Shown in pieces: positions 1 through 64,000 of a stretch of DNA of 64,000 nt. The notes beneath the pieces are model-generated. The model was not told the DNA's origin. It saw nothing but the letters and a program-made list of their open reading frames with translations, and made no database searches. Numbering within the stretch: the stretch's first letter is position 1; each line of letters opens with the position of its first letter. The position numbers and the translations under genes were made by a program. The DNA is from Pseudomonas sp. MRSN 12121 (GTDB lineage: Bacteria > Pseudomonadota > Gammaproteobacteria > Pseudomonadales > Pseudomonadaceae): positions 5,541,388-5,605,387 of the forward strand of contig NZ_CP010892.1 of NCBI RefSeq assembly GCF_000931465.1, written 5' to 3'.

Positions 1-882
1 AAGCTGAGCCTCGGCGGGCGCCTGGAACACACCCGCGTCGACCCGGACAGCAAAGGCAACGAGCGCTTCAGCCAGGCCGACAACGCCAGCAGCTTCACCG
101 CCGGCAGCCTATCGTCCGGCGCGGTCTATACCCTGACGCCGATCTGGTCCGTGGCCGCCACCCTGGGCTACACCGAACGCGCGCCGACCTTCTACGAGCT
201 GTACGCCAACGGCGCCCACGTGGCGACCGGCACCTATGAAATCGGCGACGCCAACCTGTCGAAGGAAAAAGCCGTGTCCAGCGACCTGGCCCTGCGTTTC
301 GACAACGGCACCCATAAAGGCAGCGTCGGGGTGTTCTACAGCCACTTCTCCAACTACATCGGATTGCTCGGCAGCGGCCGCACCCTCAACGACGAAGGCG
401 AGGAAGACGCCGGCGGCATGCCGGAATACACCTACTCCGGAGTCCGCGCGCGGTTTGCCGGGATCGAGGCCCAGGACCACTGGAAACTCGGCGAAAGCGC
501 CTACGGCAAATTCGCCCTGGAACTGTCCGGCGACTACACCCGGGCCAAGAACCTGGACAACGGCGAAGCCCTGCCGCGCATCGCCCCGTTGCGCCTGAAC
601 AGCGGCCTGCTGTGGGAACTGGACCGCTGGCAGGCGCGCATCGATGTCGAACACGCCGCCAGCCAGGGTCGCGTGCCCGACAACGAAAGCGGCACCGACG
701 GCTACACCACCCTCGGCGCCAGTGCCGGCTATCACTTCGACATCGGCAGCAGCCAGTGGCTGGCCTTCGTCAAGGGCGAGAACCTGACCAACCAGACTGT
801 GCGTTACGCCAGCTCGATCCTGCGCGACATCGCCCCGGCCCAGGGCCGCAGCGTCGAGTTCGGCCTGCGCACCACCTTCTGA
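1..882 (+). CDS. TonB-dependent outer membrane receptor, C-terminal part
   Basis: The reading frame is open from the first base, so only the C-terminal 293 residues of a larger protein are present. They show the alternating hydrophobic/aromatic pattern of outer membrane beta strands and end in Phe (RTTF), the usual BAM-recognised last residue. Segments such as SAPTFYELY-like RAPTFYELYANGAHVATG and the late WLAFVKGENLTNQTVRYASS are typical of the barrel of TonB-dependent receptors. The RAPTFYELYANG..HVATG..E style resembles zinc-type receptors of the ZnuD group; that substrate call is inferred from family resemblance only. The plug domain, TonB box and any signal peptide lie outside the window. 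A hairpin follows the stop codon. Confidence 0.85.
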   Translation, partial: KLSLGGRLEHTRVDPDSKGNERFSQADNASSFTAGSLSSGAVYTLTPIWSVAATLGYTERAPTFYELYANGAHVATGTYEIGDANLSKEKAVSSDLALRFDNGTHKGSVGVFYSHFSNYIGLLGSGRTLNDEGEEDAGGMPEYTYSGVRARFAGIEAQDHWKLGESAYGKFALELSGDYTRAKNLDNGEALPRIAPLRLNSGLLWELDRWQARIDVEHAASQGRVPDNESGTDGYTTLGASAGYHFDIGSSQWLAFVKGENLTNQTVRYASSILRDIAPAQGRSVEFGLRTTF

Positions 883-895
883 CCCAGCGCCAGAA

Positions 896-919
896 AATCG
901 CAGCCTTCGGGCTGCGATT
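896..919 (+). terminator. Hairpin after the TonB receptor gene
   Basis: A perfect 10-bp stem (AATCGCAGCC/GGCTGCGATT) closed by a TTCG tetraloop begins 13 bases after the receptor stop codon. The tract that follows is C-rich rather than T-rich, so it may stabilise the mRNA end or be only a partial terminator. Confidence 0.6.
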
Positions 920-1123
920 CCCCCTGCGATGAATCCCCTCGGCTCACACCTTAGAACCGCAGCCCCATGGCGTTCTGCCATTTCCGGCTGTACCGCCGGA
1001 CCATGACCCGGCAAAATGCGCCACCTGTTCCACGGTTGCGTCCCCACCCTACCGGCCCGAAGCCCGGCCCTCGACACGCAACCTGCTGCAGAAACGGATC
1101 TCCACCCCACAAAGGAATGCCCC

Positions 1124-2149
1124 TTGCTCAACCTCACACGCTCGCTCGCCGCGCTCCTGGCCTTGACCTGCTCGCTGGATGCCGCCGCGCTGTCGCTTCA
1201 CTCGGAAAAACGCGCGGATGGCAGCACCGTGCTGCTGCTCACCGACGCCCCCGCCCCGGCACGCCCGCCGCAGCTCAATGAAGATCCGGCGGTCCGCGCG
1301 GCCCTGGTTGATTTCATCGGCTATGCCACCGGCAGCTTCACCAACGACAACACCCTGATCGTGACCCAGGTCCTGGAAGCCCTCGATTCGGAGTTCACGA
1401 CCTTTACCGAGGGCGTGCCCGCCGGACGCAAAATGCTCACCGCCATGGACGACGGCAATCATGGCGACGAACGCGCCGCCCTGCTGCTGGACGACAAGGG
1501 GCAACTGCTCGCCGTTGGCCTGGTGAATGGACACTGCACCGTCAAGTCCAGGGAAGAATCGTTGTCCTGCAACCCGGGGCCGGAAACCGTGCTGACCGTC
1601 TTCCAGGCCAAAGACGCGAAGAAGAGTGACGCCGAGCCGATCATTGCCTGGAGCAAGGAGCTGCCGCCCATGGTCGCGTACTGGGCCGAAAGCGAAGACC
1701 CCGAAACCCGTGCCAAGGCGCAAAAGATCGCCACCGTCGAGTACATCACCACGGCACCGAAAAAAGACTCCTGGAATGCCGCGCAACTGCCTGCCGACTT
1801 CCCGCAGGCGATGCTCGGGCTGCTGCCCAGGAACTCCCACCTGGTGGGCGCTGGCGTGGACGGCGTGTTCACCACGCCGGGCCTCAAAGGCGCGCCGATT
1901 TACGGCGACTACGACGAAATGGCGGGCAGGCCGCGGCATGATTTCGAGGTGCTGCTGCAAACCTACACGCCGTTCCCCGACGTCGTGAAGTTCTACCAGC
2001 AACAGGCAAAAGGCGCCGAGCTGCGGGCCAATGACGAAAAAGCGCTGATCGAGGGCGTGGCGGGCGGCGGTACTTATCAGATCGAGATCAAGGATAAAGA
2101 GGAAGAAGGCACCTCCATCACCTTCTCCGGCTGGAGAAAGGAAGTCTGA
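1124..2149 (+). CDS. Hypothetical exported protein
   Basis: I do not recognise this family. The open frame reaches back to 1016, but I choose the TTG at 1124 because an AAAGGA ribosome site lies 7 bases upstream and the product then starts with a clean signal peptide (basic residue at position 5, hydrophobic run ALLALTCSL, then DAAALS). The mature part of about 320 residues is acidic and mixed, with no membrane segment or cysteine-rich motif. The C-terminal third contains GGTYQIEIKDKEEEG and ends in a beta-rich SITFSGWRKEV. A periplasmic location is inferred. It stands alone between the TonB receptor and oprB, with hairpins on both sides, so is probably monocistronic. Confidence 0.7.
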   Translation: MLNLTRSLAALLALTCSLDAAALSLHSEKRADGSTVLLLTDAPAPARPPQLNEDPAVRAALVDFIGYATGSFTNDNTLIVTQVLEALDSEFTTFTEGVPAGRKMLTAMDDGNHGDERAALLLDDKGQLLAVGLVNGHCTVKSREESLSCNPGPETVLTVFQAKDAKKSDAEPIIAWSKELPPMVAYWAESEDPETRAKAQKIATVEYITTAPKKDSWNAAQLPADFPQAMLGLLPRNSHLVGAGVDGVFTTPGLKGAPIYGDYDEMAGRPRHDFEVLLQTYTPFPDVVKFYQQQAKGAELRANDEKALIEGVAGGGTYQIEIKDKEEEGTSITFSGWRKEV

Positions 2150-2244
2150 AGCAGGTCGTCGAGCGCGCCTGGAAAAACAACGGCGCCACGCCGGCTGCGC
2201 GCAAAGACATACTGTTACCGAATCCGAAATGATTCATGTCACGA

Positions 2245-2275
2245 AAAGCGCTTTCTCTCCATGAGAAGGCGCTTT
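2245..2275 (+). terminator. Terminator-like hairpin
   Basis: A stem of AAAGCGC plus TTTCTC pairs with GAGAAG plus GCGCTTT around a TCCAT loop (one G-U pair). It sits 95 bases downstream of the exported-protein gene in the 260-base gap before oprB. The downstream tract is TATCCTT, so it is a weak intrinsic terminator. I see nothing else clear in this gap. Confidence 0.55.
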
Positions 2276-2409
2276 ATCCTTCCCGCCGCCAAAGCTGAAT
2301 CGATTTTCGTCCTTAAAAACAGTAGCTGCCGCTGCGATCCCCCCGAGATCCGCAACGGACGATATTTGCTGTTTCTGCCCATCAATAAAAAGCACTCATT
2401 CAACGACTT

Positions 2410-3783
2410 ATGCCTAATTTCAAGCCTCTAAAAGACAGCGCTGTCTTTCACCCGATCGCCAGCCAGAAAGCCATGACCCTGCTCGGCGCCCTCGGCCTTG
2501 CCACCTGCGCCCAGGCCGCTCCGGCCTTCGACAGCGAATCGCCCTGGATGCTCGGAGACTGGAACGGCGCCCGCACAGAACTGGCGAAAAAAGGCTACGA
2601 CTTCAAGATCGACTTTGTCGGCGAAATGGGTTCCAACCTGCATGGCGGCTACGACCATGACCGCACCGCGCGCTTCAGCGACCAGTTCGCCTTCGGCAGC
2701 CACCTGGACCTGGACAAGATCCTCGGTTGGCACGATGCCGAGTTCCAGCTGACGGTGACCAAGCGCGACGGCGACAACATCAGCAACGACCGCATCAACG
2801 ACCCGCGCGTCGGCGGCTTCAGCTCGGCCCAGGAAGTCTGGGGCCGTGGCCAGACCTGGCGCCTGACGCAGATGTGGTACCAGCAGAAATTCCTCGACCA
2901 GAAACTGGACATCAAGGTCGGCCGCTTCGGGCAGGGCGAAGACTTCAACAGCTTCCCCTGCGATTTCCAGAACCTGGCGTTCTGCGGCTCCCAGGTCGGC
3001 AACTGGGCCGGCAGCGTCTGGTACAACTGGCCGGTCAGCCAGTGGGCGCTGCGGGTCAAGTATCACCTGACGCCTGAGCTCTACGCGCAGATCGGCGCCT
3101 TCGAGCAGAACCCGTCCAACCTCGAGCGCGGCAACGGCTTCAAGCTCAGCGGCAGCGGCACCCAGGGCACCCTGCTGCCGGTCGAATTGGTGTGGACACC
3201 CAAGCTCAATGACCTGCCGGGCGAATACCGCGCCGGTTACTACTACAGCAGCGCCAAGGCCAGCGACGTCTACAAGGACAGCAACAGCCAGCCGGCCGCC
3301 CTGAGCGGCGAGGCCTATCGCAGCAGTTCGAGCAAGCACGGCCTGTGGCTGGACGCGCAACAGCAGGTCACCAGCCTGGCCAGCGACCACTCGCGCGGCC
3401 TGAGCCTGTTCGCCAACGCGACGATGCACGACAAGAAGACCAACGCCATCGACAACTACGTCCAGGCCGGCCTGGTCTACAAGGGCCTGTTCGATGCCCG
3501 CGCCAAGGACGACATCGGCTTCGCCATGGCCCGGATCCACGTCAACCCGGCCTATCGCAAGAATGCCGAGGCCAGCAACCGCGCCCGCCTCGTCCAGGAC
3601 TACGACAACCTGGCCTACCTGCCGCCCCAGGACACCGAATACAGCGCCGAGCTGTACTACGGCGTGCACGTCACCAACTGGCTGACCGTGCGCCCGAACC
3701 TGCAATACATCCGCCACCCGGGTGGCGTGGACAAGGTCGACGACGCACTGGTCGGTGGCATCAAGATCCAGAGTTCGTTCTGA
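2410..3783 (+). CDS. oprB: Carbohydrate-selective porin, OprB family
   Basis: A 457-residue outer membrane porin for diffusion of glucose and related sugars into the periplasm. The N-terminal region carries a hydrophobic signal segment (MTLLGALGLATCAQA) ending near residue 36, followed by the family's typical mature start SPWMLGDWNGAR. The rest has repeated amphipathic strands, GRF.QGEDFN and NWAGSVWYNWPVSQWALR motifs, and ends in ...GGIKIQSSF with a C-terminal Phe. The start at 2410 has no convincing ribosome site; the ATG at 2473 would give a shorter signal peptide and is a real alternative. It lies directly upstream of gcd, so sugar entry and periplasmic glucose oxidation are encoded together, as in other Pseudomonas. 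Confidence 0.92.
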   Translation: MPNFKPLKDSAVFHPIASQKAMTLLGALGLATCAQAAPAFDSESPWMLGDWNGARTELAKKGYDFKIDFVGEMGSNLHGGYDHDRTARFSDQFAFGSHLDLDKILGWHDAEFQLTVTKRDGDNISNDRINDPRVGGFSSAQEVWGRGQTWRLTQMWYQQKFLDQKLDIKVGRFGQGEDFNSFPCDFQNLAFCGSQVGNWAGSVWYNWPVSQWALRVKYHLTPELYAQIGAFEQNPSNLERGNGFKLSGSGTQGTLLPVELVWTPKLNDLPGEYRAGYYYSSAKASDVYKDSNSQPAALSGEAYRSSSSKHGLWLDAQQQVTSLASDHSRGLSLFANATMHDKKTNAIDNYVQAGLVYKGLFDARAKDDIGFAMARIHVNPAYRKNAEASNRARLVQDYDNLAYLPPQDTEYSAELYYGVHVTNWLTVRPNLQYIRHPGGVDKVDDALVGGIKIQSSF

Positions 3784-3799
3784 CGGGCCCGGTGGCCCG
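3784..3799 (+). terminator. Short GC hairpin between oprB and gcd
   Basis: CGGGCC and GGCCCG form a six-pair stem immediately after the oprB stop codon with a CGGT loop and no T-run. It could reduce read-through from oprB into gcd or protect the oprB mRNA end. Confidence 0.4.
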
Positions 3800-3912
3800 C
3801 CCAATCTGAAGAAAACTGTTTTCCCCAAACAACACTGAACCAAGCCCGTGCCTGATCGTCATCTACAGTGAACATGCGCGGGACTACCTTAAACATCACG
3901 GAGAACCACACT

Positions 3913-6333
3913 ATGAGCACTGAGGGTGCTTCAAGTCCGAGCCGCTTGCTGCCAAGCCTGCTCGGTATCTTGCTGCTGCTAATGGGCCTGGCCATGCTGG
4001 CCGGGGGGATCAAGCTGAGCATGCTCGGCGGCTCGCTGTACTACCTGTTGGCCGGTCTCGGCCTGATCCTCAGCGGCGTGCTGCTGCTGGCAGGTCGTAG
4101 CGCGGCGCTGCTGGTGTATGGGGTGGTGCTGTTCCTGAGCTCCGTCTGGGCCCTGTGGGAAGTCGGCCTGGACTGGTGGCAACTGGTGCCGCGCCTGTCG
4201 CTGTTCTTCGTCCTCGGCATCGTCCTGCTGCTGCCCTGGTTCCGTCGTCCGCTGCTGCGCAACGGCCCGGCGCCGCTGGGCACCGCGGTACTGAGCGTGG
4301 CCGTGGTCCTGGCCGGTGGCGCCGCGCTCGGCAGCCAGTTCACCAACCCGGGCGAAATCTCGGGCGAACTGGGCCGTGAAACCGCCGACACCGCCAGCGC
4401 CGCGCCCGCCATGCCCGAAGGCGACTGGCAGGCCTATGGCCGTACCGAATTCGGCGATCGCTACTCGCCGCTGAAGCAGATCACCCCGGCCAACATCGGC
4501 AAGCTGCAGGAAGCCTGGCGCATCCGCACCGGCGACATGCCGACCGCCAAGGACCCGGTGGAAATCACCAACCAGAACACCCCGCTGAAGGTCAACGGCA
4601 AGCTCTATGCCTGCACCGCCCACAGCCAGGTGCTGGCGCTGGACCCGGACACCGGCAAGGAAATCTGGCGTTTCGACCCGAAAATCCAGGGTCCGAACGG
4701 CGATGACTTCCGCGGCTGGGCCCACATGACCTGCCGTGGCGTGTCGTACTACGCCGAAGCCAACTTCACCCAGAGCGACGCCAGCAGCACCCCGGCCAGC
4801 CTCTCGGCCGCCGGCCAGGCCATCGCCGCCAGCTGCCCGCGCCGCTTGTTCCTGCCGACCGCCGATGCCCGCCTGATCGCGATCAACGCCGACACCGGCA
4901 AGGTCTGCGAAGACTTCGGCAACAAAGGCGCGGTGGACCTGAAAGCCGGTATCGGCCCCTTCACGCCAGGCGGCTACTACTCGACGTCGCCGGCGGCCAT
5001 CACCCGCAACCTGGTGATCATCGGCGGCCACGTGACCGACAACGAGTCGACCAACGAACCGTCCGGCGTGATCCGCGCGTTCGACGTGCACGACGGCCAC
5101 CTGGTGTGGAACTGGGACGCCGGCAACCCCGACGAGACCGCTCCGCTCGCCGAAGGCAAGACCTACACCCGCAACTCGCCGAACATGTGGTCCCTGGCCA
5201 GCGTCGACGAGAAGCTGGGCCTGATCTACCTGCCGCTCGGCAACCAGATGCCTGACCAGTGGGGCGGCAACCGCACCGCGGGCGCCGAGAAATTCAGCGC
5301 CGGCACCGTCGCCCTGGAGATCGACACCGGCAAGCTGCGCTGGAACTACCAGTTCACCCACCATGACCTGTGGGACATGGACGTGGGCAGCCAGCCGACC
5401 CTGGTGGACCTGAAGACCGCCGACGGCGTGAAGCCGGCGCTGATCCAGCCCACCAAGCAAGGCAGCCTGTATGTGCTGGACCGTCGCGACGGCACCCCGA
5501 TCGTGCCGATCCGCGAAGTACCGGCACCGACCGGCGCGGTCGAAGGCGACCACACCGCACCGACCCAGGCCCGTTCGGACCTGAACCTGCTGCCGCCGCC
5601 GCTGGAAGAAAAAGGCATGTGGGGCGCCACGCCGTTCGACCAGATGCTGTGCCGCATCCAGTTCAAGGAACTGCGCTACGAAGGCCAGTACACCCCTCCG
5701 TCGACCCAGGGCAGCCTGGTCTACCCGGGTAACGTCGGTGTGTTCAACTGGGGCAGCGTGTCGATCGACCCGGTCCGCCACCTGCTGTTCACCAGCCCGA
5801 ACTACATGGCCTTCGTGTCCAAGCTGGTGCCGCGCGCCGAAGTCGCCGCCGGCAGCAAGCGCGAAAGCGAAACCTCCGGCGTGCAGCCGAACACCGGCGC
5901 ACCTTATGCGGTGATCATGCACCCGTTCATGTCGCCGTTCGGCGTCCCTTGCCAGGCCCCGGCCTGGGGCTATGTGGCCGGTATCGACCTGACCACCAGC
6001 AAAGTGGTGTGGAAGCACAAGAACGGCACCAGCCGTGACAGCTCGCCCGTGCCGATCGGCCTGCCTATCGGCGTGCCGAGCATGGGTGGCTCGATGGTCA
6101 CCGCCGGCGGCGTGGGCTTCCTCAGCGGCACCCTGGACCAGTACATCCGCGCCTATGACGTGAACAACGGCAAGGAACTGTGGAAATCCCGCCTGCCAGC
6201 GGGCGGCCAGGCCACGCCGATGAGCTACACCGGCAAGGATGGCAAACAGTACGTGCTGGTAGTCGTGGGCGGCCACGGCTCGCTGGGCACCAAGATGGGC
6301 GACTACATCATTGCCTACAAACTGTCGGAATAA
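3913..6333 (+). CDS. gcd: Membrane-bound PQQ-dependent glucose dehydrogenase
   Basis: Quinoprotein glucose dehydrogenase (EC 1.1.5.2) oxidises glucose to glucono-1,5-lactone in the periplasm and passes electrons to ubiquinone. I use the ATG at 3913 (CGGAG upstream), giving 806 residues, close to the family length. About the first 130 residues form five hydrophobic membrane segments. From about residue 160 there is a beta-propeller with repeated tryptophan-docking motifs, for example the segment starting DWQAYGRTEFGDRYSPL and ALDPDTGKEIWRFDP, and HHDLWDMDVGSQP near the active site. The C-terminus (YVLVVVGGHGSLGTKMGD) is typical. Direct oxidation to gluconate also acidifies the surroundings and underlies mineral phosphate solubilisation in pseudomonads. 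A strong terminator follows. Confidence 0.97.
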   Translation: MSTEGASSPSRLLPSLLGILLLLMGLAMLAGGIKLSMLGGSLYYLLAGLGLILSGVLLLAGRSAALLVYGVVLFLSSVWALWEVGLDWWQLVPRLSLFFVLGIVLLLPWFRRPLLRNGPAPLGTAVLSVAVVLAGGAALGSQFTNPGEISGELGRETADTASAAPAMPEGDWQAYGRTEFGDRYSPLKQITPANIGKLQEAWRIRTGDMPTAKDPVEITNQNTPLKVNGKLYACTAHSQVLALDPDTGKEIWRFDPKIQGPNGDDFRGWAHMTCRGVSYYAEANFTQSDASSTPASLSAAGQAIAASCPRRLFLPTADARLIAINADTGKVCEDFGNKGAVDLKAGIGPFTPGGYYSTSPAAITRNLVIIGGHVTDNESTNEPSGVIRAFDVHDGHLVWNWDAGNPDETAPLAEGKTYTRNSPNMWSLASVDEKLGLIYLPLGNQMPDQWGGNRTAGAEKFSAGTVALEIDTGKLRWNYQFTHHDLWDMDVGSQPTLVDLKTADGVKPALIQPTKQGSLYVLDRRDGTPIVPIREVPAPTGAVEGDHTAPTQARSDLNLLPPPLEEKGMWGATPFDQMLCRIQFKELRYEGQYTPPSTQGSLVYPGNVGVFNWGSVSIDPVRHLLFTSPNYMAFVSKLVPRAEVAAGSKRESETSGVQPNTGAPYAVIMHPFMSPFGVPCQAPAWGYVAGIDLTTSKVVWKHKNGTSRDSSPVPIGLPIGVPSMGGSMVTAGGVGFLSGTLDQYIRAYDVNNGKELWKSRLPAGGQATPMSYTGKDGKQYVLVVVGGHGSLGTKMGDYIIAYKLSE

Positions 6334-6354
6334 GCGTTACCAGCGGTGAACGAA

Positions 6355-6385
6355 AGGCGGCTACCCACGGGTAGCCGCCTTTTTT
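6355..6385 (+). terminator. Rho-independent terminator of gcd
   Basis: An 11-bp stem (AGGCGGCTACC/GGTAGCCGCCT) with a CACG loop is followed directly by a run of T, 22 bases after the gcd stop codon. Confidence 0.95.
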
Positions 6386-6403
6386 GTTGCCTGTACCGAC
6401 GCC

Positions 6404-6468
6404 ATCGCGAGCAAGCTTCGCTCCTATAAAAGCAGCGCTCCCCCGTAGGAGCGAGGCTTGCCCGCGAT
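6404..6468. repeat. REPIN, GTAGGAGCGA(G/A)GCTTG family
   Basis: Two REP units face each other: ATCGCGAGCAAGCTTCGCTCCTA on the left and its diverged inverse beginning GTAGGAGCGAGGCTTG on the right, separated by an 18-base spacer. The same unit recurs at 6711, 13208, 50224 and 56732. These are non-autonomous repeats mobilised by RAYT transposases in Pseudomonas. Confidence 0.85.
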
Positions 6469-6511
6469 AAGCCCGCCCAACCGCCACAAGCCCCGCAGGC
6501 GATAGAGCCTC

Positions 6512-6679
6512 TGTAGCCGCTGCCGAGCATCAGCGAGGCTGCGAACGTCTGCGCAGCAGACGCAAGATCGGGCATCCCCAATTAATCTGACACACCGCGT
6601 TGCCTGGTTTGGCGTCCGCTTCGCGGCCGATCGCAGCCTCGCTAGCGCTCGGCAGCGGCTACAGGACCAATGTCGATCC
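6512..6679. repeat. GTAGCCGCTGCCGAG-family REPIN, copy 1 of a near-tandem pair
   Basis: A 168-base element with inverted ends (GTAGCCGCTGCCGAGC at the left, CTCGGCAGCGGCTAC near the right) and GAGGCTGCGA/TCGCAGCCTC inside. The core contains GTCTGCGCAGCAGAC, itself a palindrome, and the stretch CCCCAATTAATCTGACACAC. A second copy with only a few substitutions starts at 6783. Confidence 0.85.
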
Positions 6680-6710
6680 CGCAGCGGCATTGCTGCCGTA
6701 CGCTGATCGA

Positions 6711-6738
6711 CTGTAGGAGCGAAGCTTGCTCGCGATAG
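6711..6738. repeat. Single REP unit
   Basis: CTGTAGGAGCGAAGCTTGCT followed by CGCGATAG, one half of the REPIN family seen at 6404, lying between the two long repeat copies. Confidence 0.75.
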
Positions 6739-6782
6739 GGCCCTCCCAACCACCACAAGGCCCGCCAGGCAACAGAGATCCA

Positions 6783-6949
6783 TGTAGCCGCTGCCAAGCG
6801 CTAGCGAGGCTGCGATCGTCTGCGCAGCAGACGCAAGATCGGCATCCCCAATTAATCTGACACACCGCGTTGCCTGGTTTGGCGTCCGCTGCGCGGCCGT
6901 TCGCAGCCTCGCTGACGCTCGGCAGCGGCTACAGGACCAATGTCGATCC
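6783..6949. repeat. GTAGCCGCTGCC-family REPIN, copy 2
   Basis: Near-identical second copy of the element at 6512, including the GTCTGCGCAGCAGAC palindrome, the CCCCAATTAATCTGACACAC core and the outer tail ACAGGACCAATGTCGATCC. The shared tail outside the inverted ends shows that a whole segment was duplicated, not just two independent insertions. The complete 6386-7101 gap holds repeats and no credible gene. Confidence 0.85.
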
Positions 6950-7029
6950 GGGGGTGATAGCGAAAATTCCTACAGCACGCGTCGACTCCCATCACCTTGT
7001 CCCGCTGGGACCCGGACTCTATGGTTTGG

Positions 7030-7055
7030 CCTGTCACTGCCAATTCAGTGACAGG
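7030..7055. promoter_or_regulatory. Perfect 10-bp inverted repeat upstream of the DUF6124 gene
   Basis: CCTGTCACTG and CAGTGACAGG are exact inverses separated by CCAATT. The element ends 46 bases before the start codon at 7102, so it could be an operator or an RNA hairpin in the leader. There is no T-run after it. Confidence 0.5.
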
Positions 7056-7101
7056 GCGTAGGAACCCTTTTGATGACCCTGGGCGTACTGGAGCCAGTTC
7101 A

Positions 7102-7422
7102 ATGAAAAAGGTCGTTCCCGATCCACCCGCCACAACCGACGACACCCCACCCCGCCGCTACATGGCCCTCACCAGCAACGACTGCAGCATTCCCACGCTG
7201 CTGATCGACACCGAGGCGCCGCTGGATGTGCTGCACGAGGCCGCCGCGCACCGGATCCGCGCCGTGGCCCAGTTGCTGGAGAACATCGCCAGCGACGACA
7301 ACCTGCTCGGCAACCCGGCGCTGTTGCAGGATTTCGCCCAACTCTGCGTCATCCCGCTGCGCGACGGTTGCGACTTGCTGGACGTGCTGGGTCGGCGCCT
7401 GCAGGCGCCCCTGCTGGCCTGA
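7102..7422 (+). CDS. Small DUF6124 (formerly DUF3077) family protein
   Basis: A 106-residue protein beginning MKKVVPDPP, with the central segment APLDVLHEAAAHRIRAVAQL and an LLENIASDDNLLGN helix that I recognise as the Pseudomonas-restricted DUF6124 type. No biochemical function is known to me. It has no signal peptide or membrane segment and looks like a small helical cytoplasmic protein. I use the ATG at 7102, with GGAG 8 to 9 bases upstream, instead of the longer open frame from 6997. It stands alone, and a perfect inverted repeat precedes it. Confidence 0.8.
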   Translation: MKKVVPDPPATTDDTPPRRYMALTSNDCSIPTLLIDTEAPLDVLHEAAAHRIRAVAQLLENIASDDNLLGNPALLQDFAQLCVIPLRDGCDLLDVLGRRLQAPLLA

Positions 7423-7633
7423 ACCTCGACTCCGGACCGGCTGCGCTACACCGGTCCTGCCAGCACAACCGCCCGTCATTGCAAAGGGACATTAGCCCAT
7501 TTGTGCTAATCGACCCTCTCCCAGCGCACCGATATAGTGCCAACCAACCACCCGTTTCTCCCAACGCTGCCATTGCGCGGCGTCGGGAGCGGCTGCGCCG
7601 TGGAAAACACAACAACGCCAAGGAAGAGTCATC

Positions 7634-7927
7634 ATGAAGCTCCATTCCAGCCTCCGCCCCCTCACCCTGCTCAGTATCCTGGCCCTCGCCCTGGGCGGCT
7701 GCGCGATTGCCAAACCGAGCAACGACGACCTCAAGAACCGCGCCCAGACCACCCTCGGCAAGCCCGTGACCACAGTCTCCAACGTGCGTAGCGACGCGTC
7801 CCAGACCTACTTCACCGCCAGCACCAGCAACGGCGAATACAACTGCATCCTGCCCAGTGGCGGCATGGTCGCCTTCGCCTCCATGGGCGGAGTGGTAGCG
7901 CTCCCCGCCGAGTGCACCAAGCAGTAA
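7634..7927 (+). CDS. Small lipoprotein of unknown function
   Basis: A 97-residue protein with a textbook lipoprotein signal: MKLHSSLRPLTLLSILALAL followed by GGC, making Cys23 the probable lipidated residue. The residue after the cysteine is Ala, which predicts outer membrane sorting. The mature part is about 75 residues, with ITAS-like beta segments (TYFTASTSNGEYNCIL) and a second conserved-looking Cys near 71 and another near 94 that could form a disulfide. AAGGAAG lies upstream. It appears monocistronic. I cannot assign a role. Confidence 0.8.
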   Translation: MKLHSSLRPLTLLSILALALGGCAIAKPSNDDLKNRAQTTLGKPVTTVSNVRSDASQTYFTASTSNGEYNCILPSGGMVAFASMGGVVALPAECTKQ

Positions 7928-8032
7928 GCCAGCCCCTGCCGAGCGAGGTTTACCGCGACAGGTGGCCTGCCGGGCACAGCAGCGCCCGCGGATGGCCGGC
8001 CCGCAACTCCCGGGCCGCCCCTCCCGCGTGGC

Positions 8033-10375
8033 TCAACTCGATACCCGCGACTTGATCACCCACGCCTCGAACGCCGCAGCGGCCAGCGGCCGGCTGATCA
8101 GGTAGCCCTGGGCCGTGTCGCAATGCCAGCGCTCCAGCAGGCGCAGGCTGCGCTCCTGCTCCACCCCTTCGGCCACCACCTTGAGCCCCAGGTTGTGGCT
8201 CATCTCGATGGTGGAACGCACGATCACCGCGTCGCCGCTGGTTTCGTCGAGATTGCGGATGAACGACTGGTCGATCTTCAACTCCTGCACCGGCAGGCGC
8301 TGCAATTGCGCCAGCGACGAATAACCGGTACCGAAGTCGTCCACCGACAGGCTGATGCCGCAGTCGCGCAGGCTCTGCAACATCTCCAGCGCCTGCTCCG
8401 GGTGACGCATGATGGCGCTTTCGGTGATCTCGAAGATCAGTTGCTCGGCAGACAGCTGGTAACGCTGCAGCAGCACACTCACCCGCGCTGCCAGGTCCAC
8501 GCCATGCAGGTCGTCCACCGAGATGTTCAGCGACAGCTGCAGGTGCAGCCCGCGCATGTTCCATTCGGCCAGTTGCCGCATCCCCTCCTCGATCACCCAC
8601 AGGGTCAGGCTGTTCATGCTGCCGGTACGCTCGGCCAGGGGGATGAATTCCGCCGGCGAGACCATGCCGAACTCCGGGTGCTGCCAGCGCAGCAAGGCTT
8701 CGGCCTGGTGCACATGCCCATGGCGCAAGTCCAGCTTGGGCTGGTACAGCAGGAACAACTCGCCTTCCGCCGCGGCGCGGCGCAGGTCGCGGATCAACCC
8801 CACCTGGCGCTGATGGGCCAGGTCGCGATCCTGCTGGTAGATCTGCAAGTAACCGGGCTGCGTCGCAGCATCGTGACGGGCGATGGCGGCGCGGCTGATC
8901 AGCTCTTCCGCCGACTGCCCGTCGGTGGGGTAGACCGCCACGCCGATGCACACCTGGCGCTGCACTTCATCGCCATGGAGGGTCTGGGGCCGGCTCAACA
9001 GCGCATGCAGCCGATCGGCCATGGCCACCGCGCCATCGATCTCGGTGTTTTCCAGCAGCAACAGGAACTCGTTGGCGGTGATGCGCGCGGCGGTGTCCCC
9101 GGCGGACACCGTCTCCGACAGCCGCCGGCTGACTTCGCGCATCATCTGCTCCACGCCCTCCGGGCCCAGGCCTTCGTTGATCGCCCGATAGTCCTCGATC
9201 CCCAGGTACAACAGCACCACGTTGCGTCCGGCACCGATGGCGTTGCTCAGGCGCTCCATCGCCAGCGCGCGGTTGGGCAGGCCGGTCAGCGGGTCGTGCA
9301 GGGCATTGTGGGCCAGTTGCTGCTCGCGACTGGCAATGCCGCTCTGCATGGCGTTGATCGCATCGGCCAGCAGGCCGAACTCGTCGGTGCGCTTGAGCAC
9401 CACCGGCGTCTGGTAGTTGCCCGCCCCGATGCGCTGGGCCGCCTCGGCCAGCACCGTCAACGGCCGCGACACCCGCCGCGCCATGAACAAGGCTCCGGCC
9501 AGCGAGATCACCAGCGCCGCCACGGCGATCGCCAGGAACTCCCGGTCCAGCGGCGCGAAGGCTTGCAAGGCATGATCCAGCGGGCTTTGCAGCAACGCCA
9601 GGACCTGCGGATCGCCGGGATCGCCGGTATTGGCCAGTTGCAACGCCTGGTTGAGAAAACGCTTGCCGTGGGCATCGCTCAATTGCGGTCGCGAACGCCA
9701 GGCCACATTGCGCAAGGTGGTGATGACGGTGGCCCAGAAAATATCCGGCTGGGTGCTGAACAACTCCCCGGCGCGGCCCTCCTGGAGGGTGAGGAAAGAC
9801 ACCTCCAGGTTGCTCATCGAACGCAGCTCGTTGGCGAACAGGTCGTCCATGCGGAACGCCATGACCACCCGGTGCAAATGCTCCGGCGTCAGCACCTGGC
9901 CCTGGACCAGCAGGTAGGGCTGGCCCTTGAGCGCGACGATCAACATGCTCTTGTTCTGCCGCAAGGCCGTGCGCAGCGCCTGGTCGTAAGGAAAATACTC
10001 ATGCTCGGCAATCGCCGGCAGGGTACTGGCGATCACCCGCCCCTCGCCTCCGAGCACGAACAGCTCGCTGCCGCGGGTCCCGGTGCCGTGCTGGCGCAGC
10101 GCTTCGAGAATCTCTTGGGCGTCGCCGTTGATCACCGCCTGGCGAAACTCCGAGTCCACCACCAGCCAGTCCACGCCATAACGCAACCGTCGGCCGCGCA
10201 GCTCGAGCAGACGCTCGAACACCCGGGTGCCCGTCTGCAGTTGTACTTGCGCCTGGTTTTCCACCGCATGGTTGGTCGCGGCCTTGACGGCGAAATACAC
10301 CACCCCGATCACGATCAACAGCAATAGCGCCAGTACCCCGGTGATCCTTACCTGGAATGTATGGCGCCACTTCAT
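8033..10375 (-). CDS. Membrane sensor with degenerate GGDEF and intact EAL domain
   Basis: A 780-residue inner membrane protein predicted to hydrolyse cyclic di-GMP. The order is a membrane segment at about 11-30, a periplasmic sensor of about 250 residues (Cache/CHASE-like size), a second membrane segment near 283-302, HAMP (RRVSRPLTVLAEAAQRIGAG), GGDEF from about 350 and EAL from about 525. The GGDEF signature has become TANEF (AARITANEF, near residue 430), so cyclase activity is not expected and the domain may only bind nucleotide. The EAL domain keeps EALLRW, DDFGTGYSS, KIDQSFI and VAEGVE, consistent with an active phosphodiesterase. It is divergent from the Lon-type gene at 10779. The 107 bases between its stop codon and the lipoprotein gene hold no clear gene. 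Confidence 0.93.
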   Translation of the reverse strand: MKWRHTFQVRITGVLALLLLIVIGVVYFAVKAATNHAVENQAQVQLQTGTRVFERLLELRGRRLRYGVDWLVVDSEFRQAVINGDAQEILEALRQHGTGTRGSELFVLGGEGRVIASTLPAIAEHEYFPYDQALRTALRQNKSMLIVALKGQPYLLVQGQVLTPEHLHRVVMAFRMDDLFANELRSMSNLEVSFLTLQEGRAGELFSTQPDIFWATVITTLRNVAWRSRPQLSDAHGKRFLNQALQLANTGDPGDPQVLALLQSPLDHALQAFAPLDREFLAIAVAALVISLAGALFMARRVSRPLTVLAEAAQRIGAGNYQTPVVLKRTDEFGLLADAINAMQSGIASREQQLAHNALHDPLTGLPNRALAMERLSNAIGAGRNVVLLYLGIEDYRAINEGLGPEGVEQMMREVSRRLSETVSAGDTAARITANEFLLLLENTEIDGAVAMADRLHALLSRPQTLHGDEVQRQVCIGVAVYPTDGQSAEELISRAAIARHDAATQPGYLQIYQQDRDLAHQRQVGLIRDLRRAAAEGELFLLYQPKLDLRHGHVHQAEALLRWQHPEFGMVSPAEFIPLAERTGSMNSLTLWVIEEGMRQLAEWNMRGLHLQLSLNISVDDLHGVDLAARVSVLLQRYQLSAEQLIFEITESAIMRHPEQALEMLQSLRDCGISLSVDDFGTGYSSLAQLQRLPVQELKIDQSFIRNLDETSGDAVIVRSTIEMSHNLGLKVVAEGVEQERSLRLLERWHCDTAQGYLISRPLAAAAFEAWVIKSRVSS

Positions 10376-10503
10376 GAGTCGGCTCTCGCCGCCTCGACCC
10401 CGCTCTCGTCGTCCCTACATCCCCACGGCGACACCCGCCGCGCCCCGCTGCAAAGTCCTTTGATCATTACGCGTCCCTCTGGGCAGCTGTAGATGCGTCA
10501 AAT

Positions 10504-10528
10504 AAATGCCATTTCCCTAATGGCATTT
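10504..10528. promoter_or_regulatory. Inverted repeat in the divergent promoter region
   Basis: AAATGCCATT and AATGGCATTT form a perfect 10-bp dyad around TCCCT. It lies in the 403-base region between the divergent EAL-protein and Lon-type genes. Its AT-rich symmetric form suits an operator better than a terminator. I see no further gene in this region. Confidence 0.45.
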
Positions 10529-10531
10529 AAT

Positions 10532-10548
10532 CGGTCCAGATTAGACCG
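10532..10548. promoter_or_regulatory. Second small dyad (CGGTC-N7-GACCG)
   Basis: CGGTC and GACCG are inverted around CAGATTA, three bases after the previous dyad. Two dyads side by side in a divergent promoter suggest regulator binding; which regulator is unknown. Confidence 0.35.
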
Positions 10549-10778
10549 CCAAGACCAGAAGATCACGCAATAAAATCAGGGGGTTTTAATGTCATTTTTC
10601 TGTCGCCGCCAATTTACCAACGCCCCGACGCAAAAATGACAGCCTCCCCGTCGCGGCTCGGGAAATTGCACCGCGTGCCGCTGACAAGGACTGAAATAAT
10701 TGATCCGGCTCGCGCACCATTGAAACCGCTCATCCACCGCCCCATCTAACTGGGCATACCCCATTGCGCAGGTGCCCC

Positions 10779-13199
10779 ATGAGCGACCAGCAAGAACTTC
10801 CTGACACCATGAGTGAATACGCCGACCCGGAAAACGCCGAACTTCATCCGTCTTCCGCTACCGGCCTGGCCCTGCCCGGGCAGAACCTGCCGGACAAGGT
10901 CTACATCATCCCGATCCACAATCGGCCGTTCTTCCCGGCGCAAGTGCTGCCGGTCATCGTCAATGAAGAGCCCTGGGCCGAGACCCTGGAATTGGTGAGC
11001 AAGTCCGAACATCACTCGCTGGCGCTGTTCTTCATGGATACGCCGCCGGAAGACCCACGGCATTTCGACACCTCGTCCCTGCCGCTGTACGGCACCCTGG
11101 TCAAGGTCCACCACGCCAGCCGCGAGAACGGCAAGCTGCAGTTCGTGGCCCAGGGCCTGACCCGCGTGCGCATCCGCACCTGGCTCAAGCACCATCGCCC
11201 GCCGTACCTGGTGGAAGTCGAATACCCGCACCAGCCGAGCGAACCGACCGACGAGGTCAAGGCCTACGGCATGGCACTGATCAACGCGATCAAGGAACTG
11301 CTGCCGCTCAACCCGCTGTACAGCGAAGAGCTGAAAAACTACCTCAACCGCTTCAGCCCCAACGACCCGTCGCCGCTGACCGACTTCGCCGCCGCGCTGA
11401 CCTCGGCCACCGGCAACGAGCTGCAGGAAGTGCTCGATTGCGTGCCGATGCTCAAGCGCATGGAAAAAGTCCTGCCGATGCTGCGCAAGGAAGTCGAGGT
11501 CGCGCGCCTGCAGAAAGAGATTTCCGCCGAGGTCAATCGCAAGATCGGCGAACACCAGCGCGAATTCTTCCTCAAGGAACAGCTCAAGGTCATCCAGCAG
11601 GAGCTGGGCCTGACCAAGGATGATCGCAGCGCCGACATCGAGCAGTTCGAGCAGCGCCTGACAGGCAAGGTGCTGCCGCCCCAGGCTCAGAAGCGTATCG
11701 AGGAGGAAATGAACAAGCTGTCGATCCTCGAGACCGGCTCGCCGGAGTACGCGGTCACCCGCAATTACCTGGAATGGGCCACCGCGGTGCCCTGGGGCGT
11801 GTACGGCGAGGACAAGCTCGACCTCAAGCACGCGCGCAAGGTGCTGGACCAGCACCACGCCGGGCTCGACGACATCAAGAGCCGGATTCTCGAATTCCTC
11901 GCGGTCGGCGCCTACAAGGGCGAGATCAGCGGTTCCATCGTCTTGCTGGTGGGCCCGCCCGGCGTGGGCAAGACCAGCGTCGGCAAGTCCATCGCCGAGT
12001 CCCTGGGGCGGCCGTTCTATCGCTTCAGCGTGGGCGGCATGCGTGACGAGGCCGAGATCAAGGGCCATCGCCGCACCTACATCGGCGCCCTGCCGGGCAA
12101 GCTGGTGCAGGCGCTGAAAGAGGTCGAGGTGATGAACCCGGTGATCATGCTCGACGAGATCGACAAGATGGGCCAGAGCTACCAGGGCGACCCGGCCTCG
12201 GCGCTGCTGGAAACCCTCGACCCGGAACAGAACGTGGAATTCCTCGACCACTACCTGGACCTGCGCCTGGACCTGTCGAAGGTACTGTTCGTCTGCACCG
12301 CCAACACCCTGGATTCGATCCCCGGCCCGCTGCTGGACCGGATGGAAGTGATTCGCCTGTCGGGCTATATCACCGAGGAAAAACTGGCCATCGCCAAGCG
12401 TCACCTGTGGCCCAAGCAGTTGGAAAAGGCCGGCGTGTCCAAGGCCAACCTGAGCATCAGCGACGCGGCGCTGCGCGGGGTCATCGACGGCTACGCCCGC
12501 GAGGCCGGTGTGCGCCAGCTGGAAAAGCAGCTGGGCAAACTGGTGCGCAAGGCCGTGGTGCGGCTGCTGGACGAGCCGGACGCGGTGATCAAGCTCGGCC
12601 CGAAGGACCTGGAAGCCTCCCTGGGCATGCCGGTGTTCCGCAACGAGCAGGTGCTCAGCGGCACCGGGGTGATCACAGGCCTGGCCTGGACCAGCATGGG
12701 CGGCGCCACGCTGCCGATCGAAGCCACGCGGATCCACACCCTCAACCGCGGTTTCAAGCTCACCGGGCAGTTGGGCGACGTGATGAAGGAGTCGGCGGAA
12801 ATCGCCTACAGCTACGTCACCTCGCACCTCAAGCAGTTCGGTGGCGATACCAAGTTCTTCGACGAGGCGTTCGTCCACCTGCACGTACCCGAAGGCGCCA
12901 CGCCGAAGGATGGCCCGAGCGCCGGAGTGACCATGGCCAGCGCCCTGCTGTCCCTGGCTCGTAGCCAGCCACCGAAAAAAGGCGTGGCCATGACCGGCGA
13001 GCTGACCCTGACCGGGCACGTCCTGCCCATCGGCGGGGTCCGCGAGAAAGTCATCGCGGCGCGCCGGCAGAAGCTCTTCGAGCTGATCCTGCCGGAAGCC
13101 AACCGCGGCCACTTCGAGGAACTGCCGGACTACCTCAAGGAAGGCATCACCGTGCATTTCGCCAAGCGTTTTGCCGATGTAGCCAAGGTGCTGTTCTAA
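10779..13199 (+). CDS. Lon-type ATP-dependent serine protease, AsrA-like second copy
   Basis: An 806-residue cytoplasmic AAA+ protease. An N-terminal LON substrate domain is followed by a coiled-coil stretch ([17 protein letters not shown]), the ATPase with Walker [10 protein letters not shown] near residue 391 and Walker B VIMLDEID near 454, and the protease with nucleophile Ser in PKDGPSAG near 711 and Lys in REKVIAARR near 757. The chagasin-type inhibitor gene downstream parallels P. aeruginosa PA0778-PA0779, where PA0779 is AsrA, a stress-response Lon homologue. It is therefore likely the second Lon of the genome, not the housekeeping clpX-linked one. I use the ATG at 10779, since the open frame upstream begins only at a TTG. 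A REPIN follows the stop codon. Confidence 0.93.
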
Positions 13200-13207
13200 A
13201 CGCAAAC

Positions 13208-13298
13208 CTGTAGGAGCGAGGCTTGCCCGCGATCTAAACGCCGCTGTGTGTCAGGCACACCGCGGCGAGGCCATCGCGGGCAAGCCTCGCTCCTACAG
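13208..13298. repeat. REPIN after the Lon-type gene
   Basis: Perfect 26-base inverted arms (CTGTAGGAGCGAGGCTTGCC plus CGCGAT and the exact inverse) flank a 39-base core. The palindrome begins nine bases after the protease stop codon, so it may also act as its transcript end. Confidence 0.9.
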
Positions 13299-13372
13299 AA
13301 TCTCTGCCCCGCCACACATTCCTCAATCTTCGGTTATGCTCGCCCTTTGTCACGACCGGAGCTTTCTGACCC

Positions 13373-13765
13373 ATGTCACCGATTCGTCTGTTTCTGCCCC
13401 TCAGCCTTGCCCTGCTCACCGCCTGTGCCAGCCAACCCAAGCAAAACGTCACGGTCGAGAACCAGAGCGAATGCCCTGTGCAACTGAGCAATGGGCAGAA
13501 CCTGATCCTGACCCTGCCGAGCAACCCGACCACCGGGTATCGCTGGGCGATCCAGGACTCGGCCGGCGGCGTGCTGCGCAAAATCAGCCCTGAGGTCTAT
13601 AGCAACCCCGAGGACAGCGGCCTGGTGGGCAGCGGCGGCCAGTCCACCTGGCGGTTCCAGGCGTTCGCCGCCGGTACCGGGCGCCTGCTGCTGACTTACC
13701 AGCAGCCCTGGGCCCCGGAAGTTGCGCCGGTGAAAGCCTTCGACTGCGCCATTTCGGTCAAGTGA
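13373..13765 (+). CDS. icp: Chagasin-type cysteine protease inhibitor, lipoprotein
   Basis: A 130-residue exported inhibitor of papain-like cysteine peptidases (family I42). The signal ends in a lipobox LLTAC with Cys18, so the protein is probably anchored in the outer membrane. The three inhibitory loops of the chagasin fold are all visible: NPTTGYRW at 51-58, GSGGQSTWRF at 86-95 and the YQQPW segment at 109-113 (RPW in many relatives). It is translationally close to the YhhN gene (one base apart) and lies downstream of the AsrA-like protease, matching the P. aeruginosa PA0777-PA0779 neighbourhood. Its natural target is not visible here; the window shows no papain-like peptidase. Confidence 0.9.
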   Translation: MSPIRLFLPLSLALLTACASQPKQNVTVENQSECPVQLSNGQNLILTLPSNPTTGYRWAIQDSAGGVLRKISPEVYSNPEDSGLVGSGGQSTWRFQAFAAGTGRLLLTYQQPWAPEVAPVKAFDCAISVK

Positions 13766-13766
13766 C

Positions 13767-14408
13767 ATGGGCTGGCTGATCCTGGCGCTGATGGGCGCGG
13801 CGACCTTCCTCTACGGCTTGAGCATCCACGCCACGCTGCTGTGCCTGCTGGTCAAGCCTCTGCCGGTGCTGGCCCTGCTCGGCTGGCTGCACGACGCACC
13901 GCCCAGCGAGTATCGCCGCTGGATCAGCCTGGGCCTGCTGTTCTCCCTGCTCGGCGACGTACTCCTGGCCTGGCCCGCCGACCTGTTCGTGTTCGGCCTC
14001 GGCGCGTTCCTGGTCGCGCACCTGGCCTACCTCAAGGCCTACACCAGCGATTGCCGACGCCTGGCGCTCGGCCCTCTGCTGCTGGCCCTGGGCGCCGGAG
14101 CGGTACTGCTGGGCATCCTGATCAGCCACAACCTGGGCCCGCTGCTGGTGCCGGTGATCGTCTACGGCCTGGCCATCAGCGCCATGCTCTGGCGGGCCCT
14201 CGCGCGCCTGGGCAGCAACGTGCCCAAACGCTCGGCGCAACTGGCCGCTGCCGGCGCCGTGGCCTTCGTGTTCTCCGACAGCGTGATCGGCATCAGCCGC
14301 TTCGTGATGGCCTTCGATGCCGCGCCCTACCTGATCATCCTCAGCTACTGGCTGGGACAGTGGGGCATCGCCGCCTCGGCCTTCAGCCAGAAGCCCACTA
14401 CCCCCTAA
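13767..14408 (+). CDS. YhhN family membrane protein, lysoplasmalogenase-like
   Basis: A 213-residue inner membrane protein with about eight hydrophobic helices. SLGLLFSLLGDVLLAWP and FVFGLGAFLVAHLAYLKAY carry the conserved Asp and His-containing motifs of the YhhN/TMEM86 family, whose animal members hydrolyse the vinyl-ether bond of lysoplasmalogens. GDVLL and the late VFSDSVIGISRF segment hold the conserved acidic residues. The bacterial substrate is not certain. The start lies one base after the icp stop, so the two are probably co-transcribed. Confidence 0.85.
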   Translation: MGWLILALMGAATFLYGLSIHATLLCLLVKPLPVLALLGWLHDAPPSEYRRWISLGLLFSLLGDVLLAWPADLFVFGLGAFLVAHLAYLKAYTSDCRRLALGPLLLALGAGAVLLGILISHNLGPLLVPVIVYGLAISAMLWRALARLGSNVPKRSAQLAAAGAVAFVFSDSVIGISRFVMAFDAAPYLIILSYWLGQWGIAASAFSQKPTTP

Positions 14409-14410
14409 CC

Positions 14411-14549
14411 CTGTAGCCGCTGCCGAGCCCGGCGAGGCTGCGATCGAGGACGCAGTCCTCGCCAAACCTGCCCATGGGGTTTGTCTGAAGGACCGCCGCG
14501 GTAGCTGCGCTACCGATCGCAGCCTCGCCGGGCTCGGCAGCGGCTACAG
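14411..14549. repeat. Long REPIN with perfect 36-base arms
   Basis: The left arm (14411-14446, starting CTGTAGCCGCTGCCGAG) and right arm (14514-14549) are exact inverted copies around a 67-base core. The end sequence is the same family as the copies at 6512 and 6783, but the core is unrelated, with its own small dyads (GAGGACGCAGTCCTC, GGTAGCTGCGCTACC). It fills most of the 243-base gap between the YhhN gene and cmoA. Confidence 0.9.
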
Positions 14550-14651
14550 GGGCCGGAGTATCCAGCCGCGCTTTATCAGACAGAACGCGCATCACTGCGC
14601 CAACTTGGCTAAAATGCCGCCCCTCTTTCTATCTCCACCGCCGGAACCGCC

Positions 14652-15395
14652 GTGAGCAAAGAACCCGATCGCCTTTTCGCCCAGCCCCTGGCCCAGGTGC
14701 CCGACTTCGCCTTCAACGAGGACGTGGTGCGGGTGTTCCCGGACATGATCAAGCGCTCGGTGCCGGGTTACCCGACCATTGTCGAGAACCTCGGCGTGCT
14801 CGCCGCCCAGTTCGCCCAGCCGAACAGCGTGCTCTACGACCTGGGCGCGTCCCTCGGCGCCGTGACCCAGGCCCTGCGCCGCCATGTGCGCACCGACGGT
14901 TGCCGGGTGATCGCCGTCGACAATTCCGCGGCGATGGTCGAGCGTTGCCGCGAATACCTCAACGGCCAGGACTCGATGTTCCAGGAGCTGTTGCCGGTAC
15001 AAGTGATCGAAGGCGACATCCTGGCCCTGCAGTTCCAGCCGGCCTCGGTGGTGGCGCTGAACTTCACCCTGCAATTCATCGCCCCCGAGCAGCGCCTGGC
15101 CCTGCTCGGCACTATCCGCCAGGCACTGTTGCCCGGCGGCGCACTGATCCTTTCGGAGAAGCTGCGCTTCAACGACCCCGAGGAGCATGCGCTGCTTACC
15201 GACCTGCACGTTGCCTTCAAGCGTGCCAACGGCTACAGCGAACTGGAAATCGCCCAGAAGCGCAGCGCCATCGAAAACGTCATGAAGCCCGACAGCCTCG
15301 AAGAACACCGCGAACGCCTGCTGGCCGCCGGGTTCTCGAAAGTCGTGCCGTGGTTCCAATGTCTTAACTTTGCCTCGTTGATTGCCTTGCCATGA
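14652..15395 (+). CDS. cmoA: Carboxy-S-adenosylmethionine synthase CmoA
   Basis: A 247-residue SAM-binding enzyme that converts SAM and prephenate to carboxy-SAM (EC 2.1.3.-), the donor for 5-oxyacetyl-uridine at tRNA position 34. The start is a GTG (GTGAGCAAAGAACC). The N-terminal [20 protein letters not shown] motif and the SAM loop [14 protein letters not shown] are characteristic, and the length fits the family. It overlaps cmoB by ATGA, so the two steps are translationally coupled. Confidence 0.97.
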
Positions 15396-16348
15396 TTGAT
15401 CTGTCCCCCCTCGCCCGCCGCCTGGCCGGCACGCCGCTGGCCGACTGGGCCAACACCCTGCAAGCGCAACTTGACGCCAAGATGGAAAAGGGCCACGGCG
15501 ACCTGGCACGCTGGCAAAGCGCCCTGGACGCGCTGCCAGACATCCAGCCGACCGAGGTCGACCTGCTTGATGGCCTGACCCTGGACACCGACTGTGACGA
15601 CGCCACCCGCGCCCGGATGCGCAGCGCCCTGATGGGCCTGTCGCCCTGGCGCAAGGGCCCGTTCGACCTGTTCGGCGTGCATGTGGATACCGAATGGCGC
15701 TCGGACTGGAAATGGTCGCGGGTCGCCCCGCACCTGGACCTCACAGGCAAGCGCATCCTCGATGTCGGCTGCGGCAACGGCTATTACATGTGGCGCATGC
15801 TCGGCGCCGGCGCCCACAGCGTGATCGGCGTCGACCCGAACTGGCTGTTCTTCTGCCAGTTCCAGGCGGTGCAGCGTTACCTGTCGGAGCCTTCGGTGTG
15901 GCACCTGCCGTTTCCGTTCGAGGACCTGCCGCCCAACCTGGAAGGTTTCGACACGGTGTTTTCCATGGGCGTGTTCTACCACCGCCGTTCGCCGATCGAG
16001 CATCTGCTGGCGCTCAAGGACTGCCTGGTCAAAGGCGGCGAACTGGTACTGGAAACCCTGGTGGTCGAAGGCGACCAGCACCAGGTGCTGGTGCCGGAAG
16101 ACCGTTACGCGCAGATGCGCAACGTATGGTTCCTGCCGTCGGTGCCAGCCCTGGAGTTGTGGCTGCGCCGTGCCGGTTTCAGCGATGTGCGATGCGTGGA
16201 TGTCAGCGTGACCAGCGTCGAGGAACAGCGCGGCACCGAGTGGATGAAATACCAGTCGCTGAGCGACTTCCTCGACCCGAACGACCACAGCAAGACCATC
16301 GAGGGCCTGCCGGCGCCGATGCGCGCCGTGATCGTCGCCAGGAAATAA
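15392..16348 (+). CDS. cmoB: tRNA U34 carboxymethyltransferase CmoB
   Basis: A 318-residue enzyme (EC 2.5.1.-) that transfers the carboxymethyl group of carboxy-SAM to 5-hydroxyuridine 34 in tRNAs, producing cmo5U and widening wobble decoding. The SAM-fold motif [14 protein letters not shown] lies near residue 125, and [19 protein letters not shown] before it is diagnostic for CmoB. Its ATG overlaps the cmoA stop. No other gene follows on this strand. Confidence 0.97.
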
Positions 16349-16374
16349 ATCGCCTGAAGCTGTAGGAGAGGTGT

Positions 16375-16869
16375 TCAGTCGCGGCTGGCCCGACGGGCCT
16401 TGAAAAATTCGCTCAGCACCGCGCCGCACTCTTCGGCCAGGACCCCGCCCTCGAACAGCACCCGATGGTTGAGGAAGCCCTGGGTGAAGAACTGCCCCTG
16501 GCTCTGCACGATTCCCGCCTTGGGCTCCAGCGCGCCGTACACCACCCGGGCGATGCGCGAATGCACGATCAGCCCGGCGCACATGCTGCACGGCTCCAGG
16601 GTCACATAAAGGGTGCTGCCGGGCAGACGGTAATTGCTGACCGCCTGGGCCGCGGCCCGGATCGCGACCATTTCCGCATGGGCGCTGGGGTCGCTGCCGC
16701 TGATCGGGCAGTTATAGCCGCGACCGATGATTTCCCCGTCCTGCACCAGCACCGCCCCCACCGGCACCTCGCCCAACGCCGCGCCCTGGGCGGCCAGAAC
16801 CAGGGCTTCACGCATGAAGTCCTGGTCGCGGCTGCGATCGATGATCCGGGCCGGGCGAATCTGCCGCAT
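16375..16869 (-). CDS. tadA: tRNA-specific adenosine deaminase TadA
   Basis: A 164-residue zinc deaminase (EC 3.5.4.33) that turns A34 into inosine in tRNA-Arg(ACG). The zinc site is HAE (His64, catalytic Glu66) with PCSMC (Cys94, Cys97). The frame is open further upstream, but I choose the ATG at 16869 because the extra upstream part would overlap the oxidase coding region. From this start the overlap is just TGATG: the start codon shares one base with the oxidase stop. That tight coupling to a copper oxidase is unusual, since the functions are unrelated. Confidence 0.95.
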   Translation of the reverse strand: MRQIRPARIIDRSRDQDFMREALVLAAQGAALGEVPVGAVLVQDGEIIGRGYNCPISGSDPSAHAEMVAIRAAAQAVSNYRLPGSTLYVTLEPCSMCAGLIVHSRIARVVYGALEPKAGIVQSQGQFFTQGFLNHRVLFEGGVLAEECGAVLSEFFKARRASRD

Positions 16870-18245
16870 CAGGCCACCTCGATGGCGGCCATCAGGCCGG
16901 TTTCCATGTGGTCGATCACATGGCAATGGAACATCCACACCCCCGGGTTATCCGCCACCAGCGCCACCCGCGCCCGCTCGTTCTTGCCCAGCAGGTAGGT
17001 GTCGGTGAAGTAGGGGGTGATCTTCTTGCGGTTCGAGGCGATGACCTTGAAGCTCATGCCGTGCAAGTGGATCGGATGCTGGTACTGGGTCATGTTCTTC
17101 AGTTCGAAAATATAGCTCTGGCCTTTCTTGAGCGTCGCGATAGGACGGTCGGCGCAGGTCTTGTCGGTGATGTCCCAGGCCTTGCCGTTGATCTGCCACA
17201 GGCTGGGCGGCTTGCCATTGTCCACGTTCACCGAGACCGAGCCAACCCACTCGAAGTTGAAGTTGAGCTTCTCGGCATTCTCGATATCGGGCTCGGCGAT
17301 CGGATTGGCCGGCAATGCCGGCGGCCATTCGGTCGGCGCATCGCTGTTGGCCACCGAACGGAAAGTGCCGAGGCGCACCGGGCCGTTGCGCAACGACAGC
17401 TCTTCGCCAGCGGGCGGCGCCTTGATCGCCAGGCAGATGCGCATGCCCGGCCCCAGCCAATACTCCTTGCCCAGCGGACGCGGCTCGATGGGGTTGCCGT
17501 CCAGGGCGTAGATCCGGGCGTCGACATCAGGAATGTTGATGCGGTAGGTCAGGGTGTTGTCCAGGTTGAGCAGGCGCACGCGGGTGATCTGCCCGGCCGG
17601 AATCTCCACCACAGCCTGGGGCACGCCGTTGATGGTCGACAGACGCCCCGCCGTACCGCCACGCGCCGCCTCGCGGGGAATGCTGAACGGCACGAAAGCG
17701 CCCTCTTCATCCACATGCCAGCTTTTCAGGCTCAAGGTGCGTTCGTAGGTGAAGCCAGTGGGTTCGCGCTCCTCGATGATCAGCGGGCCGACCAGGCCGC
17801 GCCCCAGCTCTTCGCTGCTGTTGACGTGCGGGTGATACCAGTAGCTGCCGGCGTCCGGCACGCGGAACTTGTAGTCGAAATACTCGCCCGGCATGACCGG
17901 CAACTGCGAAACGTAAGGCACGCCGTCCATTTCCAGCGGCAGGCGGATACCGTGCCAGTGAATGGTGGTGGCCACCGGCAGGTGGTTGATGAATCGTACC
18001 CGCAACCACTCGCCCTGGCGTACCCGCAGTTCGGTGCCCGGCGCGGAAGGACCGAAAGCCCAGGCCTCGGTCTTGTGGCCCGGCACCAGCTCCACATCCA
18101 GTGGCGCGGCGATCAGCTGATAATCATGGCCCGCCTCGGCGTCGGCCATCTTGCCCAGCCAGTAGCGCGACGCGCCACCGGCGCCCACGCCAACCACTGC
18201 AAGACCGGCCAGACCACCAAGTATCTGTCGACGGGTAAAGGACAT
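16869..18245 (-). CDS. Tat-exported multicopper oxidase
   Basis: A 458-residue periplasmic laccase/CopA-CueO-like oxidase. A Tat signal with TRRQILGG at residues 4-11 is followed by GLAGLAVVGVGAGGA. All four copper-binding clusters are present: HWHG at 96-99, YWYHPH at 135-140, HPIHLHG at 390-396 and HCHVIDHMETG at 440-450. The type 1 axial position is Met (HMETG). It lacks the methionine-rich insert of CueO, so the substrate (copper, phenolics or other) is open. It is the first gene of a two-gene unit with tadA. The 230 bases upstream to 18476 contain no gene I can support. Confidence 0.93.
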   Translation of the reverse strand: MSFTRRQILGGLAGLAVVGVGAGGASRYWLGKMADAEAGHDYQLIAAPLDVELVPGHKTEAWAFGPSAPGTELRVRQGEWLRVRFINHLPVATTIHWHGIRLPLEMDGVPYVSQLPVMPGEYFDYKFRVPDAGSYWYHPHVNSSEELGRGLVGPLIIEEREPTGFTYERTLSLKSWHVDEEGAFVPFSIPREAARGGTAGRLSTINGVPQAVVEIPAGQITRVRLLNLDNTLTYRINIPDVDARIYALDGNPIEPRPLGKEYWLGPGMRICLAIKAPPAGEELSLRNGPVRLGTFRSVANSDAPTEWPPALPANPIAEPDIENAEKLNFNFEWVGSVSVNVDNGKPPSLWQINGKAWDITDKTCADRPIATLKKGQSYIFELKNMTQYQHPIHLHGMSFKVIASNRKKITPYFTDTYLLGKNERARVALVADNPGVWMFHCHVIDHMETGLMAAIEVA

Positions 18246-18475
18246 GGACTCGACTACCTCACATAGTTACGGCGGGCCGGGGCCCGAAAAGGCGAATACG
18301 ATACACCCGCAGTTGAGAAACAGTAAGGCCGGCGCGGCGAGAGGCCGCAGCCCAGGCTGGAGGTTCGGCACAATCGATGCCGTTCATGAGAAAGCCGTCG
18401 AGTGCCCAGGCCGCGGCCGGACCGCAGCACCCTGCTGCCGCCAGCCGCGGACGCGCCCGCGGCACAGCAGCCCCT

Positions 18476-18997
18476 TCAGCCGAGCAAGGCCATCAGTTCA
18501 TGGCTCGGCGGCCCCACCCGCCGGGCCTCCTTGGCGACGTTCACCGACTGCGCGACCCGCGCCACTTCGATCACCGGATGTTGCAGTTCGTAGCCGCCCC
18601 GGGCGTCGAGCCAGCTGAGGACTTCCGCCAGGTGCCAGAGCGAGGCGCTGCCCTCGTGGATCGCCAGGGGGAAGCTGCCGGCATGGTTGAGCATCAGCTT
18701 GCGCATGTTCTGCCGGGACACGCCGACGATATCGGCGATTTCGCTCAGGCCGACGAAATCCGGGCTGGCCTCGACCAGCCGCGCATCCGGGATGATTCGC
18801 TTGATGTCGCCCAGGGCGCTGAGCAGGGCCGCTTCGCCGCTCTCGGCCTCGCGGCTGAACTCCAGCGCCAGGCGCCCCGCCAGCCCGGTGCCGACCAGGG
18901 CATCGGTGCAACCGCCGGCGCCAAGACGCTCGACCAGCGCGTCCGGATCGCAATCATCGGCCGGCAGCAGGTAGTTGAGGGTGAACAGGTACTCCAT
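18476..18997 (-). CDS. HTH DNA-binding protein, putative antitoxin/autoregulator
   Basis: A 173-residue protein. Residues 1-70 look like a small alpha/beta domain (MEYLFTLNYLLPADDCDPDA), and residues 84-102 form a helix-turn-helix of the AlpA/excisionase style (LSEIADIVGVSRQNMRKLM), followed by a wing (SFPLAIHEGSASLWHLAEVL). I take the ATG at 18997, which has GGGAG 9 bases upstream embedded in the last codons of the preceding gene. The gap to that gene is 5 bases, so the two are co-translated. The order small basic protein then DNA-binding protein is that of HicAB-type toxin-antitoxin loci. I cannot name a family for the whole protein; antitoxin/repressor is an inference from context. Confidence 0.75.
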   Translation of the reverse strand: MEYLFTLNYLLPADDCDPDALVERLGAGGCTDALVGTGLAGRLALEFSREAESGEAALLSALGDIKRIIPDARLVEASPDFVGLSEIADIVGVSRQNMRKLMLNHAGSFPLAIHEGSASLWHLAEVLSWLDARGGYELQHPVIEVARVAQSVNVAKEARRVGPPSHELMALLG

Positions 18998-19002
18998 GAT
19001 CG

Positions 19003-19281
19003 TTACTCCCGAGCAGGTTGCGGGTACTTCCCGCCGCGCAGCTGGTTCAGCGTGCAGTTGTCGACGACCCGGCACAAAGCGCGGGCATGCTGGGCAGGAT
19101 TTTTTGGCGAGCACCACACACTGGTGATGCAGAACTCGCCGCAACGACACACCTCGCTGTTGTAGGGGCAATAGATCTTGCCCCAGGCATGACCGCCGCC
19201 GACTTCGACACGCCAGCCCTGCCATTCGGCGTAGCGCAGGGCCATTTCAATGTCTTTCTTGGGATGAGGTGTGCGAGCCAT
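19003..19281 (-). CDS. Small cysteine-rich protein, HicA-like toxin candidate
   Basis: A 92-residue protein. KKDIEMALRYAEWQGWRVEV followed by GGGHAWGKIYCP recalls the HicA double-stranded-RNA-binding fold, in which a Gly-Ser-His motif carries the catalytic His; here His31 sits in GGGHAWG. Unlike ordinary HicA (about 60-80 residues) it carries seven cysteines (38, 45, 47, 51, 57, 70, 76), suggesting a metal site. The ATG at 19281 has GGAGG seven bases upstream. It is first in a two-gene unit, with a triple half-site operator 26 to 49 bases upstream. HicA-like function is inferred, not shown. Confidence 0.7.
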   Translation of the reverse strand: MARTPHPKKDIEMALRYAEWQGWRVEVGGGHAWGKIYCPYNSEVCRCGEFCITSVWCSPKNPAQHARALCRVVDNCTLNQLRGGKYPQPARE

Positions 19282-19306
19282 CCATGGCCTCCAGTCTCGT
19301 CAACAA

Positions 19307-19330
19307 TGACAAGGTTGTCAACTGACAACC
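19307..19330. promoter_or_regulatory. Operator of alternating TGACAA/TTGTCA half-sites
   Basis: Three hexamers, TGACAA-GG-TTGTCA-AC-TGACAA, alternate in direction with 2-base spacing. The right pair extends to an 8-bp inverted repeat, GGTTGTCA-AC-TGACAACC. It lies just upstream of the HicA-like gene, where an autoregulating HTH protein would be expected to bind. Confidence 0.65.
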
Positions 19331-19495
19331 ATCGATTACTTCAACACCTGCGTCGAAGCCGCCAGGGCCACCACAGGAGGTTGATAAATGTCTATCGATG
19401 AGGGTACACAAGAGCGCCGGGCGCCAATTGGCCCATCTCTTTCCTGGTGTTGCGGGAGGGCTGGAAACCGGGCTTTTCATAAACCCTGAAACACA

Positions 19496-19531
19496 AATGG
19501 CGATCGACACCCAAAGGTCTCGATCGCCATT
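19496..19531 (-). terminator. Terminator of the guaBA unit
   Basis: AATGGCGATCGA and TCGATCGCCATT form a perfect 12-bp stem with a 12-base loop, 42 bases beyond the guaA stop codon. Read on the minus strand it is followed by a T-rich tract (TGTGTTT). Confidence 0.8.
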
Positions 19532-19572
19532 GCTTACTGCGAATGGATCAGCAGCCGATCACTCGGCCAGGA

Positions 19573-21150
19573 TCATTCCCACTCGATAGTGGCTGGCGGC
19601 TTGCTCGACACGTCGTAGGTGACGCGGGAGATGCCTTCGATTTCGTTGATGATCCGGCCGCTGACGGTTTCCAGCAACTCGTAAGGCAGGTGCGCCCAAC
19701 GTGCGGTCATGAAGTCGATGGTTTCCACGGCACGCAGGGCCACGACCCAGGCGTAACGACGGCCGTCACCGACCACGCCCACCGATTTCACCGGCTGGAA
19801 CACCACGAACGCCTGGCTGACCTTGTGGTACCAGTCGGCCTTGCGCAGCTCTTCGATGAAGATGTGGTCGGCGCGACGCAGCAGGTCGGCGTATTCCTTC
19901 TTCACTTCGCCGAGGATGCGCACGCCCAGGCCCGGACCCGGGAACGGGTGACGGTAGACCATGTCGTACGGCAGGCCCAGCTCCAGGCCCAGGCGACGGA
20001 CTTCGTCCTTGAACAGCTCGCGCAGCGGCTCGACCAGCTTGAGGTTCATTTCTTCCGGCAGGCCGCCCACGTTGTGGTGCGACTTGATCACGTGGGCCTT
20101 GCCGCTCTTGGCGCCGGCCGACTCGATCACGTCCGGGTAGATGGTGCCCTGGGCCAGGAACTTGATGTTTTCCAGCTTGCAGGACTCGGCGTCGAACACG
20201 TCGATGAAAGTCCGGCCGATGATCTTGCGCTTCTTCTCCGGGTCGGCTTCGCCGGCCAGGTTGTTGAGGAACTGCTCTTCCGCGTTGGCGCGGATCACCT
20301 TGACGCCCATGTTCTCGGCGAACATGGCCATCACTTGCTCGCCCTCGTGCAGGCGCAGCAGGCCGTTGTCGACGAATACGCAGGTCAGCTGGTCGCCGAT
20401 GGCCTTGTGCAGCAGGGCCGCGACCACCGAGGAGTCAACACCGCCGGACAGGCCGAGCAGCACGTTGTCGGTGCCGACCTGGGCACGGATCTGGGCGATG
20501 GCGTCGTCGGCGATATGCGACGGCGTCCACAGGGCTTCGCAGCCGCAGATGTCGAGGATGAAGCGCGACAGGATGCGACCGCCCTGCTTGGTGTGGGTCA
20601 CTTCCGGGTGGAACTGCACGCCGTAGTAGCGCAGGTCGTCGTTGAACATGCCAGCGATCGGGCAGCTCGGGGTGCTGGCCAGGATGTGGAAGTCTTCCGG
20701 CATCTTGGTGACCTTGTCACCGTGGCTCATCCATACGTCGAGGCCGAACAGGCCGTCGGCGTCCACGTGGTCTTCGATGCCGTCCAGCAGGCGGCTCTTG
20801 CCGACCACGTCGACGCGGGCATAACCGAATTCACGCAGCTCTGAACCTTCGACCTTGCCGCCCATCTGCTCGGCCATGGTCTGCATGCCGTAGCAGATAC
20901 CGAAGACCGGTACGCCCAGGTCGAACACCGCTTGCGGGCAGCGCGGGCTGTTGGCTTCGTGCACGGACTCGGGGCCGCCGGCGAGAATGACACCTTTGGG
21001 GGCGAATTCGCGAATCGCTTCGTCGTCCATGTCGAACGGATGCAGTTCGCAGTACACGCCGATTTCACGCACGCGACGAGCGATCAATTGGGTGTACTGG
21101 GAACCGAAATCGAGGATCAGGATACGGTGAGCGTGAATGTCGAGGGCCAT
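19573..21150 (-). CDS. guaA: GMP synthase (glutamine-hydrolysing)
   Basis: A 525-residue enzyme (EC 6.3.5.2) that aminates XMP to GMP using glutamine. The class I amidotransferase comes first, with nucleophile Cys86 in GICYGMQ. The ATP pyrophosphatase P-loop LSGGVDSSV follows near 233, and the dimerisation domain ends in the invariant IEWE. It follows guaB on the same strand with a 100-base gap. The 3' end of guaA is a known integration site of genomic islands; the HTH/HicA-like pair lies just beyond it. Confidence 0.98.
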
Positions 21151-21201
21151 GATTCAGTCTCGTCTAGGTAATTCGAAAACAGTCGTGATTCAGAAACGAC
21201 T

Positions 21202-21224
21202 CGGGGCTGAATAAAACAGCCCCG
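21202..21224 (-). terminator. Hairpin between guaB and guaA
   Basis: CGGGGCTG and CAGCCCCG pair around AATAAAA, 26 bases after the guaB stop. No T-run follows on the minus strand, so it probably attenuates or separates the two messages and is not a full terminator. Confidence 0.5.
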
Positions 21225-21249
21225 GTCATTGAACGTTTTGCTTGAAGCA

Positions 21250-22784
<1,535 letters not shown>

Positions 22785-22904
22785 TGTAAAAGTCTGTGAA
22801 TTATCAATGGAGTGATGGATGGGGATTCTGCCGCGCCGCGGCCTCCGTTTCACCGGCCCATTGCGCTCTGGCCCGGCGCTTCCCTCCCCCTCGTCGATGC
22901 GCTT

Positions 22905-23453
22905 CTAGAGTTCCACTTTCACCCAGCTCACCGGTTGGTCCAGCCAATCGGCGAACTCATCGAGAAAGCTCTGTTTGAAGCCGGCCTCGGCCCAGTTGTT
23001 GAAGATGAACCCCAGGTTGGAAAACCCGCACTCCTGCAGGAACAGAAAGCCATTGATATCGTCTTCGTGGCCGCATTCGGGGCAGATGAAGTTATCGGTG
23101 CGCCCGGGCATCCAGTCCTCCAGGCTCTCGAACAGCGCCTCCCCCACTTCCTGCCGGCATTCGGCACAGCCCGCTTCCTCGAGAAACCCCTTGGAAGGGG
23201 TATAGATGCAGCGCTTGGTGATAATCTCCAGGCCGTTGATCGCTTCGCCGAACGGCAAGGCGTCCGGATGCAGCACTACCTCCCGCGCACCGGGCGCAAT
23301 GGCGTGGCCCATGCGGTTGCCGGTACGGCCACAGGTGCTCAGGGTTTCCTCGACGATATTCTTGCGCACCAGCCAACGCACGATTGCCCGGGCACGGGGT
23401 TCGTGAACCGGCATAGTGGAAATTTTCGGGACGATGATGCTTTGCGAGTTCAT
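22905..23453 (-). CDS. Hypothetical protein with a zinc-ribbon-like cysteine set
   Basis: A 182-residue cytoplasmic protein, function not recognised. I begin at the ATG 23453 (MNSQSIIVPKISTMPVHEP) instead of the longer open frame from 23516. It has two CxxC pairs, CAEC near residue 119 and FICPECGHEDD near 145, which could bind one zinc. The C-terminus is rich in aromatic and acidic residues. It lies alone between guaB and the TauE-type gene, a position where I recall a conserved hypothetical in other Pseudomonas. It is not a transporter: there is no membrane segment. Confidence 0.7.
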   Translation of the reverse strand: MNSQSIIVPKISTMPVHEPRARAIVRWLVRKNIVEETLSTCGRTGNRMGHAIAPGAREVVLHPDALPFGEAINGLEIITKRCIYTPSKGFLEEAGCAECRQEVGEALFESLEDWMPGRTDNFICPECGHEDDINGFLFLQECGFSNLGFIFNNWAEAGFKQSFLDEFADWLDQPVSWVKVEL

Positions 23454-23595
23454 GGGTGGGGCCTGAAGCGTCTGAAGGAAAGTCTGCGTCGCCTGCCCGG
23501 ACCGTATCGCCGGCAAACCGCCTACAGATTCAGTGTAGAAGCCGGCGCGCCGGGCAGGTCCGAGGGCCCGCAGCTTAATCCCTGAACTCCAGAGG

Positions 23596-24363
23596 TCAAG
23601 TGTTCAGATACCGCGTGATCAGGGCAATGCCGCTGGCCAGCACCAGCCAGGTCACCAGCCGGACAAACGCCTCGCGGGACAGCCTCATCGTCAGGCGCCG
23701 ACCTATCCACAAGCCCAGTGCCATAGCCGGCACCAGGCACAGCGCCAGCACCAATAAAGGCAGTTGCGCATAAACACCGGCGATGGCGAACAGGCTCAGG
23801 CGCACCACGGTGCTGCAACTGATCAACGCGCTCTGGGTGGCCCGCGCCGCATCCTTGGGCAGGCGGCTGTTCAGGTAGATGGCATATAAGAAGCCGCCGC
23901 TGCCGAACAGCGCGCCGAACAGCCCGCCCACGGTCCCCATCGGAATCGCCCAGCCCGCCGCCAGCGCTTTGGGCCGCGCCTTGACCCACAGGCTGTACAC
24001 CGCATAAGCGCTGATAAACAGCCCCATTAATAGCAGCAGCACATCGGATTTGAGGTTGAGCAGGAAAATCACCCCCAGGGTGCAGCCCAGCGCCATGCAC
24101 GGCAGCAGGCGCAGCAGTTCGGCACGCTCGACGTCCCGGCGCGACGGCAGGAGATTGCCGAACGCCGCGACGAAATCCAGCAGCACCAGCAACGGCACGA
24201 TCTTCGACAGCGGCATGAACAGGATCAGGACCGGACCGGCCACCAGCGCCGTGCCGAACCCGGCAATGCCGAACACGATATACGCCAGGGCGATCCCCAG
24301 ACCGATCGCCAACCAGCCACTCGCGCCCCATGACCACTGCCCCAACAACTCAACCATGCTCAT
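23596..24363 (-). CDS. TauE/SafE family membrane permease
   Basis: A 255-residue inner membrane protein with about eight hydrophobic segments. The N-terminal GIALAYIVFGIAGFGTALVA is the family's first conserved repeat, and GTVGGLFGALFGSGGFLYAIYL is the second. Members of this family export sulfite, sulfoacetate and other organic anions, but substrates vary widely and none can be read here. AGGA lies 12 bases before the ATG. It is divergent from a LysR-type gene (101 bases apart), which is the likely regulator and may respond to the transported compound. Confidence 0.88.
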   Translation of the reverse strand: MSMVELLGQWSWGASGWLAIGLGIALAYIVFGIAGFGTALVAGPVLILFMPLSKIVPLLVLLDFVAAFGNLLPSRRDVERAELLRLLPCMALGCTLGVIFLLNLKSDVLLLLMGLFISAYAVYSLWVKARPKALAAGWAIPMGTVGGLFGALFGSGGFLYAIYLNSRLPKDAARATQSALISCSTVVRLSLFAIAGVYAQLPLLVLALCLVPAMALGLWIGRRLTMRLSREAFVRLVTWLVLASGIALITRYLNT

Positions 24364-24464
24364 CGACTCGTCATCCTTATTGATCCGGAAATGACTTTAG
24401 CCAGCGGGAAGCCTTGCGACTAATATCATCAAAGCCCTCCACCCATCTCAAAAAGGCATGACTG

Positions 24465-25367
24465 GTGATTTCAACCCGGCAATTGCGTTACTTCGTGGAA
24501 ATCGTCGACAGCGGCAGTTTCAGCGCGGCGGCCGAACGCTTGTTCATCGCCCAGTCCGCCCTCAGCCGTCAGATCAAGGACTTGGAAAACCACCTGCAAA
24601 CCCCGTTGTTCGAGCGGACCGCGCGCCTGCCCCGGCTGACGGCGGCCGGCGCGGCCTTCTACCCGCGAGCGCGCAACCTGCTGGACGAGCTGAACAAGGC
24701 CAGCGAACTGGCGACCCAGGTCGGCCAGGGGCAATGGGGGACGCTACGCCTGAGCCACTCCAGCACGGTGTCCATGAGCGGCCGGTTGCTGCAGGCCATC
24801 AGCCGCTATGTGGAAGAGTGCCCGGGCGCGTCGATGGATATCGCCACCTTGTCCTCCGAAGCGCAGTTGGAGGAAGTCGCCGAAGGCCGGCTGGATATCG
24901 GCCTGCTGCGACTGCCCGTACTGCGCCAACGCGAGGGGGTGCAGATCACTCCACTGTTCAGCGAACGCCTGCTGCTGGCCGTGCCGTCCGGCCACACCCT
25001 GGCATTGAATCCACCGCCCCAGGGCATCGACCTGGCGCAACTGCGCGACGAAGCCTTTATCTCCATTCCTCACCCGCAACGTGGCGGCCTGAGTTACCTG
25101 TCGGCCGAGTTGTGCATGCGCCAGGGCTTTTTCCCCAAGGCGGCGCGGGTGCTATCGCGCAAGACCACCCAGTTGCAATTGATCCAGGCCGGATTCGGCA
25201 TCGCCCTGCTGCCCGAGTCGATGCGCGACATCGCCCCCGCCAGCCTGCGCTTCCTGCCCCTGGCGGACCCGGCGTGCCAAAGCACGGTCGCCCTCGCCTG
25301 CCGACAGCAGCCGACACCTTTGGTCAAACAGTTCATCGAACACTTCCATGGCGCCCTCGCGTCCTAG
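24465..25367 (+). CDS. LysR-type transcriptional regulator
   Basis: A 300-residue regulator. The N-terminal winged helix covers QLRYFVEIVDSGSFSAAAERL and AQSALSRQIKDLEN, and a periplasmic-binding-protein-like effector domain spans about residues 90-295. The start is a GTG at 24465; the ATG seven bases before it is in another frame. The divergent TauE/SafE gene is the natural target. Binding sites of the T-N11-A kind are expected in the 101-base gap, but I cannot pick one with confidence. Confidence 0.92.
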   Translation: MISTRQLRYFVEIVDSGSFSAAAERLFIAQSALSRQIKDLENHLQTPLFERTARLPRLTAAGAAFYPRARNLLDELNKASELATQVGQGQWGTLRLSHSSTVSMSGRLLQAISRYVEECPGASMDIATLSSEAQLEEVAEGRLDIGLLRLPVLRQREGVQITPLFSERLLLAVPSGHTLALNPPPQGIDLAQLRDEAFISIPHPQRGGLSYLSAELCMRQGFFPKAARVLSRKTTQLQLIQAGFGIALLPESMRDIAPASLRFLPLADPACQSTVALACRQQPTPLVKQFIEHFHGALAS

Positions 25368-25439
25368 CCGGTGGAGGCATCGTCTCCTTTTGTTTCGATC
25401 CATGGAGATTGTTCGCCGAATGCCTTTAAACTGCGCCCC

Positions 25440-26819
25440 ATGATTAAAGATCCCTTTGCAAGACTCGGCCTGGACCGCGAAGTCCTGACCGTCAGCCAGC
25501 TCAACGGCCGTGCGCGGGTGTTGCTGGAAGACGTGTTCAGCAACATCTGGGTCGAAGGCGAAATCTCCAACCTCGCCCGCCCGGCGTCCGGCCATGTGTA
25601 TTTCACCCTCAAGGACAGCGGCGCCCAGGTGCGTTGCGCGCTGTTCCGGCAGAATGCCGCGCGGGTGCGCCAGGCATTGAAGGACGGCCTGGCGGTCAAG
25701 GTACGCGGCAAGGTCTCGCTGTTCGAGGGCCGCGGCGACTATCAACTGATCCTCGATACCGTCGAGCCAGCCGGCGATGGCGCCCTGCGCCTGGCCTTCG
25801 ATGCCCTGAAGGAAAAGCTCAGCGCCGAAGGCCTGTTCAGCGCCGAACGCAAGGTGCCGCTGCCCGCTCATCCCCAGCGTATCGGCATCATCAGTTCGCC
25901 GACGGGCGCGGTGATTCGCGACATTATCAGCGTGTTCCGCCGCCGGGCGCCGCAAGTGGCGCTGACCCTGATTCCTACCGCCGTGCAGGGGCGCGAAGCC
26001 ACTGCACAGATTGTCCGGGCGCTGCAGATGGCCGATGCCCGAGGCTTCGATGCGCTGATCCTGGCCCGCGGCGGCGGCTCGCTGGAGGACCTCTGGTGCT
26101 TCAACGAAGAGGCCGTGGCCCGCGCGGTGGATGCCTGCGTCACGCCGATCGTCAGTGCCGTGGGCCATGAAACCGATGTGTCGATCAGCGATTTCGTCGC
26201 CGACGTGCGCGCCCCAACGCCCTCGGCGGCTGCCGAACTGCTCGCCCCGGACTCCAGCGACCTGCAACGCCGGCTCGAAAGCCTGCATCGGCGCCTGGTG
26301 CTTCGCATGCGCGACCGCCTGATGCGCGATCGCCTGCGCCTGGAAGGCATGTCCCGGCGCCTGCGTCACCCGGGCGAGCGGCTGCGCCAGCAAGCGCAAC
26401 GCCTGGATGACCTGGATATGCGCATACGTCGAGCGTTCGAGCGTAGCCTCAACACCCGCCGCGAACGCCTGATCCGCCTGGAAACCCGGCTCGCCGGCCA
26501 ACACCCCGGGCGCCAGCTGGCGCTGCTGCGGCAACGCCTCGACAGCCTGGCCGAACGGCTGCCCCGCGCCATGCGCGAAGGCCTGAAATCCCGTCGCCTG
26601 CAATTGCACAGCCAGATGCAGACCCTGCACGTCGTCAGCCCGCTGGCCACCCTGGGACGAGGCTACAGCATCCTCCTGGACGAACGTGGCCAGGCCATCC
26701 GCAGCGCCGGACAGACCCAACCGGGACAGCGCCTCAAGGCGCGGCTCGGCGAAGGCGAACTGCAAGTCCGCGTCGAGGACAATCACCTGACACCTGTCAC
26801 CCTTTCTTTACTGGATTGA
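25440..26819 (+). CDS. xseA: Exodeoxyribonuclease VII large subunit
   Basis: A 459-residue nuclease subunit (EC 3.1.11.6) that with XseB degrades single-stranded DNA in mismatch repair. An N-terminal OB fold (VLTVSQLNGRARVLLED) is followed by the catalytic domain with ARGGGSLEDLW and SAVGHETDVSISDFVAD. A long Arg-rich coiled coil (about 265-400) then binds XseB. The ATG at 25440 gives the normal length. The upstream open frame is unsupported. The M23 peptidase gene starts 3 bases after its stop codon. Confidence 0.97.
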   Translation: MIKDPFARLGLDREVLTVSQLNGRARVLLEDVFSNIWVEGEISNLARPASGHVYFTLKDSGAQVRCALFRQNAARVRQALKDGLAVKVRGKVSLFEGRGDYQLILDTVEPAGDGALRLAFDALKEKLSAEGLFSAERKVPLPAHPQRIGIISSPTGAVIRDIISVFRRRAPQVALTLIPTAVQGREATAQIVRALQMADARGFDALILARGGGSLEDLWCFNEEAVARAVDACVTPIVSAVGHETDVSISDFVADVRAPTPSAAAELLAPDSSDLQRRLESLHRRLVLRMRDRLMRDRLRLEGMSRRLRHPGERLRQQAQRLDDLDMRIRRAFERSLNTRRERLIRLETRLAGQHPGRQLALLRQRLDSLAERLPRAMREGLKSRRLQLHSQMQTLHVVSPLATLGRGYSILLDERGQAIRSAGQTQPGQRLKARLGEGELQVRVEDNHLTPVTLSLLD

Positions 26820-26822
26820 TCC

Positions 26823-27644
26823 ATGCCGCGTGTTCTCTGCTCACTGCTCTTGCTGTGCCTGACTTTCAACGCCCATGCCGACAGCTACATCACCCGCCTG
26901 TTGAACAAACCGGTGCCCGGCGGCGTCGCGGTGATCGACCTCGGCACCGGCGCCCAGGCGCCCAAGGCCAGCTACCAGGGAAAACCGCTGCTGGTGGTCA
27001 AGGAGCAGAACAACTGGCTGGCGATCGTCGGCATTCCCCTGACCGTCAAACCCGGTGTCCAGCAGGTCAGCACAGCAGGCCGCAACCTGAGCTTCAACGT
27101 GGGCAGCAAGAAATACCCGGAGCAACACATCACGCTGAAGAACAAGCGCCAGGTCAACCCTGACCCGGCCGACCTCAAGCGCATCGAGGCCGAACTGGCC
27201 GAGCAGGTCCGGGCCTATCGCAGTTTCAGCCCGAATACCCCGAGCAACCTGCTGCTGGACAAACCGGTGAACGGCCCGCTGTCGAGCAAATTCGGCGTGC
27301 GCCGTTTCTTCAACGGCGAAGAGCGCAATCCCCACGCCGGCCTGGACTTCGCGGTGCCCGCCGGAACGCCGATCAAGACCCCCGCCGCCGGCAAGGTGAT
27401 CCTGATCGGTAACTACTTTTTCAATGGCAACACGGTCTTCGTCGACCACGGCCAGGGCTTTATCAGCATGTTCTGCCATATGTCGAAAATCGACGTGAAG
27501 CCGGGCCAGCAACTGGCTCGTGGCAGCGTGGTGGGGAAAGTCGGCTCGACCGGCCGGGCCACGGGGCCGCACATGCACTGGAACGTCAGCCTGAACGATG
27601 CCCGCGTCGATCCGGCGATCTTTATCGGTGCCTTCCAGCCCTGA
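26823..27644 (+). CDS. M23 family metallopeptidase (murein hydrolase)
   Basis: A 273-residue exported endopeptidase. The signal peptide covers residues 1-19 (ends NAHA). An N-terminal beta-rich region includes PGGVAVIDLG. The LytM catalytic domain starts near 150 and has all zinc ligands: His171 and Asp175 in HAGLD, and His252 in GPHMHW, with His219 as catalytic base candidate. It likely cleaves peptidoglycan cross-link peptides in the periplasm during growth. It is immediately downstream of xseA, so co-transcribed, with a double hairpin after it. Confidence 0.93.
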   Translation: MPRVLCSLLLLCLTFNAHADSYITRLLNKPVPGGVAVIDLGTGAQAPKASYQGKPLLVVKEQNNWLAIVGIPLTVKPGVQQVSTAGRNLSFNVGSKKYPEQHITLKNKRQVNPDPADLKRIEAELAEQVRAYRSFSPNTPSNLLLDKPVNGPLSSKFGVRRFFNGEERNPHAGLDFAVPAGTPIKTPAAGKVILIGNYFFNGNTVFVDHGQGFISMFCHMSKIDVKPGQQLARGSVVGKVGSTGRATGPHMHWNVSLNDARVDPAIFIGAFQP

Positions 27645-27656
27645 GCCCCCCGCAAA

Positions 27657-27682
27657 CGGCAGGGGTGCGCTTGCTCCTGCCG
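27657..27682 (+). terminator. Hairpin after the M23 peptidase gene
   Basis: CGGCAGG and CCTGCCG pair around a 12-base loop, starting 12 bases after the stop codon. It lacks a T-run. Confidence 0.5.
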
Positions 27683-27684
27683 GG

Positions 27685-27712
27685 ATTGCGCAGGTTAAAA
27701 AGTCTGCGCAAT
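27685..27712. promoter_or_regulatory. Second inverted repeat before leuA
   Basis: ATTGCGCAG and CTGCGCAAT are perfect inverses around GTTAAAAAGT. Directly behind the previous hairpin, it may reinforce termination of the xseA transcript or be an operator for leuA. Confidence 0.4.
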
Positions 27713-27833
27713 AAGAGCGAAACTTCCCTGCCCGCAACAGAATAAAATCTCGCCGAATCTCGGTTTTAAGAGATTTATCTCAATTTTTTTCGACTACTTG
27801 CCATCTTTCACCCCAGTGGTTAGGGTTGAAGGC

Positions 27834-27911
27834 ATGAAAACCTCTCACACCCTCATTCAGCGTCGTCAACACCGAAGCCTCTGCCTCGTCAGCGCACGAC
27901 TGCCAGGGTGA
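27834..27911 (+). CDS. Candidate leader peptide of leuA
   Basis: A 25-codon open frame in the 363-base region before leuA, starting MKTSHTLIQRR and ending ARLPG. An AAGG lies two bases before the ATG, so translation initiation would be weak. Leucine codons are at 7, 16, 18 and 23, with CTC-TGC-CTC in the middle, which is suggestive but not the dense run of a classic attenuator. A leucine-sensing leader is inference. Confidence 0.35.
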   Translation: MKTSHTLIQRRQHRSLCLVSARLPG

Positions 27912-28007
27912 GTCGCGGTACCTCGTCCCCTGCTTCAAATACTCACAACACCCCATTGATTCATCGGCAGGCCGCCTCTTTTCGGCCCGGACAATAAGGA
28001 TTTCCCC

Positions 28008-29687
28008 ATGAGCATGCTCAAAGACCCGTCCTCGAAGTACCGCGCGTTTCCGACCATCAACCTGCCGGACCGCACCTGGCCTTCGAAAACCATCACCCGC
28101 GCGCCGATCTGGTGCAGCTCCGACCTGCGCGATGGCAACCAGTCGCTGATCGAGCCGATGGATGCGGTCAAGAAGCTGCGCTTCTGGAAAACCCTGGTCG
28201 CCGTGGGCGTGAAAGAAATCGAGGCCTCCTTCCCGGCCGCCTCGCAGACCGACTTCGACTTCGTGCGCACCCTGATCGAAGAAGGCCACATCCCGGACGA
28301 CACCACTATCCAGGTGCTGACCCAGGCCCGCGAAGACCTGATCGCACGCACCTTCGAGTCGTTGCGTGGGGCGAAAAAAGCCATCGTTCACCTGTACAAC
28401 GCCACCAGCCCGTCGTTCCGCCGCATTGTCTTCAACCAGGACAAGGCCGGCGTGAAAGAGATCGCGGTGAACGCCGCCAAGCTGTTCGTCAAATACGCCG
28501 CCCAGCAGCCGGAAACCCAGTGGCAGTTCGAATACTCGCCAGAAACCTTCAGCGCTACCGAGCTGGAGTTCGCCAAGGAAGTCTGCGACGCGGTGGTCGA
28601 AGTCTGGAACGCGACCCCACAGAACAAGGTGATCCTCAACTTGCCCGCCACCGTTGAAGTGGCGACGCCGAACATCTATGCCGACCAGATCGAGTGGTTC
28701 TGCCGTCACATCAACCGCCGCGACAGCGTGATCATCAGCCTGCACACCCACAACGACCGTGGCACCGGCGTGGCCGCCACCGAACTGGGCCTGATGGCCG
28801 GCGCCGATCGCGTCGAAGGCTGCCTGTTCGGCAATGGTGAACGTACCGGTAACGTCGACCTGGTCACCGTGGCCCTGAACCTCTACACCCAGGGCATCGA
28901 TCCCGAGCTGGATTTCTCCGACATCGACGGCGTACGCAAAGTGGTCGAAGAGTGCAACCAGATCCCGGTGCACCCTCGCCATCCGTATGTCGGCGACCTG
29001 GTTCACACCGCGTTCTCCGGCTCGCACCAGGATGCGATCCGCAAGGGCTTCGCCCAGCAGAAATCCGATGCGCTGTGGGAAGTACCGTACTTGCCGATCG
29101 ACCCGGCGGACATCGGTCGCAGCTACGAAGCGGTGATTCGCGTCAACAGCCAGTCGGGCAAAGGCGGTATCGCCTACCTGCTGGAGCAGGAGTACGGCAT
29201 CAGCTTGCCACGTCGCATGCAGATCGAGTTCAGCCAGGTAGTACAGCGCGAAACCGATCGCCTCGGCCTGGAGATGACCGCCCAGCAGATCCACGCGCTG
29301 CTCCACAGCGAGTACCTGCAAGCCAACACGCCATACGCGTTGGTCAGCCATCGCCTGCAGGAAGAAAACGGCCACAGCGCCGTGGAAGTGGAAGTCTCCG
29401 GCAAGGGCCAGGGCGAGACCAACCTGCACTGGCGCGGCAAGGGCAATGGCGCCCTGGAAGCCCTGGTAGCCGGCTTGCCGGTTCCGGTGGAGATCATGGA
29501 CTACAACGAGCATGCCATCGGCGCCGGCACCAACGCCAAGGCCGCGGCCTACATCGAACTGCGAGTGAACGGCGAACGTGCGGTACACGGTGTGGGCATC
29601 GATGAAAATATCACCACCGCCAGCTTCAAGGCGCTGTTCAGCGCCCTGAACCGCTCCCTGAGCCAGACGGACGCGAAAGCTGCCTGA
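28008..29687 (+). CDS. leuA: 2-isopropylmalate synthase
   Basis: A 559-residue enzyme (EC 2.3.3.13) that condenses acetyl-CoA with 2-oxoisovalerate in the first step of leucine synthesis. The TIM barrel begins with the metal-site motif [12 protein letters not shown] and contains [17 protein letters not shown], whose two His bind the divalent metal. The C-terminal regulatory domain (from about 440) is where leucine normally binds. The length is that of the long, type-2 LeuA found in pseudomonads and actinobacteria. The ATG has AAGGA 8 bases upstream. A terminator follows. Confidence 0.98.
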
Positions 29688-29704
29688 CGGTTTCCCGCGT
29701 AGAA

Positions 29705-29733
29705 AAAAGCCCCGGTTGATCCGGGGCTTTTTT
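29705..29733 (+). terminator. Rho-independent terminator of leuA
   Basis: AAAAGCCCCGG and CCGGGGCTTTT form an 11-bp stem with a TTGAT loop, and the T-run continues to 29733. Confidence 0.95.
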
Positions 29734-29751
29734 ATGGCCGCCCCTTGGTGC

Positions 29752-30165
29752 TCAGGCGGTGGTGTTGATGCGTGCCGTCAAGGCCTGGAGCAAGGCGGCC
29801 TGCAATACCTGGAGGTTGCTGGCGGTAATCGCGATCTGCGCCTGCACCTCCATCGCCTGCTGTGCCTTCTGCTCTTCGCTCGCCTGGCCCTTCTGCACGC
29901 CGGACAACTGCGACTGCTGCTCGGTCAGGGTCTTTTCCGTCTCGTCGATCTGCTTCTGCAATTGCGCGACGAGGTCTGCGGGGTTCGACTTGAGATCGGC
30001 CTTGGCAGCGTATTCCTGCATGTCGACGCTTACCGAATCACGGTCATTCGCAACGCCTTCATCCTGTTCTTCAAGCGGGCTGGCCGGCGGCTCGGCTATG
30101 TTGAGCTTCTGTGGCGTGGCGGCCAATGGAAATGGCGTGCTGCCCACAGCACCGATACTGGTCAT
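29752..30165 (-). CDS. Small predicted coiled-coil protein
   Basis: A 137-residue protein, family not recognised. I begin at the ATG 30165, which has GGGAGA upstream. The N-terminal half is Pro-rich and acidic (PLEEQDEGVANDRD). Residues 65-125 are Gln/Glu/Lys-rich heptads (DLVAQLQKQIDETEKTLTEQ) predicted to coil, and the C-terminal helix has several Leu and Ala (QVLQAALLQALTARI). There is no signal peptide or membrane segment. Its terminal part resembles small Pseudomonas coiled-coil proteins without known function. Confidence 0.65.
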   Translation of the reverse strand: MTSIGAVGSTPFPLAATPQKLNIAEPPASPLEEQDEGVANDRDSVSVDMQEYAAKADLKSNPADLVAQLQKQIDETEKTLTEQQSQLSGVQKGQASEEQKAQQAMEVQAQIAITASNLQVLQAALLQALTARINTTA

Positions 30166-30218
30166 GGTGAGTCTCCCTGTAAATCCTCTTTCCCTTAACG
30201 GCATACCCCAGGCGTTCT

Positions 30219-31016
30219 TTAAGCCTGGGTGAATTCGAAGGTGTCCGCATCCAGGTAGGCCGGAAAACGCGCCCGATAGGCAGCCAGCTCCGCCGCATCC
30301 AGGCTGACATGGAATACCCCGTCGGCCTCGCCGGCCCCCAGCAAGGTCTCGCCCTGGAAGTCCAGCACCTGGCTATCGCCGGTGTAGGCAAACCCCTTGC
30401 CATCGGTCCCCACGCGATTGACCGCCGCCACATAGCACAGGTTTTCGATGGCCCTGGCTGGCAACAGGCGATTCCAGTGCTGGCGCCGCGCTCCCGGCCA
30501 ATTGGCCGTATACAACAGCAAATCGGTGTCCCGGGGATCGCGGCTCCACACCGGGAAGCGCAGGTCGTAGCAGATCAATGGCCGGATACGCCAACCCTTG
30601 AGCTCGAACTGCACCTGGCGCTCGCCCGGCGTGTAGTGATCGTGCTCCCCCGCCATGCGGAACAGATGGCGCTTGTCGTAATGCCAGAGCTCGCCATCGG
30701 GGCGCGCCCATAACAGACGGTTGCGGTGGCTGCCGTCGGCAGCCTGGATAATCACGCTGCCGGTGATCACCGCCCCGAGCCGCGCGGCCTGATTGCGCAA
30801 CCATTTGCTGGTCGGCCCGTTTTCCGCCTCGGCGAGGGTTTCGGATTCCATGGAAAATCCGGTGGTGAACATCTCCGGCAGGATGATCAGGTCAGCTCCG
30901 CGGGCCTGCTCGAGCAGCAGCTCGAAATGCTCGAGGTTGGCCTGACGGTCATGCCAGACCAGAGAAGTCTGGATCAGCGCCACATTCAGATTGGGCAAAG
31001 CACTCAGATCACGCAT
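30219..31016 (-). CDS. yafV: Omega-amidase YafV, nitrilase superfamily
   Basis: A 265-residue carbon-nitrogen hydrolase that deamidates alpha-ketoglutaramate and alpha-keto-gamma-methylthiobutyramate-type omega-amides (EC 3.5.1.3). The catalytic triad is visible: Glu48 in LPEMFTTGF, Lys115 in YDKRHLF and Cys149 in ICYDLRFP. The start at 31016 lies 13 bases inside the end of the upstream aminotransferase gene, so translation is coupled. With a glutamine-using aminotransferase next to it, the pair pulls transamination to completion by removing the amide product. Confidence 0.93.
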   Translation of the reverse strand: MRDLSALPNLNVALIQTSLVWHDRQANLEHFELLLEQARGADLIILPEMFTTGFSMESETLAEAENGPTSKWLRNQAARLGAVITGSVIIQAADGSHRNRLLWARPDGELWHYDKRHLFRMAGEHDHYTPGERQVQFELKGWRIRPLICYDLRFPVWSRDPRDTDLLLYTANWPGARRQHWNRLLPARAIENLCYVAAVNRVGTDGKGFAYTGDSQVLDFQGETLLGAGEADGVFHVSLDAAELAAYRARFPAYLDADTFEFTQA

Positions 31017-32152
31017 AGTTTCTCCGCTGCCTGGCGCAGCGTCTCCTCGCGCTTGGCGAAGCATAGCCGTACCAGGCGCTGGCCTTGCGGTGGCTCGCGA
31101 TAGAACACCGACACCGGAATGGTGGCGACACCGTGCTCACGGGTCATCCATATCGCCATTTCGACATCATTCAGGTCCGGGCGGATCCGCGAATAGTCCA
31201 CCAGTTGAAAATAGGTGCCGGCCACCCGGGTAAAGCTGAACCGAGAAGGTGCCAGCAAATCGCAGAACAGGTCGCGCTTGGCCTGGTAGAAAGCGGGCAG
31301 CTCCTCGACATGTTCCGGGTGTTCGGCCATGTAGTCCGCCAGAGCGTACTGCAAAGGCGTCACGCCACAGAAGCTGACATATTGATGCACCTTGCGCAGT
31401 TCCGCGCTCAGGGCCGGCGGAGCGACCACATAGCCGGTCTTCCAACCGGTCACGTGATAGGTCTTGCCAAAGGAACTGACTACGAATGCCCGCTGGTAGA
31501 GCTCCTCGTGGGCCAGCACGCTGACGTGCGGGGTGCCGTCGAACACCAGGTGTTCATAAACCTCGTCGCTGACCAGATAGATGTCCCGGTCGCGAATCAG
31601 CGCGGCCAACTGGTCCAGTTCGGCACGGCTGATCAGCGCGCCACTGGGATTGTGCGGCGCATTGAGGATGATCATCCGGGTCCGCGGACTCAGCGCTTCG
31701 CCGAGCTTCTGCCAGTCGATGGCGAAATCGTCCAGGCCCAGCTGCACATGCACGCAGCGCCCGCCGGCGAGCTCGACCGAGGGCTCATAACTGTCGTAGC
31801 AGGGATCGAAGACAATCACTTCATCGCCAGGCTGGATCACCGCCTGGATCGCACAAAAGATGGCCTGGGTAGCGCCGGGGGTAATGGTCACCTCGGTATC
31901 GGCATTCACCTGCACGCCATAACTGCGGGCGATCTTGGCCGCTACCTGCTGGCGCAAGGCCGGTAGTCCGGTCATCGGCGCGTACTGGTTATGGCCGCTG
32001 GCGATATGCCGGGCCACAGCATCACGCAAGGCCTGCGGACCATCGAAGTCGGGAAAACCCTGGGACAGATTCAGCGCGCCGGTTTCCACCGCGAGCTGTG
32101 ACATTTGCGTAAAGATGGTGGTGCCGACATTCGGCAGCTTACTGGTGATCAT
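31004..32152 (-). CDS. ybdL: Methionine aminotransferase YbdL (PLP, class I)
   Basis: A 382-residue PLP-dependent enzyme that transaminates methionine, His and Phe with keto-acid partners. NAPHNPSGALIS and SDEVYEHLVFDG are class I signatures, and Lys230 in SSFGKTYHVTGWK is the Schiff-base lysine. The ATG 32152 with GGGAATC upstream is preferred over one 21 bases earlier. It is co-transcribed with yafV, whose product removes the amide released when glutamine is donor, consistent with methionine salvage. Confidence 0.92.
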   Translation of the reverse strand: MITSKLPNVGTTIFTQMSQLAVETGALNLSQGFPDFDGPQALRDAVARHIASGHNQYAPMTGLPALRQQVAAKIARSYGVQVNADTEVTITPGATQAIFCAIQAVIQPGDEVIVFDPCYDSYEPSVELAGGRCVHVQLGLDDFAIDWQKLGEALSPRTRMIILNAPHNPSGALISRAELDQLAALIRDRDIYLVSDEVYEHLVFDGTPHVSVLAHEELYQRAFVVSSFGKTYHVTGWKTGYVVAPPALSAELRKVHQYVSFCGVTPLQYALADYMAEHPEHVEELPAFYQAKRDLFCDLLAPSRFSFTRVAGTYFQLVDYSRIRPDLNDVEMAIWMTREHGVATIPVSVFYREPPQGQRLVRLCFAKREETLRQAAEKLCVI

Positions 32153-32228
32153 GGGTGATTCCCTGCTGAACACCCGGCTCTACGGCGGCACGGGAGGCCC
32201 CGAGAATAGCCCAAACCACAGGCATGAA

Positions 32229-32251
32229 AAAGGGCGCCAAAAGCGCCCTTT
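32229..32251 (-). terminator. Terminator after der
   Basis: AAAGGGCGC and GCGCCCTTT pair around CAAAA. On the minus strand the stem ends in five T residues. It lies between the der stop codon and the ybdL start. Confidence 0.85.
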
Positions 32252-32316
32252 CTCTCACATGAAGACCTGTGGAAGCGAGCTGCCCGCCGCTGCCGGCAAG
32301 CCACCCCGCATGAGCC

Positions 32317-33789
32317 TCAGCGCTTGTCCCGGCGCTTCTTCTCGGCCTTCTTGTGGTGCGACATTAGACGCCGCTTCTTGTTGACCTGACGGTCGGTGAG
32401 CGTGTTCTTGTTGCCTTCGTACGGGTTGTCGCCACCTTTGAATTCGATACGGATCGGCGTACCGACCAGCTTCAGGACTCGGCGATAGGTGTTTTCCAGG
32501 TAGCGCACATAAGACTTCGGCACCTTCTCGACCTGGTTCCCGTGGATCACGATCAGCGGCGGGTTGGCGCCGCCCAAGTGAGCGTAACGCAGCTTGATGC
32601 GACGGTTGTTGACCATCGGCGGCGCGTGTTCGCTTACGGCGTCTTCGAGAATCTGCGTCAGGCGGCTGGTCGGCCAGCGGGTAACCGCGGACTTGAAGGA
32701 GTTCTGCACCGACTGGTAGAGGTTGCCGACGCCAGTACCGTGCAGCGCCGAAATGAAGTGGATGTCGGCGAAGTCGACGAAGAACAGCCGGCGTTCCAGC
32801 TCGGTCTTCACATAGTCGCGCTCGCGCGGGTCCATGCCGTCCCATTTGTTCAAGGCGATGACCAGGGCGCGACCGGCTTCCAGGGCGAAGCCCAGCAGGT
32901 TCAGGTCGTGGTCCACCACACCTTCGCGGGCGTCCATGACGAAGATCACCACGTTGGCGTCCTTGATCGCCTGCAGGGTCTTGACCACCGAGAACTTTTC
33001 GACTTCCTCGTGGATCTTGCCGCGCTTGCGCACACCGGCCGTGTCGATCAGCGTGTACTTCTCGTCGTTACGCTCGAAGGGGATGTAGATGCTGTCGCGG
33101 GTGGTGCCAGGCTGGTCGTAGACGATGACCCGGTCTTCGCCGAGCATGCGGTTGACCAGCGTGGACTTGCCCACGTTCGGACGACCGATGATGGCGATCT
33201 TGATACCGTCCTTCTCGCTCGGCCCGGGAATGCGCTTGGCTTCCTCGCCTTCGGCAACGACCTCTTCCTCACCCTCTTCCGGCTCGTCCGCGTCATCCTT
33301 AGGGAACTCGCCCAGGGCGATTTCCAGCATCTGCGAGATACCGCGGCCATGGGCACCGGCGATCGGGATCGCGTCGCCCATGCCCAGGGGGGCGAACTCG
33401 GCCCGGGCCATGTCCGGGTCGATATTGTCGACCTTGTTGGCGATCACGAACGAGGTCTTGTTACGTTTGCGCAAGTGCTCGCCGATCATCTGGTCAGCAG
33501 CGGTAAAACCGGCCTTGGCATCGACCAGGAACAGAACGACATCGGCTTCTTCGATGGCCAGCAGCGACTGCTCGGCCATCTTTTCGTCCATGCCATGCTC
33601 GTCACCGGAAATACCGCCGGTGTCGATCAGAATATAGGTACGCCCTTGCCACTTGGCCTCACCGTATTGGCGATCACGGGTCAGACCGGACAAGTCGCCG
33701 ACAATGGCGTCGCGAGTCCGAGTCAGGCGGTTGAACAAGGTGGACTTGCCGACGTTCGGTCGGCCCACCAGGGCGATTACGGGAACCAT
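32317..33789 (-). CDS. der: Ribosome biogenesis GTPase Der (EngA)
   Basis: A 490-residue tandem-GTPase protein needed for 50S subunit maturation. The first G domain starts with [14 protein letters not shown] at about 8-21, and the second has an identical [14 protein letters not shown] near 208. An acidic linker ([14 protein letters not shown]) separates them. The C-terminal KH-like domain ends in a strongly basic tail ([11 protein letters not shown]) that contacts RNA. The second G domain has the DTAGVRKRG switch. It is separated from bamB by a terminator, so is at least partly its own unit. Confidence 0.98.
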
Positions 33790-33824
33790 GCGGCTCTCCA
33801 CTGCGTTATTTCAGAAAATACAAA

Positions 33825-33845
33825 AGCCGCTGCGGGGCAGCGGCT
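33825..33845 (-). terminator. Terminator after bamB
   Basis: AGCCGCTGC and GCAGCGGCT pair around GGG, and on the minus strand the stem is followed by TTTTGTATTTT. It separates bamB from der. Confidence 0.8.
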
Positions 33846-33930
33846 GGTGCTCGGGGCAGCACGAAAAAAGCGCTGCGAACCTTGCCAGGGCAAGGCCGCT
33901 TGGGGATCAACCCCAAGCATAGTCAAACCA

Positions 33931-35082
33931 TTACTTGATGGTCAGGGCTTCCAGTTTGCCGCTGTTGCCATACACATAAATCATGTTGCCCACCACCAGC
34001 GGACGAGCGCGCAGGCCGTCGCTGTCGATACGCTCACGACCGACGAAACGGCCATCCACCTGGCTCAGCAGGTGCAGGTAACCTTCCAGGTCGCCTACCG
34101 CCACATAGCTGGAGAAGACTTCCGGAGCCGACAGTTGGCGGCGAGCCAGCGAGTCGTTGCTCCACAGGGCAGTGGTGGAACGCTCGTCGACGCTTTCGAC
34201 CGTGCCGGAGGACAGGCTCACATAGACGCTGCCGAAACCTTGAGCGACACCGGCGTAGCTGGAAGCATCACGCTGCCAGAGCGGGCGACCGCTTTCCAGG
34301 TCCAGCGCCGCGACGCGACCCTGGTAGCTGGCGACATACAGGGTGCCGCCGGACAGCAGCAGGCCGCCATCGATGTCGACCACCCGGTCCAGCTCGGAAC
34401 GACCTTGCGGAATAGCCACACGCTGCTCCCACACCGGCACGCCGTTGCGGATATCCAGGGCAACCACTTTACCGGTCGACAGGCCGGCCACCGCCAGGCG
34501 GTTGGTGGTGATTGGCGCACTGGTGCCGCGCAGGGTCAGTACCGCCGGGGTGCTGTCGTAGACCCACATCTGGTTGCCGGTGGCGGCATCGAGGCCGATC
34601 ACACGGTCATCCTGGGTCTGGACCACAACCACGTCACCATTGGTGGACGGTGGCGCCAGGACCTCGCTGGTCACCCGCGCACGCCACTTCTCTTCGCCAT
34701 TGGACGCATCCAGAGCGACGACTTCACCTTTCAGGGTGCCGATCATGACCAGGCCATAACCCACGCCAACGGCACCGGATACTGGCAACTCCAGATCCTG
34801 TTTCCATTTGACGTCGCCGTTCATGCGATCCAGCGCCTCTACCACGCCCGTCACGTCAGCGGCATAGATGGAGCTGCCGTCGATCGCCGGAACCAGCATG
34901 TTGTAGGTCTCGCCCTGACCGTCACCGATCGAACGGCTCCACTGCTTCTGCAGGACCACTTCTTCTTTGAAGTCGACCAGTTCAGCCGGTGGCAATTCTT
35001 TCTTGCTGTTGCTGCTGCAACCCGCCGCCAGAACGGCCAGGGCCAGCAATGCTGCATGTTTCCAACGGATCACGTCACGCAT
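33931..35082 (-). CDS. bamB: Outer membrane assembly lipoprotein BamB
   Basis: A 383-residue beta-propeller lipoprotein of the BAM complex, which folds porins and TonB receptors such as those at the left of this window. The signal ends in VLAAGC with Cys22 lipidated. PQQ-like blades recur with A.DA.G...W patterns (ALDASNGEEKWRARV, ALDLESGRPLWQRD). The ATG 35082 lies inside the end of yfgM (8-base overlap). A longer upstream frame would put the signal in the wrong place. Confidence 0.96.
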   Translation of the reverse strand: MRDVIRWKHAALLALAVLAAGCSSNSKKELPPAELVDFKEEVVLQKQWSRSIGDGQGETYNMLVPAIDGSSIYAADVTGVVEALDRMNGDVKWKQDLELPVSGAVGVGYGLVMIGTLKGEVVALDASNGEEKWRARVTSEVLAPPSTNGDVVVVQTQDDRVIGLDAATGNQMWVYDSTPAVLTLRGTSAPITTNRLAVAGLSTGKVVALDIRNGVPVWEQRVAIPQGRSELDRVVDIDGGLLLSGGTLYVASYQGRVAALDLESGRPLWQRDASSYAGVAQGFGSVYVSLSSGTVESVDERSTTALWSNDSLARRQLSAPEVFSSYVAVGDLEGYLHLLSQVDGRFVGRERIDSDGLRARPLVVGNMIYVYGNSGKLEALTIK

Positions 35083-35716
35083 CCCCTTTGGCCAGGTCGT
35101 CCAGCTTGATTTGCAGGCCACCGACCGCCGCTTCGTCGGACAGTGCAGCCTTGGCTTTTTCGTATGCAGCATGGGCTTCGTCGGTCCGCCCCAGTTGGAC
35201 CAGCAGGTCCCCCTTGAGCTCTTCGCGAGTGGCCAGGAAAGCCTTGTCGGTATCCCCCTCGAGCAGTTTCAGGCCTTCGTCGGCCTTGTTCTGCGCCGCC
35301 AGCACCTGGGCCAGGCGCTGGCGGGCGATCTCGCCCAGCGTCGGGTTGACCGGCTTGTCGGCGATGGCTTTGAGCTCGTTGGCCGCGTCGTCCAGCCTGC
35401 CGGTATCGACCGCCACCTTGGCGACGAACAGGCTGCCGTACTGGGCATAGGCCGTACCGCCGAACTCGCTGTTGAGCTTGCCGGCCAGGTCCGCCACGCG
35501 GGCTGCATCGGGCTTGCCGTCAGGCGTCAGTGTGGTTTCCAGCAATTGCTGGTAGAGCATCGAGGCGCCTTGCGACTGATTGCTCTGATACTTGTGCCAG
35601 GCCTGCCAGCCGAACACGATGACCAGCGCCAACAGGCCGCCGGTAACCAGAGGCTTGCCGTTACGCGACCACCAGTCTTTCAAATCCGCCAGCTGTTCAT
35701 CTTCGGTACTCGACAC
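35075..35716 (-). CDS. yfgM: YfgM-type periplasmic chaperone-like membrane protein
   Basis: A 213-residue single-span inner membrane protein. Residues 1-22 are cytoplasmic, a membrane segment occupies about 23-43 (KPLVTGGLLALVIVFGWQ), and the periplasmic part is tetratricopeptide-like (GRLDDAANELKAIA, LGRTDEAHAAYEKA). YfgM partners with PpiD at the Sec translocon, and in many proteobacteria its gene stands, as here, between hisS and bamB. Overlap with bamB by 8 bases shows coupling. Confidence 0.93.
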   Translation of the reverse strand: MSSTEDEQLADLKDWWSRNGKPLVTGGLLALVIVFGWQAWHKYQSNQSQGASMLYQQLLETTLTPDGKPDAARVADLAGKLNSEFGGTAYAQYGSLFVAKVAVDTGRLDDAANELKAIADKPVNPTLGEIARQRLAQVLAAQNKADEGLKLLEGDTDKAFLATREELKGDLLVQLGRTDEAHAAYEKAKAALSDEAAVGGLQIKLDDLAKGDA

Positions 35717-35756
35717 CCCAATACTCCTTATTCGCTAAATCGGCTGTTTGACAGCT

Positions 35757-37046
35757 TCAACCCTGCACGACGCAGGTGGCCAGGTGTGCAGCGAGCGCAT
35801 CCCAGGCAATGCTTTGTTGTTCGCCCTGGCCACGCAGGGGCTTGAAACCTACCACTTGCTGGGCCAATTCATCGTCGCCGAGGATCAGTGCATACAACGC
35901 ACCGCTCTTGTCGGCTTTCTTGAACTGACTCTTGAAGCTGCCGGCACCGGCATTGATCTGCAGGCGCAGGTTCGGCAACTGGTCACGAACACGCTCACTC
36001 AACGCCAGGGCAGCCAGTTCGGCAGCCTCCCCGAAGGCGCAGAGGTAAACGTCGACCTGGCGCGAGATCTCTTCAGGAACCTGCTCCAGGGTTTCCAGCA
36101 GCAATACCAGGCGCTCGATCCCCATGGCGAAACCGACGCCCGGAGTAGGCTTGCCGCCCATCTGCTCGACCAGGCCGTCATAGCGGCCACCAGCGCAGAC
36201 CGTGCCCTGGGCACCGAGCTTGTCGGTCACCCATTCGAAAACGGTCTTGCTGTAGTAATCCAGCCCGCGAACCAGCTTCGGGTTGATCACGTAAGGAATG
36301 CCGGCGGCATCCAGGCGGGCCTTGAGGCCCTCGAAGTGCAGGCGGGACTCTTCGTCCAGGTAGTCGGCCAGCTTGGGCGCGTCCACCAATACTGCCTGGG
36401 TGTCCGGGTTCTTGGTGTCGAGTACGCGCAGCGGATTGGTCTTCAGGCGGCGCTGGCTGTCTTCATCCAGCTTGTCCATGCGCGCCGACAGGAATTCCAC
36501 CAGCGCATCGCGATAGCGGGCACGAGCCTCGGCGGTTCCCAGGCTGTTCAGTTCGAGCTTGACCGCATCACGGATGCCCAGCTCGCCCCACAGGCGCCAG
36601 GTCAGCACGATCAGCTCGGCGTCGATATCCGGACCATCGAGGTTGAAGACTTCGCAACCAATCTGGTGGAACTGGCGATAACGGCCTTTCTGAGGGCGTT
36701 CGTGGCGGAACATCGGGCCGATGTACCAGAGCTTCTGCACCTGGCCACCGCCAGTGATGCCGTGCTCGAGCACCGCGCGTACGCAAGCGGCGGTGCCTTC
36801 CGGACGCAGGGTCAGGGAGTCGCCGTTACGGTCGTCGAAGGTGTACATCTCTTTTTCGACGATGTCGGTCACTTCACCGATGGAGCGCTTGAACAGCTCG
36901 GTGAATTCGACGATCGGCATACGGATCTGCTTGTAACCGTAGTTATCCAGCAGCCGCGCAACAGTGCCTTCGAAATAGCGCCACAGGGGCGTCTGCTCGG
37001 GCAGGATGTCGTTCATGCCACGAATGGCTTGGAGAGACTTGCTCAC
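35757..37046 (-). CDS. hisS: Histidyl-tRNA synthetase
   Basis: A 429-residue class II synthetase (EC 6.1.1.21). The N-terminal [16 protein letters not shown] is characteristic. Motif 2 contains [17 protein letters not shown] near 110. The histidine A loop [15 protein letters not shown] lies near 258, and motif 3 is [10 protein letters not shown]. The anticodon-binding domain is at the C-terminus. It sits between ispG and yfgM with short gaps. Confidence 0.98.
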
Positions 37047-37083
37047 TATAAATCCTTAAATTCGTTCGGCTCTTCAGTCGGGC

Positions 37084-38193
37084 TCAGCCGCGAGCGATCA
37101 GCGCTGCTTCGGCTTCGACCTTTTCAGCCGCCTTCTCACGGATCAGCTTTTCCAGCTCATCCACAAGATTGTCATTCGTCAGTTTCTGCGACGGCTTGCC
37201 GTCGATGTAAATCAGGTTCGGTGTCCCGCCGGTCAGGCCGATATGCGCCTCTTTGGCTTCACCCGGGCCATTGACCACACAACCGATGACCGCTACGTCC
37301 AGCGGCACCAGCAGATCCTCGAGACGGCCTTCCAGTTCGTTCATGGTCTTGACCACATCGAAGTTCTGCCGCGAGCAGCTCGGGCAGGCGATGAAGTTGA
37401 TGCCACGGGAACGCAGATGCAGGGACTTGAGAATGTCGTAGCCGACTTTCACTTCCTCGACCGGGTCGGCCGCCAACGAGATGCGAATAGTATCGCCAAT
37501 CCCTTCGGCCAGCAGCATACCGAGGCCCACGGCGGATTTCACCGTGCCTGAACGCAAACCACCGGCTTCAGTGATCCCCAGGTGCAGCGGCTGGACGATT
37601 TCCTTGGCCAGCAGGCGGTAGGCTTCGACGGCCATGAACACGTCGGACGCCTTCACACTGACCTTGAAGTCCTGGAAATTCAGGCGTTCGAGGTGCTCGA
37701 CATGGCGCAGAGCCGACTCCACCAGCGCGGCCGGGGTAGGCTCGCCGTATTTTTTCTGCAGGTCTTTTTCCAGGGAACCGGCGTTGACGCCGATACGGAT
37801 CGGGATCCCTCGATCACGGGCCGCATCCACCACCGCCCTCACACGGTCTTCACGACCGATGTTGCCGGGGTTGATCCGCAGGCAGTCGACGCCCAGTTCG
37901 GCCACGCGCAAGGCGATCTTGTAGTCGAAATGGATATCGGCGACCAAGGGCACCTTGACCTGTTGCTTGATACGACCGAAAGCCTCGGCCGCATCCATGT
38001 CCGGCACGGAAACTCGCACGATGTCCACACCGGCAGCCTCCAGACGATTGATCTGGGCGACGGTGGCCGCCACATCGTTGGTATCGCTGTTGGTCATGCT
38101 CTGTACGGCAATGGGGGCATCACCACCCACTGGTACCGAGCCGACCCAGATCTTGCGGGACTCGCGACGCTTGATTGGAGATTCGCCGTGCAT
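37084..38193 (-). CDS. ispG: 4-hydroxy-3-methylbut-2-enyl-diphosphate synthase
   Basis: A 369-residue [4Fe-4S] enzyme (EC 1.17.7.3) in the MEP isoprenoid pathway. The TIM barrel begins with [20 protein letters not shown]. The cluster ligands are in [13 protein letters not shown] and the later VNGPGEAKE region (CVVNGPGE). It depends on Fe-S assembly, which is encoded upstream in the same run of genes (isc). Only 3 bases separate it from rodZ. Confidence 0.97.
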
Positions 38194-38196
38194 GAC

Positions 38197-39216
38197 TTAT
38201 TGACCTAACTTCAGGCGAGCAGTCTCGCCACTGGTGAACGGAGCCACATCGACCGCTTGTCCGTTGTAGCTGACCTGCGCACCACGGGCGTAACCCAGGC
38301 GCACGGCAAAAGGCGGCTTGCCGGATACGTCGGCGGTTTCGCCCTTGCGCTTCAGACCACTCAACAGCACCTTGCCGCTGCCATCGGTGATCTGGGTCCA
38401 GCAATCGGCTGTGAATTGAATCTGTACCTGGCCGGCGCCGGCGACCGGAGCCGCGGCGGGTGCGGTTGGCGTTGCCGGAGCGGCAGCGGCCGCCACCACT
38501 GGAGCAGCCGGCGCAACCGGAACAGTCGCGGCCGGGGCAACAGGAGCCACGAGTACCGGCCCCGAAGTCGGAGCGGCAGGCGTGGCAGCTGGAGCGCTCG
38601 GAGCGACAGCCGTCGCATCCGTCTGCACCTGGCCTGGAGCAACAGGAGCATCGCTCTGTACCGGGGTTTCGCCCTCGGCCTGGCCTTCCACGACCGCCTG
38701 GTCTTCCGGTTCGTCGATCGGATGAATCTGCGTGGTGCCGTCGGCGCCTTCGACCTCGACGTGTTCCTGATTGAGGCCGACCAGCTCCTTGGTACGCAAG
38801 GAGGTTTGATCCTGCCACCAGACAAAGCCGCCGCCGATGACCGCAATCAGCAGCAACAGGCTGACGATGCGCAAAATGGTATGCGATACCCGCACCGGCT
38901 CTTCGATGCGACCCAGGCTATGCACATTGCTGCCTTGGGAGTCGGTGCCGGTGTATTGGTCGAACGCCTGGACCAGAACGGCCTGATCCATCCCCAGCAA
39001 CTTGGCGTAGGCACGGATATACCCCCGGGCGAAGGTGTGTCCCGGCAGCTTGTCAAAAGCGCCTGCTTCCAGGTTGCTCAACGAGGTAGCGGTGAGATTG
39101 AGCTTGAGGGCCACGTCAGCCAAGGCCCAACCATTGCTTTCGCGGGCCTGACGCAGGGTCTCACCGGGGTTTACGCGAGTCGCTGCTAGAACTTCGGGAT
39201 GCGCCGCTTTCATCAT
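38197..39216 (-). CDS. rodZ: Cell-shape protein RodZ
   Basis: A 339-residue bitopic protein linking MreB to the cell wall synthesis machinery. The N-terminal HTH of Cro/C1 type (GETLRQARESNGWALADVAL, about 18-85) binds MreB. A membrane segment lies near 112-130 (TILRIVSLLLLIAVIGGG). Then comes a long low-complexity Ala/Pro/Val linker (about 190-275) and a beta domain (CWTQITDGSGKVLLSGLKRK) at the C-terminus. Four-base overlap with pilF. The linker is strongly repetitive (VAPAAP-like units) and is probably variable between strains. Confidence 0.95.
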   Translation of the reverse strand: MMKAAHPEVLAATRVNPGETLRQARESNGWALADVALKLNLTATSLSNLEAGAFDKLPGHTFARGYIRAYAKLLGMDQAVLVQAFDQYTGTDSQGSNVHSLGRIEEPVRVSHTILRIVSLLLLIAVIGGGFVWWQDQTSLRTKELVGLNQEHVEVEGADGTTQIHPIDEPEDQAVVEGQAEGETPVQSDAPVAPGQVQTDATAVAPSAPAATPAAPTSGPVLVAPVAPAATVPVAPAAPVVAAAAAPATPTAPAAAPVAGAGQVQIQFTADCWTQITDGSGKVLLSGLKRKGETADVSGKPPFAVRLGYARGAQVSYNGQAVDVAPFTSGETARLKLGQ

Positions 39217-39971
39217 TGCTCCGACAGGTATTGCTGATATTCCGGCGTACCGGGATAGAGTCGTTTTAATTGCAGGCCGTAACTGGCGACCTTGTCGCGA
39301 TCTTCGAACACCGTTGCCAGCCGAACGCCGAGCAATAGACTACGTGCATTTTGCTCGCTCAGCAGGCTAAAACGATCGTAATAGTCGCGTGCGGGCACAT
39401 AATGCCTGTCTTCGAAGGACAACTCAGCCATTTCCAGCAACGCTCGTGGCTGCTGGCGGTTCAGGCGCAAGGCTTTTTCCAGATGCTGGCGGGCCAGGTC
39501 ACGCTCTCCCAGTACCGCGGCAGTCATGCCAAGGTTCTCGAACACCCGGGATCGCTCGGGGTACAGGGTATCAGCAGCCGCCTGTTCAAAGCGCTGATAA
39601 GCATCTTTGTAACGTTTTTCCTCAAAGAGGAAACTGCCGTAGTTGTTCAGGATACGGGCATCGGAGGGGCGAGAAGCCAGGGCCTTGCGATAATGCTGGT
39701 CAGCCAGCTCGGGCTCCATCTCGGCCTGGAACACCAGCGCCAGGGCGGCATTGGCGTCGGCATCCGACTCGTCCAGCTCCAGGGCCTTTTTCAGCGGCAC
39801 CTTCGCCCGTTCGGTCATGCCTTGCTGCAGATACCCCAGGCCCAGCTGGACATAAGCCTCACGCGCCTCGTCCCGCCCCTTGCTTGTCTTCATCGGGTTG
39901 AAATCCCCCGAAAGAACACAGCCAGCCGACAGGCTGACAAAAAGCAGAAGCAGCGCGACGCGCAAGGTCAT
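39213..39971 (-). CDS. pilF: Type IV pilus pilotin lipoprotein PilF (PilW)
   Basis: A 252-residue outer membrane lipoprotein required for assembly of the PilQ secretin. The lipobox SLSAGC gives Cys18. TPR repeats follow from about residue 35 (YVQLGLGYLQQGMTERAKVP, NAALALVFQAEMEPELADQH, LNNYGSFLFEEKRYKDAYQR). Placement between rlmN and rodZ is conserved in Pseudomonas, which supports the identification. The PilQ locus is not in the window. Confidence 0.95.
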   Translation of the reverse strand: MTLRVALLLLFVSLSAGCVLSGDFNPMKTSKGRDEAREAYVQLGLGYLQQGMTERAKVPLKKALELDESDADANAALALVFQAEMEPELADQHYRKALASRPSDARILNNYGSFLFEEKRYKDAYQRFEQAAADTLYPERSRVFENLGMTAAVLGERDLARQHLEKALRLNRQQPRALLEMAELSFEDRHYVPARDYYDRFSLLSEQNARSLLLGVRLATVFEDRDKVASYGLQLKRLYPGTPEYQQYLSEQ

Positions 39972-39983
39972 GGAGATCCTCTC

Positions 39984-41132
39984 TCAGGTACGATTCGCAG
40001 CGCTTTGCGGCATATCGGCGTCGACGCTCAACTCGCGCACGGCGATATAACGTTCGCTACGACGGGTGCGATCCAGCACCTGCCCTACCAGTTGTCCACA
40101 GGCCGCATCGATGTCCTCGCCGCGGGTCGTGCGCACGGTGACGTTGAAGCCTGCATGGTGAAGTTGATCCTGAAACCGGCGAATGGCGTTGTTGCTTGGC
40201 CGCTCGTAGCCGGAATGCGGGAACGGATTGAACGGGATCAGGTTGATCTTGCAAGGAACGTCCTTGAGCAACTCGATCATTTCGACAGCGTGTTCGACCT
40301 TATCATTGACGTCCTTGAGCAGGGTGTACTCAATCGTCAGCACACGTTTCTCGCCCAGCGCCGACATATAGCGCTGGCAGGATTCGAGCAGCATCTTCAG
40401 CGGGTACTTCTTGTTGATCGGCACCAGCTGGTTACGCAACGCATCGTTCGGTGCGTGCAGGGACAACGCCAGGGAGACGTCGATGTGCTTGGCCAGCTCA
40501 TCGATCATCGGCACCACGCCGGAGGTCGACAGGGTCACGCGGCGCTTGGAAATGCCGTAGCCCAGGTCGTCCATCATCAGGCGCATGGCCGAGATGACGT
40601 TGTCGAAGTTCAGCAGCGGCTCACCCATGCCCATCATCACCACGTTGGTGATGGCACGGTCGACGGTCGCCGGGACGCTGCCAAAGGATTTGTTGGCAAT
40701 CCACACCTGGCCGATGACTTCGGCGGCGGTGAGGTTGCTGTTGAAGCCTTGCTTGCCGGTGGAGCAGAAACTGCAATCCAGGGCACAGCCTGCCTGGGAC
40801 GAAACGCACAAGGTGCCGCGCTTGCCCTGGGGAATGTAAACGGTCTCGACGCAGCTGCCGGACGCCACGCGCACCACCCATTTGCGGGTGCCGTCGCTGG
40901 AGATGTCCTCGCTGACCACTTCCGGACCGCGAATTTCGGCAACGGCCTTGAGCTTTTCGCGCAAGGCCTTGCCGACGTTCGTCATGGCGTCGAAATCATC
41001 GACCCCAAAGTGGTGAATCCATTTCATTACCTGACCGGCACGGAAACGCTTCTCCCCGATTGAGTCGAAGAATTTTTCCATTTCCGGTTGAGTCAGACCC
41101 AACAGGTTAGTTTTGCCAGTCGATGTAGTCAT
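39984..41132 (-). CDS. rlmN: Dual-specificity 23S rRNA/tRNA methyltransferase RlmN
   Basis: A 382-residue radical SAM enzyme (EC 2.1.1.192) that methylates C2 of A2503 in 23S rRNA and A37 in some tRNAs. The cluster motif CALDCSFC has Cys116, Cys120 and Cys123. The later Cys (in DAACGQL, near 350) is the methyl-carrier cysteine. I begin at the ATG 41132 (MTTSTGK). It relies on Fe-S clusters from the upstream isc genes. Confidence 0.97.
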
Positions 41133-41162
41133 GGTTTCACCTTCACTCACAGGCCTTTTGGC

Positions 41163-41588
41163 TTAGCGAGTGGTCACTTCGGTGGAAGCGAAGAAGTAAG
41201 CGATTTCGCGTGCAGCAGCAGCTTCGGAGTCCGAACCGTGAACGGCGTTAGCGTCGATGGACTCGGCGAAGTCGGCGCGGATGGTGCCGGCAGCAGCTTC
41301 TTTAGGGTTGGTAGCGCCCATCAGCTCACGGTTCAGAGCGATAGCGTTTTCGCCTTCCAGAACCTGGACGACAACCGGACCGGAAGTCATGAAGGCAACC
41401 AGCTCGCCGAAGAAACCACGAGCGCTGTGCTCAGCGTAGAAGCCTTCGGCTTCGGCTTTCGACAGTTGCTTCATTTTCGAAGCTACAACGCGCAGGCCAG
41501 CTTTTTCGAAACGGGTAACGATCTCGCCGATGACGTTTTTTGCAACAGCGTCAGGCTTGATGATGGAGAAAGTACGTTGAACAGCCAT
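41163..41588 (-). CDS. ndk: Nucleoside diphosphate kinase
   Basis: A 141-residue kinase (EC 2.7.4.6) that phosphorylates NDPs through a phosphohistidine. NAVHGSDS contains the active His near 117. The sequence [13 protein letters not shown] and the C-terminal EIAYFFAST are conserved. It follows the isc cluster after a terminator and precedes rlmN by 30 bases. Confidence 0.98.
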
Positions 41589-41625
41589 GGTGTAACTCCA
41601 GAAACGGTGATTAAAGCGAAAAATT

Positions 41626-41650
41626 AAACCCGCGAATTATACGCGGGTTT
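41626..41650 (-). terminator. Terminator at the end of the isc cluster
   Basis: AAACCCGCG and CGCGGGTTT pair around a 7-base loop. On the minus strand, TTTAATTTTT follows the stem. It stands between iscX and ndk. Confidence 0.88.
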
Positions 41651-41682
41651 ATAGGGATTGCCTAACTGCGTACGGGCCAGAC

Positions 41683-41883
41683 TCAGTCTGCTTCTTCGAT
41701 CCAGGCAGCCTGAATGGCTTCAAGAACCTTCTCGCCACCGCGAGCCGGATCGTCGCTGAATTCCGGCAGTGCCAGAACCCATTGGTGCAGATCGACAAAA
41801 TTTACATAACGCGGATCCACGTCCGGTTTGGCCTCGACCAACTGGATCGCGATTTCCAGCACATCAACCCACTTCAGACTCAT
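41683..41883 (-). CDS. iscX: Fe-S assembly protein IscX
   Basis: A 66-residue acidic protein that binds IscS and iron and modulates cluster formation. The start at 41883 (MSLKWVDVLEIAIQL) gives the normal family length; the longer upstream frame overlaps fdx and is not credible. The acidic patches (DVDP, EFSDDP, EEAD) fit iron binding. It is the last gene of isc, before the terminator. Confidence 0.96.
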   Translation of the reverse strand: MSLKWVDVLEIAIQLVEAKPDVDPRYVNFVDLHQWVLALPEFSDDPARGGEKVLEAIQAAWIEEAD

Positions 41884-41897
41884 GATGATTCCTTGAA

Positions 41898-42239
41898 TCA
41901 GTGCGGCGCTTCGGCTGCATGGTTGAGCGAATATTTCGGAATTTCGACGGTCAGGTCTTCCTCGCCGACGATCGCCTGGCAGGACAGGCGCGATTGCGCT
42001 TCCAGGCCCCAGGCCTTGTCCAGCAGGTCCTCTTCCAGCTCGTCGGCCTCGTTCAGCGAGTCGAATCCTTCGCGAATGATGCAGTGGCAAGTGGTGCAGG
42101 CACAGACGCCGCCGCAGGCACTCTCGATCTCGATGTGGTTGTCATGCGCCACCTCCAGAACCGAAGTCCCCGGCTCGACCTCTACAACCAGGCCGTCCGG
42201 GCAAAACACGGCGTGTGGCAGAAAAATGATCTGCGGCAT
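41898..42239 (-). CDS. fdx: [2Fe-2S] ferredoxin of the Isc system
   Basis: A 113-residue adrenodoxin-type ferredoxin that donates electrons for Fe-S assembly. The cluster ligands fit C-x5-C-x2-C-x35-C: Cys42, Cys48, Cys51 and Cys87. It starts three bases after hscA ends, in the usual isc order. Confidence 0.96.
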   Translation of the reverse strand: MPQIIFLPHAVFCPDGLVVEVEPGTSVLEVAHDNHIEIESACGGVCACTTCHCIIREGFDSLNEADELEEDLLDKAWGLEAQSRLSCQAIVGEEDLTVEIPKYSLNHAAEAPH

Positions 42240-42242
42240 CAG

Positions 42243-44105
42243 TTATTCCTCGATTTCATTCAGGTTGCGCCCCGCCAGAGCGGCTTTCACCGTCGAGTCC
42301 AGGCGGCGGGCAGCAAACGCATCGGTCACTTGCGACAGACGCTTGGTCTGCTGCTCGATGGCATAACCATCGGTACCACGCATCAATTCACTCAATTCCT
42401 GCATCTGCAACTCGATGACCATGCGCTCCTCGGCGTCCAGCAGACGCTCACCGTCCGCCTCTAGCGCCCCCTGCACCGCCTCGATCAGGCGCTGGGCATC
42501 GACCTGCTGCTCACGCAGCACGCGGGCGGCCTTGTCATCACCGGCGTATTGGAAGGAGTCCTTGAGCATCCGGGCGATCTCGCCGTCGGTCAGGCCGTAG
42601 GACGGCTTGACCTGAATGCTGGCCTCGACGCCCGAACCCAGCTCGCGAGCGGATACGCTCAGCAGGCCGTCGGCATCGACCTGGAAAGTCACGCGAATTT
42701 TCGCCGCGCCAGCCACCATGGCCGGGATACCGCGCAACTCGAATCGCGCCAGGGAGCGGCAATCGCTGATCAGCTCGCGCTCGCCCTGCAGCACATGAAT
42801 CATCATGGCCGACTGGCCGTCTTTGTAGGTGGTGAAGTCCTGAGCGCGGGCGACCGGGATCGTGGTGTTGCGTGGAATCACCTTCTCCATCAGCCCGCCC
42901 ATGGTTTCCAGCCCCAGGGACAGTGGAATCACATCGAGCAGGAGCAGCTCGCCACCTTCGCGCTTGTTGCCAGCCAGGGTATCGGCCTGGATCGCGGCAC
43001 CAATGGCTACCACCTGATCCGGGTCGATTTCGGTCAGCGGCTGGCGCCCGAACATTTCGGCGACGGCTTCACGAACCCGCGGAACGCGGGTCGAACCGCC
43101 GACCATGACCACCGCCCGCACATCGTCCAACTCGACATTGGAGTCCCGCACCGCGCGCCGGCAGGCCTTGAGGCTGCGCGCCACCATCGGCTCGATCAGC
43201 GCATCGAAGGCGCTGCGAGTCAGCGGCGCCGACCAGGCGCCATAGGTCACCTGGACGGACGCGGCATCGGTGAGCGCTTCCTTGGCGGCGCAGGCGGTCT
43301 GCAGCAGATTGCGCTGCGCGCCCGGATCGAGATCAGCGGACAAGCCGGCGCTCTCGATGATCCAGCCAGCGATCGCGTGATCGAAATCATCACCGCCCAG
43401 GGCGCTGTCGCCCCCGGTAGCCAAGACTTCGAAGACGCCGCCAGTCAGGCGCAGAATGGAAATATCAAAGGTCCCGCCACCCAGGTCATAAATGGCCACC
43501 ACCCCTTCGGCGTGCTGATCCAGGCCATAGGCCACGGCCGCCGCGGTCGGCTCGTTGAGCAGGCGCAATACGTTCAGACCGGCCAGCTTGGCCGCATCCT
43601 TGGTCGCTTGGCGCTGGGCATCGTCGAAATAGGCCGGAACGGTAATCACCGCCCCCACCAGCTCACCACCCAGGGTCGCCTCGGCGCGCTGACGCAGCAC
43701 CTTGAGGATATCGGCGGAGACCTCCACCGGGCTTTTCGGGCCCTGGACCGTGTCGATGAACGGCATGTGCGATTCGCCACCGACAAACCGGTACGGCAGT
43801 TGCTCGCCCAGTTGCTTGACGTCGGACAGACCGCGCCCCATCAGGCGCTTGACCGACAACACGGTATTCAGCGGATCGGCGGACGCCGCCAGCCTGGCGG
43901 ACTCGCCCACCTCGACATGGTCGGCGTGATAGCGCACGGCGGACGGCAGGATGACCTGGCCGCTGGCGTCGGGCAGCGGCTCGGAAAGACCGCTGCGCAA
44001 GGCAGCGACCAGCGAATTGGTAGTACCCAAGTCGATGCCCACAGCCAGGCGACGCTGGTGCGGTTGCGGACTTTGGCCGGGTTCGGCGATCTGCAGTAGG
44101 GCCAT
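42243..44105 (-). CDS. hscA: Fe-S protein assembly chaperone HscA
   Basis: A 620-residue Hsp70-type ATPase specialised for releasing clusters from IscU. The nucleotide domain opens with [13 protein letters not shown] and contains [13 protein letters not shown]. The substrate domain begins near 385 ([17 protein letters not shown]) and ends in a helical lid. It works with the J-protein HscB encoded just upstream (51 bases). Confidence 0.98.
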
Positions 44106-44156
44106 GTTTATCTGGACTTATCTGTATATCAGGCGTGCGACCGGAGCGGCACTGGG

Positions 44157-44678
44157 TTAATCGTCGAGGCGCTCTTCTAACTGGCGCACTTCGTAGGTGA
44201 GCTTGTCGAGGAACTGCATGCGCCGCATCAGGCGCTCGGCCTGTTCGCGTTGCGCGGCATCGTCCCAACAGGCTGCGAAGCTTTCGTTCAATTCTTCCTG
44301 AGCCACTTTCAGGCGGCGCTTGAAAGCGGCGATACCGCCCAGGTCGGCCTCGTCCTGCAGATCCTCGAGCTCTTCGCGCCATTGCATCTGCTGCAGAAGA
44401 AACTCCGGATCGTGCACCGTGACCTCCAGCGGCAGCTCATGGCCACCCATGGCGAGCAAGTACCGCGCGCGCTTAGGAGGGCTCTTGAGGGTCTGGTAGG
44501 CCTCGTTGAGGCTGGCGGACTGTTCCAGCGCCGCTCGCTGTTCACGCTCGGAAGCATCAGCGAAACGGTCAGGATGAACGGCACGCGCCAACTCTCGGTA
44601 GCGCGCGGCCAACTGCTCGAGATCCAGGCGGAAGCTCGGCTGCAGTTCAAATAAAGCGAAATGACAAGGAGTACCCAC
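44157..44678 (-). CDS. hscB: Fe-S co-chaperone HscB
   Basis: A 173-residue J-domain protein that delivers IscU to HscA. The J-domain HPD motif is in AVHPDRF near residue 33, and the C-terminal helices ([17 protein letters not shown]) bind IscU. The start is a GTG at 44678 ([16 protein letters not shown]), giving the usual length; a GAGG lies 10 bases upstream. Confidence 0.95.
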
Positions 44679-44686
44679 GAGCAGCC

Positions 44687-45010
44687 TCAGACGTTGAAGC
44701 TTTCGCCGCAGCCACACTCACCGCGCACGTTGGGGTTGTTGAACTTGAAGCCTTCGTTCAACCCTTCCTTGACGAAGTCCAGTTCGGTGCCATCCAAGTA
44801 GGCCAGGCTTTTCGGATCGATGATCACCTTTTCGCCATGGCTCTCGAACACCTGATCGTCTTCACTGATCTCGTCGACGAACTCCAGGACATAGGCAAGG
44901 CCGGAACAGCCTGTGGTGCGAACACCCAGGCGAATCCCATCACCTTTGCCGCGCCCGTCGAGGGAGCGTCGCACGTGTTGAGCAGCCGCTTCTGTCATGC
45001 TGATAGCCAT
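44687..45010 (-). CDS. iscA: Fe-S assembly protein IscA
   Basis: A 107-residue A-type carrier for iron or clusters. The three conserved cysteines are Cys35 in TTGCSG and Cys99 and Cys101 in GECGCGESF. It lies between iscU and hscB. Confidence 0.97.
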
Positions 45011-45057
45011 CGTGACTCCTTACTTGTCGCTCAATCTGTGAAAGCGGATCCGCGAAA

Positions 45058-45444
45058 TCAGATCAGGCCTTTCTTCTGCTTGTAATCGCGAACGGCAGCC
45101 TTGATGGCGTCTTCGGCGAGTACCGAGCAGTGGATTTTCACTGGCGGCAAGGCCAGTTCTTCGGCCAGCTGAGTGTTCTTGATGGTCTCTGCTTCATCCA
45201 GAGTCTTGCCTTTCATCCACTCGGTCGCCAGGGAGCTGGAGGCGATGGCCGAACCGCAGCCATAAGTCTTGAACTTGGCGTCTTCGATGATGCCCTGCTC
45301 GTTGACCTTGATCTGCAGGCGCATGACGTCGCCGCACGCTGGAGCACCGACCATGCCGGTACCGACATCGGGGTCTTCCGCGTTCATCTTGCCGACGTTA
45401 CGCGGGTTCTCGTAGTGGTCGATGACCTTTTCGCTGTAAGCCAT
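45058..45444 (-). CDS. iscU: Fe-S cluster scaffold IscU
   Basis: A 128-residue scaffold on which [2Fe-2S] and [4Fe-4S] clusters form. Cluster ligands Cys37 (APACGD), Cys63 (YGCGSA) and Cys106 (IHCSVLAED), and Asp39 are in place. The LPPVKIHCS segment near 99-107 includes the LPPVK motif recognised by HscA. Confidence 0.98.
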   Translation of the reverse strand: MAYSEKVIDHYENPRNVGKMNAEDPDVGTGMVGAPACGDVMRLQIKVNEQGIIEDAKFKTYGCGSAIASSSLATEWMKGKTLDEAETIKNTQLAEELALPPVKIHCSVLAEDAIKAAVRDYKQKKGLI

Positions 45445-45545
45445 GATTCTTAATCCTCACTCATCAGGGCCGCTCTTGAGGCCCTGCAGTTACGCCAGCG
45501 TCAGCGCCGCGTAGCTACAGGATCTGTATCTGGCGGCTTCTATAT

Positions 45546-46760
45546 TTAGTGTGCCGCCCACTCGATCTTCGAGATATCGACGCCATCTTTGTACATGTCC
45601 CACAGCGGCGACAGAGCGCGCAGCTTGGTCACGGCCTCGCAGACTTTCTGCGCGGCATAATCGATTTCTTCTTCGGTGGTGAAGCGGCCGAAGGTGAAGC
45701 GGATCGAGCTGTGTGCCAGTTCGTCGTTGCGACCCAGGGCACGCAGCACGTACGAAGGTTCGAGCGACGCCGAGGTGCAGGCCGAACCGGAGGAAACCGC
45801 CAGGTCCTTGAGCGCCATGATCAGCGACTCGCCTTCGACATAGTTGAAGCTCAGGTTCAGGTTGTGCGGTACACGGGCGGTCATGCTGCCGTTGATGTAC
45901 AGCTCTTCCAGGTGCTCGACCTGCTTGTAGAAACGGTCGCTCAACGCCTTGATGCGCACATTCTCGGCCGCCATGTCTTCCTTGGCGACGCGGAAGGCTT
46001 CGCCCATGCCGACGATCTGGTGGGTAGCCAGGGTGCCGGAACGCATGCCGCGCTCATGACCGCCACCGTGCATGGTCGCCTCGAGGCGAACCCGCGGTTT
46101 GCGGCTGACGTACAGCGCGCCGATCCCCTTGGGACCGTAGGTCTTGTGGGCGGAGAAGGACATCAGGTCGACTTTCAGTGCCTGCAGGTCGATCTCGACC
46201 TTGCCGGTGGACTGAGCGGCGTCGACGTGGAACAGAATGCCTTTGGAGCGGGTCAGCTCGCCGATCGCGGCAATGTCGTTGACCGTACCGATCTCGTTGT
46301 TCACGTGCATGATCGACACCAGGATGGTGTCGTCGCGCAGGGCGGCTTCAACCATGGCCGGGGTGATCAGGCCATCTTCGCCAGGCTCGATGTAGGTGAC
46401 TTCGAAGCCTTCACGCTCGAGTTGGCGCATGGTGTCCAGGACAGCCTTGTGCTCGATCTTCGAGGTGATCAGGTGCTTGCCCTTGGTGTGATAGAAATGC
46501 GCGACACCCTTGATTGCCAGGTTGTCGGACTCGGTGGCACCGGAGGTCCAGACGATTTCACGCGGGTCGGCATTGACCAGGTCAGCCACTTGGCGACGGG
46601 CATTTTCCACCGACTCTTCGGCTTTCCAGCCGAACACGTGGGAGCGGGACGCCGGGTTACCGAAGTTCCCGTCGACCAGCAGGCATTCACTCATCTTTTG
46701 CGCGACGCGCGGATCGACCGGGGTGGTCGCTGAGTAATCAAGGTAAATCGGCAATTTCAT
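45546..46760 (-). CDS. iscS: Cysteine desulfurase IscS
   Basis: A 404-residue PLP enzyme (EC 2.8.1.7) that takes sulfur from cysteine for Fe-S clusters and tRNA thiolation. [14 protein letters not shown] is the typical start. The PLP lysine is in [12 protein letters not shown] and the persulfide Cys in [17 protein letters not shown]. It is the first structural gene after iscR. Confidence 0.98.
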
Positions 46761-46810
46761 GGACTCTCTCCTAAATCAGGCTGGCTGGCGTGCCGCTAGC
46801 TCTTTGGCTG

Positions 46811-47302
46811 TCATTCGACGGCGGACGCTTCAATCTTGTCCAGGTGCTGCGCCTTGCCATTACAGCGGCGCTGATCCTGACGCTGGGCTACTTCTTGCAC
46901 CTCACGGCGAGTCACAAGGTCGGCCAAGCTGATACCGCTCAGAAATTCGTGAATCTGCAGGCTCAGGTCGCACCACAAGTGGTGAGTCAGGCAGGTGTCG
47001 CCGGAATGGCAGTCACCCTGGCCCTGGCATTTGGTTGCATCGACCGACTCGTTCACCGCATCGATCACCTGGGCCACCTGAATGCCTTGCATGTCCCGCG
47101 ACAGCTGGTAGCCACCGCCTGGACCACGCACGCTGGACACCAGATTGCTACGGCGCAGCTTGGCGAAGAGCTGTTCGAGATAGGACAGGGAGATGCCTTG
47201 GCGCTCAGAGATATCGGCCAGGGACACCGGCCCATGTTGCGCGTGCAACGCCAGGTCAAGCATGGCTGTTACCGCGTATCGGCCTTTTGTAGTCAGTCGC
47301 AT
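46811..47302 (-). CDS. iscR: Fe-S cluster regulator IscR
   Basis: A 163-residue Rrf2-family repressor that binds a [2Fe-2S] cluster and represses isc when clusters are sufficient. The winged helix lies at 1-75 ([16 protein letters not shown]), and the cluster ligands are Cys92, Cys98, Cys104 with His107. Its own promoter has two adjacent IscR type 1 sites, so feedback control is expected. Confidence 0.98.
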
Positions 47303-47337
47303 GGACAGGTACCACGGAGTGTTTCGGGATGGGAGCG

Positions 47338-47366
47338 AGTATGCAATTCCCGAGTAATTAAGTCAA
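47338..47366 (-). promoter_or_regulatory. iscR promoter
   Basis: On the minus strand, TTGACT (-35) and CATACT (-10) are 17 bases apart. The -35 is inside the first IscR site, so the bound regulator would block RNA polymerase. Confidence 0.8.
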
Positions 47367-47370
47367 CTAT
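47346..47370 (-). promoter_or_regulatory. IscR type 1 binding site, proximal
   Basis: The minus-strand sequence beginning ATAGTTGACTTAATTACTCG matches the known IscR type 1 consensus (ATASYYGACTRWWWYAGTCRRSTAT) at about 22 of 25 positions by eye. Confidence 0.8.
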
Positions 47371-47395
47371 AAGACCTACTACTTTAGTCAGGTTT
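47371..47395 (-). promoter_or_regulatory. IscR type 1 binding site, distal
   Basis: Directly adjacent to the proximal site, the minus strand reads AAACCTGACTAAAGTAGTAG, keeping the GACT and AGT core of the type 1 consensus. The match is weaker than in the proximal site. Confidence 0.6.
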
Positions 47396-47497
47396 ACCCG
47401 CAAAAGAGCGCGCGAATGATAGCAAAGTCTGTTACGCAATGGCACACCCGCAATCAGACGAATGACCGGTGGGTCGCCAATGCCCTTTCGGGGCGTT

Positions 47498-47534
47498 ATC
47501 GCGAGCAGTTCCCATGAGGCAAGCTGCTCGCGCC
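47498..47534. repeat. REP-like inverted repeat after cysE
   Basis: CGCGAGCAG and CTGCTCGCG are exact inverses around a 15-base loop, in the style of the other REP units. It follows the cysE stop codon and may also end its transcript. Confidence 0.55.
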
Positions 47535-47549
47535 AAGCAGCCGGAAGGC

Positions 47550-48326
47550 TCAGCCGACCTGGCTATCGCCCTTGTCCTTGACCCCGGCAAAATCCTCATC
47601 GCGCAGCGCCGGCAGATCCTTGGCACTGTAGTTACTGCCCAGATCCTTCAAGGCGCCGCACATCCCTTCCAGGCGCCCGTCGACGGCCTGCAGGTGGTCG
47701 AGCAACTGGCCAATGGCTCGCGCCACCGGGTCAGGCATGTCCTCGCTGACGCCGTAGGCATCGAAACCGAGCTTCTCCGCCATGGCCTTGCGCTTGGCTT
47801 CCTGTTCGTCGTCGGACTTGACGATGATCCGCCCAGGAATCCCCACTACCGTGGCGCCCGCCGGCACCGCCTTGGTCACCACCGCATTGGAGCCGACCTT
47901 GGCCCCCGCACCCACAGTGAACGGCCCCAGCACCTTGGCGCCCGCGCCTACTACCACACCGTCTTCCAGGGTCGGATGGCGCTTGCCCTTGTTCCAACTG
48001 GTCCCCCCCAGGGTCACACCCTGGTAGAGAGTGACGTCGTCACCGATTTCCGCGGTCTCGCCAATAACGATGCCCATGCCATGGTCGATGAAGAAGCGGC
48101 GACCGACCTTGGCCCCCGGGTGAATCTCGATGCCGGTCAGCCAGCGCCCGAAGTTCGACACCAGGCGCGCCAGCCATTTCCAGCCCATGCCCCACAAGGC
48201 ACCGGACAAGCGGTGAATCCAGATCGCATGCATGCCCGGATAGCAGGTCAGGACCTCGAAGGCGTTACGCGCCGCCGGGTCACGATGGAAAACACTCTGG
48301 ATATCTTCACGCAAACGCTCAAACAT
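47550..48326 (-). CDS. cysE: Serine O-acetyltransferase
   Basis: A 258-residue left-handed beta-helix enzyme (EC 2.3.1.30) that acetylates serine for cysteine synthesis, and so feeds the neighbouring IscS desulfurase with substrate. [20 protein letters not shown] and [20 protein letters not shown] are hexapeptide-repeat signatures with the catalytic His. I begin at MFERLRED (48326), the conserved N-terminus. It overlaps trmJ by 8 bases. Confidence 0.97.
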
Positions 48327-49098
48327 CATCATTCTTCCGCTCAAGGAGCTCGCCACGGGCCGCTTTCTGGGTTTCCGTGAGGATGCCACGCAAAATATTC
48401 ATTTCCGCCCGGCTCACCGAGCTGCGTCCATACAACCGACGCAGGCGCGCCATCAAGTGCCGCGGTTTTTCCGGATCGAGGAAATCGATGGCTACCAGCG
48501 TCTGCTCCAGATGCTCGTAGAACCGCTCCAGCTCATCCATGGTCGCCAGCTCATCGCTACGCGGCGCCCCTCCTTCATCCTTCTCGACCTTGCCCGGCTG
48601 GACACCGGTCGCCAGCCAGGACATACGCACTTCATAAGCCAGCACCTGCACCGCCGTCGCCAGGTTCAGCGAACTGAACGCCGGGTCCGAAGGGATATGC
48701 ACGTGAAAGTGACATCGCTGCAACTCGTCATTGGTCAGGCCGGAATCTTCACGGCCGAACACCAAGGCGATTTGCGCCCCCTGCCCAGCCTCCTCCACCA
48801 CCTTGACCCCGGACTCACGGGGATCGAGCAAAGGCCAGGGAATCCGTCGGTCCCGGGCGCTGGTACCGAATACCAGGGTGCAGCCCGCCAGGGCATCTTC
48901 CAGGGTGGCGACGACCCGAGCGTTTTCAAGAATGTCGGTGGCCCCGGACGCTCGCGCATCGGCCTCGGGAGATGGAAAGACCCGCGGTTCGACCAGCACC
49001 AGCCGCGACAGCCCCATGTTCTTCATGGCACGCGCAGCCCCGCCGATGTTTCCGGGATGACTGGTATTGACCAGGACGACACGAATGTTCTGCAGCAA
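48319..49098 (-). CDS. trmJ: tRNA Cm32/Um32 2'-O-methyltransferase TrmJ
   Basis: A 259-residue SPOUT (knotted) methyltransferase (EC 2.1.1.200) that methylates the ribose at position 32 of t[23 protein letters not shown] is motif 1, and the SAM knot has [13 protein letters not shown] and [14 protein letters not shown]. It is divergent from suhB, 244 bases away, and upstream of cysE. Confidence 0.96.
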
Positions 49099-49342
49099 GG
49101 GAAGCGCTCTCGTACAAGAAGAAAGGGGAGCAAATCTTACAGAACAGCCAACAGGCTCGCCTTAAAAGATTGACGCCCGCAAAAAACCGACCGCCCGGCA
49201 CGGACCGCCGTTCGTCAAAATATGCCTGCATTTACCGACCCTGGCGACAGATCACGGCAAGCGGAGCGAATGTCGACCTTCATCTGCAAAAGTTTTCTGC
49301 TAGAATGCTCGGCTTTCTTTAACAACCTTAGGTGACCTATCC

Positions 49343-50158
49343 ATGCAGCCAATGCTGAATATCGCGCTGCGCGCCGCCCGCAGCGCCAGTGAACTGATTT
49401 TCCGCTCCATCGAGCGCCTGGATACCATCAAGGTCGACGAAAAAGACGCCAAGGACTACGTGTCCGAAGTTGATCGCGCCGCCGAACAGAAGATCATCGA
49501 CGCCCTGCGCAAGGCCTACCCGACCCACGCCATTCTCGGCGAAGAAACCGGCCTGCACGCCGGCAGCGGCGAAGGTGAAGACTACCTGTGGATCATCGAC
49601 CCACTGGACGGCACCACCAACTTCCTGCGCGGCATCCCCCATTTCGCTGTCAGCATCGCCTGCAAATACCGTGGTCGCCTGGAACACGCCGTAGTCCTGG
49701 ACCCGGTGCGCCAGGAAGAATTCACCGCCAGCCGCGGTCGCGGCGCACAACTGAACGGTCGTCGCCTGCGCGTCAGCGGTCGCACCAGCCTCGACGGCGC
49801 CCTACTGGGCACCGGCTTCCCGTTCCGTGACGACCAGATGGACAACCTCGACAACTACCTGGGCATGTTCCGCGCCCTGATTGGCCAGACCGCCGGCATT
49901 CGCCGCGCCGGCGCTGCCAGCCTGGACCTGGCCTATGTGGCCGCCGGTCGTTTCGATGCGTTCTGGGAGTCGGGCCTGTCCGAGTGGGACATGGCGGCGG
50001 GCGCCCTGCTGATCCAAGAAGCCGGCGGCCTGGTGAGCGACTTCACCGGCGGTCACGACTTCCTGGAGAAAGGCCACGTGGTAGCGGGCAACACCAAATG
50101 CTTCAAGGCGGTCCTCACCGCCATCCAGCCGCACCTGCCGGCCTCGCTGAAGCGCTAA
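49343..50158 (+). CDS. suhB: Inositol-1-monophosphatase family protein SuhB
   Basis: A 271-residue Mg-dependent phosphatase (EC 3.1.3.25); in bacteria SuhB also acts in rRNA antitermination complexes. The metal motifs are GEETGLH, WIIDPLDGTTNFLRG and the late SEWDMAAGALL. In Pseudomonas SuhB affects virulence and motility regulation. Divergent from trmJ; a strong terminator follows. Confidence 0.97.
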   Translation: MQPMLNIALRAARSASELIFRSIERLDTIKVDEKDAKDYVSEVDRAAEQKIIDALRKAYPTHAILGEETGLHAGSGEGEDYLWIIDPLDGTTNFLRGIPHFAVSIACKYRGRLEHAVVLDPVRQEEFTASRGRGAQLNGRRLRVSGRTSLDGALLGTGFPFRDDQMDNLDNYLGMFRALIGQTAGIRRAGAASLDLAYVAAGRFDAFWESGLSEWDMAAGALLIQEAGGLVSDFTGGHDFLEKGHVVAGNTKCFKAVLTAIQPHLPASLKR

Positions 50159-50171
50159 GCGCCAGCGACAG

Positions 50172-50199
50172 AAAAAGCACCCCGCGGGGTGCTTTTTTT
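50172..50199 (+). terminator. Terminator of suhB
   Basis: AAAAAGCACCC pairs with GGGTGCTTTTT around CGCG, with further T residues. Confidence 0.95.
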
Positions 50200-50223
50200 A
50201 TGCCTGCGATTTACTACGCAGGT

Positions 50224-50312
50224 TGTAGGAGCGAGGCTTGCCCGCGATAGCTTCACCCCAAAGAGACTGACACACCGCGGCGCCTGGATCGCGGGCAAGC
50301 CTCGCTCCTACA
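50224..50312. repeat. REPIN between suhB and the glycine-zipper gene
   Basis: TGTAGGAGCGAGGCTTGCCC plus CGCGAT and its exact inverse flank a 39-base core. It stands between two facing terminators, the usual intergenic niche of these elements. Confidence 0.9.
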
Positions 50313-50335
50313 GAAGCCTTGAACCACTGGCAATA

Positions 50336-50361
50336 AAAAAGCACCCCGCAGGGTGCTTTTT
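50336..50361 (-). terminator. Terminator of the glycine-zipper gene
   Basis: AAAAAGCACCC and GGGTGCTTTTT pair around CGCA. It is nearly identical to the suhB terminator and faces it. Confidence 0.9.
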
Positions 50362-50381
50362 CATGATTGACGCCGAAAGGC

Positions 50382-50930
50382 TTAGTGCTCCACCTGGTTC
50401 TGCCCCAGGATCAGCTGGCCTTCCTTGTTGACCGGAATCTGGCTGCCTGGATCACGATCCATGCGCACCTGGCCTTGCTTGCCATTCAACTCGTACTTCA
50501 CGTCATAACCCACCACTTTGTCGCTGATGTCATTGACCGTGTTGCAGCGAGTCTGAGTGGTGGTGTAGGTGTCACGCTCCTGCATGCCCTCCTGGACCTT
50601 GTTGCCGGCATAACCTCCGCCGACCGCACCCGCGACCGTGGCGATCTTCTTGCCGGTACCGCCGCCGATCTGGTTCCCCAGAAGACCGCCAGCCAGCGCA
50701 CCGACCACCGTACCGGCGATCTGATGCTGATCCTGCACCGGCCGCTGGCGCGTCACAGTGACGTCCTTGCACACCTCGCGAGGGGTTTTGATCTGTTGTT
50801 TGACCGGCTCAACTGCCAGCACTTGCGCATACTCAGGGCCGCTTTTCACCAGGCTGTAGGTGGCAACAGCACCCCCGGCAGTCACACCGACAGCACCCAA
50901 TACCGCACCAACCAGCAACGACTTGTTCAC
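50382..50930 (-). CDS. Glycine-zipper 2TM domain protein
   Basis: A 182-residue exported protein with an N-terminal hydrophobic anchor (LLVGAVLGAVGVTAGGAVAT). A glycine zipper at about 72-110 (GTVVGALAGGLLGNQIGGGT, AGAVGGGYAGNKVQEGM) is typical of the SlyB/Rcp envelope family. The C-terminus is a beta-rich domain (VGYDVKYELNGKQGQVRMDR). The homologous position in P. aeruginosa (PA3819) holds the same type of protein. Its role in envelope stability is inferred. Confidence 0.85.
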   Translation of the reverse strand: MNKSLLVGAVLGAVGVTAGGAVATYSLVKSGPEYAQVLAVEPVKQQIKTPREVCKDVTVTRQRPVQDQHQIAGTVVGALAGGLLGNQIGGGTGKKIATVAGAVGGGYAGNKVQEGMQERDTYTTTQTRCNTVNDISDKVVGYDVKYELNGKQGQVRMDRDPGSQIPVNKEGQLILGQNQVEH

Positions 50931-50989
50931 ATGAACCTCCTGACCATCACAAGCGGGACATGCCCGCGCTTCTCCCAGCCTTGGAGCAT

Positions 50990-51018
50990 AAAAAAAAGCG
51001 CGAGTTCAATGCTCGCGC
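50990..51018 (-). terminator. Terminator of the queA-secF unit
   Basis: GCGCGAG and CTCGCGC pair around TTCAATG. On the minus strand eight T residues follow the stem, 33 bases after the secF stop codon. Confidence 0.92.
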
Positions 51019-51050
51019 CTTTTTGACTGACCGCCGGGAGGCGAAAACCG

Positions 51051-51965
51051 TCATGGACGGTCGTCGACTTCCTTCTCGGTATTGGCCGGAGGAATCAGGT
51101 CCTCGCTGCTCAGGTTCAGCCAGATCAGCACCACGTTGGCGATGTAGATCGACGAGTAGGTACCCGCCAGCACGCCGACGAACAGCGCGATGGAGAAGCC
51201 CCAAAGGTTATCGCCACCGAAGAACAGCAGCGCCGCGATCGCCAGCAGCGTGGAGATCGAAGTCGCCATGGTGCGCAGCAGGGTCTGAGTGGTCGAGATG
51301 TTGATGTTCTCGATCAGGCTGGCCTTGCGCAGCACGCGGAAGTTCTCACGCACCCGGTCGAAGACCACGATGGTGTCGTTGAGCGAATAACCGATGATCG
51401 CCAGTACCGCCGCCAGCACCGTAAGGTCGAAGGTGATCTGGAAGAACGACAGGATACCCACGGTCACCACCACGTCGTGGATCAGCGAAACGATGGCGCC
51501 GACCGCGAACTTCCACTGGAAGCGGAAAGCCAGGTAGATCAGGATCCCGCCCAGCGCCATCAGCATGCCGAGGCCGCCCTGGTCGCGCAGTTCCTCACCC
51601 ACTTGCGGGCCGACGAACTCGACGCGCTTGACCTGCGCCGGGTTGTCGCCGCCAGTCTTCTGCAGCGCTTCCGCCACCTGGTGGCCCAGCTGCGGGTCTT
51701 CACCCGGCATCCGCACCAATAGATCGGTGGTCGCACCGAAGCTTTGCACGATCGCTTCGTGATAGCCGGATTCGCTCAGTTGCGCGCGAACCTTCATCAC
51801 ATCCGCCGGACGCTCGTAGGTCAGCTCGATGAGCGTACCGCCGGTGAAGTCCAGGCCGTAGTTCAGCCCCTTGTGGAACCAGCTGAACAGCGCCAGAACG
51901 GTCAGGAGCACAGTGAGGCCGAACGCAACGTTGCGCACGCCCATGAAGTTGATAGTACGTAACAT
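51051..51965 (-). CDS. secF: Protein translocase subunit SecF
   Basis: A 304-residue, six-span membrane subunit of the Sec accessory complex SecDF-YajC, using the proton gradient to pull proteins across the membrane. GLDFTGGTLIEL and the late GYSLNDTIVVFDRVREN are SecF signatures. It follows secD by 9 bases. Confidence 0.97.
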   Translation of the reverse strand: MLRTINFMGVRNVAFGLTVLLTVLALFSWFHKGLNYGLDFTGGTLIELTYERPADVMKVRAQLSESGYHEAIVQSFGATTDLLVRMPGEDPQLGHQVAEALQKTGGDNPAQVKRVEFVGPQVGEELRDQGGLGMLMALGGILIYLAFRFQWKFAVGAIVSLIHDVVVTVGILSFFQITFDLTVLAAVLAIIGYSLNDTIVVFDRVRENFRVLRKASLIENINISTTQTLLRTMATSISTLLAIAALLFFGGDNLWGFSIALFVGVLAGTYSSIYIANVVLIWLNLSSEDLIPPANTEKEVDDRP

Positions 51966-51974
51966 GGCAGCCCC

Positions 51975-53843
51975 TTAAATCCACAACTTCTTGAAGTCAC
52001 GACCGCCGAAGATCAGGTTGACCATCGCGCGGGTCAGCCAGATGGCCGTGAACATCGAGGTAAAGATCCCGAGGGACATGGTCACCGCAAAGCCTTTGAC
52101 CGGGCCGGTGCCCATGGCAAAGAGAATCCCGCCGACCAGCAAGGTGGTCAGGTTGGAGTCGAGAATCGCGGTGAATGCCCGGCCGAAGCCTTCGTTGATT
52201 GCCCGCTGCACGGTCATGCCGGCGGCGATCTCTTCACGGATCCGCGAGAAGATCAGCACGTTGGCGTCTACCGCCATACCCATGGTCAACACGATACCGG
52301 CGATACCCGGCAGGGTCAGCGTAGCCCCCAGCAAGGACATCAAGGCCAGCAGCAACACCATGTTCAGCGCCAGCGCCACGGTGGCGATGACACCGAAGAA
52401 GCGGTAGATGGCGATGATAAACAGCGACACGAACAGCATGCCCCACAGCGACGCATCGATACCCTTGGTGATGTTGTCGGCACCCAGGCTCGGGCCGATG
52501 GTGCGCTCTTCGGCGAAGTACATTGGCGCGGCCAGGCCACCGGCGCGCAACAGCAGCGCCAGTTCGGAGGACTCGCCCTGGCCGTTCAGGCCGGTAATGC
52601 GGAACTGGCTGCCCAGCGGCGACTGGATGGTCGCCAGGCTGATGATCTTCTTCTCTTCCTTGAAGCTCTGCACCGCGACGTCTTTCTCGACACCGTCGAC
52701 CACTTGCTTGGTGTAAGTGGTGGTCGGCTTCTGCTCGATGAAGATCACCGCCATACTGCGACCGACGTTGCTACGGGTCGAACGGCTCATCAGCTCACCG
52801 CCGTGGCCATCGAGCTTGATGTTCACCTGCGGACGGCCATGCTCGTCGAAGCCCGCCTGGGCGTCGGTCACCTGGTCACCGGTGATGATCAGGCCACGTT
52901 CGATCAGGGCTGGAGGACGGTTGCCCTCACGGAATTCGAAAGATTCGGAAGTGGCTTTCGAAGCCCCCGGCTCGGCGGCCAGACGGAACTCCAGGTTGGC
53001 CGTCTTGCCCAGGATACGCTTGGCTTCGGCAGTGTCCTGCACGCCCGGCAGCTCAACCACGATACGGTTGGCGCCCTGGCGCTGGACCAGAGGCTCGGCC
53101 ACACCCAGCTCGTTGACGCGGTTACGGACCGTGGTCAAGTTCTGCTTGATGGAGTATTCACGGATTTCCGCCAGCTTGGCCGGGGTCATCGCCAGACGCA
53201 GCACCGCCTGACCATTGAGATCGGCCGGCACAATGTCGAAATCGTTGAAGTTCTTGCGGATCAGCGCACGAGCCTGTTCACGGGTCGCGTCGTCGCTGAA
53301 GCCCAGTTGAATGGCGCCGTTGAGCTGCGGCAGGCTGCGATAGCGCAGACGCTCTTTGCGCAGCAGGCTCTTCACATCGCCTTCGTAGACTTTCAGGCGT
53401 GCGTCGAGGGCTTTTTCCATGTCCACTTCCAGCAGGAAGTGCACACCACCGGACAAGTCCAGACCCAGCTTCATCGGGTGCGCGCCGAGGTTACGCAGCC
53501 ATTGCGGGGTGGTTTGCGCCAGGTTCAATGCAACGACGTAGTCGTCACCCAGGGCCTTGCGCACGACGTCCTTGGCGGGAAGCTGGTCTTCCTGCTTGGT
53601 CAGACGCAGCAGGCCGCCCTTGCCCTTGGCCCCGACGGAGGAAGCCTTGACAGCGATCCCGGCCTCGCCAAGCGCCTTGCTCGCGCGGTCCAGGTCATCC
53701 TGAGTGACCTGCAGCGCAGTGCTCGCGCCACTGACCTGAATGGCCGGATCATCGGGGTACAGGTTGGGAGCGGAATAAATAAAACCGATCGCCAGCACCG
53801 CCAGGATCAGTACGTATTTCCACAGAGGGTATTTGTTCAGCAT
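51975..53843 (-). CDS. secD: Protein translocase subunit SecD
   Basis: A 622-residue membrane subunit with a large periplasmic part. The first membrane segment (YVLILAVLAIGFIYSAPN) is followed by GLDLSGGVHFLLEVD. Five more spans lie near the C-terminus, including GMAVDANVLIFSRIREEI. I use the ATG at 53843; a GTG codon lies just upstream in the same frame. Confidence 0.97.
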   Translation of the reverse strand: MLNKYPLWKYVLILAVLAIGFIYSAPNLYPDDPAIQVSGASTALQVTQDDLDRASKALGEAGIAVKASSVGAKGKGGLLRLTKQEDQLPAKDVVRKALGDDYVVALNLAQTTPQWLRNLGAHPMKLGLDLSGGVHFLLEVDMEKALDARLKVYEGDVKSLLRKERLRYRSLPQLNGAIQLGFSDDATREQARALIRKNFNDFDIVPADLNGQAVLRLAMTPAKLAEIREYSIKQNLTTVRNRVNELGVAEPLVQRQGANRIVVELPGVQDTAEAKRILGKTANLEFRLAAEPGASKATSESFEFREGNRPPALIERGLIITGDQVTDAQAGFDEHGRPQVNIKLDGHGGELMSRSTRSNVGRSMAVIFIEQKPTTTYTKQVVDGVEKDVAVQSFKEEKKIISLATIQSPLGSQFRITGLNGQGESSELALLLRAGGLAAPMYFAEERTIGPSLGADNITKGIDASLWGMLFVSLFIIAIYRFFGVIATVALALNMVLLLALMSLLGATLTLPGIAGIVLTMGMAVDANVLIFSRIREEIAAGMTVQRAINEGFGRAFTAILDSNLTTLLVGGILFAMGTGPVKGFAVTMSLGIFTSMFTAIWLTRAMVNLIFGGRDFKKLWI

Positions 53844-53905
53844 CACGCCGCCCGTTTATGAAGCGGGGCGCCTTGCGCGCCCCGTCGATTGGTAAAAGAT
53901 GAAAC

Positions 53906-54241
53906 TTAGATCGCCTTCAGCGTGCCTTTTGGCAGCGTGGCGGCGATAGCGCCTTTCTGGAACTTCATCTCGATAGCGTCGGAAACTTCCAGCACTACGA
54001 AATCATCGGTCACTTTGGTGATCTTGCCGGCGATACCGCCAGTGGTCACAACTTCGTCACCTTTCTGCAGGCTGCCCAGCAGGTTCTTCTGTTCTTTGGC
54101 GCGCTTGGCCTGCGGACGCCAGATCATCAGATAGAAGATGACCAGGAAACCCACCAGGAAAATCCACTCGAAGCCAGTGCCAGCAGGGCCTGCAGCAGGT
54201 GCAGCGGCGTCAGCCATTGCAGTCGGGATAAAAAAGCTCAT
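53906..54241 (-). CDS. yajC: Sec accessory protein YajC
   Basis: A 111-residue single-span inner membrane protein that joins SecD and SecF. The membrane segment is at about 28-44 (FLVGFLVIFYLMIWRPQ), then KRAKEQKNLLGSLQKGDEVV and TTGGIAGKI form the conserved cytoplasmic part. Confidence 0.96.
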   Translation of the reverse strand: MSFFIPTAMADAAAPAAGPAGTGFEWIFLVGFLVIFYLMIWRPQAKRAKEQKNLLGSLQKGDEVVTTGGIAGKITKVTDDFVVLEVSDAIEMKFQKGAIAATLPKGTLKAI

Positions 54242-54289
54242 GTAACACTCCGGATAATTACAAAAAGGGGGTCTTAACGTCTTTAGAAC

Positions 54290-56469
<2,180 letters not shown>

Positions 56470-56535
56470 GATGGGGTTCGTCTAGCAGGGCCGGAAAGTT
56501 TAGCGGAAATAGCCAAAATTGACCATGAAACCTGA

Positions 56536-56564
56536 TTGACCAACGGTAGGCGCCTCTCTATACT
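56536..56564 (+). promoter_or_regulatory. Sigma-70 promoter of tRNA-Leu
   Basis: TTGACC and TATACT are exactly 17 bases apart, 14 bases before the first base of the tRNA. Confidence 0.85.
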
Positions 56565-56577
56565 TCGCCGCCATTGA

Positions 56578-56662
56578 GCCCTGATGGCGGAATTGGTAGA
56601 CGCGGCGGATTCAAAATCCGTTTTCGAAAGGAGTGGGAGTTCGAGTCTCCCTCGGGGCACCA
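56578..56662 (+). tRNA. tRNA-Leu (CAA)
   Basis: An 85-base class II tRNA. The acceptor stem GCCCTGA pairs with TCGGGGC, followed by discriminator A and encoded CCA. The D-arm contains GGCGGAATTGGTAGACGC, the anticodon loop TTCAAAA gives CAA (reads UUG), and a variable arm precedes GTTCGAGTCTC of the T-arm. Confidence 0.95.
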
Positions 56663-56670
56663 AACATTAA

Positions 56671-56700
56671 AAAGACCTTGAAATCCAAGGTCTTTTTTTT
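56671..56700 (+). terminator. Terminator of tRNA-Leu
   Basis: AAAGACCTT and AAGGTCTTT pair around GAAATCC, with eight or more T residues. Confidence 0.95.
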
Positions 56701-56731
56701 CGCCTGCAGAAAAGTGCCGCCCCAGGAAAAC

Positions 56732-56821
56732 CTGTAGGAGCGAAGCTTGCTCACGATGAACGATCACGCAACAAGCTGATACCCGGTGGCGCCTGTCTCG
56801 CGGGCAAGCCTCGCTCCTACA
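56732..56821. repeat. REPIN between tRNA-Leu and ppk2
   Basis: CTGTAGGAGCGAAGCTTGCT and a diverged inverse ending CGCTCCTACA flank the core. The left arm has substitutions (TCACGAT), so the arms are less exact than elsewhere. Confidence 0.85.
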
Positions 56822-56917
56822 AGGGCAGGTAAAAGCTTCCTTGATACGCATCAAGAAGCCCGGTTTTGTGCGCCCTAGACTGTCTGAAAGACCTTGAATC
56901 GATCAGACAGGCCCGAT

Positions 56918-58006
56918 ATGAGCGAAGAGTCCACCGCACTCCCCCTTGCCCCACCCCACGCCGAAACAGCCCAGCCAGCGCTTGCTTCCAGCAGCAAAAG
57001 CGCTCCGCGCAAACCAACCGCCCCGCGCCCGCGCCGGCCTCGGGCAAGCGCCAAACCGGCCGCCGCCAAAACCACCGAGGCCGAAATCAGTGCCATCAGC
57101 CAGCAGCCGATGGCCCTGCAGGTGGCCAGCGCGCCCCATGGCAGCGACGAAGACAGCTCCACGGCCAAACTGCCCGCCAGTTACCCGTATCGCAGCCGCA
57201 TGCGTCGCGCCGAATATGAAAAGGCCAAGCAGGAGCTGCAGATCGAGCTGCTCAAGGTGCAAAGCTGGGTCAAGGAAACCGGGCAACGGGTGGTGGTGCT
57301 GTTCGAGGGCCGCGACGCCGCGGGCAAGGGCGGCACCATCAAGCGCTTCATGGAGCACCTGAACCCGCGCGGTGCGCGGATCGTCGCCCTGGAAAAACCC
57401 AGCGAGCAGGAACAGGGCCAGTGGTATTTCCAGCGTTACATCCAGCACCTGCCGACCGCCGGGGAAATGGTCTTCTTCGACCGCTCCTGGTACAACCGCG
57501 CCGGTGTCGAGCGGGTCATGGACTTCTGCTCGCCCCTGCAATACCTGGAGTTCATGCGCCAGACTCCCGACCTGGAACGCATGCTGTGCAACAGCGGCAT
57601 CCTGCTGTTCAAGTACTGGTTCTCGGTCAATCGCGACGAGCAACTGCGCCGCTTTATCTCCCGCCGCGACGATCCGCTCAAGCACTGGAAACTCTCACCC
57701 ATCGACATCAAGTCGCTGGACAAGTGGGACGAATACACCGCCGCCAAGCAGGCGATGTTCTTCCACACCGACACCGCCGATGCGCCCTGGACGGTCATCA
57801 AGTCGGACGACAAGAAACGCGCGCGGATCAACTGCATCCGTCACTTCCTGCACTCGCTCGACTACCCGGGCAAGAACCTGCGCGTGGCCCACCAACCCGA
57901 TCCCTTGCTGGTCGGCCGGGCTTCGCGGGTCATGGAGGAAGACGAGCGGCTGTACAACGAGGCGGCCGCGGAACCGGCGCGCAATCCCCTGGCGACCCCG
58001 GCTTAG
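56918..58006 (+). CDS. ppk2: Polyphosphate kinase 2
   Basis: A 362-residue nucleotide kinase of the PPK2 family (EC 2.7.4.34) that uses inorganic polyphosphate to phosphorylate nucleoside diphosphates. The Walker A motif is FEGRDAAGKGGTIKRF near 134, and DRSWYNRAGVERVMDF and KYWFSVNRDEQLRRF are diagnostic. Residues 1-90 are an Ala/Pro/Lys-rich low-complexity extension not needed for the core. The ATG at 56918 replaces the longer open frame from 56894. Confidence 0.94.
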   Translation: MSEESTALPLAPPHAETAQPALASSSKSAPRKPTAPRPRRPRASAKPAAAKTTEAEISAISQQPMALQVASAPHGSDEDSSTAKLPASYPYRSRMRRAEYEKAKQELQIELLKVQSWVKETGQRVVVLFEGRDAAGKGGTIKRFMEHLNPRGARIVALEKPSEQEQGQWYFQRYIQHLPTAGEMVFFDRSWYNRAGVERVMDFCSPLQYLEFMRQTPDLERMLCNSGILLFKYWFSVNRDEQLRRFISRRDDPLKHWKLSPIDIKSLDKWDEYTAAKQAMFFHTDTADAPWTVIKSDDKKRARINCIRHFLHSLDYPGKNLRVAHQPDPLLVGRASRVMEEDERLYNEAAAEPARNPLATPA

Positions 58007-58066
58007 GCGGCCGACCGCCAGCGCCCTTCCCGGACCGTCACCCACCCAGGGAAGGGCCGCAACGAC

Positions 58067-59407
58067 CTAGATGCCCTGCACCGGCAACAGCACCCACGCC
58101 TCCAGCCCGCCACCGTCGCGGTTGTGCAGCCGCAGTTCGCCGCCGTGCTCCAGCACGATCGCCCGCGCGGCGGACAGCCCCAGGCCGACGCCGCCGGTAT
58201 TACGGTTGCGCGAGCTTTCCATGCGGAAGAACGGCTCGAACACGTGCTCATGCCACTCGGTGGGAATCCCCGGCCCGCGATCCAGCACGCAGACCCTCAC
58301 CTGCTCGGCATCGGCCAGCACCTCGATCGCCGGCTCGCTGCCGTACTTGATGGCGTTCTCCAGCAGATTGCTCATGACCCGCTTGAGCCCCAGCGGCCGA
58401 CCGAAATACACCAGGCGCGGCGGGCCGCTGAACGCGATGTCGATGGACTGGTCGCGGTAGTCGTCGATCAGGGTTTGCAGCAGTTCCGCCAGGTCGAACG
58501 AGGTCGCTTGCTCCAGCCGCGCATCGTCGCGGAAAAAATCCAGGGCCGAGTTGATCATCGCCTGCATCTCGTCGACATCGTGGAACAACCGCCGCTGCTG
58601 TTCCGGGTCCTCGATGAATTCGCCACGCAGGCGCATGCGGGTCAGGGGGGTGCGCAGGTCGTGGGAAATCGCCGCGAGCATTTGCGTGCGGTCCTTGATG
58701 AAGTGCTGCAGTTGAGCCTGCATGGCGTTGAACGCGAGGATCGCCTGGCGAATTTCATGCGGCCCCACCGGCTCGATGGGCGGCGCGCGAAAGTCCACGC
58801 CAAAACGCCGCGCGCCCAGGGCGAACTGCTGCAGGGGGCGGGCCAGGCGGCGGGTGGCGATCAGCGCCACCAGCACGGTAGAAAACAGCACCAGGCCGAT
58901 CACGATCAGGTTGCGCGGCCCTTCGTCCAATCCCCAACTGCGCGAGACGGCGGAGAACATCAACCAGGACTCATCGCGCAATTGAATCAGCAACGCATAA
59001 TGCCCGCCCGGCCCCGGCCAGTCGCTGGGCTGATAGGCCTCGATAGCCCCGCCCCCCACCTTGAGCAACTGCTCCAGGCGCGTCGAGCCCTCGCGATACT
59101 CCGGCTCATCGACCTTCGGCACCTCGATGTCCCGCCGCGAGGCATGCCAGGTCACACTCAGGCCGTGATCGCTGACGGCCTCGGCCAGGTGCGCGCGCTG
59201 CTGCGGTTGCGCGGCGTCGATCATATTGCTGATCGACGCGATCTTTTCCACCAGGCCGGACTCGCTCAACGGCGGCTTGGCCCAGACCCCGGCCAACTGC
59301 ACGAACAGCGCATTGAAGGCCAGGGCGGTGAGCATCGCCATCAGGGTGGTCAGAGCGATCCAGCGGGTGATGGTGTCCCGCGGGCGGGCGAGCCCGGGCG
59401 CCTTCAT
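58067..59407 (-). CDS. Sensor histidine kinase, EnvZ-like
   Basis: A 446-residue inner membrane kinase. One membrane segment lies near 17-39, a periplasmic domain of about 120 residues follows, then a second membrane segment near 165-182, HAMP, and the H-box AISHDLRTPLTRMRLRGEF with His near 246. N-box NLLENAIKYG, G1 DRGPGIP and G2 GGVGLGLSAA are intact. It overlaps the regulator gene by ATGA. The stimulus is unknown. Confidence 0.93.
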   Translation of the reverse strand: MKAPGLARPRDTITRWIALTTLMAMLTALAFNALFVQLAGVWAKPPLSESGLVEKIASISNMIDAAQPQQRAHLAEAVSDHGLSVTWHASRRDIEVPKVDEPEYREGSTRLEQLLKVGGGAIEAYQPSDWPGPGGHYALLIQLRDESWLMFSAVSRSWGLDEGPRNLIVIGLVLFSTVLVALIATRRLARPLQQFALGARRFGVDFRAPPIEPVGPHEIRQAILAFNAMQAQLQHFIKDRTQMLAAISHDLRTPLTRMRLRGEFIEDPEQQRRLFHDVDEMQAMINSALDFFRDDARLEQATSFDLAELLQTLIDDYRDQSIDIAFSGPPRLVYFGRPLGLKRVMSNLLENAIKYGSEPAIEVLADAEQVRVCVLDRGPGIPTEWHEHVFEPFFRMESSRNRNTGGVGLGLSAARAIVLEHGGELRLHNRDGGGLEAWVLLPVQGI

Positions 59408-60114
59408 TGGCGGGTGACGCTGGGGGTGAACAGGTAGCCGCCATTGCGCACGGTACGAATCATCGCCGGGCGCTTGGTGTCGAACTCCAGCTTGCGCCGC
59501 AGGCGGCTGACCTGCACATCGATGCTGCGATCGAAGGCGTCATGGGCCTGCCCGCGCGCCAGGTCGAGCAGCTGTTCGCGGCTGAGGATGCGTTGCGGAT
59601 GTTCGACGAACACCAGCAACAGGTCGAACTCCCCCGCCGACAACGGAATCATCACCTGGTCCGGCGAACGCAATTCGCGACGGGTCAGGTCTAGCTGCCA
59701 GTCGGCGAACCGGATCAGCGGCCGGGGCAACTCGCCGCTCACCGGCCGGCTCTCCCCGGCCCGGCGCAATACGGCGCGCACCCGCGCCAGCAACTCACGG
59801 GCATCGAACGGCTTGCTCAGGTAGTCGTCCGCGCCCATCTCCAGGCCTACCACCCGGTCGCTCAACTCGCCCATGGCGGTGAGCATGATCACCGGCACCG
59901 CGTGCTGCTGGCGCAGGCGCTGGCACAGGGTCAGGCCGTTTTCCCCCGGCAGCATCAGGTCGAGAATGATCAGGTCCGGCACCTGTCGCTCCAGCGCGGC
60001 CCACAACGAAGCGCCCTCGGTGGCGACGTCCACCGAGTAGCCGTGTTGCACAAAAAATTTCTTCAGCAGCGCGAGGACCTCAAGGTCGTCGTCCACGATC
60101 AACAGACTGCTCAC
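59404..60114 (-). CDS. OmpR/PhoB-family response regulator
   Basis: A 236-residue regulator. The receiver domain has acidic residues DDD near 8-10, phospho-acceptor Asp52 in LDLMLPGENG and the late Lys (SKPF). A winged-helix DNA-binding domain spans about 135-232 (DVQVSRLRRKLEF). The start is GTG at 60114 or a TTG one codon earlier; neither has a strong ribosome site. It works with the kinase gene it overlaps. Confidence 0.93.
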   Translation of the reverse strand: MSSLLIVDDDLEVLALLKKFFVQHGYSVDVATEGASLWAALERQVPDLIILDLMLPGENGLTLCQRLRQQHAVPVIMLTAMGELSDRVVGLEMGADDYLSKPFDARELLARVRAVLRRAGESRPVSGELPRPLIRFADWQLDLTRRELRSPDQVMIPLSAGEFDLLLVFVEHPQRILSREQLLDLARGQAHDAFDRSIDVQVSRLRRKLEFDTKRPAMIRTVRNGGYLFTPSVTRQ

Positions 60115-60281
60115 CAATGCGTTTCACTCAAGCTCGGAAAGACCTTCATTCAAAACCATTCGGCCCGACCCGTCATATATTTCAACGCAGTAACAAACCG
60201 ACAGCCCGGCAACAAAGCAGACATCTTTGCGCAAAACGCCCATGCCAGCATCGGCCTCCCTTTTCCCCCGGTCCGCCGCCC

Positions 60282-61070
60282 ATGCGCTCCTACCTGTACT
60301 CTGTCCGCCTGCTCCGCCATACCACCCTGCTGCTGTCCCTATCCTACCTGGCGGGTTGCACCAGTCCGGGGCCTGTCACACCGCCCCCTTGCGCAGAGGC
60401 CGAGTACCCGGTCCATGATCCCGCCGAATCGTTCAACCGCGGCGTGTTCGCCTTCAACCGGGCCGTCGACGATTACGCCCTGGCGCCCGTGGCTCGCGGC
60501 TACCGGCACCTGCCGGACTTCATGCAACAGGGCGTGCACAACTTCGCGAGCAACTTCGGCGAACCCAAGGTATTCATCAACGACCTGCTGCAAGGCAACC
60601 CACAGCGCTCGGTCAATACCCTGGGGCGCTTCGCGGTCAACACCACCGTCGGCCTGCTCGGCCTGATCGACGTCTCGGACCCGCTCGGCATCCCGCGCCA
60701 TACCGCCGACTTCGGCCAGACCTTCGGGGTATGGGGCATCGGCAATGGCCCGATCGTCGAACTGCCGCTGCTGGGCACCAGCAACAGCCGCGACGCCACA
60801 GGCCGGATCCTCGGCTTCTTCGTCGACCCCTTCGGCGACAACAGCGACACCGTGCAAACCCTGGGCACCATCGCCCTGGTCGGTGGCGTAGTGGACGGCC
60901 GCGCCGAGCTGCTGCCTCTCACCGACAGCCTGAAAACCATGCCCGACTATTACAGCGCCCTGCGCGACGTGAACGCCGAACACCGCGCCGCCTTCATCCA
61001 GGAAGGCAAGCAAGGCGCTACCGAGCCCGCCAAATCCCGTTGTGAAGGAGCGCCCCATGATGATTTCTGA
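60282..61070 (+). CDS. mlaA: Outer membrane lipid asymmetry lipoprotein MlaA (VacJ)
   Basis: A 262-residue lipoprotein that removes misplaced phospholipids from the outer leaflet, passing them to MlaC. The lipobox LSYLAGC gives Cys26. DPAESFNRGVFAFNRAVDDY and the ring-forming region (GDNSDTVQTLGTIALVGG) are conserved. I use the ATG 60282; the longer upstream frame has no signal peptide at its start. The gene is 165 bases downstream of the divergent two-component pair. Confidence 0.94.
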   Translation: MRSYLYSVRLLRHTTLLLSLSYLAGCTSPGPVTPPPCAEAEYPVHDPAESFNRGVFAFNRAVDDYALAPVARGYRHLPDFMQQGVHNFASNFGEPKVFINDLLQGNPQRSVNTLGRFAVNTTVGLLGLIDVSDPLGIPRHTADFGQTFGVWGIGNGPIVELPLLGTSNSRDATGRILGFFVDPFGDNSDTVQTLGTIALVGGVVDGRAELLPLTDSLKTMPDYYSALRDVNAEHRAAFIQEGKQGATEPAKSRCEGAPHDDF

Positions 61071-61332
61071 AACCGACGCCCTGGTCCTGCTGCAACGCGT
61101 GGCCAAACACGGCGACGCCTCCCTGCAATGCCGCGAGGTCAGCCTGCGCCTCTCCCCCGACCAGCAACACCTGACCCTCAGCCGCTACAACGAACACTAC
61201 AGCCCCGAAGGCCTGGAATGGATCGAGCGCCAGCACCGTATCAGCGTCAGCGAACTGATCCGCTGGGTGATCAGGCAGGGGGAGCCGCAGGTGTTGGTGC
61301 AGAGTAGGGAGCTACAAAGGGCTTCGGCTTGA
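61057..61332 (+). CDS. Small hypothetical protein overlapping mlaA
   Basis: A 91-residue cytoplasmic protein, function not recognised. The ATG at 61057 has AAGGAG six bases upstream, within the last codons of mlaA, so the two are translationally coupled. The sequence (LLQRVAKHGDASLQCREVSL and WIERQHRISVSELIRWVI) is compact alpha/beta without signal peptide. Confidence 0.65.
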   Translation: MMISETDALVLLQRVAKHGDASLQCREVSLRLSPDQQHLTLSRYNEHYSPEGLEWIERQHRISVSELIRWVIRQGEPQVLVQSRELQRASA

Positions 61333-61540
61333 GGCCGAGCAAAGTACCTGCCTTGAGCACCACCGCTGAAACAAGTGGGCCAGAGAGCCTCGTCTGAGGC
61401 TATGCGTCAGCCACTTCAATCAGAATCAATCAGATAGGACCTATAAAAAGGAAGATAACTCTGACCTGATTTGTTTTTAAAAAGCGCAGTGTCAAGGTTC
61501 GGAGGTCACTAATCCTGGTGGCACTCAAAGAGAAATACAC

Positions 61541-61717
61541 ATGGCACTCAAAGCAGGCGCAACCGCCGAAATCGGCGAAAAATGTCCACAAGGCGGAATC
61601 TGGTACCCGGTTGGCAATCCGAGCTCCATTCGCTCGTTCGGCATTGGTAACACCATGACTCCAACACCCAACGGGGAAAACCATTGGGTACTTAAGACCC
61701 CAACCGGCGATGATTAA
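61541..61717 (+). CDS. Small hypothetical protein next to the PAAR gene
   Basis: A 58-residue protein beginning MALKAGATAEIGEKCPQGGI and ending KTPTGDD. It has a single CPQGGIWYP motif and no signal peptide. The ATG is preceded by AAAGAGA and by a 12-base direct repeat of its own start region (TGGCACTCAAAG at 61519 and 61542). A terminator separates it from the PAAR gene. I do not recognise it; short proteins of this kind occur in the neighbourhood of T6SS spike genes. Confidence 0.55.
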   Translation: MALKAGATAEIGEKCPQGGIWYPVGNPSSIRSFGIGNTMTPTPNGENHWVLKTPTGDD

Positions 61718-61747
61718 AAATAGGTAGTTTCACCATGTCTTGCATGC

Positions 61748-61780
61748 AGCCCTCCCTCGGTTTCCGGCGGAGGGCTTTTT
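61748..61780 (+). terminator. Terminator between the small ORF and the PAAR gene
   Basis: AGCCCTCC and GGAGGGCT pair around a 13-base loop and are followed by TTTTT. Confidence 0.92.
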
Positions 61781-61913
61781 GCGCCTGAACACGCATGCCT
61801 GATGCTTAATAAAAGTTGAATCTGATGAGCGACGTCCAGGTTTTAATAACCGGCTCGGCTACTGCATCATGCGCGCCCTAAATGGACGATTCGCAACACT
61901 TCAAGGAATAGAA

Positions 61914-62411
61914 ATGAGTGGTAAACCCGCAGCTCGCGTCAGCGACCCCACCGCCTGCCCACTTCCGGGTCACGGCACCAACCCTATCGTCACGGGTTCG
62001 CCCAATGTCATTTTCGACGGCCTGGCCGCCGCTCGTAAGAGTGACCAATCAGCTTGCGGCAGCCCGATAACGGGCGCTGTTTCCAGCACTGTATTCATCA
62101 ACGGCTTGAACGCCGCCACGCTGGACAGCACCGGTGGACACGGCAATATCATCATCGGCGGTTCCGGCACCGTGATCATTGGCGATACCGTGGTCAATGC
62201 CCCCTTCAGCGGGCTCCTGCCCATGCCGGTCAACTTCACCGACCGCTTGAAGCTGGTGAACGATGTCACCGGCGAACCGATGCCCAATCATCCTTACGCC
62301 ATTCAGCGGGCCGATGGGCGCCTTGAGCATGGCGTTTCGGACGCCGCCGGTTTCACCCACGAAATCAGCTCGCATATTGCAGAGAGCATCAAGTTATTTT
62401 TGGAAGAGTGA
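61914..62411 (+). CDS. PAAR-domain type VI secretion spike protein
   Basis: A 165-residue protein whose first 95 residues form a PAAR domain that caps the VgrG trimer. Possible metal ligands Cys15, His20, Cys48 and His76 are placed as in the family. Gly-rich turns (IIIGGSGTVIIGDTVVNAPF) close the cone. Residues 108-165 form a separate C-terminal extension (TGEPMPNHPYAIQRADGR, then SDAAGFTHE) resembling transthyretin-like adaptors that hold effectors. The ATG 61914 has AAGGAA upstream. The lipase-like gene starts 3 bases after the stop codon. No other T6SS part is in the window. Confidence 0.9.
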   Translation: MSGKPAARVSDPTACPLPGHGTNPIVTGSPNVIFDGLAAARKSDQSACGSPITGAVSSTVFINGLNAATLDSTGGHGNIIIGGSGTVIIGDTVVNAPFSGLLPMPVNFTDRLKLVNDVTGEPMPNHPYAIQRADGRLEHGVSDAAGFTHEISSHIAESIKLFLEE

Positions 62412-62414
62412 CGC

Positions 62415-63149
62415 ATGGACGCCAACACCATTACCTCGGCGGACGGTAAATCCCTCAAGTTGAAAGCCGAGCACAGGCTTACGGACAAACAAGACAAGAG
62501 CGATAAAGTCGTTCCTATCGAGAGCACCAAGGCCATTGTATTTTTTGTGGGGGGTGCTGGGGACAAGGAGAGTTATTACTTCGCGGCCCCTTATAAAAAC
62601 ATAACCTATGCTCAAGACCATCTGGACAACCGAGCAATTACTTTAAAACAAGAAGGAAAGTACAGATCCGAGTGGCTGGGATACAACGAAATAAGAGGTA
62701 AAAAAGACATTCAAAAAAATGTCCTAAATATCATCCCCTACAAGTCATGTCCTATCTACATTATTGGCCACAGTCTAGGTGGCTGGAACAGCGCACAGTT
62801 GACCAAGACCATGGCCGATTGGGGCTACACCATCACCATGTTGATAACTTTGGACCCCGTTGGGGAAGGCACGCTAGTCTGGCTTGGCTCGGATATTGGT
62901 GGCTCCATACCTACTCCTGTAGCTCAAAAGTGGATCAACATCAGGGCTACGCCATCCAAGCCGGATGACTCTGATAATGTCGCGGAGTTCGGGGAAAGAT
63001 GGACGATAACCAGTGGACCTGACTTGAATATCAACATGGACATCAATCATGCCAATGCCGAGGGCATGTTCACTCGAACGATCGCTGGTCTACAGTCTGC
63101 CTGCAATATAGTTTTTGAATCCATCACTGAGAAGTTGGCGAACAAATGA
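62415..63149 (+). CDS. Putative T6SS lipase effector (GxSxG)
   Basis: A 244-residue alpha/beta-hydrolase-like protein. The nucleophile elbow is GHSLGG with Ser120, and the strand before it is PIYIIGHS. Asp147 in TLDPVG and His212 in INHANAEGMF complete a plausible catalytic triad, and VFFVGGAGD at 42-50 could form the oxyanion region. It has no signal peptide, as expected for a T6SS cargo. It is shorter than most known Tle families. The stretch around 62560-62760 is visibly AT-richer than neighbouring genes, hinting at transfer. Phospholipase activity is inferred. Confidence 0.75.
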   Translation: MDANTITSADGKSLKLKAEHRLTDKQDKSDKVVPIESTKAIVFFVGGAGDKESYYFAAPYKNITYAQDHLDNRAITLKQEGKYRSEWLGYNEIRGKKDIQKNVLNIIPYKSCPIYIIGHSLGGWNSAQLTKTMADWGYTITMLITLDPVGEGTLVWLGSDIGGSIPTPVAQKWINIRATPSKPDDSDNVAEFGERWTITSGPDLNINMDINHANAEGMFTRTIAGLQSACNIVFESITEKLANK

Positions 63150-63676
63150 AAAGAGCATTCCTGCTACTACTGATGATTGCCTGTGCTTCCTGTGCCAAAG
63201 ATCATGGACAACCTCCCGCGGACCTGGACTTCGTTTCCGTTGAGCGCAAAGGCGATCTACCGCTCTACGTCATTCGCTACCACTCGAGCCTCAATATCCT
63301 GGACCTGTATGGGCGAGGTACTGGAGAAGGCATTGCTTCCGCTCGGCTGATTTGTGCCCTGGAAGATGACGATGACTTTTCCGTAGAGCATGAGATTGAG
63401 CGCTCTGCGTATGGCCGAATCCAGCAAGCCCCCGCGCGCACCAATGGCTCATCCTCAGACTTCATCACTGAGGCTTTTTTGAGTGAAACCCTGAATAAAG
63501 GGCAATCCCGTAGAAACCTTGATGCCGATGAGTTGAACAGGCTGTTGGCCAACAAGAAGGCTCTCCCCTGCAAAGCCGTCATCACCGCCTATGGTTACAA
63601 GGCCTATTACTCCAAGCCCATGGAGTTGCCCGTTGCCGATCTCCTTCGAGAAATCAATAAACCTGTAGCACCTTGA
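63146..63676 (+). CDS. Putative periplasmic immunity lipoprotein
   Basis: A 176-residue protein with a lipoprotein-type signal (MKRAFLLLLMIACASC); Cys16 is the likely lipidated residue, though its -3 position is Cys rather than Leu, and Cys13 is an alternative. The mature part is charged with a DDDD stretch near 74-77. It overlaps the lipase-like gene by ATGA, so the two are co-translated. A membrane-anchored periplasmic partner is what protects producers from T6SS phospholipases in known pairs. I do not recognise the fold. Confidence 0.7.
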   Translation: MKRAFLLLLMIACASCAKDHGQPPADLDFVSVERKGDLPLYVIRYHSSLNILDLYGRGTGEGIASARLICALEDDDDFSVEHEIERSAYGRIQQAPARTNGSSSDFITEAFLSETLNKGQSRRNLDADELNRLLANKKALPCKAVITAYGYKAYYSKPMELPVADLLREINKPVAP

Positions 63677-63811
63677 TCGATCTCTGAGGCTTTATCGGTG
63701 GCGCGGAATGGGCAGCGGGCATGGTGGGCCACGAACAGCTTGCAGCGTGATGCCCTACACCCACGCTGACGAACGCTTCAATTACTCCCCACAGGTGACT
63801 AAATTAGACAC

Positions 63812-64000
63812 ATGATCACCGACCTCCCCCCCTTGAACGCCGTTCGCGCCTTTGCCGCCGCTGCTCGCCATGAGAGTTTCAGCCGCGCCGCGGATGAGTT
63901 GCACGTGAGCCACAGTGCGGTGAGCCGGCATATCAAGTTGCTGGAGGAGCACCTGGGGGTGCTGCTGTTCGAGCGGCGTATCCGGCAGTCGGTCCTCACG
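63812..64000 (+). CDS. LysR-type regulator, N-terminal part
   Basis: The first 63 residues of a LysR protein, cut by the window end. The HTH includes [20 protein letters not shown] and [16 protein letters not shown], in the style of GcvA-like regulators. The target is unknown. The gap 63677-63811 holds no clear gene. Confidence 0.88.

Follow-up and report, generated by a model that had tools for sequence, protein, structure and literature searches.

The closest described systems to the two genes studied here are the PADLOC candidate PDC-M06, the HicAB modules, and the AlpA/excisionase proteins, represented by the excisionase of GIsul2. PDC is the label used in PADLOC for phage-defence candidates (PMC11514479). 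Among HicAB-like pairs, gp91/gp90 of the mycobacteriophage Adephagia has been tested (PMC11373665). For GIsul2, the octamer GAGTGGGA has been reported as the integration site in guaA (PMC9376610).

In this study, a gene pair of Pseudomonas sp. MRSN 12121, here called A and B, was analysed computationally together with its relatives. The window, meaning the whole stretch of DNA that was analysed, is 64 kb long. The pair is probably a type II toxin-antitoxin-like module derived from integrative elements of the guaA 3' end, in which A would be the toxin and B the antitoxin and repressor.

Identity of the gene pair

In the window, the minus strand carries guaA, a hairpin, A, B and a multicopper oxidase gene, in that order:

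19573-21150, minus strand: guaA, upstream neighbour of the pair
about 19496-19531: strong hairpin (fold z -4.2) between guaA and the pair
19003..19281, minus strand: gene A, 92 aa, putative toxin of the PDC-M06A / phrog_5923 family
18476..18997, minus strand: gene B, 173 aa, putative antitoxin and autorepressor of the PDC-M06B / phrog_2620 family
16869-18245, minus strand: multicopper oxidase gene, downstream of B

The hairpin is probably the terminator of guaA and separates guaA from the pair. The original prediction, made from the sequence, described a 92-residue reading frame with GGGHAWG and seven cysteines, followed after 5 bases by a 173-residue HTH protein. Both descriptions were borne out: A contains VGGGHAWG and cysteines at positions 38, 45, 47, 51, 57, 70 and 76, its stop lies 5 nt from the start of B, and B occupies a 173-aa frame at 18476-18997 of the minus strand. 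A and B are real genes, since they are strictly paired in more than 120 loci and have the low dN/dS of purifying selection (0.10-0.22 for A and 0.06-0.22 for B).

A matched six PADLOC profiles named PDC-M06A (best 6e-48) as well as phrog_5923; B matched PDC-M06B (1.7e-75) and phrog_2620, which PHROGs labels "excisionase and transcriptional regulator". Both PADLOC protein profiles were matched over nearly their full length, by adjacent genes. The pair is thus already catalogued as the phage-defence candidate PDC-M06, with candidate status only and with no mechanism described there. Searches of Pfam and NCBIfam gave no credible match for A or B, and a PDB sequence search with the two proteins gave nothing usable. 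Four matches to canonical HicA (PF07927) were found elsewhere in the same genome, so the pair is additional to the ordinary HicA genes.

Distribution and mobile context

As to presence across strains, raised in the original prediction, 69 of 399 Pseudomonas genomes and 28 of 397 Pseudomonadota genomes contain A. The pair is also found on cyanobacterial, planctomycete and Rhodobacterales plasmids, including a conjugative Paracoccus plasmid, and in SSU5-type phage-plasmids. Gordonia phages have it as well, close to the integrase or the immunity repressor. The record of Cyrano, a phage of E. coli LF82, annotates the two genes as HicA and HicB; in SSU5 and Cyrano (L010, L011), they stand among replication and recombination genes. 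Where A is clear in Pseudomonadota, the distance from A to the B that follows it ranges from a few bases to tens of bases, L152 being the single locus with a wider gap; in the main clade, the distance is mostly 3-5 bases.

A scan of genome contigs confirmed at least 543 relatives, from which 80 loci were kept. The pair lies near the guaA 3' end in 51 of these 80, and a tyrosine integrase lies upstream of it in 47, in the order guaA-int-A-B. A separate convergent alpA gene often follows B in such islands. MRSN 12121 has the corresponding site:

19577..19584, minus strand: octamer GAGTGGGA at the guaA 3' end, the likely reason that the pair sits here

An integrase remnant was not found between guaA and A in the window. 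In two Pseudomonas relatives (L157, L177), the multicopper oxidase gene directly follows guaA and there is no pair. The guaA site, the island loci and the pair-less relatives indicate that the pair most likely arrived on a guaA-targeting element and was then retained.

Some pair-bearing guaA islands contain TIR/Thoeris-like genes, TIR-TM, AbiJ, and helicases matching Mokosh models. For example, several TIR/Thoeris ThsB-like proteins and a TIR-TM protein are encoded between guaA and the pair in one genome (G006, locus L188, about 6-12 kb). In a Diaphorobacter guaA island (L030), an AbiJ-like protein is encoded at 8196-8960, a few genes downstream of int-A-B-alpA, with a RadC-like gene nearby.

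Defence genes of these kinds in the islands, and the match of both proteins to PDC-M06A/B, speak for a dedicated anti-phage system, in which a phage would be sensed by B or would inactivate it and A would then act abortively. This explanation is compatible with a toxin-antitoxin mechanism. However, PDC denotes a candidate only, and no mention of PDC-M06 was found in the literature searched. Moreover, phages and plasmids also carry the pair, which is therefore not purely a host defence. We consider a dedicated defence role possible, though somewhat doubtful.

Operator and promoter

The region upstream of A contains the following elements:

19313..19330, minus strand: operator, inverted repeat GGTTGTCA-GT-TGACAACC, found by comparison of upstream regions and lying over the -35 box
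19316..19321, minus strand: -35 element TTGACA, inside the operator, a perfect -35 as read from the sequence
19293..19298, minus strand: candidate -10 GAGACT, 17 nt from the -35, weak and below the promoter-scan threshold
19288..19292, minus strand: Shine-Dalgarno GGAGG of gene A, read from the sequence and kept in relatives
19307..19312, plus strand: extra TGACAA, taken earlier as a third half-site, not conserved and left out of the operator

The original prediction had proposed an operator of three half-sites. The string TGACAA-GG-TTGTCA-AC-TGACAA is indeed present at 19307-19328, where 0 matches are expected in shuffled sequence; its extra TGACAA at 19307-19312 recurs in 0 of 87 other loci. 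The triple arrangement was therefore rejected as a private coincidence of the MRSN 12121 copy, and the conserved upstream feature is a single palindrome, GGTTGTCA-NN-TGACAACC, at 19313-19330. Of 82 distinct upstream sequences, 74 carried its core GTTGTC-N4-GACAAC, at a distance of 27-33 nt (mostly 31-33) ahead of the start codon. The spacer T that precedes TGACA, and so completes TTGACA, was kept in 73 of the 74 spacers. Relatives have a -10-like CATACT or GATACT 16-17 nt past the -35, and a divergent clade has GTTGACA-NN-TGTCAAC in place of the main-clade palindrome.

Among distinct loci, the palindrome lies within 100 nt upstream in 121 of the 124 with an HTH-bearing partner, versus 0 of the 6 with an HTH-less one (Fisher p 1.4e-8, a value that overstates independence, the loci being related); it occurs in 0 of 1200 shuffled upstream sequences. 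A DNA-binding domain in B together with an operator over the promoter, as in type II toxin-antitoxin modules, is thus indicated by sequence and model evidence.

A wider B regulon was also considered and rejected: the genome holds only two GTTGTCN4GACAAC sites, no more than a control pattern, and one of them is the A/B operator. Going by these site counts, B probably controls little besides its own operon.

Domains of protein B

The structural model of B (pLDDT 93) consists of a ferredoxin-like domain followed by a winged HTH:

18761..18997, minus strand: B residues 1-79, ferredoxin-like domain (beta-alpha-beta-beta-alpha-beta), putative A-binding domain
18593..18760, minus strand: B residues 80-135, AlpA/excisionase-type winged HTH, putative operator-binding domain

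The HTH aligned with the GIsul2 excisionase 8c3t (Z 6.9, rmsd 2.6, 55 residues aligned). The similarity is weak in sequence, where Pfam AlpA was touched by 15 of 45 B members (best 0.0013). The N-terminal domain was compared with HicB, which has a partial RNase H fold; the b-a-b-b-a-b order of the model differs from it, and the missing structural match would not by itself exclude kinship. HicB was not listed in the VIA-align search with B, which is not evidence of its absence.

At six loci, A is followed by a partner of 82-110 aa that resembles the B N-domain and has no HTH:

L098 and L231: viral contigs
L016: planctomycete plasmid
L012: phage Mao1
L223 and L224: Gordonia phages

Two of these partners, P0005 (L098) and P0004 (L016), match phrog_2620 only at positions 1-76 (9e-17 and 1.5e-4), while the actinophage partners were assigned as N-domains by size, position and pattern. 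A truncated B on a MAG contig (L078) likewise still has the N-domain and nothing more of B. Since the operator is found only where the partner has an HTH, and the N-domain is always kept, the sequence comparison indicates that the N-domain always accompanies A and that the HTH goes with the operator.

Five Pseudomonas species encode a stand-alone B N-domain of about 80-90 aa with neither A nor HTH (L241, L242, L243 and L245, and L244 with a longer frame). This protein may be a relic of truncation, or it may serve independently as an antidote.

The AlpA-like fold raises the question of whether the pair controls the excision of guaA-targeting elements, with B as an AlpA/Xis-type directionality factor, A as its modulator, and the palindrome as a regulatory site of the integrase region. 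The resemblance to 8c3t, the PHROGs label of the B family, and the integrase just upstream in 47 of the 80 loci kept from at least 543 relatives would all suit such a role. However, many of these elements have their own convergent AlpA gene right after B, and the pair persists without an integrase in MRSN 12121 and on plasmids and phage-plasmids lacking an adjacent one. The existence of HTH-less partners and the presence of just two GTTGTCN4GACAAC sites in the genome, one of them the A/B operator, also count against it. Excision control is thus very unlikely.

Protein A and the HicA question

Rows from annotated phage and plasmid records were excluded from the alignments used for structure prediction. 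The model of A (41-row alignment, pLDDT 79) has the order alpha-beta-beta-beta-alpha, and strands 2 and 3 are separated by an insert that contains Cys. Foldseek returned no significant match for this model. In VIA-align, E. coli HicA (6hpb_A) ranked fourth (Z 4.0, rmsd 2.9, 54 of 57 residues aligned), on a par with unrelated folds. In hhalign, the alignment of the A and HicA profiles covered 20 columns, the last of them at the catalytic His, with a probability of 2.6-7%; one comparison gave E 0.005-0.018. After column shuffling, 0 of 200 scored as high as the real comparison, in a repeat of the control that used trimmed columns and another parser after an earlier run had contained an outlying shuffled score of 130. 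At the curated cut-off of PF07927, A had no match, and only 1 of 49 family members touched Pfam HicA (E 0.32).

The description of A as HicA-like in the original prediction is only suggestive: the predicted alpha-beta-beta-beta-alpha order and His31, which is aligned with the catalytic His of HicA, fit it, but no library match reaches significance. Kinship with HicA is plausible, the statistical similarity being marginal. Membership in canonical HicAB was considered and is unestablished, given the lack of a PF07927 or Foldseek match and a Z of 4.0 tied with unrelated folds. Adephagia gp91/gp90 was examined as a relative with known toxicity and rejected: these proteins match neither the A nor the B family, so their toxicity data are not transferable to the pair.

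Among 122 distinct A sequences, H6 was conserved in 121, H31 in 118, C38 in 120 and C76 in 118; at position 51, 113 have Cys and the remaining 9 have His. The family core of A thus consists of H6, H31, C38, C/H51 and C76. All seven cysteines noted at the outset are present in MRSN 12121, but only C38, C/H51 and C76 are family-wide; C45 and C47 are specific to the main clade, and in other family members C57 and C70 are mostly replaced. The Cys/His exchange at position 51 suggests a metal ligand, and the conservation pattern suggests that C38, C/H51 and C76 may form a metal site. His31 is the likely catalytic residue. It is absent in four phage or viral relatives, and the actinophage branch lacks it; should His31 be the catalytic residue, the actinophage proteins either act in another way or are inactive.

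Decay of the pair

Among the 399 Pseudomonas genomes, all 69 that bear A have a full-length B, and intact A without intact B was found in 0. Ten Pseudomonas loci in the same set keep B intact with A broken or lost, a count to be read with the relatedness of the genomes and possible draft-assembly errors in some A lesions in mind. In six of the ten, A is frameshifted, stopped or interrupted (G254, G136, G280, G312, G381 and G296; L232-L236 and L238); in the other four, A is gone or a mere remnant ahead of intact B (G066, G199, G282 and G322; L247-L250), G066 and G322 (L247 and L250) probably sharing one deletion. Were the two genes equally fragile, decay would be biased towards B, which is the longer target. 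Loss of the toxin with retention of the antitoxin, 10 versus 0 in Pseudomonas, is a mark of type II modules, and decay of A but not B is the pattern expected of a toxin and its antidote. In one genome (G023; L008 and L239), a second, degraded B with a stop at about residue 97 occurs without A, in addition to an intact pair elsewhere in that genome.

The retention of B alone would also fit a regulatory role of its own. It has to be weighed whether B is a stand-alone regulator and A its non-toxic, metal-binding co-regulator, as some genomes keep B alone and the conserved C38, C/H51, C76 and H6 of A look like metal ligands; moreover, Shi of ICEclc, which is HicA-like, is not toxic alone (PMC6812849). 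However, no Pseudomonas genome among the 399 searched keeps A alone, and the minimal unit is A plus the N-domain, with the HTH dropped, which is unexpected of a pure regulator. A non-toxic regulator pair is thus quite unlikely.

The original prediction of a self-repressing toxin-antitoxin module proved the best reading of the locus, in view of the strict pairing, the short gap, the operator over the -35 that occurs only with an HTH partner, and the decay of A but not B. The one-sided decay, the HTH-less partners and the absence of the operator from their loci indicate that the N-domain of B probably neutralises A, and that its AlpA-like HTH probably represses the operon.

Proposed mechanism and significance

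Computation supports the pairing, the operator and its association with the HTH, the split of domains, one-sided decay, purifying selection and mobile context. In the proposed mechanism, an element targeting the guaA 3' end would have brought the pair; the integrase would later have been lost and the pair kept. A would be a small growth-arresting toxin, probably HicA-style with a dsRBD-like fold and perhaps acting on RNA. The ferredoxin-like N-domain of B would bind and block A, and the AlpA-type winged HTH would bind the palindrome over the -35 and repress the operon. If B were lost or diluted, e.g., by element loss or phage takeover, A would be freed and the cell arrested. Toxicity, neutralisation, RNA cleavage and the trigger are inferred; the benefit may be maintenance of the element or defence against phages.

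A more far-reaching proposal is that the pair represents a novel, phage-triggered abortive family of Pseudomonadota, cyanobacterial and planctomycete plasmids, and actinophages, combining a HicA-like fold and a metal site (C38, C/H51, C76, perhaps H6) with a HicB-unrelated ferredoxin-like antidote and an optional AlpA-type repressor. We regard this as unlikely in its entirety.

PDC-M06, so far a defence-database candidate without a mechanism, now has a testable proposal with a putative toxin gene, a putative neutralising domain and a candidate DNA site. The natural HTH-less partners split the two jobs of the antitoxin without engineering. If A is an RNA-acting HicA-type protein, an antitoxin domain of a different fold would have been recruited against it, and the possible metal site, if true, would add a new control. 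Membership in the A/B family also explains the HicAB annotation of SSU5-type phage-plasmids.

Comparison with known systems

The pair shares with PDC-M06 of PADLOC its two-gene composition, both MRSN 12121 proteins matching near-full profiles; the present analysis adds the operator and the division of B into domains, and it describes the HTH-less variants, the decay of A but not B, and the linkage to guaA. AlpA/excisionase proteins such as that of GIsul2 (8c3t) resemble B in its modelled C-terminal winged HTH, and a guaA-targeting integrase is a neighbour in both cases. Unlike these, B is extended by an N-domain and is constantly accompanied by A, and the islands often hold an AlpA of their own.

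The pair resembles HicAB in style. Both have a small first-gene protein with a G-x-H motif and an a-b-b-b-a order, which for A is predicted, and both have a second-gene partner composed of an N-domain and a DNA-binding C-domain, with likely self-repression (reviewed in PMC11594946); Cyrano and some Gordonia phages annotate the A/B relatives as HicA/HicB. In contrast to HicA, A has no Pfam HicA match, and an insert with Cys residues separates its strands 2 and 3. The N-domain of B is ferredoxin-like in the model, whereas that of HicB is a partial RNase H fold, and the HTH of B is AlpA-like.
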